Shown in pieces: positions 1-45,893 of a stretch of DNA of 45,893 bases. This DNA is from Accumulibacter sp. (GTDB lineage: Bacteria > Pseudomonadota > Gammaproteobacteria > Burkholderiales > Rhodocyclaceae): the NCBI RefSeq assembly GCF_023806565.1, contig NZ_JAMTDV010000115.1:27541-73433 (forward strand), read 5' to 3'. The position numbers and the translations under genes were made by a program. Positions within the stretch are counted from its first letter, which is position 1. Each line of letters begins with the position of its first letter. Below the pieces are notes generated by a model that saw only the letters and a list, made by a program, of their open reading frames with translations, made no database searches and was not told the DNA's origin.

Positions 1-280
1 CGGCGTCCTCGGCGGCCTTGCGCTCGGCCTCACGGCGGGCGGCGTCCTCGGCGGCCTTGCGCTCGGCCTCACGGCGGGCGGCGTCCTCGGCGGCTCTGCG
101 TTCGGCCTCAGGGCGAACGGCATGCTCTGCCGCCTCGTTCTTCGCCTCGGTGACGAGTCGATCGCTTGCTTCGTGATCCACTCTCTTGTTGGCAGACGCG
201 TGAGCCTTGAAGAAGCGCAGCGCGACAACGGCTACCAGCGCACCTACTGCGATCAACAGCAATAATTCACTCACTGACAT
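1..280 (-). CDS. Membrane-anchored charged-repeat protein, partial
   Basis: Only the N-terminal part is in the window; the C-terminus lies beyond the left edge. Translation from the ATG at 280-278, with an AAGGA ribosome site just upstream, gives a hydrophobic segment at residues 5-22 (LLLLIAVGALVAVVALRF), then a polar stretch. From about residue 54 it has tandem copies of a 13-residue unit rich in Ala, Arg and Glu (AARREAERKAAED). Each unit matches a 39-bp DNA repeat. The pattern resembles the helical stalk of TolA-like or other membrane-tethered coiled-coil proteins, but no catalytic domain is visible, so the function is unknown. It reads away from the ribBA operon. Confidence 0.7.
   Translation of the reverse strand, partial: MSVSELLLLIAVGALVAVVALRFFKAHASANKRVDHEASDRLVTEAKNEAAEHAVRPEAERRAAEDAARREAERKAAEDAARREAERKAAEDA
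2..118. repeat. 39-bp tandem repeat, three copies
   Basis: Copies lie at 2-40, 41-79 and 80-118. The first two are identical over 39 bp and the third has several substitutions. They encode the 13-residue Ala/Arg/Glu unit of the partial minus-strand gene, and the array probably continues past the left edge. Near-identity at DNA level suggests recent expansion. Confidence 0.9.
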
Positions 281-649
281 GGAAAGTCCTTCGCGCTGAC
301 TGTCATCCAAACCACCTGAACTCGTCGGGAGACGCCACCATTGCGTCGCTTGGACGGTGTCGCAGGGATATCCGCATCATCATGATAAAACGAATGTCCG
401 AAGCTATGGGCGATCGCATTGCCGTGGCGAGGTGAGCGCATCGGTCACCGGGCTGACGCCGAGATACGGCGACGCATGGCGGTCAAACCCGTAAACTGAG
501 AGAATCCGGCTTTTGCAGAATGCGCGGTGATCTGCTTTCGTCCGATCGGCACGCCAATATTGCTGGACGTCGGCAGTTGCAAGCGATTCCCAAACGACAA
601 TCTGTCGGGCGCACCTGGCACGCGGGTGTACCGACGGGAGGAGAGATAA
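281..649. other. Intergenic region upstream of ribBA
   Basis: This gap separates the minus-strand repeat protein from ribBA and should hold promoters for both. I looked for the conserved blocks of an FMN riboswitch, common upstream of ribB in proteobacteria, and did not find them. Frames open here run into the antisense of ribBA and look like shadows. No tRNA or small RNA is recognisable. Confidence 0.5.
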
Positions 650-1777
650 ATGGCACCCACATCTGTCGATGTCTCGCCGATCGAGGAAATCATCGTCGAA
701 ATGCGCTCGGGGCGCATGGTTGTTCTGGTGGACGAAGAGGACCGCGAAAACGAGGGCGACCTGATTCTGGCTGCCGAGCACGTCACGCCCGAAGCGATCA
801 ACTTCATGGCGCGCTTCGGGCGGGGTCTGATCTGTCTGACGCTGACGGAGGTGCGCTGCCGGCAGTTGGGGCTCACGCAGATGGCGCGTGACAACAAGAG
901 CCCCTACAGCACGGCTTTCACGGTCTCGATCGAGGCTGCCGAAGGCGTGACCACCGGCATTTCGGCACACGACCGCGCCTTGACGATCCAGGCGGCGGTG
1001 GCCAGGAACGCTCGGCCGGATGACATCGTGCAGCCTGGACACGTATTCCCGATCATGGCGCGACCCGGCGGTGTCCTGGTTCGCGCCGGTCACACCGAGG
1101 CTGGCTGCGACCTGGCGCTCTTGGCAGGCCTCGAACCGGCGGCAGTGATCTGCGAAATCCTCCGGGAAGATGGCAGCATGGCGCGCCTCGGCGACCTGGT
1201 CGAGTTTGCTCGGGCGCACCAGCTCAAGATTGGCACCATCACCGATCTGATCCATTATCGCAGCCGGCACGAGACCTTGATCGAGCGTACGCTGTCGAAG
1301 ACGGTGCAGTCTCCGCATGGCGAATTGATGCTGCATGCCTATACCGACTGTACCTCGAACGAAGTGCATCTGGTGCTGACCAAGGGCGACATTCGCCCTG
1401 ATCGGGAGACGCTGGTACGTGTGCATGAGCCGCTCTCGGTAGTCGATTTCCTTGATCCGGGTGGTGGCAGGCATACCTTCCCGCTCAATGTTGCGCAGGC
1501 CGCTCTGGCAAGGGTGGAAGCCGGTGTCATCGTCCTCCTGCACCGTCCCGAAAGCGGTCAGGATCTGCTCGCGATACTGCGCGAACCGGTGGCCGCCAAG
1601 CGCCCGGCAACGCGCTGGGATCCCCGCACCTACGGCATCGGTGCCCAGATCCTGCGCGATCTCGGGGTCGGCAAGATGAGACTCCTCTCGAGTCCGCGGC
1701 GAATGCCGAGCGTGACGGGCTTTGATCTCGAGGTGACCGGCCACATCGCGACGCCGGCCGACCTGGAAAGACTGTAA
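650..1777 (+). CDS. ribBA: 3,4-dihydroxy-2-butanone-4-phosphate synthase with degenerate GTP cyclohydrolase II domain
   Basis: The N-terminal half (about residues 10-205) is a complete RibB domain that makes the four-carbon unit of riboflavin from ribulose 5-phosphate; the acidic block [12 protein letters not shown] and the GISAHDRA segment are clear. The C-terminal half (about 215-375) aligns with GTP cyclohydrolase II, ending in the typical [13 protein letters not shown] segment. It lacks the zinc-binding SECLTGD...RCDCG block, which is replaced by [15 protein letters not shown]. The GCHII activity is therefore probably lost, as described for RibBX-type proteins, and a separate ribA would be needed. 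An excellent GGGAGGAGAG ribosome site precedes the ATG. The stop overlaps the ribH start by one base (TAATG). Confidence 0.95.
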
Positions 1778-2292
1778 TGGGAAATCAGAAAAAATTGTCG
1801 GAGTCGCCTTCTCAGGCGCGCTACGCGAACATCCGCGAGTACGATATCGTGCTCAGCGGCGACGGCATGAAGATCGGAATCGTCATGAGCCGCTTCAATC
1901 AGGACATCGGCGAAGGCTTGCTCAGTGCCTGCACCGGCGAACTGAAACGCCTTGGCGTGGCCGAAGGCGACATCCGTATTGCAACCGTCCCGGGTGCTCT
2001 GGAGCTTCCCCTGGCGCTGCGGGCGATGGCGCGCAGTGCTCGCTTCGACGCGCTGATCGCGCTGGGTGCAGTGATCCGCGGTGAAACCTATCACTTCGAG
2101 ATCGTCGCCAATGACTCCTGTCGAGCCTTGATGGAAGTTCAACTGGAGAGCGGCATACCGATCGCCAACGGTGTTCTCACCTGTGAAGACGACGATCAGG
2201 CGCTCGCCCGCATGCAGCAGAAGGGGTCCGACTGTGCGCAGGCGGCCGTCGAGATCGCCAATCTCCTGCGTTCACTTGCGGAGATTACATGA
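1777..2292 (+). CDS. ribH: 6,7-dimethyl-8-ribityllumazine synthase
   Basis: Lumazine synthase joins the RibB product to 5-amino-6-ribitylaminouracil to make the riboflavin precursor. The 171-residue protein has the usual segments: [12 protein letters not shown] for substrate binding, [11 protein letters not shown], and [14 protein letters not shown] containing the expected catalytic His. About 15 extra residues precede the conserved core. It overlaps ribBA by one base at its start and nusB by four bases (ATGA) at its end, so the three genes are probably translated together. Confidence 0.96.
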
Positions 2293-2786
2293 CATCAGGG
2301 AAATCCACCTCGGCACCGGCACCCAGGCCAGGGGCACCGAGATCGCCCCGCCGACGAGCGCGCGAGTTCGTTCTGCAGGGGCTCTACCAGTGGCGGATGA
2401 GTGCCAATGACGAAGCTGCGATCGAAGCGCATCTGCGCGATATCGAGGGTTTCGACAAAGTCGACCGGGAATTCTTCACCGGCCTGCTGCGCGGTGTTCT
2501 CGCTCAGCAAGCGACGCTTGAAGGGCAACTCCAGTCCTGCCTCGATCGTCCCTTCGGGGAGTTGTCGCCGGTCGAAGCTTGCGTCTTGCTGGCCGGGGCT
2601 TTCGAACTGGGCAATCATCTCCATACTCCCTATCGGGTCATCATCAACGAATCGATCGAACTGACCAAGGGATATGGTGGCACCGACGGTCACAAGTACG
2701 TCAACGGTGTTCTTGACCGACTTGCCGCCAAACTGCGGCCGGCCGAGGTTGCGGCCCGGCATGCAGCGCGTGGCGGAAACCGTTGA
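2289..2786 (+). CDS. nusB: Transcription antitermination factor NusB
   Basis: NusB binds boxA RNA with NusE (S10) during rRNA antitermination. The 165-residue protein has an Arg-rich start followed by [15 protein letters not shown], the central [10 protein letters not shown] segment, and the C-terminal block [19 protein letters not shown] then [10 protein letters not shown] typical of the all-helical fold. The ATGA overlap with ribH couples their translation. The ribH-nusB pairing is common in proteobacteria. Confidence 0.96.
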
Positions 2787-2846
2787 GCAGCGGCGCCATG
2801 AATTTCCTGCCGGCGCTGGCTGGGCTGGTTCGCTAGGGAAGTGGCG

Positions 2847-3800
2847 ATGGCCAGCGAATTCGAGCTGATCAAACGTCATTTTTCGAGGCCGACGCCGCAG
2901 GCAGTCCTCGGCCCTGGGGACGATTGCGCCTTGCTTGTCCCATCGCCAGGAATGCAACTGGCAATCACTACCGACATGCTGGTTGCCGGTACGCATTTTC
3001 TGCCCGATACCGACCCCGGGCAGTTGGGCTGGAAAGCGCTGGCAGTCAATCTGTCGGACCTCGCCGCGATGGGAGCCCGGCCGCGCTGGGCCTTGCTCGC
3101 CGGCAGCCTGCCCGAGGCACGCGAATCCTGGATCGCTGCCTTTGCGGAAGGGCTTTTTGCCTGCGCCAGGCGCTACGACGTGGATCTGGTTGGCGGCGAT
3201 ACGACGCGTGGTTCATTCAATTTCTGTCTGACCGCGATCGGCGAGGTTCCCGCTGGCAAGGCACTGCGTCGCGACCGGGCTGTGCCTGGTGACGACCTCT
3301 GGGTGTCCGGCCAGCCGGGGCTCGCGGCACTGGCTCTGGCCCATCTGCAGGGCCGGACGCGGCTGCCCGGGCCGCTCGCCGAGCGCTTTCTGGCTGCGCT
3401 GCAGCAGCCGCAGGCACGCGTTGAACTCGGGCTGAGGCTGCGTGACCTCGCGCACGCAGCGATCGACGTATCGGACGGCCTGCTCGCCGATCTCGGTCAT
3501 ATTCTCGAGCGCTCCGCGTTGGGCGCCGAAATCTTCGTCGCCAAGCTGCCACCGTTGCCCGCGGCAGTGGACCCGGTGCTGGCTCGCCGGTGTCAGCTCG
3601 CCGGCGGGGACGACTACGAACTGGTCTTTTCCGCCCCCGCAAACCGGCGTGCCGAGCTCGCTGCGCTGGCAAGTGAGGTGGCGGTGCCACTCTGGCGTTT
3701 TGGTCACGTCGTCGGCGGCGCCCCGGGTTGCCTGCGCGTGTTGGACGAGATCGGGCGACCGCTGACCATCGACGAAAAGGGATTCGACCACTTTGGCTAA
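2847..3800 (+). CDS. thiL: Thiamine-monophosphate kinase
   Basis: ThiL phosphorylates thiamine monophosphate to the active cofactor thiamine diphosphate. The N-terminus has the GPGDDCALL metal- and ATP-binding segment, then TTDMLVAGTHF and WKALAVNLSDLAAMGA, and later AIDVSDGLLADLGHI and LAGGDDYELVF, the ordered motifs of the AIR-synthase fold. I chose the ATG at 2847 because an AGGGAA ribosome site sits about six bases upstream; a GTG six bases earlier would have no spacing to that site. About 317 residues. It overlaps the pgpA start by eight bases. Confidence 0.95.
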   Translation: MASEFELIKRHFSRPTPQAVLGPGDDCALLVPSPGMQLAITTDMLVAGTHFLPDTDPGQLGWKALAVNLSDLAAMGARPRWALLAGSLPEARESWIAAFAEGLFACARRYDVDLVGGDTTRGSFNFCLTAIGEVPAGKALRRDRAVPGDDLWVSGQPGLAALALAHLQGRTRLPGPLAERFLAALQQPQARVELGLRLRDLAHAAIDVSDGLLADLGHILERSALGAEIFVAKLPPLPAAVDPVLARRCQLAGGDDYELVFSAPANRRAELAALASEVAVPLWRFGHVVGGAPGCLRVLDEIGRPLTIDEKGFDHFG

Positions 3801-4278
3801 CCCTCCTTCGATCCGCTTCCTGCTGGCACATCCGGCACATCTGGTCGCCTGCGGTTTCGGCAGTGGCCTGTCACCCCTGGCGCCTGGAACCATGGGCACT
3901 CTTTTCGCGTGGGCTTCGTTTCCGCTGCTGCGTCTATGGTTGAGCGACTTCGAGATAATCGGTTTGCTGGTCGTCTGCTTCGTCGGCGGGGTTCTCGCGG
4001 TACACCGGACAGGATCCGATCTCGGAGTTGTCGACCACGGCAGCATTGTCTGGGACGAGATCGTTCCGTTCTGGCTGGTGCTCCTGCTTTGCCCGGGATC
4101 CTGGCCATGGCAGCTGGCGGCTTTCTGTCTATTCCGCATTCTTGACATCGTGAAGCCACAACCCGCGCGCTATTTTGACGAAATGCACAAGAATGGTGTT
4201 GGCGTGATGTGCGATGACCTGGTGGCGGCTGCATACACGCTGCTCATCCTGGCGATCGCGCGCTTTGCTCTGGCATGA
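3793..4278 (+). CDS. pgpA: Phosphatidylglycerophosphatase A
   Basis: PgpA removes the phosphate from phosphatidylglycerophosphate to make phosphatidylglycerol in the inner membrane. The protein (161 residues) has several hydrophobic segments, the N-terminal GFGSGLSPLAPGTMGT motif, WDEIVPFW, and the metal-binding region ILDIVKPQPARYFD with CDDLVAA near the end. The start is a TTG inside the end of thiL; no in-frame ATG or GTG keeps the conserved N-terminus. It overlaps the next gene by four bases. Confidence 0.94.
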   Translation: MANPPSIRFLLAHPAHLVACGFGSGLSPLAPGTMGTLFAWASFPLLRLWLSDFEIIGLLVVCFVGGVLAVHRTGSDLGVVDHGSIVWDEIVPFWLVLLLCPGSWPWQLAAFCLFRILDIVKPQPARYFDEMHKNGVGVMCDDLVAAAYTLLILAIARFALA

Positions 4279-4784
4279 ATCCTTACGAGCAACCGGCGCT
4301 CGAAAGCCTCGCCGCCGCCGTCGGCGAACTCCTGTCGGTGAATGACGAGCGTCTTGTCACCGCGGAATCCTGCACCGGAGGTTGGGTGGGGCAGTGTCTG
4401 ACGGCAGTCGCCGGTAGTTCGAACTGGTTTGAGTGCGGTTTCATCTGCTATTCGAACGAGGCGAAGATCGAACTCCTCGAAGTTTCTGCCGACACCCTGG
4501 CAATACACGGCGCGGTCAGTGAGGCGACTGCCGCGGCAATGGCGTCGGGCGCATTGCGTCACAGCCGTGCCGATTGGGCACTGGCGATTACCGGCGTGGC
4601 TGGGCCGGGAGGGGGATCTCCAGACAAGCCTGTCGGTACCGTCTGCTTCGCCTGGGCGGAGAAGGAAGGACGCATCGACACTGTCACTCGGCACTTTTGC
4701 GGTGATCGCCGGGCGATTCGCGCACAGGCGGTTGCGCATGCCCTGGGCGGGATGCTGGTGCGGGCAGGGCGGCGTCTGGCCTGA
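4275..4784 (+). CDS. pncC: Nicotinamide-nucleotide amidase (CinA C-terminal type)
   Basis: PncC converts nicotinamide mononucleotide to nicotinate mononucleotide and ammonia, recycling pyridine nucleotides. This is the stand-alone 169-residue CinA_C form without the N-terminal molybdopterin-like domain. Visible signatures are TAESCTGGWVG with the catalytic Ser, CGFICYSNEAK, GAVSEATAAAMA and the glycine-rich AITGVAGPGGGSPDKPVGTV. ATGA overlap with pgpA. It is the last gene of the ribBA operon and lies just upstream of recA, a common neighbour of cinA genes. Confidence 0.94.
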   Translation: MNPYEQPALESLAAAVGELLSVNDERLVTAESCTGGWVGQCLTAVAGSSNWFECGFICYSNEAKIELLEVSADTLAIHGAVSEATAAAMASGALRHSRADWALAITGVAGPGGGSPDKPVGTVCFAWAEKEGRIDTVTRHFCGDRRAIRAQAVAHALGGMLVRAGRRLA

Positions 4785-4839
4785 ACGTTGATGGGGGCGG
4801 AGTTCGGCGCTGTTGTCACGCTGCCCGGGGGCGTGCCAT

Positions 4840-4875
4840 TGTTCAGATACTGTATATAATTTCAGTATCTGAACA
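4840..4875. promoter_or_regulatory. LexA (SOS) box and recA promoter
   Basis: Two perfectly complementary 13-base arms (TGTTCAGATACTG at 4840-4852 and CAGTATCTGAACA at 4863-4875) flank a 10-base AT-rich spacer. The centre fits the LexA pattern CTG-N10-CAG (4850-4865). A TATAAT at 4855-4860 lies inside the spacer and could be the -10 element, so bound repressor would block it directly; no good -35 is visible. The recA ATG is 70 bases downstream. Confidence 0.88.
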
Positions 4876-4944
4876 GGTGCCGATGCGGGCATCTTGAGTA
4901 TGGTCGAACGTGGGATAATTCCTCTAAATCAAGGAAAGGCAAGG

Positions 4945-5961
4945 ATGGACGATAACAAGTCGAAGGCGCTGGCTGCCGCGTTGGCCCAGATCGAGAAGCA
5001 GTTCGGCAAGGGCGCGATCATGAGGATGGGCGAAGGCAGCGTGGTGAGCGACGTTCCGGTGGTTTCCACCGGTTCGCTCGGGCTAGACATTGCTCTTGGC
5101 ATTGGGGGTCTGCCACGCGGCCGAGTGGTCGAGATTTATGGTCCGGAATCCTCTGGCAAGACGACACTGACCCTGCAGGTGATTGCCGAAATGCAGAAAC
5201 TCGGTGGCACGGCCGCCTTCGTTGATGCCGAGCATGCGCTCGATCCTGCCTATGCCCAAAAGCTCGGCGTCAACCTTGATGATCTGCTGATCTCCCAGCC
5301 GGACACCGGCGAACAGGCTCTCGAGATCGCCGACATGCTGGTGCGCTCGGCCAGCGTCGACGTGGTGGTGATCGATTCGGTGGCGGCACTCGTTCCCAAG
5401 GCGGAAATCGAGGGCGAAATGGGCGATTCGCTGCCCGGCCTGCAGGCTCGTCTGATGAGCCAGGCACTGCGCAAGTTGACGGCGAATATCAACCGCACCA
5501 ATACGCTGGTGATTTTCATCAACCAGATTCGCATGAAGATCGGCGTCATGTTCGGCAACCCGGAAACCACCACCGGTGGCAACGCCCTGAAGTTCTACGC
5601 TTCGGTGCGCCTGGACATTCGTCGCATCGGCAGCATCAAGAAAGGCGACGAAGTGATCGGCAACGAAACACGGGTAAAGGTGGTCAAGAACAAGGTTGCT
5701 CCGCCCTTCCGTGAAGCCATCTTCGACATCCTTTATGGCGAAGGCACTTCCCGCGAAGGGGAGATCATCGAACTCGGGGTGCTGCACAAACTGGTCGACA
5801 AGTCCGGATCCTGGTACGCCTACAACGGTGAGAAGATAGGTCAAGGCAAGGATAATGCCCGCGAGTATCTCCGGAGCAAGCCGCACATTGCGCAGGAGAT
5901 CGAGGCGAGGATCCGGGCAGCGGTGAAGGTCCCGTTGCCGGCGGCAATTGCCCCCTCGTAA
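4945..5961 (+). CDS. recA: Recombinase RecA
   Basis: RecA forms the filament that pairs homologous DNA and triggers LexA self-cleavage. The Walker A motif GPESSGKT is at residues 66-73, followed by the Walker B region [12 protein letters not shown] and the DNA-binding loop segment [17 protein letters not shown] place the start at the ATG at 4945, behind AAGGAAAGG, giving 338 residues that begin [13 protein letters not shown]. The reading frame is open further up but that part is not conserved RecA. A LexA-type palindrome lies just upstream, and recX follows after 11 bases. Confidence 0.97.
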
Positions 5962-5972
5962 AGTGCGGGGCG

Positions 5973-6422
5973 GTGGGCGACGTCTTGCGCGATAGGGCCC
6001 TGCGCCTCCTCGCCGGCCGCGAGCACACGCGCCAGGAGATATCGCGCAAACTCGCTCCCCTCGCCGAATCGGCGGAGCAGTTGCAAGGTCTGCTCGACGA
6101 ACTCACCGACAGGGGCTGGCTAGCGGACGAGCGTTACGTGGCGGCCCGATACGCCTCGCGCGCTGCGCGCTATGGTGACGCGCGCGTTGCTTACGAGCTG
6201 CGTGCCCGGGGCGTTTCGGATGAACTGGTTGGCGACGCTCTGGCTGCCGGCGAAAGCGAAATGACGCGCGCGCGCCGAATCTGGCAGAGGCGTTTCGGCA
6301 GTCAGGCTGCCGCTCCCGGTGACGCTGCCGAACTTTCCCGGCAGATACGCTTCCTGGCCGCCCGCGGCTTTTCTGCTGATACCATCCGGCGCTTGCTGCG
6401 CACCCCTATTGAAGACGAGTAA
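5973..6422 (+). CDS. recX: Regulatory protein RecX
   Basis: RecX is a small helical protein that limits RecA filament extension. The 149-residue product has the repeated three-helix pattern: [18 protein letters not shown] near the start, then [18 protein letters not shown], and [18 protein letters not shown] near the end. The start is taken as the GTG at 5973, 11 bases after recA, so both are probably expressed from the same LexA-controlled transcript. The ribosome site is poor, which would fit low expression relative to recA. Confidence 0.92.
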
Positions 6423-6426
6423 GCCG

Positions 6427-7161
6427 ATGTCCGAGACGCTGAGCACACTGTCAACCCGCCATCTCTACAAGCGCTACAAGTCCCGCACCGTGGTACATGA
6501 CGTTTCCTTCGAAGTGGTCAGCGGCGAGGTGGTCGGTTTGCTCGGCCCAAACGGAGCCGGCAAGACCACCTGCTTTTACATGGTGGTCGGCTTGGTCGGG
6601 TGCGATGGTGGTGACGTGCATCTCGACGGTGTGCAACTTACGCACCTGCCGATCCACAAACGTGCCCGGCTGGGAGTGTCGTACTTGCCCCAGGAAGCAT
6701 CCGTTTTTCGCAAGCTGACGGTCAGTGAGAACATTCGCGCAGTGCTCGAACTGCAACCATTGTCGGCGGACGAAATCGACGGTCGAACCGAAGACCTGCT
6801 GGCCGAACTCCACATCAGTCATCTTCGTGCCAGCCCGGCGACTTCGCTATCCGGCGGCGAGCGGCGTCGTGTTGAAATTGCGCGCGCTCTCGCCAGTGGA
6901 CCTCGTTTCATTCTGCTCGACGAGCCTTTCGCCGGGGTGGACCCGATTGCCGTGCTCGACATCCAGAAGATCATCCGCTTCCTCAAAGAGCGCGGAATCG
7001 GCGTCCTGATCACCGACCACAACGTCCGTGAAACGCTGGGTATCTGCGACCACGCCTACATCATCAATGAGGGCAAGGTGCTTGCGGCTGGCCGGCCGGA
7101 GGAAATCATTTATAATGAAAATGTGCGAAAGGTCTATTTGGGCGAGAATTTCCGCCTCTGA
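6427..7161 (+). CDS. lptB: LPS export ABC transporter ATP-binding protein LptB
   Basis: LptB is the cytoplasmic ATPase that powers extraction of lipopolysaccharide from the inner membrane with LptF/LptG. At 244 residues it has Walker A GPNGAGKT (40-47), the Q-loop LPQEASVF, the ABC signature [15 protein letters not shown] (from 141) and Walker B with [14 protein letters not shown] chose the ATG at 6427, four bases after recX. The usual upstream neighbours lptC and lptA are not here. rpoN follows, the usual arrangement. Confidence 0.95.
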
Positions 7162-7242
7162 ACCTGCCGGCCCTTCCGTCATAATTCGAGAACCATACGG
7201 GCAGTTTCCCATGTCAATGCGGCAGCTTACCCGGTTCCGTAG

Positions 7243-8661
7243 ATGAAACCATCCCTCCAGCTCAGGCTCTCGCAGCACCTTGCGCTGACTCCGCAATTGC
7301 AGCAATCGATTCGATTGCTGCAACTGTCGACAATTGAACTCGAGCACGAGCTGGAGAGGTATCTGCTGGAAAACCCGTTGCTCGAAAGGGAAGAGGAATA
7401 CCCTTTTCCCACGACGATGCGCACTGATGGTGAACAGGAAGTCGTTACGGAGGCGAGTGTTGGCGAAACACCCGGAGAGCGCACCGCGTCCGACGAAGAA
7501 AGCTGGCTGCAGGACCAGCCGGTAGCCAATGGCTCGTCCGGGTCGTTCGACGACGACGAGGAAAGCGACTATCAGGATGTTCAGGCGGCGACCGTCTCGC
7601 TCCGCGAACACTTGCTGTGGCAGATCGGATTGATGACCCTGTCCGAGCGGGACCGCGTGCTGGTGCGATGTCTGATCGAGGCACTAGACGACGACGGCTA
7701 TCTGACGCAGTCGCTCGATGAGCTCGCCGAGGTGATGCCCGGGGAACTGGACATCGTACCCGAGGAACTGCAGATCGCACTCAAACACTTGCAGCATCTC
7801 GATCCGACCGGAGTCGGTGCACGTACTGCCCAGGAGTGTCTACTGCTGCAATTGGAGGTATTGCCTGCCGGGCAAGCCAACGCTCTTGCGCGCGAGATCG
7901 TCGGTAACCACCTGGAACTCCTGGCCAGCCACGATTTCCCCAAACTCAGGAAGCTCACGGGCTGCGATGAGACCGCTTTGCGCGCCGCGCACGTCCTGAT
8001 CTGCAGCCTGAATCCGCGACCAGGCGCCACGTACGCGCCATCGGACACACGCTATATCACCCCTGACGTTCTCGTAAGGAAGACGCGAGGCCAGTGGTCG
8101 GTAAGTGTCAATTCCGACGCGTTGCCGCGCTTGCGCATCAACAGCCTGTATGCGCAGATCCTGTCCAGACAACGCGGTTCGGGTCTGGCCGGCCAGCTTC
8201 AGGAAGCACGTTGGCTGATCAGAAACGTGCAACAGCGGTTTGACACGATCCTGCGGGTGGCGCAGGCTATCGTGGAACGGCAGCGCCAGTTCCTGGACCA
8301 CGGTGAAGTCGCCATGCGGCCGCTGATCCTGCGCGAAATCGCCGAGGCACTGGGACTGCACGAATCGACCATTTCGCGTGTCACCACTCAGAAATACATG
8401 GCGACGCCACGCGGGATCTTTGAATTGAAGTATTTCTTTGGCAGCCATGTTGGCACGGAAGCTGGTGGGGCATGTTCCGCAACCGCCATACGCGCGCTGA
8501 TCAAGCAGATGATCAGTGCAGAAGAGCCGACGAAGCCTCTCTCGGATAGCCAGATATCCGAGGTCCTTGGCCAGCAGGGCATTGTCGTTGCACGGCGAAC
8601 AATTGCAAAATACCGTGAAGCGCTCAATATCCCGCCGGTCAATTTACGCAAGTCCATTTAA
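7243..8661 (+). CDS. rpoN: RNA polymerase sigma-54 factor
   Basis: Sigma-54 directs RNA polymerase to -24/-12 promoters that need an enhancer-binding activator. The 472-residue protein has the Gln/Leu-rich region I ([20 protein letters not shown]), an acidic region II around residues 60-120, the core-binding domain, a helix-turn-helix around [17 protein letters not shown], and the RpoN box ARRTIAKYR at 450-458. A matching promoter is present in this window before glnK. It lies 81 bases after lptB. Confidence 0.97.
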
Positions 8662-8675
8662 TAAGGAGCCACATC

Positions 8676-9002
8676 ATGAACCTGCAAGTCAGTGGACACC
8701 ATCTCGAGATCACGCCGGCACTCCGCGATTACGTGACCGGCAAGCTCGAGCGGATCACCCGTCATTTCGACAATGTGATTGACGTGAGTGTGATTCTGTC
8801 GGTGGACAAGCTGAACCAGAAGGCTGAAGTGACCGTTCATCTCGCTGGCAAGGATGTTTACGTGGAATCGGTCGACGAGGACCTTTACGCGGCGGTCGAT
8901 GGTCTGGTAGACAAGCTCGAGCGGCAGGTCCAGAAATACAAGCAGAAGCTGCAGGATCATCATCGCGGAAACAAGATCACCGATCACATCGTTGCCGAGT
9001 GA
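8676..9002 (+). CDS. hpf: Ribosome hibernation-promoting factor, short form
   Basis: HPF/YhbH binds the 30S decoding site of idle ribosomes. The 108-residue protein is the short form: one beta-alpha-beta domain starting [20 protein letters not shown], with a basic C-terminal tail but no long-HPF dimerisation domain. AAGGAG precedes the ATG and it follows rpoN by 14 bases, the normal order in proteobacteria. Confidence 0.95.
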
Positions 9003-9011
9003 CAGCGGCCC

Positions 9012-9050
9012 GCGCACGTGCCGCGTGGCGCGTCGGCCGTGCGCTTTCTT
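9012..9050 (+). terminator. Possible terminator or attenuator between hpf and ptsN
   Basis: GCGCACG (9012-9018) pairs with CGTGCGC (9038-9044), followed directly by TTTCTT. The 19-base interior is GC-rich and can fold further. It lies in the 85-base gap between hpf and ptsN and could reduce read-through into ptsN-hprK. Confidence 0.4.
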
Positions 9051-9087
9051 GTATTGATCCACGTCCGCCTTTTCGGATTCTCGTCGC

Positions 9088-9540
9088 ATGAGCCAGATTA
9101 CCCAACTACTACCCATGGAAAACATCCTTCTCGATCTCGAAGCGAGCAGCAAGAAGCGCGTTTTTGAACACGTGGGGTTGCTTTTCGAAAACTATCTTGG
9201 TATCGCCCGCAGTACGGTTTTCGATAGTCTGTTTGCGCGGGAGAAACTCGGATCCACTGGGCTGGGTCAGGGTGTGGCGATTCCGCATGGTCGAATCAGG
9301 GGACTCGCGCAGGCCATGGGCGCCTTCGTGCGCCTTGCCGTTCCGGTGCCCTTCGATTCTCCCGATGGCAAGCCGGTTTCGCTCTTGTTTGTCCTGCTCG
9401 TCCCCGAGGTGGCGACCGAGCAGCACCTGCAGATTCTTTCCGAGCTGGCACAACACTTTTCTGATCGCAAGTGTCGCGAAGCGCTGGCCCAGGCGGCCAG
9501 CCCGAAAGCCATTCGCCAGATTTTCGCTGACGAAGCATGA
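9088..9540 (+). CDS. ptsN: Nitrogen-PTS enzyme IIA (PtsN)
   Basis: PtsN is the terminal phospho-acceptor of the nitrogen phosphotransferase system; its phosphorylation state signals to potassium, nitrogen and phosphate systems rather than moving sugar. The 150-residue EIIA domain has the active-site segment STGLGQGVAIPHGR with the phosphorylated His at about residue 67. It overlaps hprK by four bases (ATGA), placing the PTS protein and the HPr kinase in one transcript, near rpoN as usual. Confidence 0.95.
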   Translation: MSQITQLLPMENILLDLEASSKKRVFEHVGLLFENYLGIARSTVFDSLFAREKLGSTGLGQGVAIPHGRIRGLAQAMGAFVRLAVPVPFDSPDGKPVSLLFVLLVPEVATEQHLQILSELAQHFSDRKCREALAQAASPKAIRQIFADEA

Positions 9541-10481
9541 GCACTTCGCATCAATCCAGTGTGGTGCAGCTTTACGAGGATCATCGTGACAAGCTGAAGC
9601 TGTCCTGGATCATCGCCGTCGGTGTCGACCGACCCATCGAACTCAAGGAACAGGGCTATTTCGGCGCTGACGTCGTTGGTCACCTCAACATGATCCATCC
9701 ACAGCGGCTACAGGTGATCGGCAGGGCGGAGCAAGCCTGGGGCTATCGGGTGACGCCCGAGCGCCTGCGCTCGCAGGTGAAGGAGCTGATGGCCGCTCGT
9801 CCGCCCGCCCTGATCATTGCCGATGATCTGGAAATCCTGCCGGCGATTCGCGACGCTTGTGAGGAGTCGGAGACGCCGCTATTTGTCAGCCCGAAGCCGT
9901 GTTCGGCGGTGATCGAACTCTTGCGATTGTATCTGTCCCGCCGGCTCGCTGGTTCGACCTCGGTGCACGGCGTCTTGATGGACGTTTTCGGCATGGGCGT
10001 CCTGATCACCGGCGATTCGGGCGTTGGCAAGAGCGAATTGGCGCTGGAGCTGATCTCGCGTGGCCATGGCCTGGTTGCTGACGACGTCGTCGAACTGGCC
10101 TGCATTGCACCAACCACCATCGAAGGACGCTGTCCGAGCATGTTGCGCGACTATCTCGAAGTCCGCGGGCTCGGGCTGCTCAACATTCGCACGATTTTCG
10201 GCGAAACGGCATCTCGTCGGAAAATGAAACTCAAGTTGATCGCTCACCTGCAACGGCCGCTAAGTGCCGCCGACGGTCCGCGTCTGCCTCTGGACGCGCA
10301 ATCTCAGGAGATTCTCGGTGTGGCGATTCGCAAGGTGGTCATCCCGGTTGCTGCCGGCAGAAACATCGCCGTTCTCCTGGAAGCCGCAGTCCGCAACAGC
10401 ATCCTGCAGCTGCGCGGCATCGACAGCATGGGGGATTTCATCAACCGCCAGCAACAGGCGCTGCTTGACGACGAACTGTAG
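9537..10481 (+). CDS. hprK: HPr kinase/phosphorylase
   Basis: HprK phosphorylates and dephosphorylates a serine on the phosphocarrier HPr. The protein (314 residues) has an N-terminal domain of about 130 residues, then the kinase domain with Walker A GDSGVGKS at 159-166, the segment GHGLVADDVVE, and the signature LEVRGLGLLNIRTIFGE. Translation is probably coupled to ptsN by the ATGA overlap. The rapZ gene that often follows in betaproteobacteria is not present; a PsiF-like gene follows instead. Confidence 0.95.
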   Translation: MSTSHQSSVVQLYEDHRDKLKLSWIIAVGVDRPIELKEQGYFGADVVGHLNMIHPQRLQVIGRAEQAWGYRVTPERLRSQVKELMAARPPALIIADDLEILPAIRDACEESETPLFVSPKPCSAVIELLRLYLSRRLAGSTSVHGVLMDVFGMGVLITGDSGVGKSELALELISRGHGLVADDVVELACIAPTTIEGRCPSMLRDYLEVRGLGLLNIRTIFGETASRRKMKLKLIAHLQRPLSAADGPRLPLDAQSQEILGVAIRKVVIPVAAGRNIAVLLEAAVRNSILQLRGIDSMGDFINRQQQALLDDEL

Positions 10482-10528
10482 CAGTGGCTTAATCGCCAGA
10501 CCATATCAATCCCCAGGAGAAGATTCCG

Positions 10529-10846
10529 ATGAAAGCTTTTATCGCCTTGGTCGCTCTTGCCATCGCCGCCGGTGGCGCGCTTGCCGCCGATGAAAAGAAG
10601 GAACCCTCGGCCGCCCAGAAGGCGCAGCAGGAAAAGATGGCAGCCTGTAGCGGGCAGGCAACGGAGAAAGGTTTGAAAGGCGATGAGCGCAAACAGTTCA
10701 TGAGTTCGTGCCTCTCTGCGAAGCCCGCAACGGCAACGCAACAGGACAAGATGAAAGCCTGCAATGCCGATGCTGGCAGCAAGCAGCTCAAGGGCGACGA
10801 GCGTAAGAAGTTCATGAGCGAGTGCCTCAAGGCGAGCCCGAGCTGA
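10529..10846 (+). CDS. PsiF repeat family exported protein
   Basis: A 105-residue secreted protein with an N-terminal signal peptide (MKAFIALVALAIAAGGALA, cleavage near residue 19-20) and two PsiF repeats at about 37-62 and 75-100. Each repeat has the pattern K-M-x-A-C then GDER-K-x-F-M-S-x-C-L, so each carries two Cys that could form a disulfide. PsiF is named for phosphate-starvation induction in E. coli and its molecular role is unknown. AGGAG lies upstream of the ATG. No Pho box is obvious in the 47-base gap after hprK, so the name does not prove phosphate control here. Confidence 0.88.
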   Translation: MKAFIALVALAIAAGGALAADEKKEPSAAQKAQQEKMAACSGQATEKGLKGDERKQFMSSCLSAKPATATQQDKMKACNADAGSKQLKGDERKKFMSECLKASPS

Positions 10847-10881
10847 GCGCGTGTTCGCCAGGGGAAATTGCTGCGATCGTC

Positions 10882-11298
10882 TCAGTCGCTCGCCAGCCCG
10901 AGTTCAGACTGCCCGCCGGTACTTGCGGCGGCCTGTCGAAATCCGACGCAGGCCACGTATCCATGACGGTGCCGTTTGAGCAATTGGTGCAGGCGCCGGT
11001 CAGCGTCTTGCCAAGTGGCCGAGAGATCGTTCAGGAAGGCGTTGCAGGCGGCCCACCGCCCTTGCGGCGTGCGCAGGACGACCACCGGGCGACCGCCATC
11101 GACGGTCGCCAGCAGACAAGACGCGCCGCTCTGCGGCCAAGAGGCGGCGACCAGATCCATCGCTTCGCGGCGAGGTACGCACAAAGCGACCAGCGCATCT
11201 ATGGGTGAATCGAGTTCGGTGCGAACAATGGCCGGGAAATAGCCGTGGCCAGGGCGATTGTTGAAAGTGTCGATGGATATTTCCTCTTGCTTCCCCAT
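10882..11298 (-). CDS. Hypothetical protein
   Basis: I do not recognise the 138-residue product. It has no signal peptide or membrane segment. The central part (DALVALCVPRREAMDLVAAS, then SCLLATVDGGRPVVVLRTPQG) looks like ordinary globular protein with alternating hydrophobic residues. It is convergent with psiF and divergent from the ubiH-type gene. A TTGACT / CAGAAT promoter candidate lies upstream, but the ribosome site before the ATG is weak, so the true start may be internal. Confidence 0.5.
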   Translation of the reverse strand: MGKQEEISIDTFNNRPGHGYFPAIVRTELDSPIDALVALCVPRREAMDLVAASWPQSGASCLLATVDGGRPVVVLRTPQGRWAACNAFLNDLSATWQDADRRLHQLLKRHRHGYVACVGFRQAAASTGGQSELGLASD

Positions 11299-11312
11299 TG
11301 CGGCGTTGGTGA

Positions 11313-11342
11313 ATTCTGCGCGATGCGAAATCGTAGAGTCAA
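11313..11342 (-). promoter_or_regulatory. Candidate sigma-70 promoter for the minus-strand hypothetical gene
   Basis: Reading the minus strand, TTGACT (11342-11337) and CAGAAT (11318-11313) are separated by 18 bases. They lie 15-44 bases upstream of the ATG at 11298, in the short divergent gap before the hydroxylase gene. Confidence 0.35.
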
Positions 11343-11378
11343 TCGAGCGAATCGAATCAATTCCCCGACTACCTCCGC

Positions 11379-12548
11379 ATGTCAGCCACTGAGTTCGACA
11401 TACTGATCGTCGGTGGCGGTCTGGCAGGACTGTCTCTGGCCTGTGCGCTGCGTGACACCCGACTCAAGGTTGCTCTGCTCGAACAACGTGCGCCCGTCCG
11501 GGCCGCCGGCTGGGACGCGCGCGTCTATGCGATCTCGCCGGCCAATGCCGATTTTATGCAGGGCATTGGCACCTGGAAGCATCTGGCCGCCGAGCGCATC
11601 GCTCCGATTCGCGCAATGCAGATTCATGGTGACAGTGGCGCCCGACTCGACTTTTCGGCTTACGAGGCGGGGTTCCCGGAGTTGGGCTGGGTTCTTGAAT
11701 CGTCGCTGATGGCCTGCGAGCTGTGGGAAAGCGTCAAGCGGCAGGCCAACGTCTCGCTGTTTTGCCCGGCGACGCCCAAATCCTTGGCGATCGGCCCCGC
11801 CGCCGCGGTTCTTACTCTGGGCGACTTGCGGACCCTGTCCGCCAAACTGCTGGTCGGCGCTGACGGACGCGACTCGTGGGTACGCGAAGCGCTTGGTTGG
11901 CAGGCGATGCAAAAGCCATATGGAGAGATGGGGCTGGTTGCCAATTTCGAATGCGAGCGCCCACATCGCGGAATCGCGCGCCAATGGTTTCGCCGCGACG
12001 GCGTACTTGCCTGGTTGCCGCTGGCGGGCGAGCGCGTTTCGATCGTCTGGTCTACGGCGGACGACCACGCCCGTGCCCTGCTCGCCCTGCCGGCCGGGGA
12101 ACTCTGTGCGCAGGTGGCTGCGGCGGGCGGACACGAGTTGGGCGCCCTCCGCTTGTTGACCCCTGCCGCAGCCTTTCCGCTGCGGTTGGTGCGGGTACCG
12201 CGGACGGCGGGGTCGCGGCTCGCATTGCTTGGCGACGCAGCGCACGGCATTCACCCGCTGTCTGGTCACGGCATCAACCTCGGTTATCAGGACGCCAAGG
12301 TGTTGGCCGGCCTGCTGGCGAACACTCCGGAATGGCAGGACATCGGCAACCCGCGTTTGCTGGCCCGCTATCAGCGCGAACGGCGCGAGGAGACGCTGCT
12401 CATGCAAACCGTGACGCACGCGCTGCACGAACTCTTTCGACAGGAACTCCCTGTGGTCAGAGTCCTGAGAAATCTGGGAATGAACCTGACCAACGCCTTG
12501 CCTGTCCTAAAGAATCAGTTAGTGCGCTACGCCGTCGGCGCGTTCTGA
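11379..12548 (+). CDS. FAD-dependent UbiH/UbiF/VisC-family hydroxylase
   Basis: Members of this flavin monooxygenase family hydroxylate the aromatic ring during ubiquinone synthesis. The 389-residue protein starts with the FAD-binding fingerprint ILIVGGGLAGLSLA (GGGLAG at 12-17), has a central KLLVGADGRDSWVRE motif, and a second FAD motif LLGDAAHGIHPLSGHGINLG. Which ring position it modifies cannot be told from the sequence. dsbC follows after 30 bases. Confidence 0.88.
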   Translation: MSATEFDILIVGGGLAGLSLACALRDTRLKVALLEQRAPVRAAGWDARVYAISPANADFMQGIGTWKHLAAERIAPIRAMQIHGDSGARLDFSAYEAGFPELGWVLESSLMACELWESVKRQANVSLFCPATPKSLAIGPAAAVLTLGDLRTLSAKLLVGADGRDSWVREALGWQAMQKPYGEMGLVANFECERPHRGIARQWFRRDGVLAWLPLAGERVSIVWSTADDHARALLALPAGELCAQVAAAGGHELGALRLLTPAAAFPLRLVRVPRTAGSRLALLGDAAHGIHPLSGHGINLGYQDAKVLAGLLANTPEWQDIGNPRLLARYQRERREETLLMQTVTHALHELFRQELPVVRVLRNLGMNLTNALPVLKNQLVRYAVGAF

Positions 12549-12578
12549 TGCATCTGACCCTCATCCGGAGAATCGCAA

Positions 12579-13286
12579 ATGTATGAAAAACTTGTGCCAC
12601 TCGCGCTCGTTGCGGCTCTGAGCCTGCCCGCATCCGCCGATGAGGCGAGCGTCAAGAAGGCGGTGGAAGGCAAGCTCGAGCGCACCGTGACTAGCGTCAG
12701 CAAGACGCCTTATCTCGGGCTCTACGAGGTCTATGTCGATGGGCAGATCGTATATACCGACGAGAAGGTCACCGCCTTGCTGCTGGGCTCGCTGATTGAC
12801 GGCAAGACAATGAAAAACGTGACCGACGAGCGGATGCAAAAGCTTACCGCGATCAAGTTTTCGGATTTGCCACTGGCGCTGGCGGTGAAACAGGTGCGGG
12901 GCGACGGCAAACGTGTATTCGCGACCTTCGAGGATCCCAATTGCGGATACTGCAAGAAAATGGCCAAGGAAATCGCCAAGCTGGACAACGTGACGATCTA
13001 CACTTTCCTTTATCCGATCCTGTCGCCCGATTCGCTCGAGAAATCCAACCAGATCTGGTGCTCTGGTGACCGCGCGAAGGCCTGGTACGAGTGGATGGTC
13101 GACGGTAAGGCGCCAGGGGGAAAGGGCGACTGCGACACCTCGGCGATCAAGAAGACGATTGAAACCGGGCGCAAGCTGGCGATCAACGGTACGCCGACGG
13201 TCTTCTTCAGCGATGGAGAGCGCATTCCAGGCGCGATCCCGATGGCCAAGATCGAACAGAAACTAGCGCAAACGCAGGGGAAATAG
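12579..13286 (+). CDS. dsbC: Thiol:disulfide interchange protein DsbC
   Basis: DsbC is a periplasmic disulfide isomerase that corrects wrongly paired cysteines. The 235-residue product has a signal peptide (MYEKLVPLALVAALSLPASA), an N-terminal dimerisation domain, and a thioredoxin-fold domain with the active site CGYC at 122-125. A second cysteine pair at about 161 and 185 matches the structural disulfide of DsbC. The cis-Pro loop is NGTPTVFF. A short GTCGCC/GGCGAC stem without a T-run straddles and follows the stop. Confidence 0.93.
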   Translation: MYEKLVPLALVAALSLPASADEASVKKAVEGKLERTVTSVSKTPYLGLYEVYVDGQIVYTDEKVTALLLGSLIDGKTMKNVTDERMQKLTAIKFSDLPLALAVKQVRGDGKRVFATFEDPNCGYCKKMAKEIAKLDNVTIYTFLYPILSPDSLEKSNQIWCSGDRAKAWYEWMVDGKAPGGKGDCDTSAIKKTIETGRKLAINGTPTVFFSDGERIPGAIPMAKIEQKLAQTQGK

Positions 13287-13410
13287 TCGCCCCGGGCGAC
13301 GACAGGAGATCAGCTGCGAGCGAGTCGGAGGAGGCGCCTATCCGCTCCACGCGGCGTTGCGAATGCGGACTCGGCTACCCCCGGCGGAGTCTGATCGCTG
13401 ATATCGAGAA

Positions 13411-14604
13411 TCAGTGCTGCGCGCCCGTCGGGATAATCTGGCGGCCGTAGCTGATCGACAGGGAGCCGAGCAGCGGCTTGCCAGCAAGGTACCGGGCCAG
13501 ATTTTCTTCCGCTTTGCGGACTGCGGCGGAATCTCCGAGGGCGTGCTGGGGCAGGTAGAGTTCGGCCTCGACGCGGCCCCTGAAATAATGCAGGATAACC
13601 CGCTCCGGGTCGGGCAGGCCGGCAAGCAAGGGGCGCAACTGTTGCAGCAACTCGTCGCGGCCTGGCGTGCCGTGGGCATCAATGTCATGGTCCAGATCAT
13701 CCTCGACATCGACATGCACGAGCACGTCGGATACCGACGAATGGCTTTCAAGCACCCGTCGACGCGTCATTTCGGCGATCCGGTGGCCTTCCGAGACGCT
13801 GATCCGGGGATCGACACAGACATGCGCGTCAACCAGCGAACGGTGCGCCATGCGGCGAGTGCGCAGTTCGTGCAGGCTGCTGACGCCCGGGGTGTCGATG
13901 ATCACTTGCCGGATGCTGTCGACCTCCTCCACCGATAGCCCGGTGTCGATCAACTCCTGGACGGCTTCCCATGCGAAGACCACGCCCATGCGAACGATCA
14001 TGAAGCCGACGATGACTGCCGCCACCGAGTCGGCGAAGTTGTAGCCCATCAGGTTGCCGACGATTCCCAGGGCGACTACCAGCGACGACGCGGCGTCGGA
14101 GCGGGCATGCCAGGCGTTGGCGATCAACATCGGCGAGCGCAGGCGCTCGCCGATGTGCAACATGTAGCGAAACAAGCCCTCTTTCGCCACCAGCGCGAGG
14201 ATCGCTGTCCACAGAGCCAGCGGCTCGACCGCCGGCAGGTTATCAAGGTTTTCCAGTTTGACGCCGGCTCCCCAGATGATGCCGGCTCCGGTCGCCGCCA
14301 GAATCGCTCCGAGCGCGAACGATGCCATCGTCTCGACTCGGGCATGACCGTAAGGATGTCTCTCGTCCGCCGGATCCTTGCTGTAGTGCGCGGCAAAGAG
14401 CACCAGGAAATCGCAGATTAGATCGGAGAGAGAATGCAGACCGTCGGCGATCAAACCCTGGGAATGCGCAACGATACCCGCAACCACCTGGCCGATGGTG
14501 AGTCCGATGTTTACCACCACGCTGATCCAGGTGACTCGCTGGGTCATCCCATGCCGCCCGGGATCGTCGAAGGAGACTTCGGGGGCTTCGTTACGGTTGC
14601 TCAT
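13411..14604 (-). CDS. Cation diffusion facilitator family transporter
   Basis: CDF proteins are inner-membrane antiporters exporting divalent metals such as Zn, Mn, Fe or Co. The 397-residue protein has about six transmembrane segments, the metal-site motif DGLHSLSDLICD in helix 2 and HARSDAASS in helix 5 (the H/D-xxx-D pairs), and a cytoplasmic C-terminal domain with HVDVEDDLDHD. The extended C-terminus of about 100 residues suggests the MMT1/MamM-type branch; the metal cannot be assigned. The ATG at 14604 has GGAAGCGAG upstream; a TTG 15 bases earlier is less likely. Confidence 0.92.
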   Translation of the reverse strand: MSNRNEAPEVSFDDPGRHGMTQRVTWISVVVNIGLTIGQVVAGIVAHSQGLIADGLHSLSDLICDFLVLFAAHYSKDPADERHPYGHARVETMASFALGAILAATGAGIIWGAGVKLENLDNLPAVEPLALWTAILALVAKEGLFRYMLHIGERLRSPMLIANAWHARSDAASSLVVALGIVGNLMGYNFADSVAAVIVGFMIVRMGVVFAWEAVQELIDTGLSVEEVDSIRQVIIDTPGVSSLHELRTRRMAHRSLVDAHVCVDPRISVSEGHRIAEMTRRRVLESHSSVSDVLVHVDVEDDLDHDIDAHGTPGRDELLQQLRPLLAGLPDPERVILHYFRGRVEAELYLPQHALGDSAAVRKAEENLARYLAGKPLLGSLSISYGRQIIPTGAQH

Positions 14605-14672
14605 GGCTCGCTTCCGCAAAAAAAACGTCTGATTGCACTCAAAGGCTGCAAGAGACAGGATCGCAAGGCTGG

Positions 14673-14689
14673 ATTAAGGTCACCTTAAT
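14673..14689. promoter_or_regulatory. Operator-like palindrome upstream of the CDF transporter gene
   Basis: ATTAAGGT (14673-14680) and ACCTTAAT (14682-14689) form a perfect inverted repeat around one C. It lies 69 bases upstream of the CDF start in the gap after the CBS-domain gene. The short loop makes an RNA hairpin unlikely, so a dimeric repressor or activator site is the better reading. I do not know the regulator. Confidence 0.5.
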
Positions 14690-14817
14690 TCCCGTTTGCC
14701 TACAGGTCGGCGGAGGATCGAATGCCGCGCACGACGCCGGCCAGCGGCAGCCGTTGTGGAACGGATTCGACGGGCTGCCCCGCGAAGGCGGCCGGAAAGA
14801 CGGCAGTGAGAAAAGCC

Positions 14818-15417
14818 TCAGTGGCTCAGCGAACTCACCACCTGCGAAAAGGTTTGCGCAATTTCCCCCGATTGCGGAAGAAGTCCCAATTCACGCTCGA
14901 TTCTGGCAAGGGAAAAGATTCCGCAGAGCACGTGGTTGTCTTCGTCGTCGTGGTCTACCACCAGACAATAGGGAGTTCCCAGTTCCTTGAGGGTCGCCAC
15001 GACGTTGCCGACCCGTGCCGGCGTCACATCGCGCAAGTGCATGACCTCGACGTCGTCATGCTGGTTGATCATGACATTGCCGACCACCAGCTCGCTCGGC
15101 CGGATGCCCAGCGCATGGGCGACGGCCAGTGGCCGGTGGCCCTTGGTTCCTGCTTCGGTCACGATTCCCTGCAGGCGCCTTTGTTCGTCGGCGATCAGCA
15201 AATAATGCACGCGGCACAGCGCCATGATCTTGTTGGCGTCATCGAGCGAAGCATCGCGCGAAATCGTGACCGGCGTTACGCGCTGGAAATCGGTCATCAC
15301 CGCCAGTGCCGGCGAATTTACGTCGATCGGACGGTGCTCCTGCATCCTGGGCAGGTAACAAGGGACGCCTCTTCTGAGCTTGGTCCGGGGCATTGGCTTG
15401 AAGCGAGAATCCGGCAT
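14818..15417 (-). CDS. CBS-domain pair protein
   Basis: A 199-residue protein with two tandem CBS domains, the first about residues 40-105 (VMTDFQRVTPVTISRDASL, then HYLLIADEQRRLQGIVTEA) and the second about 115-185 (VMINQHDDVEVMHLRDVT, then YCLVVDHDDEDNHVLCGIF). Such stand-alone pairs sense adenine nucleotides or similar ligands. I set the start at the ATG at 15417 because GGAGGAAAC lies upstream; the longer open frame is not CBS-like. The target is unknown; the same-strand CDF gene is next downstream. Confidence 0.88.
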   Translation of the reverse strand: MPDSRFKPMPRTKLRRGVPCYLPRMQEHRPIDVNSPALAVMTDFQRVTPVTISRDASLDDANKIMALCRVHYLLIADEQRRLQGIVTEAGTKGHRPLAVAHALGIRPSELVVGNVMINQHDDVEVMHLRDVTPARVGNVVATLKELGTPYCLVVDHDDEDNHVLCGIFSLARIERELGLLPQSGEIAQTFSQVVSSLSH

Positions 15418-15968
15418 TTTCTGTTTCCTCCAGTGAGCTGTAGCGATGCAAGGATTAGAGCACCGATGCCCGGTTTCTGACAAGCATCGCGTGCTCAGGA
15501 AACCCCGGCAGCGCAGCGGCAAGCATTGCCGCCGCACGGACCTGCGCCTGATGGCCTCATCGCTGTCGATCGGGAACATTGGCGCTCAGCATTCATTTGA
15601 TCAGCAACGCGAATGTCCGCTTGCTGCCGCAATGGCGTGCAATCTGCCCGGTGGCGGTGGCAAAGCGTCGCTCGGCGCAAGCGATCTGTTGGCGGCAAAT
15701 CTTGCCGCTCGACATCCGGATCGTCTTTCCGATTTGCCCCTGACACCGACGGCGACGCGCAGTGTACTGACGCGCTTCGCGCCGAAAGTGCATTTCTACG
15801 GCGCAATCGAGGTCAGTGGGTGCTCACAATCGTGGCCTGAAAATTGCTTCCGACTCTGGGCAGGGCGTTGGGCAACTCGGCGTATGCCCGCTGGCCGGTG
15901 GCGGCGAGCGCTGCCACCATAGGCGAGGCATCGGCTGCCGAGAGTGATGACTACCAGGAAGGAAGCAA
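15418..15968. other. Gene-poor region
   Basis: About 550 bases between the CBS-domain gene and the next plus-strand gene. Several frames are open for 60-160 codons on both strands, but none has a good ribosome site plus convincing protein composition. One plus-strand frame ending at 15840 has a plausible tail (NRGQWVLTIVA) but stops interrupt it upstream. It could hold gene remnants. No RNA gene or repeat was recognised. Confidence 0.45.
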
Positions 15969-16562
15969 ATGATCATAGGCGGCATAATGAGCGCGGTCAG
16001 TTGGGTTTCGCAGCTCGTCCAGGCAAGAAACCCGGACCAGGTGGCGAATGCCGGAGACAGCCCGGATGCCGGCCACACGGTCGGGCCGCCGCCCGGGCCG
16101 GTGATGTCCGAGGCGATAGGCCAGTCCCTTGCGAAAATCGGTGTCGGCAACGCCTCGGGCATATCGACCAGTTCCATTGCTTCCTCCCCGGCGGATCAGG
16201 CGCAGGCGCTGGCCTCGTTTACGCAACACCTGTTGGCGGCGCTGCATGCCCAAAATACCCAGGTATCCGCCACCGACGGCGATAGCGACGGCAGCGATGC
16301 CGCGATCAAGGGAGGTGCACGCCACCAACGTAATCCCGAGGCCGATTTGCAGAGTCTGATCGCGCAGCTTGCGGCGGCTTCCGACGGGTCGGGGTCGAGC
16401 AACGCCGCCAGCCTGAGCGCGCTGCAGCAGAGTTTCCAAAGCCTCGTCGGCGTACTCGGAGCGAGCGCCAACGACGCGACGCTGGCAAATTTCCTGCAGA
16501 CCCTCGCCAGCGGCATGCAGGGAGTGGCGCCGGTTGGCACCGTGGTGAGCGCCAGAGTCTAG
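15969..16562 (+). CDS. Low-complexity Ser/Ala/Gln-rich protein
   Basis: The 197-residue product follows a strong AAGGAAG ribosome site. It has a short hydrophobic start (MIIGGIMSAVSWVSQLV), then low-complexity sequence rich in Ser, Ala, Gly and Gln. The C-terminal 70 residues have a regular helical pattern (LQSLIAQLAAAS, LSALQQSFQSLVGVLGAS, TLANFLQTLASGMQGV). From memory this tail resembles C-termini of secreted EF-hand-like proteins in betaproteobacteria, but no calcium loop is visible here. Function unknown. The stop is followed by the 410-base secA upstream region. Confidence 0.7.
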   Translation: MIIGGIMSAVSWVSQLVQARNPDQVANAGDSPDAGHTVGPPPGPVMSEAIGQSLAKIGVGNASGISTSSIASSPADQAQALASFTQHLLAALHAQNTQVSATDGDSDGSDAAIKGGARHQRNPEADLQSLIAQLAAASDGSGSSNAASLSALQQSFQSLVGVLGASANDATLANFLQTLASGMQGVAPVGTVVSARV

Positions 16563-16791
16563 GCGCCGGCTGGTGCCACCGCGCCAGCGCCAACTTCCAC
16601 TGTGCCCGGAGTTTGCGCCGAGCGGCTGGGCTGACGGCTGGCGGCCCGGAAACGGACCGGTTTGACGTTTGGAGCAAGATCGCTGGCCAGAATCTCGACC
16701 ATCCCCGGTGCCGGGGGCGATCCTGAGGGAAGCAATTCGAGTGCTTTCCTCGACAGATGAATGCGGGGATGGCACGCCGGCGACGGCAGAA

Positions 16792-16820
16792 TTGCGTCGA
16801 TTCAGTCTTGCGGGTAGTAT
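16792..16820 (+). promoter_or_regulatory. Candidate sigma-70 promoter of secA
   Basis: TTGCGT (16792-16797) and TAGTAT (16815-16820) are separated by 17 bases and face secA, about 150 bases upstream of its ATG. Confidence 0.45.
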
Positions 16821-16914
16821 CCGTGCCGCGCGCCGCACGAATTGTACAAGTCCCGTCGTTCCACAAGTTCGGCAGCCCAAACCGAACTGCTTCCCAGCTT
16901 GCACAGCGGAAACG

Positions 16915-16934
16915 ACCCCGCCGCTTGGCGGGGT
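16915..16934 (+). other. Stable hairpin in the secA leader
   Basis: ACCCCGCC (16915-16922) and GGCGGGGT (16927-16934) form an 8-bp perfect stem with the tetraloop GCTT, 38 bases upstream of the secA ATG. No T-run follows, so it is not an ordinary terminator on the plus strand. It may be a structured leader element affecting secA translation. Confidence 0.55.
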
Positions 16935-16972
16935 TCCCATGTCAACTCGAAATTTCCTTTACCGTTCCCAGA

Positions 16973-19690
16973 ATGATTTCCGGCCTACTCAAGAAGATTT
17001 TCGGCAGCCGAAATGATCGGCTGATCAAGCAATATCTGCAAGTCGTCCGCAAGATCAACGCGCTGGAAGCGGGTATCAGCGCATTGTCCGACGCAGCGCT
17101 GTGCGACAAGACGGCCGCTTTCAAGGCGCGCGTTGCCGACGGGGAGTCGCTCGATGCATTGCTGCCGGAGGCATTCGCCGTCGTCCGCGAGGCCGGCAAG
17201 CGCACTCTGGGCATGCGCCACTTCGACGTCCAGCTGATCGGTGGCATGGTACTGCACGACGGCAAGATTGCCGAGATGCGCACCGGCGAGGGAAAAACGC
17301 TGGTAGCCACGCTGGCATCCTACCTCAATGCGCTGTCAGGCAACGGCGTGCACGTGGTGACGGTCAATGACTATCTGGCCAATCGTGACGCCGAGTGGAT
17401 GGGACGCCTGCACCGCTTTCTCGGCCTGACGGTCGGCGTGAACCTGACGCACATGGCGCATGACGAAAAGCAGGTCGCGTATGCCGCAGACATCACCTAT
17501 GGTACGAACAACGAGTTTGGTTTCGACTACCTGCGGGACAACATGGTCTATTCTCCTCGCGAGCGGGTGCAGCGCAGGCTCAGCTTTGCGATTGTCGACG
17601 AGGTGGACTCGATTCTCATCGACGAAGCGCGCACGCCACTGATCATTTCGGGTCAGGCCGAAGACCACACCGACCTCTACGTGCGCATGAACAAGGTCGC
17701 GCCGCTGCTCAAGCGCTGCGCGGAAGAAAACGGTCCCGGCGACTACTGGGTGGACGAGAAAGGTCATCAGATTCTGATGACCGAGGAAGGACACGAGCAC
17801 GCGGAGGAGATCCTGGCGCAGGCGGGCCTGCTTCCCGACGGTGGCAGCCTCTACGACGCATCGAATATCCTGATGATTCACCACCTGTATGCGGCACTGC
17901 GCGCGCACAACCTGTTTCTGCGCGATCAGCAGTACGTGGTGCAGAACGGCGAGGTAATCATCGTCGACGAATTTACCGGCCGGCTGATGTCCGGTCGTCG
18001 CTGGTCCGACGGTTTGCACCAGGCGGTTGAAGCGAAGGAAGGAGTGCGAATCCAGAACGAGAACCAGACTCTCGCCTCGATCACCTTCCAGAATTACTTC
18101 CGGATGTACAGCAAGCTTTCCGGGATGACCGGCACCGCGGACACCGAAGCCTACGAATTCCAGCAGATCTACGGCCTGGAAACGGTGGTCATCCCCACCA
18201 ACCAGCCAATGCGGCGAACCGACAACAACGATCAGGTCTTTCGCACGGCCAAGGAAAAGCACGCGGCGATCATCGCCGACATTCGCGGCTGCCGCGAACG
18301 CGGTCAACCGGTGTTGGTCGGCACGACCTCGATCGAGAACTCGGAACTGCTTTCGGCGCTGCTCGAGCACGAGAAACTGCCTCACCAGGTACTCAACGCC
18401 AAGCAACACGCGCGCGAAGCCGAGATCGTCCGTGAAGCGGGGCGTCCGGGAGTGATCACCATCGCCACCAACATGGCCGGCCGGGGTACCGACATCGTTC
18501 TCGGCGGCAGCATCGAGAAATTGATCACGCAGGTTCGCGACGACGAGACGCTGGGCCAGTCGGAGCGCGAAGCGCGAATTGCGGCGATTCGCGCCGATTG
18601 GCAGAAGCTGCACGAGCAGGTCGTCGCCGCGGGTGGCCTGCACATCATCGGCTCCGAACGACACGAGTCACGGCGCATCGACAATCAGTTGCGTGGGCGC
18701 TCGGGCCGCCAGGGCGATCCCGGTTCGTCGCGCTTCTACCTCGCACTCGACGACTCGCTGCTCCGCATCTTTGCCGGCGACCGTCTCAAGGCGATCATGG
18801 AGCGGCTGAAAATGCCAGAAGGCGAGGCGATCGAACATCCGCTCGTCTCGCGCTCGCTTGAATCGGCGCAGCGCAAGGTCGAAGCACGCAACTTCGACAT
18901 CCGCAAGCAGTTGCTCGAATACGACGACGTCGCGAACGATCAGCGCAAAGTGATCTACGCGCAGCGTAACGAACTTCTGGAAACCGAGGATATCACCGAG
19001 ACGGTCACGGCGATGCGTGAAGGCGTCTTGCACGACATCTTCCGGCTGCATGTTCCGGCCGACAGCGTCGAGGAACAATGGGACCTGCCGGGGCTCGAAA
19101 AGACCCTGGCGGCCGACCTCCAGTTGCAGCTGCCGATCGTCGAATGGTCGAAGAATGAAACCACTTTGAGCGACAGCGAAATGCTGCGGCGAATCGTCGA
19201 TGCGGCTGCCGCGTCCTATGCGGCCAAGGTCGAGCTCGTCGGCGCCGAGACCTTTCACCAGTTCGAGCGCAATGTCATGCTGCAGAGCCTGGACACACAT
19301 TGGCGAGAGCATCTGGCGGCGCTCGACCACCTGCGGCAGGGAATCCACCTGCGAGGCTACGCGCAGAAGAATCCCAAACAGGAATACAAGCGTGAAGCCT
19401 TCGAACTGTTTCAGCGTTTGCTCGACAGTGTGCGAGCCGATGTGACGCGCCTGCTGGTGACCGTACAGGTGCGTGCGCAGGATGTCGAGGAGTCCGCGCC
19501 ACACGCCGAGGTGCATAACGTCCGATATCACCACGCTGGTTATGACGAAGCGCTGGCGCAGGAGGCGGAACCGACCACGACCAGCGGCGCCCGGAGGCCG
19601 TTGCACGCGGTTCCCAAGGTCGGACGCAACGATCCCTGCCCGTGCGGCTCCGGCAAGAAGTACAAGTACTGTCATGGCAAGCTGTCCTAG
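16973..19690 (+). CDS. secA: Preprotein translocase ATPase SecA
   Basis: SecA is the motor that pushes unfolded preproteins through SecYEG. The start at 16973 gives 905 residues beginning [16 protein letters not shown], matching the usual length. Visible are Walker A MRTGEGKT (GEGKT at 105-109), Walker B with [21 protein letters not shown], the [12 protein letters not shown] motif of the second nucleotide-binding fold, [20 protein letters not shown], and the C-terminal zinc tail [17 protein letters not shown] that binds SecB and ribosomes. The ribosome site is weak; a stable hairpin lies just upstream. argJ follows after 102 bases. Confidence 0.97.
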
Positions 19691-19792
19691 GCGCACGGGG
19701 CGGGCAGGCAAAGCCGGTGACCAGTCGGCTCCTCCCGATCGCCGCAAGCGCGCTTGGCGCACGCACTCCGCCATCCCCTTCGTGAGGTCGTA

Positions 19793-21031
19793 ATGCCCGT
19801 CAATTACTGTACCCCCGATCCCGATCAGATTTTTCCGGTCGCCGGCGTCCGACTTGGCGTGGCGGAAGCGGGCATTCGCAAGCCGGATCGGCGCGACCTT
19901 ACGCTCGTCTGGCTCGACGCGGGTTGCCGGGTCGCCGGCGTGTTTACCACCAACCGTTTCTGTGCCGCTCCCGTACAGGTTTGTCGCCGCCACCTGGCAT
20001 TGGGAAGCGACATGCGCGCGCTGGTGATCAACACGGGCATTGCCAACGCCGGGACCGGCAGGCAGGGGTGGCTCGCCGCCGTGCAGACCTGCGCCGCCGT
20101 CGGCCAGTTACTGGGAGTCGAAGACCGGCAGGTTCTGCCGTTTTCCACTGGCGTCATCCTCGAACCGCTGCCGGTGGACCGGTTGCTCGCGGGCCTACCC
20201 GCATGCGTAGCCGATCTGGGCGCCGACCATTGGCATGCGGCCGCAAATGCGATCATGACCACCGACACGGTTGCCAAGGCGGCTTCGCGACGCGTCGAAA
20301 TCAACGGCAAGACGGTCACAATCACCGGCATCAGCAAGGGAGCGGGGATGATTCGGCCGAATATGGCGACCATGCTCGCTTTCATTGCCACCGACGCAGG
20401 TATCGGTACGCCCGTCCTGCAGCAACTGCTCACTGAAGCCGCCGAGGAGTCCTTCAACCGCATCACTGTTGACGGCGACACCTCGACCAATGATTCCTTC
20501 GTCCTGATCGCCACCGATCAGGCAGGAATTGCCTTTGCCGAGGCCACGACGCCCGGCTACGAAGCGCTGCGCGCCGCGGTCATTGCCGTCGCCGTCGAGC
20601 TTGCCCAAGCCATCGTGCGCGACGGCGAAGGCGCCAGCAAGTTCATCAGCATCACCGTCGAAGGCGGGAGGAGCAGCGCGGAGTGCAGAAATGTCGGCTA
20701 TGCGATCGCCCACTCCCCGTTGGTGAAGACCGCATTTTTTGCCTCCGATCCCAATCTCGGTCGCATCCTGGCGGCGATCGGCTACGCCGAAGTGGAGGAT
20801 CTTGACGTGGAGCGCGTGCGCATCTGGTTGAGCAGCGCGGGAACCGAGATTCTGGTAGCCGAGCACGGTGGGCGGCCGGCATCCTACCGCGAGGAAGACG
20901 GTGCCGCGATCATGCGCGAGGCCGAGATTGGCGTGCGTATCGCATTGGGACGCGGTACGGCCGATGCCACCGTTTACACTTGTGATCTCTCGCACGGCTA
21001 TGTGCAGATCAATGCCGACTATCGCACGTGA
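19793..21031 (+). CDS. argJ: Bifunctional glutamate N-acetyltransferase / amino-acid acetyltransferase ArgJ
   Basis: ArgJ transfers the acetyl group from N-acetylornithine to glutamate, recycling it in arginine synthesis; bifunctional forms also use acetyl-CoA. The 412-residue precursor has the self-cleavage site in [14 protein letters not shown], where Thr193 becomes the N-terminal nucleophile of the beta chain. The downstream motifs [15 protein letters not shown] and [15 protein letters not shown] are typical. I chose the ATG at 19793 (GTGAGGT upstream) over an earlier in-frame ATG. secA-argJ is a familiar order in betaproteobacteria. Confidence 0.95.
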
Positions 21032-21150
21032 GATGGTCGTCGCAAGAGCAGGGCACGAGACCCCTTACCCCGGCTTGCAAGTGAGAGACGGGCGGTGCGC
21101 ACAACGGGCATGATGCCTAGCCTTGCGGCTGTCTGGAGCCCTCATGTCCG

Positions 21151-21744
21151 TCAAACCCGCTTCAGACGAATCAGTCGAAACCAGCCGGCAACCAGCGCCG
21201 GCTGATCGCTTTCGACGATCAGTTGCGGCGTTTGCTCGAGCAACTCCTCGAGAACCACGTCCAGTCGGGTTGCGATTCGGCGAATCACGGGATTCAGCAG
21301 CCGCCGCACGGGTGCTCGCTGTCCTCGTTGCAGAAACTTGTCGAAGACGAGAAGATTGCCGCCGGGTGCGACCACCCGTGCCGTTTCCCGCAGGCAGGCC
21401 AGTGGATCCGGCAGGACGGCGAGGATCAGATGGAGAATGGCATGATCGAAACTGTGGTCGGAAAATGGCAGACGTTGCGCATCGGCTTGGACGCAGCAGA
21501 AATCGAGTGACGCGGCGCGCGGCACCGCGCGGCGGAGCATGGCACGCGTCAGATCGACGCCCGTATAGCTGTGCTGTGTTGGCAGCAGGGGCAAGTCCAG
21601 GCCGGTGCCAACACCACTGAGCAACACGCGCGCCCGGGCCACCGGCAGCGATTCGAGACTGCGCGAACGCGCCGCACGGGTCGCTGCGTTCAATGCCGCG
21701 TCGTAGAACGGGGCGATCAGCGTGTAGCTCTGGCGAAGGCTCAA
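21151..21744 (-). CDS. Class I SAM-dependent methyltransferase
   Basis: A small-molecule type methyltransferase of about 197 residues. It opens with SLRQSYTLIAPFYDAALNAA, has SAM motif I as VLLSGVGTGLDLPLL, the acidic loop TGVDLTRAML, VQADAQRLPFSDHSFD (motif II) and ETARVVAPGGNLLVFDKF (motif III), like UbiE/phospholipid-type enzymes. The substrate is unknown. No ATG or GTG starts the conserved region; the TTG at 21744, 11 bases past the apaG stop, is the best choice, though the frame is open upstream through apaG. It lies directly downstream of apaG on the same strand. Confidence 0.85.
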   Translation of the reverse strand: MSLRQSYTLIAPFYDAALNAATRAARSRSLESLPVARARVLLSGVGTGLDLPLLPTQHSYTGVDLTRAMLRRAVPRAASLDFCCVQADAQRLPFSDHSFDHAILHLILAVLPDPLACLRETARVVAPGGNLLVFDKFLQRGQRAPVRRLLNPVIRRIATRLDVVLEELLEQTPQLIVESDQPALVAGWFRLIRLKRV

Positions 21745-21754
21745 GGACTGTGGA

Positions 21755-22138
21755 TCAGTGCAGGACGTGCGGAACTGCCAAGGTGAATTCGGGGATTTCC
21801 GCTTCGAACTGCCTGCCGTCGACGGCAGTGAACTGGTAGCTGCCACGCATCGTGCCAACCGGCGTGTCGAGCTGGCAGCCGCTGCTGTACGTAAAGCGCT
21901 CGCCAGGCTGCAGCAAGGGCTGCCGGCCAACGACGCCAAGGCCGCGCACTTCCTGCACCTCGCCGCTGGCGTCGGTGATGATCCAGTGCCGCGAAACCAG
22001 CTGTGCAGGAACGTTTCCGACGTTCTCGATGGTGATCGTGTACGCAAAGACGTAGTTGTCGTTGGCGGGATCCGACTGCTCGGCGATATATTGCGGGAGT
22101 GCGCTGACGGCGATTTCGTATCTCTTGCTCTCGGACAT
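21755..22138 (-). CDS. apaG: ApaG domain protein
   Basis: ApaG (DUF525) is a 127-residue beta-sandwich (FnIII-like) protein, known as CorD in Salmonella; its biochemical role is unsettled. The product starts [18 protein letters not shown] and has the family core [34 protein letters not shown], then [12 protein letters not shown]. The ATG at 22138 gives the standard family length; an ATG 39 bases earlier adds an unconserved Arg-rich tail. It is divergent from rpe, as in many betaproteobacteria. Confidence 0.93.
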
Positions 22139-22284
22139 GTGGACCCAGTGTCGGAACGGTCGGAATCGGCATTCCACACCAATCTGTCGGTGCTGGCAAG
22201 CCTGCCGAGAAATCGAGTGCGGACTCTAAGCGGGAGCAACGTTTCGCGCTAGAATCGACCGCGACATCTTCCGGGGCTTCCCTC

Positions 22285-22974
22285 ATGCACGTCCTTGCTC
22301 CCAGCATCCTCTCGGCCAACTTCGCCAGGCTCGGCGAAGAAGTCGCCAATGTCATTGCGGCCGGCGCAGACTGGATCCACTTTGACGTTATGGACAATCA
22401 TTACGTTCCCAATCTCACCGTCGGCCCACTGGTTTGCGAGGCCATTCGTCCGCTGACCAAGGCGCCAATCGACGTGCACCTGATGGTCAAGCCAGTCGAT
22501 CGCATCGTTCCCGATTTTGCTCGGGCGGGGGCCGACATCATCACCTTTCACCCCGAGGCGTCGGAGCATGTGGATCGCACCCTGGCGCTGATTCGCGAAA
22601 GCGGATGTCAGGCGGGATTGGTATTCAATCCGGCGACACCGCTCGATTATCTCGATTACGTGCTGGACAAGCTCGACATCATTCTGCTGATGAGCGTCAA
22701 TCCCGGTTTCGGTGGGCAGAAATTCATTCCTTCGACACTGCGCAAACTGGCCCGCGTACGCGCCCGCATCGACGCCCACCAGAACGCCGGCGGGCAGCGT
22801 ATCCGGCTCGAAGTGGACGGCGGGGTAAAGGTCGATAACATCGCCGAAATTGCCCGCGCCGGAGCCGACGCTTTCGTTGCCGGCTCTGCGGTTTTCGGCA
22901 GCGGCAGGAACGGCGACCGCAACCGTTACGACAGCATCATCGGGGCACTGCGCGCTGAACTGGAGAAGGCATGA
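22285..22974 (+). CDS. rpe: Ribulose-phosphate 3-epimerase
   Basis: Rpe interconverts ribulose 5-phosphate and xylulose 5-phosphate in the pentose phosphate pathway (and in the Calvin cycle where present). The 229-residue TIM barrel has [13 protein letters not shown] at the start, the metal/active-site segments [14 protein letters not shown] and DVHLMV, then [12 protein letters not shown] and the phosphate-binding [11 protein letters not shown]. It overlaps gph by four bases (ATGA). rpe-gph-trpE is a common proteobacterial order. Confidence 0.96.
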
Positions 22975-23657
22975 TGGCTTCGCCGCTGGCAGTACGCGCC
23001 GTCCTGCTCGATCTCGACGGCACCTTGCTGGACACCGTCCGCGATCTGCAGGCGGCGGCGAACGGCATGCTGCGTGATCTCGGCCGTGCCGAGGTGTCGC
23101 TCGAAGCGATTCGTAGCTATGTCGGCCGTGGCATTCCGAATCTCGTGAAGCGCTTGCTTGCCGGGTCGATGGCGGCCGCCGATGACGCGACGCCGCCGCC
23201 AAAGGAAGCCCTGGACAGCTTCCGGCGGCATTACAGCAGCGAGAATGGTCACAATGCCGCCCCTTTCCCCGGGGTCATGGAAGGACTGGAAGCGCTCAAG
23301 GCGCTTGCCCTGCCCTTGGGAGTGATCACCAACAAGGCCGAGACCTTTACCATACCGCTGCTGCAACGCACCGGACTGCTTCACTTTTTCGACGTAGTCG
23401 TCAGCGGCGACGTCCTGCCGCGTCCGAAACCGGATCCGATGCCTCTGCTTTGGGCTTGCGGTCGCCTCGCGGTCTCACCCATCGACGCGCTGATGATCGG
23501 CGATTCGGTGCACGATTTTCACGCTGGCCGAGCCGCCTGCTGCCATGTGTTTCTGGTGCCCTATGGCTACAACGAAGGACGGGATGTTCGTGAACTTGCC
23601 TGTGATGGTATAGTCTTGACCCTTGCCGAAGCGGCGACGCGCCTGACGCACGCATGA
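22971..23657 (+). CDS. gph: Phosphoglycolate phosphatase
   Basis: Gph dephosphorylates 2-phosphoglycolate, a by-product of DNA 3'-end repair or of Rubisco oxygenation. This HAD-family protein (228 residues) has motif [12 protein letters not shown] with the nucleophile Asp, motif [10 protein letters not shown], motif [15 protein letters not shown] and motif [18 protein letters not shown]. It is coupled to rpe by an ATGA overlap. Its stop in turn overlaps the ATG of a short Trp-containing reading frame preceding trpE. Confidence 0.94.
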
Positions 23658-23734
23658 CCCCCCTTCACTACGAACTGCAGCTGCTCACTGCCCTGGGGCT
23701 GGAGGCTTGGCCCTGGCAAAGCTGGCGCCCGTAG
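23654..23734 (+). CDS. Candidate trp leader peptide
   Basis: A 26-codon frame starts on the ATGA that ends gph and stops with TAG at 23732-23734. It encodes [20 protein letters not shown] then WQSWRP, with three Trp codons within the last eight residues. It sits 80 bases upstream of trpE. The 50 bases after it can form competing stems: GCGCC (23725-23729) with GGCGC (23734-23738), or the overlapping GCGCCC (23725-23730) with GGGCGC (23776-23781), plus CCACGC/GCGTGG (23750-23766). This is the layout of a transcription attenuator that senses charged tRNA-Trp. No ribosome site precedes it, so translation would depend on coupling to gph. Confidence 0.55.
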   Translation: MTPLHYELQLLTALGLEAWPWQSWRP

Positions 23735-23787
23735 GCGCACTCGTCGCCTCCACGCTGCGGGCGTGGGCAGGTCGGGGGCGCTTATTT
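23725..23787 (+). promoter_or_regulatory. Candidate trpE attenuator structures
   Basis: The segment overlapping the end of the Trp-rich peptide can pair locally (23725-23729 with 23734-23738) or with a distal GGGCGC (23776-23781). An independent stem CCACGC/GCGTGG (23750-23755 with 23761-23766) lies between. The distal strand is followed by TTATTT (23782-23787), a weak U-tract. Which fold terminates is inference; an RNA folding calculation is needed. Confidence 0.45.
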
Positions 23788-23813
23788 CTGCAGCGTTTCC
23801 TAGTGGAGTCCCA

Positions 23814-25286
23814 ATGACCGAAGCCTATTTCAATCGCCTGGCCGCGGAAGGCTACAACCGCATCCCGGTGACACTCGAGACCTTTGCCGATCTCGATACC
23901 CCGTTGTCGATCTACCTGAAACTGGCCAACGCGCCCTACAGCTACCTGCTTGAATCGGTACAGGGTGGCGAACGCTTTGGCCGCTATTCGATTATCGGGC
24001 TGACCAGTCCGACACGGATCGTGGTCAATGGCCATCAGGTGCTGGTCCTCAACGGCAACCGCATCGCCGAACGCGAGGACGATACCAACCCGCTCGACTT
24101 CATCGGGAAGTACATGAAGCGCTTTCGTGCGGCTCCGACCACGGGCCTGCCGCGGTTTTGTGGCGGGCTCGTCGGTTGCTTCGGCTACGACACCGTGCGC
24201 TATATCGAAACTCGGCTGACGCGCTCGCAGAAGCCGGACGACCTCGGCATTCCGGACATCGTGCTGCTGCTTTCCGAAGAGATTGCCGTGGTCGATAACC
24301 TGTCCGGCAAGCTCACGCTGGTCGTCTATGCGGAACCGGGCGTTCCCGGTGCGTATCAGAAGGCACAGGCGAGCCTGCGCGAGCTGCTTGCCCGTTTGCG
24401 CGAGCCGGTACGCATTCCGCCCGACGCGCCGCAATCTTCCCAGCCGGCCACCTCGATGTTTGGCGAGTCGCAGTTCCGGCACGCAGTGCTCAAGGCAAAG
24501 CGCTACATCACCGAGGGCGACATCATGCAGGTCGTGCTTTCGCAGCGCATGAGCAAGCCGATGAAGGCCAGCCCGATGGCGCTGTATCGGTCGCTGCGCT
24601 CGCTCAATCCGTCGCCGTACATGTTCTATTTCGACTTCGACGACTTTCATGTGGTCGGCGCTTCGCCGGAAATTCTCGTACGCCTCGAAGGCGACAAGGT
24701 CACCGTTCGACCGATTGCCGGCACTCGCCGGCGCGGCGTTTCCTTCGAGGAAGATCAGGAACTCGCTGCCGAGCTGCTGGCCGACGAAAAGGAGCGGGCA
24801 GAGCACCTCCAGTTGCTCGACCTCGGTCGCAATGACGCCGGACGTGTGGCGCGCGTCGGTACGATCAAGCTGACCGAAAACATGATTGTCGAGAGATACT
24901 CGCACGTCATGCACATTGTCTCGAATGTCGAGGCCACGTTGCGGCCTGGGCTGGACGCGCTCGACGTGCTCAAGGCGACTTTCCCGGCCGGCACGGTTTC
25001 CGGAGCGCCCAAGGTCCGTGCTATGGAGATCATCGACGAACTCGAGCCGGTGAAACGGGGCATTTATGCCGGAGCCGTGGGTTATCTCGGCTTCAACGGG
25101 GACATGGATCTGGCCATCGCGATCCGCACCGCAATCATCAAGGACGGCCAGTTGCACGTGCAGGCCGGTGCCGGCATCGTCGCCGATTCGGATCCGGCCT
25201 GCGAATGGCAGGAAACCCAGAACAAGGCGCTCGCCGTCCTGCGTGCCGCCGAACTCGCCGAGCATGGACTCGACACGCGTTGGTGA
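23814..25286 (+). CDS. trpE: Anthranilate synthase component I
   Basis: TrpE makes anthranilate from chorismate with ammonia delivered by TrpG, the first step of tryptophan synthesis. The 490-residue protein has the Trp-binding feedback motif in YSYLLESVQGGERFGRYS, the chorismate-binding domain with GDIMQVVLSQRM, VRPIAGTRRRG, DLGRNDAGRVA and FPAGTVSGAPKVRAMEII. The ATG at 23814 has GGAG upstream. The usual followers trpG, trpD and trpC are missing: the next gene is pcm on the other strand, so the trp operon is split. A candidate leader peptide lies upstream. Confidence 0.96.
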   Translation: MTEAYFNRLAAEGYNRIPVTLETFADLDTPLSIYLKLANAPYSYLLESVQGGERFGRYSIIGLTSPTRIVVNGHQVLVLNGNRIAEREDDTNPLDFIGKYMKRFRAAPTTGLPRFCGGLVGCFGYDTVRYIETRLTRSQKPDDLGIPDIVLLLSEEIAVVDNLSGKLTLVVYAEPGVPGAYQKAQASLRELLARLREPVRIPPDAPQSSQPATSMFGESQFRHAVLKAKRYITEGDIMQVVLSQRMSKPMKASPMALYRSLRSLNPSPYMFYFDFDDFHVVGASPEILVRLEGDKVTVRPIAGTRRRGVSFEEDQELAAELLADEKERAEHLQLLDLGRNDAGRVARVGTIKLTENMIVERYSHVMHIVSNVEATLRPGLDALDVLKATFPAGTVSGAPKVRAMEIIDELEPVKRGIYAGAVGYLGFNGDMDLAIAIRTAIIKDGQLHVQAGAGIVADSDPACEWQETQNKALAVLRAAELAEHGLDTRW

Positions 25287-25322
25287 GAAGGCGCGGAATG
25301 AGGAGATTCTTCCCCGACTCGA

Positions 25323-25994
25323 TCAATTAGCCGGTGATCCGGTCAATGGCACGAAAATGACCGGCAGAATCGACCTTTCGCTGAGGCGACCATACTCGTC
25401 CTTGTTGATCTTCAGCAGATCCTGTCCGAAGTGGCGGCCGCCGACCGGAATGATCAGCGTCCCCCCGGGCTTGAGCTGTTCGATCAATGCGCGCGGCACG
25501 CTCGGCGCAGCGGCGGTGACCACAATCGCATCGTAGGGGGCGTGCTCCGGCCAGCCCAGATGTCCGTTCCCCGTACACACTTCCACGTTGTCGTAGCCGA
25601 GCTGCTGCAGGCGCTGGCTCGCCTGCGCGGCGAGCGTGTCGATGATTTCCAGCGAGTACACCTGTTTGACCAGTCGCGACAGGATCGCCGCCTGGTAGCC
25701 GGAGCCCGTGCCCACTTCGAGCACCACGTCTTCCTCCTCGGGCTGGATCAGGGCAGTCATCAAGGCGACGATATACGGTTGCGAGATGGTCTGTCCATGC
25801 CCGATCGGCAGCGGGTGGTTGGCATAGGCGCTCTCGGCCAGTTCCGCCGGGACAAAGGCATGCCGCGGCACTGTGCGCAGAACCTGCAGCACTCGTTGCC
25901 CAAGCGCTGCGCAGCCGGTCAGGTGTGCGGTCGCGCGTACCTCGTCCTGCACTTCTTCGAGCAGCCGATGCAGCTCCCGGCTTTCGACCGTCAC
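25323..25994 (-). CDS. pcm: Protein-L-isoaspartate O-methyltransferase
   Basis: Pcm methylates isoaspartyl residues in aged proteins so they can revert to aspartate. The 223-residue protein has the family segments VPRHAFVPAELAESAYANHP, PIGHGQTISQPYIVALM, the SAM motif VLEVGTGSGYQAAIL, and LKPGGTLIIPVG. The start is the GTG at 25994 with AGGAAAG upstream. It lies downstream of the zinc-ribbon gene on the same strand, with a 16-base palindrome in the gap, and converges on trpE with about 36 bases between them. Confidence 0.95.
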   Translation of the reverse strand: MTVESRELHRLLEEVQDEVRATAHLTGCAALGQRVLQVLRTVPRHAFVPAELAESAYANHPLPIGHGQTISQPYIVALMTALIQPEEEDVVLEVGTGSGYQAAILSRLVKQVYSLEIIDTLAAQASQRLQQLGYDNVEVCTGNGHLGWPEHAPYDAIVVTAAAPSVPRALIEQLKPGGTLIIPVGGRHFGQDLLKINKDEYGRLSERSILPVIFVPLTGSPAN

Positions 25995-26044
25995 CTTCTG
26001 CTTTCCTCAGCATTGTTGGCACGTGCCGCGTGCGCTGGATGGAG

Positions 26045-26060
26045 CGACACCGCGGTGTCG
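26045..26060. repeat. 16-base perfect palindrome upstream of pcm
   Basis: CGACACCGCGGTGTCG is identical to its reverse complement. It sits two bases beyond the stop codon of the zinc-ribbon gene and 51 bases upstream of the pcm start, in a position suitable for a dimeric regulator of pcm or for a short hairpin (6-bp stem, CGCG loop). No T-run follows on the minus strand. Confidence 0.55.
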
Positions 26061-26061
26061 A

Positions 26062-26565
26062 TCACCTTGACCAATGCACCCGCAGCAACATTTGCTCGGG
26101 GTTGTAATGAAATTCGAGTTCGCCCCCGTAAGCACGGTGCACGGCTTCGCCGATGGTCCGTGCCAGATGAATGTCGGTGGTGCTGACATTGACTCCGCTT
26201 TCCGCCTCGTCGATCGACATCACCCGTTGCAGGGGATGCTCGCTACGCTGACGCTCGGCCTCGTTGTATACCAGATGGACAATCTCTGGCCGATGCGTTT
26301 GCAGGAAATCGCCTTCGAGAAAAACGAAACCGGCCGGATAATGATCGCGCACACGCTGGCAGGCAGGGCAGCTCGCCCGATGTGCATCGGCTGTGGCGGC
26401 GATTCCCCATTGCCAGCGCCCGGCGTGGTAAACGGCTCCGCAGTGTTCACAGACGGTCGGTTCGGGCAGTTTCCCCTTGGCCATGTAGCTGTCGTGCTCG
26501 GTCTCGTGCAGCAGGCGATCGTGGCGAACCGGTCGAAAGCCGGGAAGTATGGATCTGCTATTCAT
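26062..26565 (-). CDS. Zinc-ribbon protein, BCAM0308-like
   Basis: A 167-residue cytoplasmic protein with two CxxC knuckles (C39/C42 in VCEHCGAVY and C66/C69 in SCPACQRVRDHYPAG), probably a zinc ribbon. It continues with FVFLEGDFLQTHRPEIVHLV and ends with GGELEFHYNPEQMLLRVHWSR. From memory this matches a conserved proteobacterial family called BCAM0308, whose function is unknown. The ATG at 26565 has a good AGGAGC ribosome site; the frame is open further up but unconserved. The palindrome before pcm follows its stop. Confidence 0.82.
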   Translation of the reverse strand: MNSRSILPGFRPVRHDRLLHETEHDSYMAKGKLPEPTVCEHCGAVYHAGRWQWGIAATADAHRASCPACQRVRDHYPAGFVFLEGDFLQTHRPEIVHLVYNEAERQRSEHPLQRVMSIDEAESGVNVSTTDIHLARTIGEAVHRAYGGELEFHYNPEQMLLRVHWSR

Positions 26566-26738
26566 GACAAAGCTCCTGAAAAATCGTACAGAGGGATACA
26601 CGAGGGAAATCGTGCATCAATACTTCATGATAGGTCGTGCGTCGCCGTTTGCCAGTAGAAAAGTCAGGCGGGACATGGAAATGGAGCATCGCATGTACTA
26701 CAGTGATGGCAATGACCGAGCAGCGTAGGAGCAGGATC

Positions 26739-27239
26739 ATGGCGGACCGATCACAAGCAGGAATCGCTGCCGACCTTACGCTTCGCTCGCAATCCTTTCT
26801 TCACAACGGAACGATTCCGCCTCGTCACACCTGCGATGGCGCCAACATTTCGCCGCCGCTTGCCTGGGTCGACGCACCCGCGGGCACGAAGAGCTTCGTG
26901 CTGATCGTCGATGACCCGGATGCGCCCGATCCGGCGGCGCCGCGGATGACCTGGGTGCACTGGGTGCTCTACAACATCCCGCCACAGGTCGCGAGCCTGG
27001 CCGAGGGAGTTGCCATACTACCGCCGGGGACCCTGGCGGGACGCAACGACTGGCAGCGCGTCGACTACGGAGGACCCTGTCCCCCGGTCGGTACGCACCG
27101 CTATTTCCACAAGCTCTTTGCGCTCGACGTCGTACTGCCCGACCTTGAGCACCCGACCAAGGCCCGGCTGGAGGGCGCCATGCAAGGTCACGTTCTGGCC
27201 AGGTGCGAGCTTGTCGGGCTGTACCGGCGGCAGCGCTGA
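26739..27239 (+). CDS. YbhB/YbcL (PEBP, Raf-kinase-inhibitor-like) family protein
   Basis: PEBP-fold proteins bind phosphorylated or anionic ligands; the bacterial YbhB/YbcL members have no settled role. The 166-residue protein has IPPRHTCDGANISPPLAW, the ligand-site motif VDDPDAPDP, WVHWVLYNIP, and YGGPCPPVGTHRYFHKLFAL, all hallmark segments. It has no signal peptide (start MADRSQAGIA behind AGGAG), so it is probably cytoplasmic. It converges with the exported protein downstream. Confidence 0.92.
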   Translation: MADRSQAGIAADLTLRSQSFLHNGTIPPRHTCDGANISPPLAWVDAPAGTKSFVLIVDDPDAPDPAAPRMTWVHWVLYNIPPQVASLAEGVAILPPGTLAGRNDWQRVDYGGPCPPVGTHRYFHKLFALDVVLPDLEHPTKARLEGAMQGHVLARCELVGLYRRQR

Positions 27240-27344
27240 AAGCGTCTGCCGCGGTCGTCGCGAGCACGCCCAGCTGCGGTGGGAATGCCGTCGGACTGAG
27301 TGGTCGGTGTCAGCCGGCGCTTGCGCCGCTTGCTGCTCGACCGA

Positions 27345-27749
27345 CTACTCGGTTTCCCAATAGAAATACAGATCGCGGCGACCGCGCTGGCCAATGGCAA
27401 ATGACTTGCTGAGCGTCTTCCCCTTGAACTCCGCGTCAATGCGGTATTGCCCTGGGCCCAGCGTGGCAAAAAAGAAGGGACCCGGTGACCGGGTCACCAG
27501 TACCTTCTCCCCGCTCGAGTGGTAGATGCTGATTCCGACGTCGGCCAGATACGAGCCGCTTCCCTTCAGCGCAAAAACCACTTGCAGGTTATGCGCCTGG
27601 CGCATGGCCTCGATTTCGATCGGGTCGTCGTCGCCGATTCTCCCACTGGCGTGCGCTATCTCGGGAGCGGGTGACGCTGCTCTTGCGGCAAGAGCAACTG
27701 TCAGCAGCGCGCACGCGCCAAGCCGGAATAATCCGTGACGTAGTTTCAT
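27345..27749 (-). CDS. Exported hypothetical protein
   Basis: A 134-residue protein with a signal peptide (MKLRHGLFRLGACALLTVAL, then ARAAS) and a beta-rich mature domain: YLADVGISIYHSSGEKVL, then PFFFATLGPGQYRIDAEFKG, resembling a small carboxypeptidase-regulatory or Ig-like fold. I set the start at the ATG at 27749 because GAGGAG lies six bases upstream. Probably periplasmic or surface-exposed; function unknown. It lies just downstream of lon on the same strand. Confidence 0.78.
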   Translation of the reverse strand: MKLRHGLFRLGACALLTVALAARAASPAPEIAHASGRIGDDDPIEIEAMRQAHNLQVVFALKGSGSYLADVGISIYHSSGEKVLVTRSPGPFFFATLGPGQYRIDAEFKGKTLSKSFAIGQRGRRDLYFYWETE

Positions 27750-27824
27750 CTCCATCTCCTCGAATGGCATCGCCCGGCGTGAAAATTTCCAGCCGCTCAA
27801 GACGACCGGGAGCGCTGCGGGCGC

Positions 27825-30197
27825 TCACTGCGGCATGGCATGATGTACGGCATCATCAACATTTTCCAGGAAGACGAACTCGAGTCGCTCTTTCGCCTCC
27901 GGCGGTACTTCCTCGAGGTCCCGGCGGTTCCGGGCCGGCAGCAGTACGCGCTGGATTCCGGCGCGCATCGCGGCAAGTACCTTGTCCTTGATGCCGCCGA
28001 CCGGCAGTACGAGTCCACGCAGGCTGACTTCGCCAGTCATCGCCGTATCATTGCGTACCGGCCGATCGACGAAGAGCGATGCCAATGCGATGAACATCGC
28101 CACACCGGCACTCGGACCATCCTTTGGGATCGCTCCTGCCGGCACATGCACATGCACGCTGGTCTTCTCGAAGCTGTGCGGGTCGATCCCGAGGCTGGTG
28201 GCACGAGTCTTTACCAGAGTCAGTGCCGCCTGCGCCGATTCCTTCATGACATCACCCAGTTGCCCGGTGAGGATCAGCCCGCCGTCGCCCGCCGTACGGC
28301 TTGCTTCGATGAACAGGATGTCGCCGCCGATCGGCGTCCACGCCAAGCCGGTGGCCACCCCGGCAAGACCAGTACGCAGCGCGACCTCGTTGTCGTACTT
28401 CACCGGTCCGAGAATTGCCGCGAGGTCCGCTTCGTCGACGTGCATCGACGCGATAGTGCCTTCGGCGATATTGACCGCCGCCCGCCGACAAACTGCTCCA
28501 ATTTCGCGTTCGAGCGAACGCACTCCGGCTTCCCGCGTGTAATCGCGGATGATCGCCGCCAGCGCCGGCGCCGAGAACTCGATCTGCCCTTCCTTGAGGC
28601 CGTTCTGCGTGATCTGCCGCGCGACCAGATAACGCCGCGCAATCTCGCGCTTTTCCTCCTGCGTGTAACCTGGTAGCTGGATGATCTCCATGCGGTCACG
28701 CAGCGGGCCCGGAATGTTGTCGAGCACGTTTGCCGTGGTGATGAACAGCATTCGTGACAGATCGAAAGGCAAGGCCAGATAGTTGTCACGGAAAGTATTG
28801 TTCTGTTCGGGGTCGAGCACCTCGAGCAGCGCCGCGGACGGGTCGCCCTGGATGCCGGCACCAAGCTTGTCGATCTCGTCGAGCATCATTACGCAGCCGC
28901 GCGAGCCGGCTTTGCGGATCGCCTGGATGATGTTGCCGGGCAGGGCACCAATATAGGTGCGGCGATGGCCGCGGATTTCCGCCTCATCATGGACGCCGCC
29001 GAGCGATGCCCGGACGAACTTTCTGCCCAGCGCCCGGGCGATCGACTGCCCGAGCGAGGTCTTGCCCACTCCGGGAGGCCCGACGAAACACAGGATCGGC
29101 CCGTGCCCGCCCGGGTTGAGCTTGCGTACCGCAAGAAACTCGATGATTCGCTTCTTGACCTGGTCGAGGCCGAAGTGATCAGCGTCGAGGATGCGGCGCG
29201 CTTCGGCAATCTCTATGCGATCGGGTTCGGGTTCCTTCCACGGCAATTCGATCAACCAGTCGAGATAGGCGCGCACCATCGAGTACTCTGCCGAACCGTC
29301 CGCCATACGTTCCAGACGCTTGAGCTCCTTGTTTGCCTGGCTTGCCACCTCTTCGGGCATTTCCGCATCGGTGATGGCCTTGCGCAAGGTATCGATCTCC
29401 ACGCCGCTGCCGCCTTCGCCTTCGCCGAGCTCCTTCTGGATCGACCTCAACTGCTCACGCAGGAGGTATTCGCGCTGTCGCTGATCGATGTTGGCCTTGG
29501 TTCGCTCGTCGAGCTCGCGCGACAGGCGCAACACCTCGAGACGCGCCTGCAGGCAGTCGACCACCAGGTCGAGCCGCCGCTGCAGGTCGACCGTCTCGAG
29601 GATCCGCTGCCGGTCGGCAATCTTGAATTCGGAAACGCTGGCTATGAGGTCGGCGAGGGATCCCGCCTGCCCCAGGCTCTTCACCGCAGCCAGCAACTCC
29701 TGTGAAACCTGCGGCAGGAACTGCAGGACCTCCAGCGCGCGTTCCCGGAGCTGGATCACGCGCGCTTCGATCTGGCTGTCGGTCGCGTCGGGCTCGTCGA
29801 TTCGTCCGATACGCGCCACCGGAAAAGGATAGCCGGAGAGGTAATCGACGATGCGAAAACGCTGCAGTCCCTGGCAGACGATGACATGGCTGCCATCCGG
29901 CAAGGTCACGTAGCGCAGGATGTTGGCCAGCGTTCCGACCAGGCAGAGATCGTCGGGTTCCGGTACCTCGACCTCGGCATTGCGCTGGAGGAGAATCCCC
30001 ACCGGACGCTCGGTCTTGACTGCCTGCTGCGCCGCCAGCATCGACTGCTCACGGCCGATGGTCAGCGGCAGGATCATTCCTGGAAACAGAACCACGTTGC
30101 GAATCGGCACGATGACCATCGCGTCGTCTGGAATCACGAGCACACCATCGCTATCGTCCCGGCGTCCTCGGCTCGGCTCGCTCTTGTCGGTTGCCAT
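27825..30197 (-). CDS. lon: ATP-dependent protease Lon
   Basis: Lon unfolds and degrades damaged and regulatory proteins. At 790 residues it has the N-terminal LON substrate domain (about 25-220), a coiled-coil, the AAA+ module with Walker A GPPGVGKT at 373-380 and Walker B MMLDEIDK, and the C-terminal protease domain with the Ser-Lys pair: Ser696 in PKDGPSAG and Lys739 in GGIKDK. hsp20 lies 12 bases upstream on the same strand, so the two probably share a stress-responsive transcript. Confidence 0.97.
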
Positions 30198-30209
30198 GCT
30201 CTCGTCCGA

Positions 30210-30611
30210 TCAGAGGTGATGGAGAACGAGCACCAGGCAGCCGTCTTCCAGGAACTGCTCGTGCAAGCGATAGTTTCCTGGTGGCAGTACGATCCGGCGC
30301 TCGAAGCGTCCATACGGTATTTCCAGGCGATGGATGGCGGCTCGCTGGCAGGCCGACGGCATCGGCCGCTCGCCGCGCACGACGAGACCGGTGTCGTCGA
30401 GAACCACCTCGACCTGCCGCGAACTGACCCCGGGCAGCGCCACCAGCACGCTGAGCTCGTCGCCATTCTCGTACAGGTCGATCGATGGTTCCCAGCAGGG
30501 CACCGAGTGCAGACTTTCGAGTGTAAAGAATCGGCGCGGCAGCCGTTCGCAGCCCTGCAGCAGATCAAGCGCCTCTGCCCACGCCCAGAATCTTCGGTCA
30601 CGCGATCTCAT
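30210..30611 (-). CDS. Hsp20/alpha-crystallin family small heat-shock protein
   Basis: Small heat-shock proteins hold unfolding proteins until refolding or degradation. The 133-residue protein has an N-terminal arm and an alpha-crystallin domain (PSIDLYENGDELSVLVALPG, then VEVVLDDTGLVVRGERP and GRFERRIVLPPGNY). The C-terminal I-x-I anchor is not clear. I prefer the second ATG (30611) because the AAAGG ribosome site abuts the first (30620). Its adjacency to lon gives a hold-or-degrade pair. A TATACT box at 30664-30659 could be its -10 element. Confidence 0.88.
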   Translation of the reverse strand: MRSRDRRFWAWAEALDLLQGCERLPRRFFTLESLHSVPCWEPSIDLYENGDELSVLVALPGVSSRQVEVVLDDTGLVVRGERPMPSACQRAAIHRLEIPYGRFERRIVLPPGNYRLHEQFLEDGCLVLVLHHL

Positions 30612-30677
30612 TGCCTGCATCCTTTGGCCAAACTGGCGCCAGCCCTGGTCACCTGCAAAGTATAGCCGCTGGTCCGC

Positions 30678-31412
30678 TCAGTCGCCCGCCTCGCGGTGGA
30701 TGCTGCGAACCTGCGCCGTCAGGCTCGATAGGGTCAGGCGTTGCTGGCCAGCGGGGTCAAAATTGTTGGGGTCAAGCCAGCGTGCGAAAGCCGCTGCCAG
30801 TTCCGGCCACTCCCCGTCGATGACCGCGTACCAGGCAGTGTCGCGATTGCGCCCCTTGACTACCGCGGCTTGCCGGAAAATACCCTCGAACGAGAAGCCA
30901 AAGCGTTCCGCGGCGGCACGCGATGGTGCATTGAGCGCGTCGCACTTCCACTCGCAGCGTCGATAACCCAGCTCGAAAGCGTGTTTCATCAGCAGAATCA
31001 CTGCTTCGCTGGCCGCCGGGGTACGCTGCATGGGGGGGGAGAAGTGGATATGCCCCAGCTCGATGCAGCCGTTCGCAGGTGTGATCCGCAGGTAGCTTGC
31101 CACGCCCAGCGCGAGACTGGATTGCTGCTCTACGATTGCATAAAACAGCGGGTCGCGACCGACGCAGTAGCTTTCCATCCACGAACGGTAAGCGTCGAGG
31201 CCGTCAAACGGACCATACGGCAGATAGGTCCAGTTCCGCCCGTCCGCGTCGCGCGAATTCGCCGCATGGAGACTGGCTGCGTGCAGCTCGGCGCGCAGTG
31301 GTTCGAGCCGTGCGAAACGCCCCTGCAACTGCTTTCCCGGCGGGTATGGCGGTACCCTCCAGTCGCTGAGCAGCTCACCGACCGGCTGTGCGAGACGATT
31401 CCCGGCCGTCAT
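30678..31412 (-). CDS. GNAT family N-acetyltransferase
   Basis: A 244-residue acyltransferase of the RimJ/RimL-like branch of GNAT. Core segments are RFARLEPLRAELHAASLH near residue 35, GVASYLRITPANGCIELGHI, the acetyl-CoA-binding region RTPAASEAVILLMKHAFELG, and CDALNAPSRAAAERFGFSFE. The substrate is unknown. Its ATG overlaps the stop of the MFS gene (ATGA), so the two are translated together; the transporter may move a substrate or product of this enzyme, which is only inference. Confidence 0.88.
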   Translation of the reverse strand: MTAGNRLAQPVGELLSDWRVPPYPPGKQLQGRFARLEPLRAELHAASLHAANSRDADGRNWTYLPYGPFDGLDAYRSWMESYCVGRDPLFYAIVEQQSSLALGVASYLRITPANGCIELGHIHFSPPMQRTPAASEAVILLMKHAFELGYRRCEWKCDALNAPSRAAAERFGFSFEGIFRQAAVVKGRNRDTAWYAVIDGEWPELAAAFARWLDPNNFDPAGQQRLTLSSLTAQVRSIHREAGD

Positions 31413-32644
31413 GCCGGCAACCTGGATGCGGCCGGTTTCGGCAGCCGCGCTTCGCGGATCGGCAAATTGACCAGTGCTGCCGCCGTTGCCAGTGCCATGT
31501 CGGCATACCACATCCAGGCGTAGTCACCGAAGCGAGCGAGTGCAATGCCGCCAAGATAGGCGCCGAGGAAGCCGCCGATCTGATGAGCGAGCAGCGATAA
31601 ACCGACGAGCGTGCCGAGGTAGCGCACGCCGAAAAGCTTGCCGACGATGGCGGCAGTCGGCGGTACCGTCGCCAGCCAGGTGAACCCGAGCCCCGCTGCG
31701 AAAAGATAGAAGGTCAGATCGGTCTTCGGTGCGACCAGATAGAGCGCTACCAGCAGCGCGCGCGAAGAATACATGCAGAACAGCACGTACTTGCTGCGAT
31801 AACGGGCGACGCAGGAACCGGCATAGAGGCTGCCGAAGATGTTGAACAAGCCGATGATTGCCAGCGACCAGCTGGCGACCGTCGATGGCAGACCACACAG
31901 GTCCACCTCGCCCGGCAAATGAGTCACGAGGAAAGCGATATGGAAGCCGCAAGTGAAGAAACCCAGGTTCAGCAACTGGTAGCTGCGATCGCCCATCGCC
32001 AGTCGGACGTTTTGCCACAGGCCCGCGTCGCTGGCTGCGTGTCTTGACGAATGCTCGGCCGGCTTCGCCAGTACCCCGACCAAGGGCAGTGCCGTGAGCG
32101 TCATCAGAGCCAGTGACCACATTGCCCCCATCCAGCCAAGAAGCTGAATCAACATCTGCAGAATCGGAGCGAAAACGAATTGACCCAACGACCCGCCGGC
32201 ATTGATCACGCCGGATGCGGCGCCACGCGCTTCGAGTGGCAGGCGCTGGCTCGATGCGCCAATCAATACCGAAAAGCTGCCGGCTCCCGAGCCGATGGCC
32301 GAGAACAGGCCGAGCGATGCGACGAGGCCCCAGGTGCTCCCCATGAACGGCGTGATCGCACTGCCGAGAGCCAGTAACAGCAAGCCCGCGACCAGTACGC
32401 GACCCGGCCCGAAGCGGTCCGCGGCTGCTCCCGCGAACGGCTGTACGGCTCCCCAGGTCAACTGGCCGACCGCCATCGCCAGACTGATCGATGCAATGCC
32501 AAGGCCGGTGCTGGTGTTGAGCGGCGAGACGAACAGACCCAGTGACTGTCGTGCCCCCATGGTCACCAGCAGGATGCCTGCTGCCGACAGGGTGATTGCC
32601 CAGAGCCCGGGCTGGTCGAGCGTGCGGAACATCGTTCTCAGCAT
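31409..32644 (-). CDS. Major facilitator superfamily transporter
   Basis: A 411-residue inner-membrane transporter with about 12 predicted membrane segments. It resembles the OFA/monocarboxylate-type branch: VTMGARQSLGLFVSPL in helix 1, WGAVQPFAGAAADRFGPGRV in the helix 2-3 loop, and a second half starting near YQLLNLGFFTCGFHIAFL. The substrate is unknown. AGGAGG lies upstream of the ATG. Coupled by ATGA to the acetyltransferase gene. Confidence 0.88.
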   Translation of the reverse strand: MLRTMFRTLDQPGLWAITLSAAGILLVTMGARQSLGLFVSPLNTSTGLGIASISLAMAVGQLTWGAVQPFAGAAADRFGPGRVLVAGLLLLALGSAITPFMGSTWGLVASLGLFSAIGSGAGSFSVLIGASSQRLPLEARGAASGVINAGGSLGQFVFAPILQMLIQLLGWMGAMWSLALMTLTALPLVGVLAKPAEHSSRHAASDAGLWQNVRLAMGDRSYQLLNLGFFTCGFHIAFLVTHLPGEVDLCGLPSTVASWSLAIIGLFNIFGSLYAGSCVARYRSKYVLFCMYSSRALLVALYLVAPKTDLTFYLFAAGLGFTWLATVPPTAAIVGKLFGVRYLGTLVGLSLLAHQIGGFLGAYLGGIALARFGDYAWMWYADMALATAAALVNLPIREARLPKPAASRLPA

Positions 32645-32745
32645 GTGCAGTATCCTCCTGATCCGCGTCCGGTCCGTTCCGACGGTGGTGCGGCAGCAGC
32701 GATCGCCGCGCCCACGTCACGACGCGGAGTGCGACCGGCGATCCC

Positions 32746-33501
32746 TCAGAGGTTGCAGAACAGCATATCGAACTCGACGTCGCTATCGCAGTGACGCGGC
32801 CGGTGATCGCTGTCGGGACGGGTGAAACGAATGTTGAGCGCGTACTTGTTGGCGCTGATTTCAGGAATGTAGGGATCGTGCAGCTTGAGCGAGATGCGCA
32901 CCATCTGCGAACTGCTGCCGCCAAGCATCAACTGAAAGGCGCCGCCGGTGGCGACGTGATGCTCGGGGCGCCCGCTGGCACGCAACAGACGCAGGACGAT
33001 CGCCAACGCGTCGCGCAGTGGCAGCAGCGGTTGCAGCCAGGCGAGCAGCGCGTCGCGCCGCACACCAGGAGCCTGATGCCGCCAGTAATGATAGGAGGGC
33101 AAATCGAATTCGCAGACGCCACCGGGAATGCTGGCACGGCTCTTGATGCTCATCAGCCAGTCGTTGTCGCGCAAATGCTGGCCAATCTTGCCCGTCATGC
33201 CGAGCAGGGCCGCCGAGGCCTGCTCGATTCCATAGAGGGCGCCCGACAGCGCTTCCTCGGAGATGTCCGGATTGTTGCGGAAACCCAACAGACTCTGGCG
33301 CTGGCGTTCCAGTTCCTGGATCAAATCCATTTTCAGGTCGGCACGCCCGGCCACGTCAAGAATCTCAAACAGCGTCAGGAGAACGACGTGGTGTTCCTGC
33401 GATCCATCCCGCTGCAGGAAGCTGTTCGCCTTGTGGAACAGATCCTCCAGCCGCAACAGCGTGCGTATGCGTTCATTGAAGGGATATTCGTAGGTGATCA
33501 C
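32746..33501 (-). CDS. zapD: Cell division protein ZapD
   Basis: ZapD crosslinks FtsZ filaments at the division ring. From the GTG at 33501 the product is 251 residues and begins MITYEYPFNERIRTLLRLED, matching the family start; the open frame runs further upstream but is unrelated. It continues with KANSFLQRDGSQEHHVVLLT, LFEILDVAGRADLKMDLI and ends with the basic/aromatic C-terminal domain. It follows coaE by 59 bases, the usual coaE-zapD pairing, here without a prepilin peptidase gene alongside. Confidence 0.92.
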   Translation of the reverse strand: MITYEYPFNERIRTLLRLEDLFHKANSFLQRDGSQEHHVVLLTLFEILDVAGRADLKMDLIQELERQRQSLLGFRNNPDISEEALSGALYGIEQASAALLGMTGKIGQHLRDNDWLMSIKSRASIPGGVCEFDLPSYHYWRHQAPGVRRDALLAWLQPLLPLRDALAIVLRLLRASGRPEHHVATGGAFQLMLGGSSSQMVRISLKLHDPYIPEISANKYALNIRFTRPDSDHRPRHCDSDVEFDMLFCNL

Positions 33502-33560
33502 ACAGCCGCCAGCGTCGGGAACGGGATTTTGGATAATTCTGAGGCATTTGCAGCAAAACC

Positions 33561-34184
33561 TCAACGGTCGGCGCGAGCTTTGTCCCTGGCCAGCCCGAGA
33601 TATCTCCGATGAAGCGCTTCGATCTGTGGCAGCAAGGCGTCCAGCCCGCCATCGTTGATCAGCACATCGTCCGCCGCTGCCCGCCGTTGCGCCCGCGAAG
33701 CCTGCGTTGCCATGATCGCCCTGACTGCCTCGCCAGTCAGGCCGCTGCGTGCCTGGACGCGCGCAACCTGGGCGCTCTCTTCGCAGTCGACGACTAGAAT
33801 TCGATCGGCACGCCGGCGATAGCCACCGGTTTCGATCAGCAGAGGCACGACCAGCAGCACGTATGGGGCGGTGACTGCCGCATTGCAGAGCGACTCACTC
33901 TGCTGCCGGATCAGCGGATGCAGAATGGCCTCGAGTCTGCCTTTTGCGGTGTGGTCGGAGAAAACCAGGCTGCGCATCGCGGCACGGTCGAGCGCGCCAC
34001 TGGCATCGACGACGCCGTCACCGAATGCTGCCACGATTGCCGCCATGGCCGCGCCGCCCGCTGCGGTCAGAGCATGCGCGATGGCGTCCGTGTCGACCAA
34101 GGCAGCACCGTGGTGGACGAAGAGCTCGGCGACGGTGCTCTTGCCGCTTCCGATTCCGCCGGTCAGGCCGACGATGAAGTTCAT
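33561..34184 (-). CDS. coaE: Dephospho-CoA kinase
   Basis: CoaE adds the 3'-phosphate to dephospho-CoA, the last step of coenzyme A synthesis. The 207-residue P-loop kinase begins [20 protein letters not shown] (Walker A GGIGSGKS at 9-16), has VDTDAIAH for substrate binding and a C-terminal region with LEAILHPLIR and VVPLLIETG. The ATG at 34184 overlaps the stop of the SPOR gene (ATGA). Confidence 0.95.
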   Translation of the reverse strand: MNFIVGLTGGIGSGKSTVAELFVHHGAALVDTDAIAHALTAAGGAAMAAIVAAFGDGVVDASGALDRAAMRSLVFSDHTAKGRLEAILHPLIRQQSESLCNAAVTAPYVLLVVPLLIETGGYRRRADRILVVDCEESAQVARVQARSGLTGEAVRAIMATQASRAQRRAAADDVLINDGGLDALLPQIEALHRRYLGLARDKARADR

Positions 34185-34867
34185 GGCGCTGCCACGATCT
34201 TGCACGCCGACGGGCTGGCCTTGGGCAGCAGCCCGACGATCGCCTGGCGCAGCGCCTCCGCCTCCCCTTCCGGGCCGCGGATCTCAAGGATGTTGAACGG
34301 TGGCCGGCCCTTGCGTTCTCCCATTCTGGCGGACTTGACTCCTTTTCCCTGCAGCATCGCAAGGCCGGCGCTGGCTGCTTCCTCGGTGCGGTACGTGCCG
34401 AGGGAAATGGCCAGCTGATTGGGGCCGGCAGCCTGCACGACAAAGAAATCGTCGATTCCCAACTGCTGCAGTTCGGCTGTCTTCTTGCGTACTTCCTCGC
34501 GGCTGGCGAGTGGCGGAACGAACACCCAGTAACCGCTGTTCTCGGCTACTGTCCGCCGCGTCGCGCGGAAACCTGCGAACTGTTCGACGAGCAAACGCTC
34601 GATGCGATCAGCCTCCGCACTTGCCAGATCGCTCCACAATTGACAGCTTTCGCCAGCCTTCCGCTCGCGGGCCCTTTCTGGCTCGCGGCCTGCATTGCCC
34701 GGAGGTTCGCCACGCGCGACGATGTTCAGTTGGTCGGCCTGCAACTGTTGCTCGATGCGCCGCGCATCAGGGCTCGACGGGGCACCTAGGTAGCCTCGCG
34801 CCCAAACCAGAAAGAGCAGGTTGGCCAGGACGAGAAGAAAGACGGCAAGCCGTATCGCTGCACTCAT
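34181..34867 (-). CDS. SPOR-domain membrane protein
   Basis: A 228-residue protein with one N-terminal membrane segment ([18 protein letters not shown]) and a periplasmic part whose residues about 105-175 form a SPOR-type domain ([20 protein letters not shown], then [20 protein letters not shown]). SPOR domains bind denuded glycan strands at the division septum, which fits the division gene zapD in the same operon. It overlaps both neighbours by ATGA. Confidence 0.85.
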
Positions 34868-36228
34868 CCGACTTTTGGCAGGCGTTTGAGTGAATCCCGG
34901 ATGGCTTCGACCGGATATTCGAAATCTTCGAGTTCGCCCGCGAAATAGCGGTCGTACGCTGCCATGTCGAAATGACCGTGGCCCGTGAGATTGACAAGAA
35001 TCGTTCTTGCTTCGCCGTTTGTCTTGCAGCGCAGCGCCTCGTCGATGGCTGCACGAATCGCGTGATTCGATTCAGGCGCGGGAATGACCCCTTCGGCGCG
35101 GGCGAAGGTCACTCCGGCCTCGAAGGTTGCCAGTTGCGAAACCGCCACGGCCTCGATCAGGCCGTCATGGTAGAGCTGCGAGACGAGCGGCGAATCGCCG
35201 TGGTAGCGCAGGCCGCCGGCGTGTATTCCCGGCGGCATGAAATCATGCCCGAGCGTGTACATTTTCATCAGCGGCGTGAAGCCGGAAGCATCGCCGAAGT
35301 CGTAGGCATAGGTCCCCTTGGTCAGCGTCGGGCAGGAAGTCGGCTCGACCGCAACCAGTCGTGTCGGCCTGCCCTGGCGGCCGCCGGCTGCGTTGTCGGC
35401 AAGGAACGGAAAGGCCGCGCCGGCAAACGACGAACCGCCGCCGCAGGGCGCAAAGACGACATCCGGCCAATCACCGACCTTTGCGAACTGCGCCTTTGCT
35501 TCCTGGCCGATGATCGTCTGATGCAGCGCCACGTGGTTGAGCACCGAGCCCAGCGCGTAGCTGGTGTCGGGGCGTGACGCGGCCTCCTCGACGGCTTCCG
35601 AAATGGCGATGCCGAGTGAGCCCTGGTTCGCCGGATCCTTCGCCAGCAGATCGCGACCGGTCTGCGTCATCGGCGACGGGCTGGCGAAGACCTCCGCACC
35701 CCAGGTCTGCATCATCGAGCGGCGGAAGGGCTTCTGCTGATAGCTGATCTTGACCATGTACACGCGCACGTCGAGGCCGAACATCTGCCCGGCGAAAGCC
35801 ATCGAGCAACCCCATTGGCCGGCCCCGGTCTCGGTGGTGATGCGCCGGATACCCGCCTGCCGATTGTAGAAGGCCTGCGGTACGGCCGTATTGGGTTTGT
35901 GCGAGCCTGCCGGCGAGACACCTTCGTACTTGTAGTAAATCCTTGCCGGCGTGCCGAGCAACTCTTCGAGTCGGCGAGCACGAATCAGAGGCGAAGGACG
36001 CCACAGCCGATAGACTTCGCGTACCGCGTCCGGGATCGGGATCCAGCGTTCGGCCGACATTTCCTGTTCGAGAATCGCTGTCGGAAAGATCAGTCCCATC
36101 TGCTCGGCGGCGACGGGTTTGCCGTCCGGGCCCAGCGGCGGTGGCGGTGGATGGGGCAGGTCGGCGACGACGTTGTACCAGTGCGTCGGGATCTCGGATT
36201 GTTCAAGCGTAATGCGCAGCGATTCCAC
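34864..36228 (-). CDS. TrpB2-type tryptophan synthase beta chain-like PLP enzyme
   Basis: TrpB2 enzymes join indole and serine (or phosphoserine) without a stable TrpA partner, and can act in indole salvage. From the GTG at 36228 (GGGAGG upstream) the product is 454 residues. It has the TrpB2-type N-terminal extension ([20 protein letters not shown]), the PLP-lysine motif [11 protein letters not shown] with Lys111, [17 protein letters not shown] and the phosphate-binding loop CGGGSSFAG. It is coupled by ATGA to the SPOR gene. A second, TrpA-dependent TrpB is expected elsewhere; no other Trp step except trpE is in this window. Confidence 0.93.
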
Positions 36229-36396
36229 GCAGCCTCCCAGGGTCTCGTCGAAAGAAGCCAAGTATACCCCCGGACACCGTGCCCAATCAGCTTGCCGATT
36301 GCAGCCGGTGGCTGGTGCAACGTGCGCTTGGCGGAGCGTCGCCCGGCTCGTAGGGTGGCGCCGCGGCGCGAGCAAGCGTCGCCCGTCGCCTCGAAT

Positions 36397-36885
36397 TCAG
36401 CCCTTGGCGACGAAGTTGGTGCTGGTTCTGGTCACGACGCCGTCGTCGTTGAAATGAACGTTGAAGTACCAGACCATTCCCGGATCCACCTTGGTCTTCC
36501 AGTCCCAGACCGTTTCCTGCTGCAACGAGAAGTAGCGCTGATGCGCCGGCCGGCCGAGCAGTCTTCGGACTTCCCTGCCGGTCATGCCGGCCTTGACCTT
36601 GGCGAAATTCTCCTCGGTCAGGACTTGGCGCACCTCGCGCAAGACGTCGTCGGGCCCAATCACCACCATGTAATTGACGATGCCCTCCGGCATGCGCGGA
36701 TATTCCCAGGTGCGAGTACCGTCTTCGTCCTTCCATTCCAGGTTCGGTTGACCCATGAGCTCGCGGACCTCATTGGCCGAGGTCACCCCGGGTTTGAGTC
36801 TGCTCAACCTGTCGGCGTCGCAGGCGGCGAGAAGGCACGCGATCGCTGCGCCAAGAACGGTTCCTGCAAGAAGTTTCGCGAACAT
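36397..36885 (-). CDS. BamE/SmpA-OmlA-like lipoprotein with two repeats
   Basis: A 162-residue lipoprotein: the signal MFAKLLAGTVLGAAIACLLA ends in a lipobox with the lipidated Cys at about residue 22 (LLAAC). The mature part holds two BamE-like segments, RLKPGVTSANEVRELMGQP and VKAGMTGREVRRLLGRP, each followed by a strand with W/Y-rich sequence. The duplication sets it apart from single-domain BamE, which helps insert outer-membrane beta-barrels; a role in envelope biogenesis is likely but inferred. The ATG has GGAG upstream. Confidence 0.85.
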   Translation of the reverse strand: MFAKLLAGTVLGAAIACLLAACDADRLSRLKPGVTSANEVRELMGQPNLEWKDEDGTRTWEYPRMPEGIVNYMVVIGPDDVLREVRQVLTEENFAKVKAGMTGREVRRLLGRPAHQRYFSLQQETVWDWKTKVDPGMVWYFNVHFNDDGVVTRTSTNFVAKG

Positions 36886-37152
36886 GCCGGCTCCAGTGGT
36901 TGCGAACAAGGCACGAGTATAGGCGAAGGCGGCAGCCAGCGAGCTACGGTAGCTAGGCGACACGAGGTGCAGGCGAAGCACGCCCTTGCCGGAGCGCGGT
37001 GGCGAACACTCTGGCCCACGCGAAGCTGCCCAAGCCGACGGCCAGCATCGGCGTGGAGGAAGCTGGCGGCGAAGCGGCACGCCAGCGCGCCGCGGACGAG
37101 CAGAAAGAGGCTGGCGCCATCCGCACTTTCCGGCAGTCGCGGGCGAGGCAGG
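36886..37152. other. Non-coding gap between comM and the lipoprotein gene
   Basis: Frames on both strands are open because of high GC, but none has a ribosome site or recognisable protein. It should carry the lipoprotein promoter. Nothing else is seen. Confidence 0.4.
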
Positions 37153-38652
37153 TCAATCCTTCGCGAAGCGGCGGTACTGTACGGACTCGGCGACATGCTG
37201 CGGCCGGATGGTCTCGCTGCCCGCGACATCGGCAATCGTTCGTGCAACCTTGAGCAAGCGATGAAAGGCGCGCGCCGAAAGCTCGAAGTGAGTGATCGCC
37301 TGTTTCAACAGTGTCGCGGCAGCGGCTTCTGGCTGGCAGTAGCGATCGATTTCGTGGTTGCTCAGGCGCGCATTGGCTTTCCCTTGGCGCGCGAGTTGCC
37401 GTTGCCGAGCCTGCCGCACGCGTTCGCGTACGGTGGCCGAGGTTTCGCCGTCCGGGACTCCTTGCAGCACTTCCGCGGGAACTGCCGGAACCTCGACCTG
37501 CAGATCGATGCGGTCCAGGAGCGGCCCGGAAAGCTTGCTGCGGTAGCGCAGGACCTGGTCCGGCGTGCACCGGCAGCGCCCGCGGGAATCGCCGAAATAA
37601 CCGCAGGGACATGGGTTCATCGCCGCGATGAGCTGGAACTGGGCGGGAAACTCCGCTTGTCGGGCAGCGCGCGAAATGTGGATGCGTCCAGAATCGAGCG
37701 GTTCGCGCAGCGCTTCGAGCACCCGGCGGTCGAATTCGGGAATTTCGTCGAGAAACAGCACGCCGTGATGCGCCAGCGAGATTTCGCCGGGATGCGGCGT
37801 GCTGCCGCCACCAACCAGGGCTGCCGTGGAAGCCGTGTGGTGGGGTGCCCGGTACGGGTGACGGCCGAAGGATTCGGGGCGGAACTGTCCGGCCAGCGAC
37901 AGGACGGCGGCCGACTCGAGGGCAGCTGTGTGCGTCATCGGCGGCAGCAAGCCGGGCAGGCGGCCGGCCAACATCGACTTGCCGCTACCCGGCGGGCCGG
38001 CGAGCAGGAGCGAGTGTGCTCCAGCGGCGGCGATTTCGAGTGCGCGTTTGGCCTGCACCTGGCCGCGGACGTCGACGAGATCGGGATAATCTCCGCTGTC
38101 GTCCGACGCCAGTTCGTCGGCAAGACATTCCGGCAGCGTCGCATGCCCGCGAAGATGCGCGCAAACTTCGAGCAGGGTGTCCGCGGTGAGCACCTGCACC
38201 TGGCCTGCCAGCGCCGCTTCACGAGCACTGCCGGTCGGCAGGACGAAGCTTCGGCCGATGCGGCCAGCGGCGAGGACCATCGCCAGCGCCCCGCGGATCG
38301 GCCGCAGTTCGCCGGAGAGCGACAGCTCGCCAGCGAACTCGTGCCCGGCCAATGCCTTGGCCGGAACCTGACCCGAGGCAGCCAGGATGCCCAAGGCAAT
38401 CGGCAGATCGAACCGGCCGGATTCCTTCGGCAGATCGGCCGGCGCGAGGTTGACCGTGATGCGCTTGCGGGGAAACTCGAAGCCCGCATTCTGCAGCGCC
38501 GCACGTACTCGATCGCGGGCCTCCTTGACCTCGGTATCGGGCAGTCCGACCAGCGTAACGCTTGGCAGGCCACCCGCCAGATGCACCTCGACGGCCACTT
38601 CCGGAGCGGCAAGTCCGTCGAGACCACGGCTGTGGACGATGGCGAGCGGCAT
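37153..38652 (-). CDS. comM: YifB/ComM-family Mg-chelatase-like AAA ATPase
   Basis: ComM is a hexameric helicase that extends branch migration when transforming DNA is integrated; it is also found in species not known to transform. The 499-residue protein has the N-terminal LonC-like domain (EVAVEVHLAGGLPSVTLVGL), Walker A GPPGSGKS at 219-226, Walker B VLFLDEIPEF, the Cys-rich insert MNPCPCGYFGDSRGRCRC, and the Mg-chelatase C-terminal domain ending in HVAESVQYRRF. Confidence 0.95.
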   Translation of the reverse strand: MPLAIVHSRGLDGLAAPEVAVEVHLAGGLPSVTLVGLPDTEVKEARDRVRAALQNAGFEFPRKRITVNLAPADLPKESGRFDLPIALGILAASGQVPAKALAGHEFAGELSLSGELRPIRGALAMVLAAGRIGRSFVLPTGSAREAALAGQVQVLTADTLLEVCAHLRGHATLPECLADELASDDSGDYPDLVDVRGQVQAKRALEIAAAGAHSLLLAGPPGSGKSMLAGRLPGLLPPMTHTAALESAAVLSLAGQFRPESFGRHPYRAPHHTASTAALVGGGSTPHPGEISLAHHGVLFLDEIPEFDRRVLEALREPLDSGRIHISRAARQAEFPAQFQLIAAMNPCPCGYFGDSRGRCRCTPDQVLRYRSKLSGPLLDRIDLQVEVPAVPAEVLQGVPDGETSATVRERVRQARQRQLARQGKANARLSNHEIDRYCQPEAAAATLLKQAITHFELSARAFHRLLKVARTIADVAGSETIRPQHVAESVQYRRFAKD

Positions 38653-38726
38653 CGACTGTGATCAACGGCGCCGGTGGCAGGGCGCCGGGTCCGCGCGAAC
38701 GCCGCCGGCGCCCCGGCTCACTGTCT

Positions 38727-38975
38727 TCAGACGGGCTGGTCCGGTGGATTCTCCAGCCGGTCGAGCCGCGCTTCGAGTTCCTTCAGCTTCTCCCTGGTGC
38801 GCTGGAGCACCTGCGCCTGAATGTCGAATTCCTCGCGACTGACCAGATCGAGCTTGGCAAAGCCGCTGGCGAGCAGCGTTCGCGCGTTCTTTTCGAGGTC
38901 GGCCGCCGGACTGGCGGCAATGAGGGCGCTCAGACGCGCGCCAAGGTCTTCCAGGAATTTGTTCGGTTCGAGCAT
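38727..38975 (-). CDS. ubiK: Ubiquinone biosynthesis accessory factor UbiK
   Basis: UbiK (YqiC, BMFP family) is a small coiled-coil protein that assists aerobic ubiquinone synthesis. The 82-residue product has an amphipathic N-terminal helix ([20 protein letters not shown]) and a coiled coil in its second half ([20 protein letters not shown]). I chose the ATG at 38975, which gives the family N-terminus. It lies 74 bases upstream of comM on the same strand and is divergent from glnK. Confidence 0.9.
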
Positions 38976-39047
38976 GGCGATCACCGGGCAGCAAGAGTGG
39001 TTGCAGAGCGGAAAGAGTGTAGCACAAGCATCCGTGGCTTCTTGGAT

Positions 39048-39064
39048 CGCACCAAATTAGTGCA
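39048..39064 (+). promoter_or_regulatory. NtrC binding site 1 (enhancer) upstream of glnK
   Basis: CGCACCAAATTAGTGCA closely matches the NtrC consensus TGCACCA-N4/5-TGGTGCA, with perfect GCAC/GTGC arms. It lies about 95 bases upstream of the sigma-54 -24/-12 element, a typical enhancer distance. Confidence 0.8.
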
Positions 39065-39078
39065 TCGTTTCTTCCGCT

Positions 39079-39095
39079 TGCGCCATCGCAGTGCG
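39079..39095 (+). promoter_or_regulatory. NtrC binding site 2 (weaker) upstream of glnK
   Basis: TGCGCCATCGCAGTGCG matches the NtrC consensus at about 10 of 17 positions. Its centre is 31 bases from site 1, about three helical turns, so dimers at both sites would face the same side of the DNA. Confidence 0.6.
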
Positions 39096-39157
39096 GTCGC
39101 TCTGGTCAGGCACTGGCGACCGTAGAGATCGCTCTGATTTATGGTGGAAAAAAGATG

Positions 39158-39172
39158 TGGCACGGAAAGTGC
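39158..39172 (+). promoter_or_regulatory. Sigma-54 promoter of glnK-amtB
   Basis: TGGCACG, four bases, then GTGC matches the -24/-12 consensus TGGCACG-N4-TTGC with exact spacing and one mismatch. Transcription would start near 39184, about 160 bases upstream of the glnK ATG. The sigma factor gene rpoN is in this window. Confidence 0.85.
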
Positions 39173-39214
39173 TTCAAACCGACCACAATATTCTTTCTCG
39201 TTCTGAGGCCCTCT

Positions 39215-39289
39215 ATGAAGAATCCCGTTCTCGTCACCGGCTCGTTTGTCGCTGCCATTTACATGGTTTCGCTCAGCCCGACCTCTTAG
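39215..39289 (+). CDS. Possible 24-residue hydrophobic leader peptide
   Basis: Within the glnK leader a frame begins ATGAAGAAT behind GAGG (about seven bases upstream) and encodes MKNPVLVTGSFVAAIYMVSL followed by SPTS and a TAG. It is short and hydrophobic, with one membrane-like segment. It could be a real small protein, an upstream frame affecting glnK translation, or chance. It ends 53 bases before the glnK ATG. Confidence 0.3.
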   Translation: MKNPVLVTGSFVAAIYMVSLSPTS

Positions 39290-39303
39290 CCAATCATTCG
39301 TAA

Positions 39304-39681
<378 letters not shown>

Positions 39682-39693
39682 GGAGAGCAAATC

Positions 39694-41169
39694 ATGAGAC
39701 GCACATTCGCCATCCTTGCCCTGCTGGGTGCCGTCAGCATTGGCACTCCTGTCTGGGCCGACGACAAACCCGCGACGCCCGCTACCGCGGTGTCCACCTC
39801 CACGGCATCGGCAGCAGCTGCGGCCGAGCCGGCAGCCGCCGAGCCTGCGGCGCCGGCAGCAACCGTCAACAAGGGCGACAACGCCTGGCTGATGACCAGT
39901 GCGGCGCTCGTCATCCTGATGTCGATTCCCGGACTGGCGCTGTTTTACGGCGGACTGGTCCGGACCAAGAACATGCTCTCGGTGCTGATGCAGGTTTTCG
40001 TGACCTTCTCGCTGATCACCGTGCTCTGGGTGATCTACGGATACTCCGTGGCATTCACCGAAGGCAACGGCTTCTTCGGCGTGCTCGACAAGCTCTTCCT
40101 GAAGGGAATCACTCCCGACTCGGTGGCGGCGACATTCACCAAGGGGGTCGGGGTTTCCGAACTGGCATATGTCATCTTCCAGGGGGCATTCGCTGCGATT
40201 ACCTGCGCGCTGATCGTCGGTGCCTTTGCCGAACGCGCCAAGTTTGCCGCGATCCTGGTGTTCATGGTGATCTGGTTTACCCTTTCCTACCTGCCCATGG
40301 CGCACATGGTCTGGTACTGGGCGGGCCCCGATGTCTATCTCGACGCGGCCACCGGTGACGCGGCGACCAAGACTGCCGGTTTCCTGTTCCAGAAGGGCGC
40401 TCTCGACTTTGCCGGCGGCACCGTCGTTCATATCAATGCCGCCATGGCCGGACTGGTCGGAGCGGTCCTCATCGGCAAGCGGATTGGCTATGGTCGCGAG
40501 TCGATGGCGCCGCACAGCCTGACCTTCACCATGATCGGTGCCTCGCTGTTGTGGTTTGGCTGGTTCGGCTTCAACGCCGGCTCGGCGCTCGAAGCAAGTG
40601 GCGGTGCTGCGCTGGCGATGGTCAATACCTGGGTGGCGACTGCCTGCGCGGCGATGTCCTGGATGCTGGCAGAATGGATGATCAAGGGCAAGCCCTCGAT
40701 GCTCGGCGCAGCTTCCGGCGCGGTGGCGGGCCTCGTGGCGATCACTCCTGCCGCCGGCTACGTCGGTGTCGTGGGCGCCATCGTCATCGGCCTTCTGGCG
40801 GGCGTCATCTGCCTGTGGGGTGTCAATGGACTGAAGCGCCTGATCGGTGCCGACGATTCGCTCGACGTCTTTGGCGTCCATGGCGTTGGCGGCATGCTCG
40901 GAGCAATTCTGACCGGTGTCTTCGTCGATCCGGCGCTTGGTGGCACCGGCGTCTATGATTACGTGCTCAACAAGGTCGGCGACTTCGACATGACTGCCCA
41001 GGTGATCAGCCAGTTGTGGGGTGTCGGTACTGTGATCGTCTGGTCGGGTGGCGTTTCCCTCGTGGCGTACAAGCTGGTCGATATGGTCATCGGTCTGCGG
41101 GTGCCGGAAGAGGAAGAACGCGAAGGCCTCGACATCACCTCGCACGGCGAAACGGCCTACCACTATTGA
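39694..41169 (+). CDS. amtB: Ammonium transporter AmtB
   Basis: AmtB is the trimeric inner-membrane ammonium channel. The 491-residue precursor has a signal peptide (MRRTFAILALLGAVSIGTPV, then WADD), an Ala-rich linker up to about residue 60, and 11 membrane segments. The core segments are NKGDNAWLMTSAALVILMSI, the pore His in FAGGTVVHINAAMAGLVG, and the second pore His in DVFGVHGVGGMLGAILTG. AAGGAG precedes the ATG. It is transcribed with glnK and followed by a strong intrinsic terminator. Confidence 0.96.
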   Translation: MRRTFAILALLGAVSIGTPVWADDKPATPATAVSTSTASAAAAAEPAAAEPAAPAATVNKGDNAWLMTSAALVILMSIPGLALFYGGLVRTKNMLSVLMQVFVTFSLITVLWVIYGYSVAFTEGNGFFGVLDKLFLKGITPDSVAATFTKGVGVSELAYVIFQGAFAAITCALIVGAFAERAKFAAILVFMVIWFTLSYLPMAHMVWYWAGPDVYLDAATGDAATKTAGFLFQKGALDFAGGTVVHINAAMAGLVGAVLIGKRIGYGRESMAPHSLTFTMIGASLLWFGWFGFNAGSALEASGGAALAMVNTWVATACAAMSWMLAEWMIKGKPSMLGAASGAVAGLVAITPAAGYVGVVGAIVIGLLAGVICLWGVNGLKRLIGADDSLDVFGVHGVGGMLGAILTGVFVDPALGGTGVYDYVLNKVGDFDMTAQVISQLWGVGTVIVWSGGVSLVAYKLVDMVIGLRVPEEEEREGLDITSHGETAYHY

Positions 41170-41208
41170 TTGCGGCCTCGCTGGCCGTCCTGAAGTCTCT
41201 CCCCGCAA

Positions 41209-41233
41209 GGGCGCCACGCGGCGCCCTTTTTTT
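41209..41233 (+). terminator. Intrinsic terminator of glnK-amtB
   Basis: GGGCGCC (41209-41215) and GGCGCCC (41220-41226) form a 7-bp GC stem with loop ACGC, followed by seven T (41227-41233). It is 40 bases after the amtB stop. Confidence 0.93.
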
Positions 41234-41280
41234 GCTTGCGTGCCGGGCACGGCCTGGCTGCTGCAGGACAGACGCCAAGC

Positions 41281-41318
41281 GATCGGCTGGCAAGTCGGGA
41301 AGCGTTTGCCGGCCGATC
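41281..41318 (+). other. Long hairpin between amtB and the cyclodeaminase-family gene
   Basis: GATCGGCTGGCAA (41281-41293) pairs with TTGCCGGCCGATC (41306-41318) over 13 positions with a single G-T wobble, around a 12-base loop. No T-run follows. It could be a structured leader of the next gene, a protein-binding site, or part of a small RNA. Confidence 0.55.
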
Positions 41319-41329
41319 CTCTGGGTCGA

Positions 41330-41350
41330 GTGATTTGCCGGTAAAATCAC
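41330..41350. promoter_or_regulatory. Operator-like inverted repeat upstream of the cyclodeaminase-family gene
   Basis: GTGATTT (41330-41336) and AAATCAC (41344-41350) are perfectly complementary around a 7-base spacer. CCGGT also recurs inside and just downstream in alternating orientation. It lies about 83 bases upstream of the ATG, a sensible place for a regulator of this gene. Confidence 0.45.
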
Positions 41351-41432
41351 CGGTCAGCTTCGCCGGTGGCTGCTGGCGGCGGCAGCGGTGATTGCTTGCC
41401 GATCGACTGACTGAGGATTCGAGGATAAGAGG

Positions 41433-42392
41433 ATGGCACTGTTTCTTGCCGAAGCCGACGTGGAACGGCTGCTTACCATGCCACTGGCGCTGACTGCCGT
41501 CGAGGCCGTGCACCGTGATCTTTCGTCGGGGCAGGCGTACGACGTTCCCCGGCAGCGTACTCGCCTGCCGCAGACGACCTTGCACATCCTGCAGGGCGCG
41601 GTGCCACGGCTCGATGCGATTGGCTACAAGGCCTACACCAGCAACCGGAGCGGGGTGCGTTTCCTCGTCTATCTGTATGGCGCGTCCAGCGGTCGGCTGC
41701 GTGCGGTGATCGAGGCCGATCGGCTGGGGATGACGCGGACTGCCGCCGCCTCCGGAGTCGCCACCAGCTGGTTGGCCAGACCCGAGGCGCAGATCGCCGG
41801 GGTATTCGGTGCCGGCTGGCAGGCAGAGGGGCACCTTGAAGCGCTGGCGGCGGTACGTCCGTTGCAGCGAGTAAAGGTATATGCGCGTCGTGCCGAGCGC
41901 CTGGCGGCGTTTTGCACGAAAATGTCCGAACGCTTGGGGCTCGCCGTCGTCCCCGCTGCTTCTCCGGAAGACGCGGTGCGCGGCAGCGATATCGTGAGCA
42001 CGGTGACGAGCGCGGCGGCTCCGCTGTTCGATGCCGAGTGGCTGTCGCCGGGAACGCACGTCAACGCCGCCGGGTCGAATTCGCTCATTCGCCGCGAGTT
42101 GGGCGAAGACGTCGTCAGGCTCTGTTCACCGATCGTCGTCGATAGCGTGCAAACGGCACTCGGCGAGGCCGGCGACCTGCTCCCGCTGTTGGAAAAAGGG
42201 CGTCTGCACGCCCGTCGACTGGTCGAGCTCGGAGACGTGATCAGCGGTCGGCAGACCGGTCGTTCGGCACCCGACCAGATCACGCTGTTCGAGTCGCAAG
42301 GGATGGCGGTCCAGGATCTGGCGGTCGCCGCCGAGATCGAGTTGCTGGCGCGCGAACGCGGTCTCGGCATCGAATTGCCTTTTGGAGGCTAG
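41433..42392 (+). CDS. Ornithine cyclodeaminase/mu-crystallin family protein
   Basis: This NAD(P)-binding family includes ornithine and lysine cyclodeaminases, alanine dehydrogenases and imine reductases; sequence alone rarely decides the substrate. The 319-residue protein has the substrate-binding lobe (YKAYTSNRSGVRFLVYLYGA, RLGMTRTAAASGVAT), the Rossmann fingerprint GVFGAGWQAEGHLEAL, and VNAAGSNSLIRRELGEDVV near residue 210. It is transcribed away from the amtB terminator, behind two inverted repeats. Confidence 0.9.
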   Translation: MALFLAEADVERLLTMPLALTAVEAVHRDLSSGQAYDVPRQRTRLPQTTLHILQGAVPRLDAIGYKAYTSNRSGVRFLVYLYGASSGRLRAVIEADRLGMTRTAAASGVATSWLARPEAQIAGVFGAGWQAEGHLEALAAVRPLQRVKVYARRAERLAAFCTKMSERLGLAVVPAASPEDAVRGSDIVSTVTSAAAPLFDAEWLSPGTHVNAAGSNSLIRRELGEDVVRLCSPIVVDSVQTALGEAGDLLPLLEKGRLHARRLVELGDVISGRQTGRSAPDQITLFESQGMAVQDLAVAAEIELLARERGLGIELPFGG

Positions 42393-42469
42393 CCTTGGCA
42401 CAATTGCCGCCACGAGCGCAGCACCGCCCGCGATCAGTCCGGCTCGTTGCTCGGCAATGGAGTGAGTAG

Positions 42470-43300
42470 GTGACAATCAGCCTCTTGGGCGCTCTGGAGA
42501 TCGTCGTTCGCACCGACCCCGGTCTGGTGCGGGAGCAGAACGAGGATTCGGTTTTTGCCGACGCCAACCATGGGCTGGCGATCCTGGCTGATGGCATGGG
42601 CGGCTACAATGCCGGCGAAGTCGCCAGCAGCATGGCGACGACGCTGCTGTCCGCCAGACTGGGAGCGGCTTTCCGGTCGACTGCGGCGCACCAGACGGAC
42701 AGCAGGACTGGCCAACCGTTTGCGCGCCAGTGTCTGCTGGATCAGATTGCTGCCGTGAACCTGGCGATCTTTCGTGCTTCCGAAGGTCAGTCGCAGTTCG
42801 GCGGCATGGGCACCACACTCGTCGCAGCCGTGTTCTGCAACGATCAGGTCGTCGTGGCGCATGTCGGCGATTCGCGTCTTTACCGTTTGCGGGGTGAAGA
42901 ATTCGTGGCCATGACCCACGATCACTCGGTATTGCAGGAGCAGATCGACAGCGGCCTGATTTCGGCCGAAGAAGCACAGTACTCGCCGCATCGCAATCTG
43001 GTGACCCGCGCCGTCGGAGTCGAGGCGGAGGTCGACACCGAAATCCACGTGTATCCCGTGCGACCGGGGGATGTCTATCTGCTCTGCTCCGATGGCCTCT
43101 ACGATCTGGTCGATGAGGAACAAATCCACAGATCGCTGGAGCGACATTCGGATAATCTGGAATTCTCAGCGACGCATCTGGTGCAGATGGCGAACGAGAA
43201 TGGCGGCGATGACAACATTTCGGTGGTGCTGATCAAGGTGTTGCACGAGTTTCCGGCGGCCAGAGGGAGCTGGTCTAAACTGTGGTCCTGGTTTGATTGA
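42470..43300 (+). CDS. PP2C-type Ser/Thr protein phosphatase
   Basis: A metal-dependent phosphatase (276 residues) that removes phosphate from Ser/Thr residues placed by Hanks-type kinases. It has the ordered PP2C motifs: VREQNEDSVF, ILADGMGGYNAGEVAS with metal-binding Asp, GMGTTLVAA, VAHVGDSRLYRL, LVTRAVG, and YLLCSDGLYDLVDE followed by NGGDDNISVVLI. The GTG start at 42470 has GGAG upstream. An FHA-domain gene follows after 12 bases; phosphatase plus FHA suggests a phospho-Ser/Thr circuit whose kinase is not in the window. Confidence 0.95.
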   Translation: MTISLLGALEIVVRTDPGLVREQNEDSVFADANHGLAILADGMGGYNAGEVASSMATTLLSARLGAAFRSTAAHQTDSRTGQPFARQCLLDQIAAVNLAIFRASEGQSQFGGMGTTLVAAVFCNDQVVVAHVGDSRLYRLRGEEFVAMTHDHSVLQEQIDSGLISAEEAQYSPHRNLVTRAVGVEAEVDTEIHVYPVRPGDVYLLCSDGLYDLVDEEQIHRSLERHSDNLEFSATHLVQMANENGGDDNISVVLIKVLHEFPAARGSWSKLWSWFD

Positions 43301-43312
43301 GGAAGGGAAGCG

Positions 43313-43990
43313 ATGGCAAAGCTCGTACTCAGCATGGATGGTCTGGTTCTCAAGGAAATCCAGTTGCAAAAGGAGCGGATGAGCATCGGTCGCAAGGCGC
43401 ACAACGACATTCAGATCGACAACATGGCGATCAGCGGCGAACACGCTGCGGTGGTGACCATTCTCAACGATTCCTTTCTCGAGGACCTGAACAGCACCAA
43501 CGGCACACTGGTCAACGGACACCCGATCAAGAAGCACTTCCTGAAGGACGGTGACGTCATCGAGCTCGGCAAGTACAAGATGAAATACTTCACGTCCGCC
43601 GCTGCGCAGAACGACGCGCCAGCGTACGACAAGAGCACGGCGGCGCGGTCGGAAGCGGTACGGGGCGTCGGCCCGAGCGCTGCGGGAACCCCGTCGGCGG
43701 GCGGCGCGGCAACGCCGACACCGACCTTGCCGCCAGCAGCCATCCAGTTGCTCAGCGGTGCCAATGCGGGTCACCAGTTGCAACTCACCAAGACCTTGAC
43801 GACGCTCGGCAAGCCCGGCCAGGTCGCGGTGATCGCTCGTCGGCCACAGGGCTACTTCCTGACCCACGTCGAAGGAGCGAGCTTTCCGGTCTTGAATGGC
43901 CGGGTCATCGACGCCCAGCCGCGTCGACTCGAGGATCACGACCGCATCGAGATTGCCGGAGTGAAGATGGAGTTTTTTCTGAAGAACTGA
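43313..43990 (+). CDS. Double FHA-domain protein
   Basis: FHA domains bind phosphothreonine peptides. The 225-residue protein has an N-terminal FHA domain (about 1-95) with MSIGRKAHNDIQIDN, the binding-site SGEHAAV and NSTNGTLVNG. A Pro/Ala-rich linker (about 105-142) leads to a second, diverged FHA-like domain (about 143-225: IQLLSGANAGHQLQL, TTLGKPGQVAVIARR, DHDRIEIAGVKMEF) that lacks a clear SxxH. It is probably a phospho-reader for the phosphatase/kinase circuit. It lies 12 bases after the PP2C gene. Confidence 0.92.
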   Translation: MAKLVLSMDGLVLKEIQLQKERMSIGRKAHNDIQIDNMAISGEHAAVVTILNDSFLEDLNSTNGTLVNGHPIKKHFLKDGDVIELGKYKMKYFTSAAAQNDAPAYDKSTAARSEAVRGVGPSAAGTPSAGGAATPTPTLPPAAIQLLSGANAGHQLQLTKTLTTLGKPGQVAVIARRPQGYFLTHVEGASFPVLNGRVIDAQPRRLEDHDRIEIAGVKMEFFLKN

Positions 43991-44069
43991 TGGCGGCAGG
44001 GTTCGGGGCGGGCAGCGCGCCCGCGTGGATGAGCGGATTCACCAGGCAGCGAGGGGCGGCGTCGCCAGC

Positions 44070-44837
44070 ATGAGAGTCAGGATTCTGGGCTGTAGCGGAG
44101 GCATCGGCGGAAGCCATCTGCGCACCACTTCGCTCCTCGTCGATGACGATGTTCTGATCGATGCCGGTACGGGTGTCGCCGATCTGCCGCTTGCCGAGCT
44201 GGCGAAGATCGATCACGTCTTTCTGACCCACTCGCACCTCGATCACATCGCTTCGCTGCCGCTGCTGATCGACTCGGTCAGCGATCTGCGCGACACGCCG
44301 CTGATCGTGCATGCCGCCGCTGCCACTCTCCGCGTCCTCGCGAAGCACATCTTCAACTGGGCCATCTGGCCGGATTTCCGCGTCATTCCCAGTCGCGAGC
44401 AGGCGGTCATGCAGTACCGCGCGATCCGCCTCGGGCAGTCGGTCCGGCTTGGTCTGCGGACGATCACCGCGCTTCCCGCCGAGCATACCGTTCCGGCGGT
44501 CGGCTATCAGCTCGACTCCGGCGCAGGCAGCCTGGTGTTTACCGGCGATACCACGGTCAATGATGCGCTCTGGCCACTGCTCAACCGGATCCCGAACCTG
44601 CGCTACCTGCTGATCGAAACCGCCTTTCCCAACCGTGAGCGGCGTCTGGCCGAGCTTTCCAAGCACCTTTGCCCGAGCATGCTGGCGGGCGAGCTGGGCA
44701 AGCTGACGGCTCGCCCCGAGATCTACGTCAGCCACCTGAAACCCGGCCAGATCGAATTGACGATGGCCGAAATCGAGTCCTGCGCCGCGCAATACAAGCC
44801 CAGGATGCTCGAAAGCAATCAGGTCTTCGACTTCTGA
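44070..44837 (+). CDS. Metallo-beta-lactamase-fold hydrolase, class II cyclic-nucleotide phosphodiesterase-like
   Basis: A 255-residue protein starting MRVRILGCSGGIGGSHLRTT. The zinc-site motif THSHLDHIASLPLL is intact, followed by AIRLGQSVRLGLRTITALPA, the metal ligand Asp in LVFTGDTTVNDALW, and the closing segment IYVSHLKPGQIELTMAEIES with its His ligand. The pattern resembles bacterial 3',5'-cyclic-nucleotide phosphodiesterases of class II; the substrate is inferred. The ATG at 44070 gives the family N-terminus. It lies 79 bases after the FHA gene, on the same strand. Confidence 0.85.
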   Translation: MRVRILGCSGGIGGSHLRTTSLLVDDDVLIDAGTGVADLPLAELAKIDHVFLTHSHLDHIASLPLLIDSVSDLRDTPLIVHAAAATLRVLAKHIFNWAIWPDFRVIPSREQAVMQYRAIRLGQSVRLGLRTITALPAEHTVPAVGYQLDSGAGSLVFTGDTTVNDALWPLLNRIPNLRYLLIETAFPNRERRLAELSKHLCPSMLAGELGKLTARPEIYVSHLKPGQIELTMAEIESCAAQYKPRMLESNQVFDF

Positions 44838-44883
44838 TCGGCATTGCCCGGCCAGCGCATCCAGCCATGCGGCGCAGAGTGAT

Positions 44884-45893
44884 TTGCCGATCCGACGATG
44901 GCCCGCGCGCGCTTGCGCCAGTCGCTGCCTCGAACCAGCGCTCTCGCGGCCACGCCGCTGGGGCGCCGCCACCACCCCCGGTTGCTCGTCTTGGTGGCGG
45001 CCGTGCCGGGTAGCGGCATCGGCGGCGCCGGCGTGGGCGCTTGCCTGGCTCGCGCTCTTCGCCGGGCTCGGCTGGCTCGGTGCCACGGCGAAGCCGGTTT
45101 TCGACGAGGTCAATCCGGTTCGCCCGCAGAAACTGCCGCAGCGGGTGGTCGACGCGCCACTGTCGATGGTCGACCTGCCGGGCGGATCCTTCCGCATGGG
45201 GTCGTCCGCCGCCGACGGGATGGCCTCTGGCGACGACAAGGCGCAGCATGCAGCGACGCTGTCGCCGTTTCACATGGCGATCACTCCGGTCACCGTGGCG
45301 CTTTACCGCGAGATCATGCAGCCGGCAGCGGCAGCGGCCGAGCCGAGCGGCGTGCCAGCCACCGGAATGTCTTGGACCGAAGCAGTCGACTTCTGCAACC
45401 GGCTGTCGCGCCGCGCCGGCTATCGGCCTTGTTACTCGCAGCGCTTCGGGTGCTGGCGCTGGCGCTGCGACTGGCGTGCCGACAGCTATCGCCTGCCGAC
45501 CGAAGCCGAATGGGAATACGCCTGCCGCGCCGGCAGCACCACGGGCTACTGCTACGGTGACGATCCCGCTGGCCTCGACGCCTACGCCTGGCACGCCGGG
45601 AACAGCGACGACCGTTTGCAGCCGGTGGCCACGAAACGCGCCAACGCGTGGGGGCTGCACAACCTGCACGGCAACGTGTGGGAATGGTGCTGGGACGCGT
45701 ACGGCAAGTATTCGGCAAGAAGTCGGAGCAATCCGCGGGGACCAATCGTGTCGACGATGTCGAATTTCGGCAGGCGGGTTTTTCGCGGCGGTTCCTTCGT
45801 CAATTCGCCCGTGAGCCTGCGCTCCGCGTGCCGGATCGCCATCGCCATGAATAGGGTCAGGGACTACGGGTTCCGCTGCGTTCGTGTCCCGCC
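44884..45893 (+). CDS. SUMF1/FGE-sulfatase-fold protein, membrane-anchored, partial at right edge
   Basis: The frame is open to the end of the window. A membrane-like segment (AAPAWALAWLALFAGLGWLG) is followed by a periplasmic SUMF1 domain: MVDLPGGSFRMGSSAADG, FHMAITPVTVALYREIM, ATGMSWTEAVDFCNRLSRRA, YRLPTEAEWEYACRAGST, LHNLHGNVWEWCWDAYG and FRGGSFVNSPVSLRSACR. Both catalytic copper-binding Cys of true formylglycine-generating enzymes are absent (Asn and Leu align instead), so it is probably not an FGE. The start is uncertain: no ATG or GTG begins the frame before the membrane segment, only TTG at 44884, and a Pro-rich stretch looks more natural in another frame (see findings). The domain is nearly complete. 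Confidence 0.75.
   Translation, partial: MPIRRWPARACASRCLEPALSRPRRWGAATTPGCSSWWRPCRVAASAAPAWALAWLALFAGLGWLGATAKPVFDEVNPVRPQKLPQRVVDAPLSMVDLPGGSFRMGSSAADGMASGDDKAQHAATLSPFHMAITPVTVALYREIMQPAAAAAEPSGVPATGMSWTEAVDFCNRLSRRAGYRPCYSQRFGCWRWRCDWRADSYRLPTEAEWEYACRAGSTTGYCYGDDPAGLDAYAWHAGNSDDRLQPVATKRANAWGLHNLHGNVWEWCWDAYGKYSARSRSNPRGPIVSTMSNFGRRVFRGGSFVNSPVSLRSACRIAIAMNRVRDYGFRCVRVP

Follow-up and report, generated by a model that had tools for sequence, protein, structure and literature searches.

The window, a stretch of 45,893 nucleotides from Accumulibacter sp., carries rpe, gph and trpE in consecutive order, as judged from its open reading frames and from matches to NCBIfam models. On the forward strand, gph (positions 22971-23657) was identified as phosphoglycolate phosphatase and trpE (23814-25286) by TIGR00564, both above cut-off, and rpe and argJ were likewise confirmed by NCBIfam. 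Direct reading of the sequence between gph and trpE and comparison with relatives revealed a leader frame at 23654-23734 of the same strand, consisting of 26 codons and the stop TAG (23732-23734), which no NCBIfam model matched. The leader ATG overlaps the gph stop as ATGA, and codons 19, 21 and 24, within 23708-23725, are Trp codons (23708-23710, 23714-23716 and 23723-23725). The distance from the leader stop to the start of trpE, the putative regulated gene, is 79 nt and includes a TTATTT tract at 23782-23787. Both the three-Trp frame on the gph stop, directly before trpE, and the tract following it had been reported in the initial annotation, and both were found as described. On its 3' side trpE is adjoined by an ORF on the opposite strand (25323-25994), presumably resembling a protein-L-isoaspartate methyltransferase; the next trp gene thus does not lie directly downstream.

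All 28 genomes of the genus carried TrpE, as did 144 of 150 sampled from the family and 272 of 300 sampled from the order. Upstream DNA was read at 29 loci from the genus, at 86 from elsewhere in the family and at 60 from outside it (34 families). A leader was defined as an ORF no more than 200 nt from trpE having at least two Trp in six residues near its end. One locus that was not trpE (L002) was dropped, as were four false leader calls (L115, L120, L158 and L162), reducing the number of leaders from 125 to 121. Such leaders were present at 12 of 29 loci of the genus (0.7 expected from dinucleotide shuffles, 1 on the reverse strand), 65 of 86 loci in the rest of the family (2.0 expected, 5 on the reverse strand) and 44 of 59 in other families of the order (2.0 expected, 1 on the reverse strand). 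Looser ORF tests found a leader at 85/115 and 51/60 loci, counts which include chance frames. Trp-rich leaders thus recur before trpE far above chance in the genus, the family and other families, and the comparison shows, at the level of sequence, a short frame rich in Trp codons just upstream of trpE. The leaders frequently end in EAWPWRPWRR or similar in the family, and in WRWRR, WRWWR and similar outside it. Elsewhere in the class, 38 loci from 35 families outside the order were analysed, of which 9 pass the two-Trp rule, a raw count that excludes L273 and L293, whose leader calls fall inside gph; frames with a single Trp codon were noticed by eye among these loci.

The initial annotation had proposed that the leader is translated by coupling to gph rather than from a ribosome site of its own. 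The start on the gph stop agrees with this, as does a 4-base overlap between leader and gph at 41 of the 111 leader loci with gph nearby, including all 12 of the genus, but coupling is perhaps not the sole route. A putative -10 hexamer, TATAGT, lies on the forward strand in the 3' end of gph (23609-23614), with the transcript expected to start near 23621. The pattern GATG[C/G]TATAGT, chosen by eye (GATGCGCTAGTAT or GATGGGCTACTAT), occurs at 87 of 112 leader loci, compared with 26 of 51 others, and is present beyond the family too. The motif uses the codon ATA, which accounts for 4 of 151 Ile codons in six ORFs of the window. A strict promoter scan of 21000-25600 found no promoter in the 3' end of gph. 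Since the motif is also coding sequence, and the pattern was picked by eye and its occurrences are raw counts, we regard a dedicated trpE transcript as a lead and not as a result.

Reading of the gap sequences first drew our attention to a complementarity between the first codons of the leader and the ribosome-binding region of trpE. Over the 121 leaders the mean pairing energy was -20.2 kcal/mol, compared with -15.4 kcal/mol when partners were swapped, although these rows are not independent. For the one-per-family tests we used the 19 of the 34 families having a locus with at least two clustered Trp codons. With one locus from each, the pairing of leader positions +0 to +33 with the 32 nt before trpE gave z -8.7, and none of 4000 permutations was as good. 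Segments overlapping +0 to +33 shared the signal in the 19 families, and no such signal was found there further upstream, in the Trp region, after the stop or in trpE. When 243 and 214 segment pairs were scanned without bias, the helix region ranked first (z -6.8 for 46 genera and -7.5 for 19 families), and full-segment permutation gave z -10.0 and -8.7, respectively. GC-matched comparison yielded z -9.1 for the 46 genera, -6.7 for the 19 families and -5.6 for the 38 class loci outside the order, and within-locus shuffles -12.4, -11.1 and -6.7. Gap loci outside the genus that do not pass the two-Trp rule, 21 in number, showed the same pairing (z -7.1).

The Trp-region segment showed no excess pairing with the ribosome-binding site by shuffles and a marginal z of -2.9 in the family scan, where a weaker pairing (z -2.9) was also seen between the region separating the 5' strand of the helix (strand A) from the Trp codons and the region after the stop. 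When 40 class loci were scanned, including two from the own order (L276 and L295) that were used only here, the best partner of the 32 nt before trpE was the stretch 105-70 nt upstream (z -8.4). A segment inside trpE was null as a partner in the class loci, and one 260-225 nt upstream was borderline (p 0.048, shuffle z -0.2). With a two-Trp leader at only 9 of the 38 class loci, the evidence there is stronger for the helix than for the Trp codons. An intended negative control, the gph ribosome-binding site against the 3' end of rpe (105-72 nt upstream), turned out positive, with z -5.1 by permutation and -6.7 by shuffles; GC-matched, it fell to z -3.0 (p 0.004), compared with -9.1 and -6.7 for trpE. 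Inspected by eye, the control signal of the 22 strongest loci was mostly a fixed complementarity of two rpe coding motifs, together with repeats at L033 and L113, two loci in which long repeats or hairpins were observed between rpe and gph.

These comparisons show that the first ~30 nt of the leader, often including its start codon, are complementary to the ribosome-binding region of trpE, and that both strands of the helix change together between lineages. A base stem joining the leader to the SD of the regulated gene is thus found across lineages; within Accumulibacter alone its conservation is suggestive, with z -1.5 and p 0.07 by permutation (n=12) and z -3.1 by shuffles, 1 of 12 loci reaching p ≤0.05.

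In the window, strand A (CUUCACUACGAACUGCAG, 23663-23680, forward strand) covers leader codons 4-9, at a position conserved in relatives, and is complementary to strand D (CUGCAGCGUUUCCUAGUGGAG, 23788-23808, forward strand), which holds the trpE SD GUGGAG (23803-23808). The helix consists of CUUCACUA paired with UAGUGGAG, the part holding the SD, followed by GAA with UUC and CUGCAG with CUGCAG. The pair probability of UAGUGGAG (23801-23808) with 23663-23670 was 0.34-0.89, depending on the stretch folded, and that of the CUGCAG part was 0.05-0.13. Strand D reads UAGUGG here, where the genus mostly has UUGUGG, and the change is matched by CACUA in strand A, which is CCACAA in five relatives. An SD-locking attenuator nevertheless has weaker support in the window itself than across lineages, and the Trp codons have been lost in its sister species.

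To relate the helix to translation of the leader, ribosomes were modelled as masks on the 121 leaders, and the cost of opening the trpE ribosome-binding site was computed. With a mask at the leader start, this cost fell in the family from 11.9 to 5.8 kcal/mol and in other families from 13.5 to 5.5 kcal/mol, but in the genus only from 8.1 to 6.1 kcal/mol. Where the first Trp codon lies within 36 nt of the start (36 leaders), a ribosome stalled on it lowered the cost from 12.95 to 7.03 kcal/mol, with a drop of at least 2 in 29 of 36; in the same leaders the cost was 10.38 kcal/mol with the ribosome at the last Trp codon and 11.87 at the stop, so that in the model a stall at the first Trp codon could distinguish starved from fed cells. 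In the 85 leaders with the first Trp codon beyond +36, a single stall changed the cost merely from 11.67 to 11.07 kcal/mol, compared with 7.07 for a queue of two. By a cruder measure on all 121 leaders, a single stall acts in 5, a queue in 43 and a ribosome at the start in 62, and we rejected the idea that in long leaders a single stalled ribosome opens the site by itself. In the window, whose first Trp codon is at +54, no modelled state lowers the cost appreciably: it is 5.2 kcal/mol for the free leader, 5.7 with a ribosome at the start, 7.0 at the first Trp codon, 7.0 with a queue and 5.1 at the stop.

From these results, a hypothesis may be put forward which we consider probable: trpE is under a ribosome-mediated translational attenuator, in which the leader start locks the SD and ribosomes on the leader open it. 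Given that the trpE SD, and frequently the leader start codon too, is enclosed in the helix, translation of the leader should open trpE. With ample Trp-tRNA, ribosomes would run through the leader and leave, the helix would close and trpE would stay untranslated; with scarce Trp-tRNA, they would dwell on the leader, keeping strand A unpaired and allowing trpE to be translated. One stalled ribosome would suffice, according to the model, when the first Trp codon is near the start, and a queued second one would be needed in long leaders like that of the window. Coupling to gph would initiate translation of the leader, which may in addition start on a transcript begun inside the gph 3' end. The response to Trp and its sign are inferred from the Trp codons and by analogy with trpE attenuation in Pseudomonas putida, which belongs to the same class and concerns the same gene as the leader described here: Olekhnovich and Gussin reportedly described in 2001 that trpE and trpGDC of this bacterium are attenuated by Trp, and that decoding of Trp codons controls trpE.

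The weak modelled response in the window raises the alternative that the attenuator is real across the class but decaying in Accumulibacter, with trpE here expressed mainly by coupling or read-through and responding little to Trp. Several observations point in this direction. The two-Trp rule is failed by 17 of the 29 genus loci; in five of them (L003, L004, L007, L016 and L027) the leader gap has disappeared, gph directly overlapping the start of trpE. At L005, L006, L008 and L009, remnant leaders begin on the gph stop but have a truncated end or have lost most of their Trp codons. The window species is the only leader-bearer in a clade of 8 rows (support 94), some of the other 7 having remnants, and its leader has Gln in place of Arg after W-P-W, as 1 of 39 A-W-P-W leaders. 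In a trpE tree of the 29 genus loci and 5 outgroups, the latter picked among leader-bearers, the leader needs 5 state changes, of which well-supported branches force only one, and by the count of changes gain and loss are indistinguishable. Against decay, the window still has its three Trp codons, the leader start on ATGA and the helix over the SD, the last with a matching change in both strands, and we consider it unlikely that this leader is such a relic.

The translational attenuator could also act through the transcript. If the helix stopped translation of trpE, Rho might cut short the untranslated RNA, and the output would then be read as transcript level; such Rho-dependent polarity fits the SD helix and the absence of canonical terminators, and we rate it as quite improbable.

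Equally concerned with transcription is the design favoured in the initial annotation, a classical attenuator in which a terminator near 23790 competes with an antiterminator and a stall at the Trp codons favours read-through. Its ingredients are in place: the Trp codons, the TTATTT tract and the complementary segments, 23725-23730 being able to pair with 23734-23738 or with 23776-23781. However, the proposed stems are not conserved. Between the stop region and the segment 45-30 nt before trpE, no conserved pairing was seen in the genus (p 0.50, n=12) and none in other families (p 0.34, n=19), with a marginal result in the family (p 0.04, n=46). The region from the leader to trpE did not fold more stably than its shuffles (z -0.57 and -0.45). 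Around the leader stop, a local hairpin was weakly supported, and this solely in other families (p 0.0075 and 0.017, n=19). Using a rule that detects the E. coli trp terminator, we found canonical terminators between leader and trpE at 0 of 12 loci of the genus (1.2 by shuffles) and, outside it, at 8 of 69 (5.4) and 3 of 40 (3.7), close to the shuffle rate. With a laxer U-tail (4 U of 8), the counts were 3 of 12 in the genus, compared with 4.7 in shuffles, and 26 of 69 and 13 of 40 outside it, compared with 16.1 and 8.1, a mild excess of weak terminator-like sites that speaks for this design. In the window gap, no terminator-like site was reported by a simple scan of 21000-25600, and an Rfam search of 20000-30000 with E up to 5 gave no match there. 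Of the hallmarks of a classical trp attenuator, neither a terminator, nor conserved competing stems, nor an Rfam match was found. Moreover, the conserved 3' arm extends into the trpE SD. We therefore rejected both the proposed stems as a regulatory structure and a canonical terminator before trpE, and consider a classical attenuator decidedly unlikely; what stands of the trp attenuator reading is the Trp-codon leader starting on the gph stop, and what the data do not support is its terminator and antiterminator part.

A further variant, in which the nascent A-W-P-W-R peptide itself helps to stall the ribosome, seems highly improbable, because A-W-P-W is only one leader type and others carry W-R-W-R, W-R-G-W-R and the like, even though the residues are strongly kept among 39 distinct A-W-P-W leaders (40 loci, 20 groups): Ala never varies while four codons encode it, and Arg, written with all four CGN codons, is present in 38 of 39 (raw counts that include codon bias and shared descent), so that the peptide may itself be selected.

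The translational attenuator may be compared with several known systems. Attenuation of trp is the textbook case of ribosome-controlled transcription termination, and the present leader resembles E. coli trpL in having Trp codons directly before trpE; trpL, however, combines a canonical terminator with weak pairing of the leader start and the trpE ribosome-binding site (-6.4 kcal/mol), and the leader described here shows the reverse. In erm and in the anti-TRAP gene of B. subtilis (rtpA), a ribosome on a leader frame decides on access to a downstream SD; erm responds to macrolides, and in rtpA it is a ribosome at the leader stop that blocks the SD, whereas here the stop is 79 nt away from trpE and the block would be a long-range helix. 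Among the papers listed by literature searches, with few subscription journals among the sources, no title or abstract beginning describes a betaproteobacterial trpE leader or a trp leader that sequesters the SD.

By analogy, the trpE leader would work as a leader-peptide attenuator whose output is most like that of the LEU element. Upstream of leuA in Actinobacteria, the run of regulatory codons in this element is described as pairing with the SD, together with a pseudoknot (PMC1262725). Shared with it are a leader frame in which codons for the sensed amino acid abound, a base stem that joins this leader to the SD, and a terminator that is not needed (PMC1262725); the clustered Trp codons of a classical trp attenuator are present here as well. 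The amino acid and the phylum are different, and in the LEU element the codon run is in the stem (PMC1262725), whereas the trpE leader pairs with the SD through its start and has its Trp codons in the loop. A LEU-type stem of regulatory codons was not found here, the Trp-region segment showing no excess over shuffles and a marginal signal in the family scan.

We tentatively propose, as a broader view that we hold to be possible but somewhat less than even in probability, that SD-sequestering translational Trp attenuation is ancestral across the class of beta- and gammaproteobacteria, the E. coli terminator type being a derived exception, and that the leader initiation site acts as the lock of trpE, with trpE output a measure of how long ribosomes dwell on the leader. 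If this is true, many relatives of E. coli solve Trp control at translation, with the first codons of the leader locking the trpE ribosome-binding site. Accumulibacter offers a natural series of leader losses, and culturable Rhodocyclaceae, among them Azospira and Dechloromonas, make the helix accessible to compensatory mutations.

Two minor observations concern the leader ends. The string UGG-CGA-UGG-CG, with CGA being an uncommon Arg codon, recurs in distant families, for example at L126, L144, L153 and L166. An SD-like GGAGG stands immediately 5' of the first Trp codon in the window (23701-23712) and in A-W-P-W leaders of the family; the Glu codon at this site is GAG in 33 of 33 Glu-bearing A-W-P-W leaders, and the GGAGG is possibly a pause site or a competitor of strand A.
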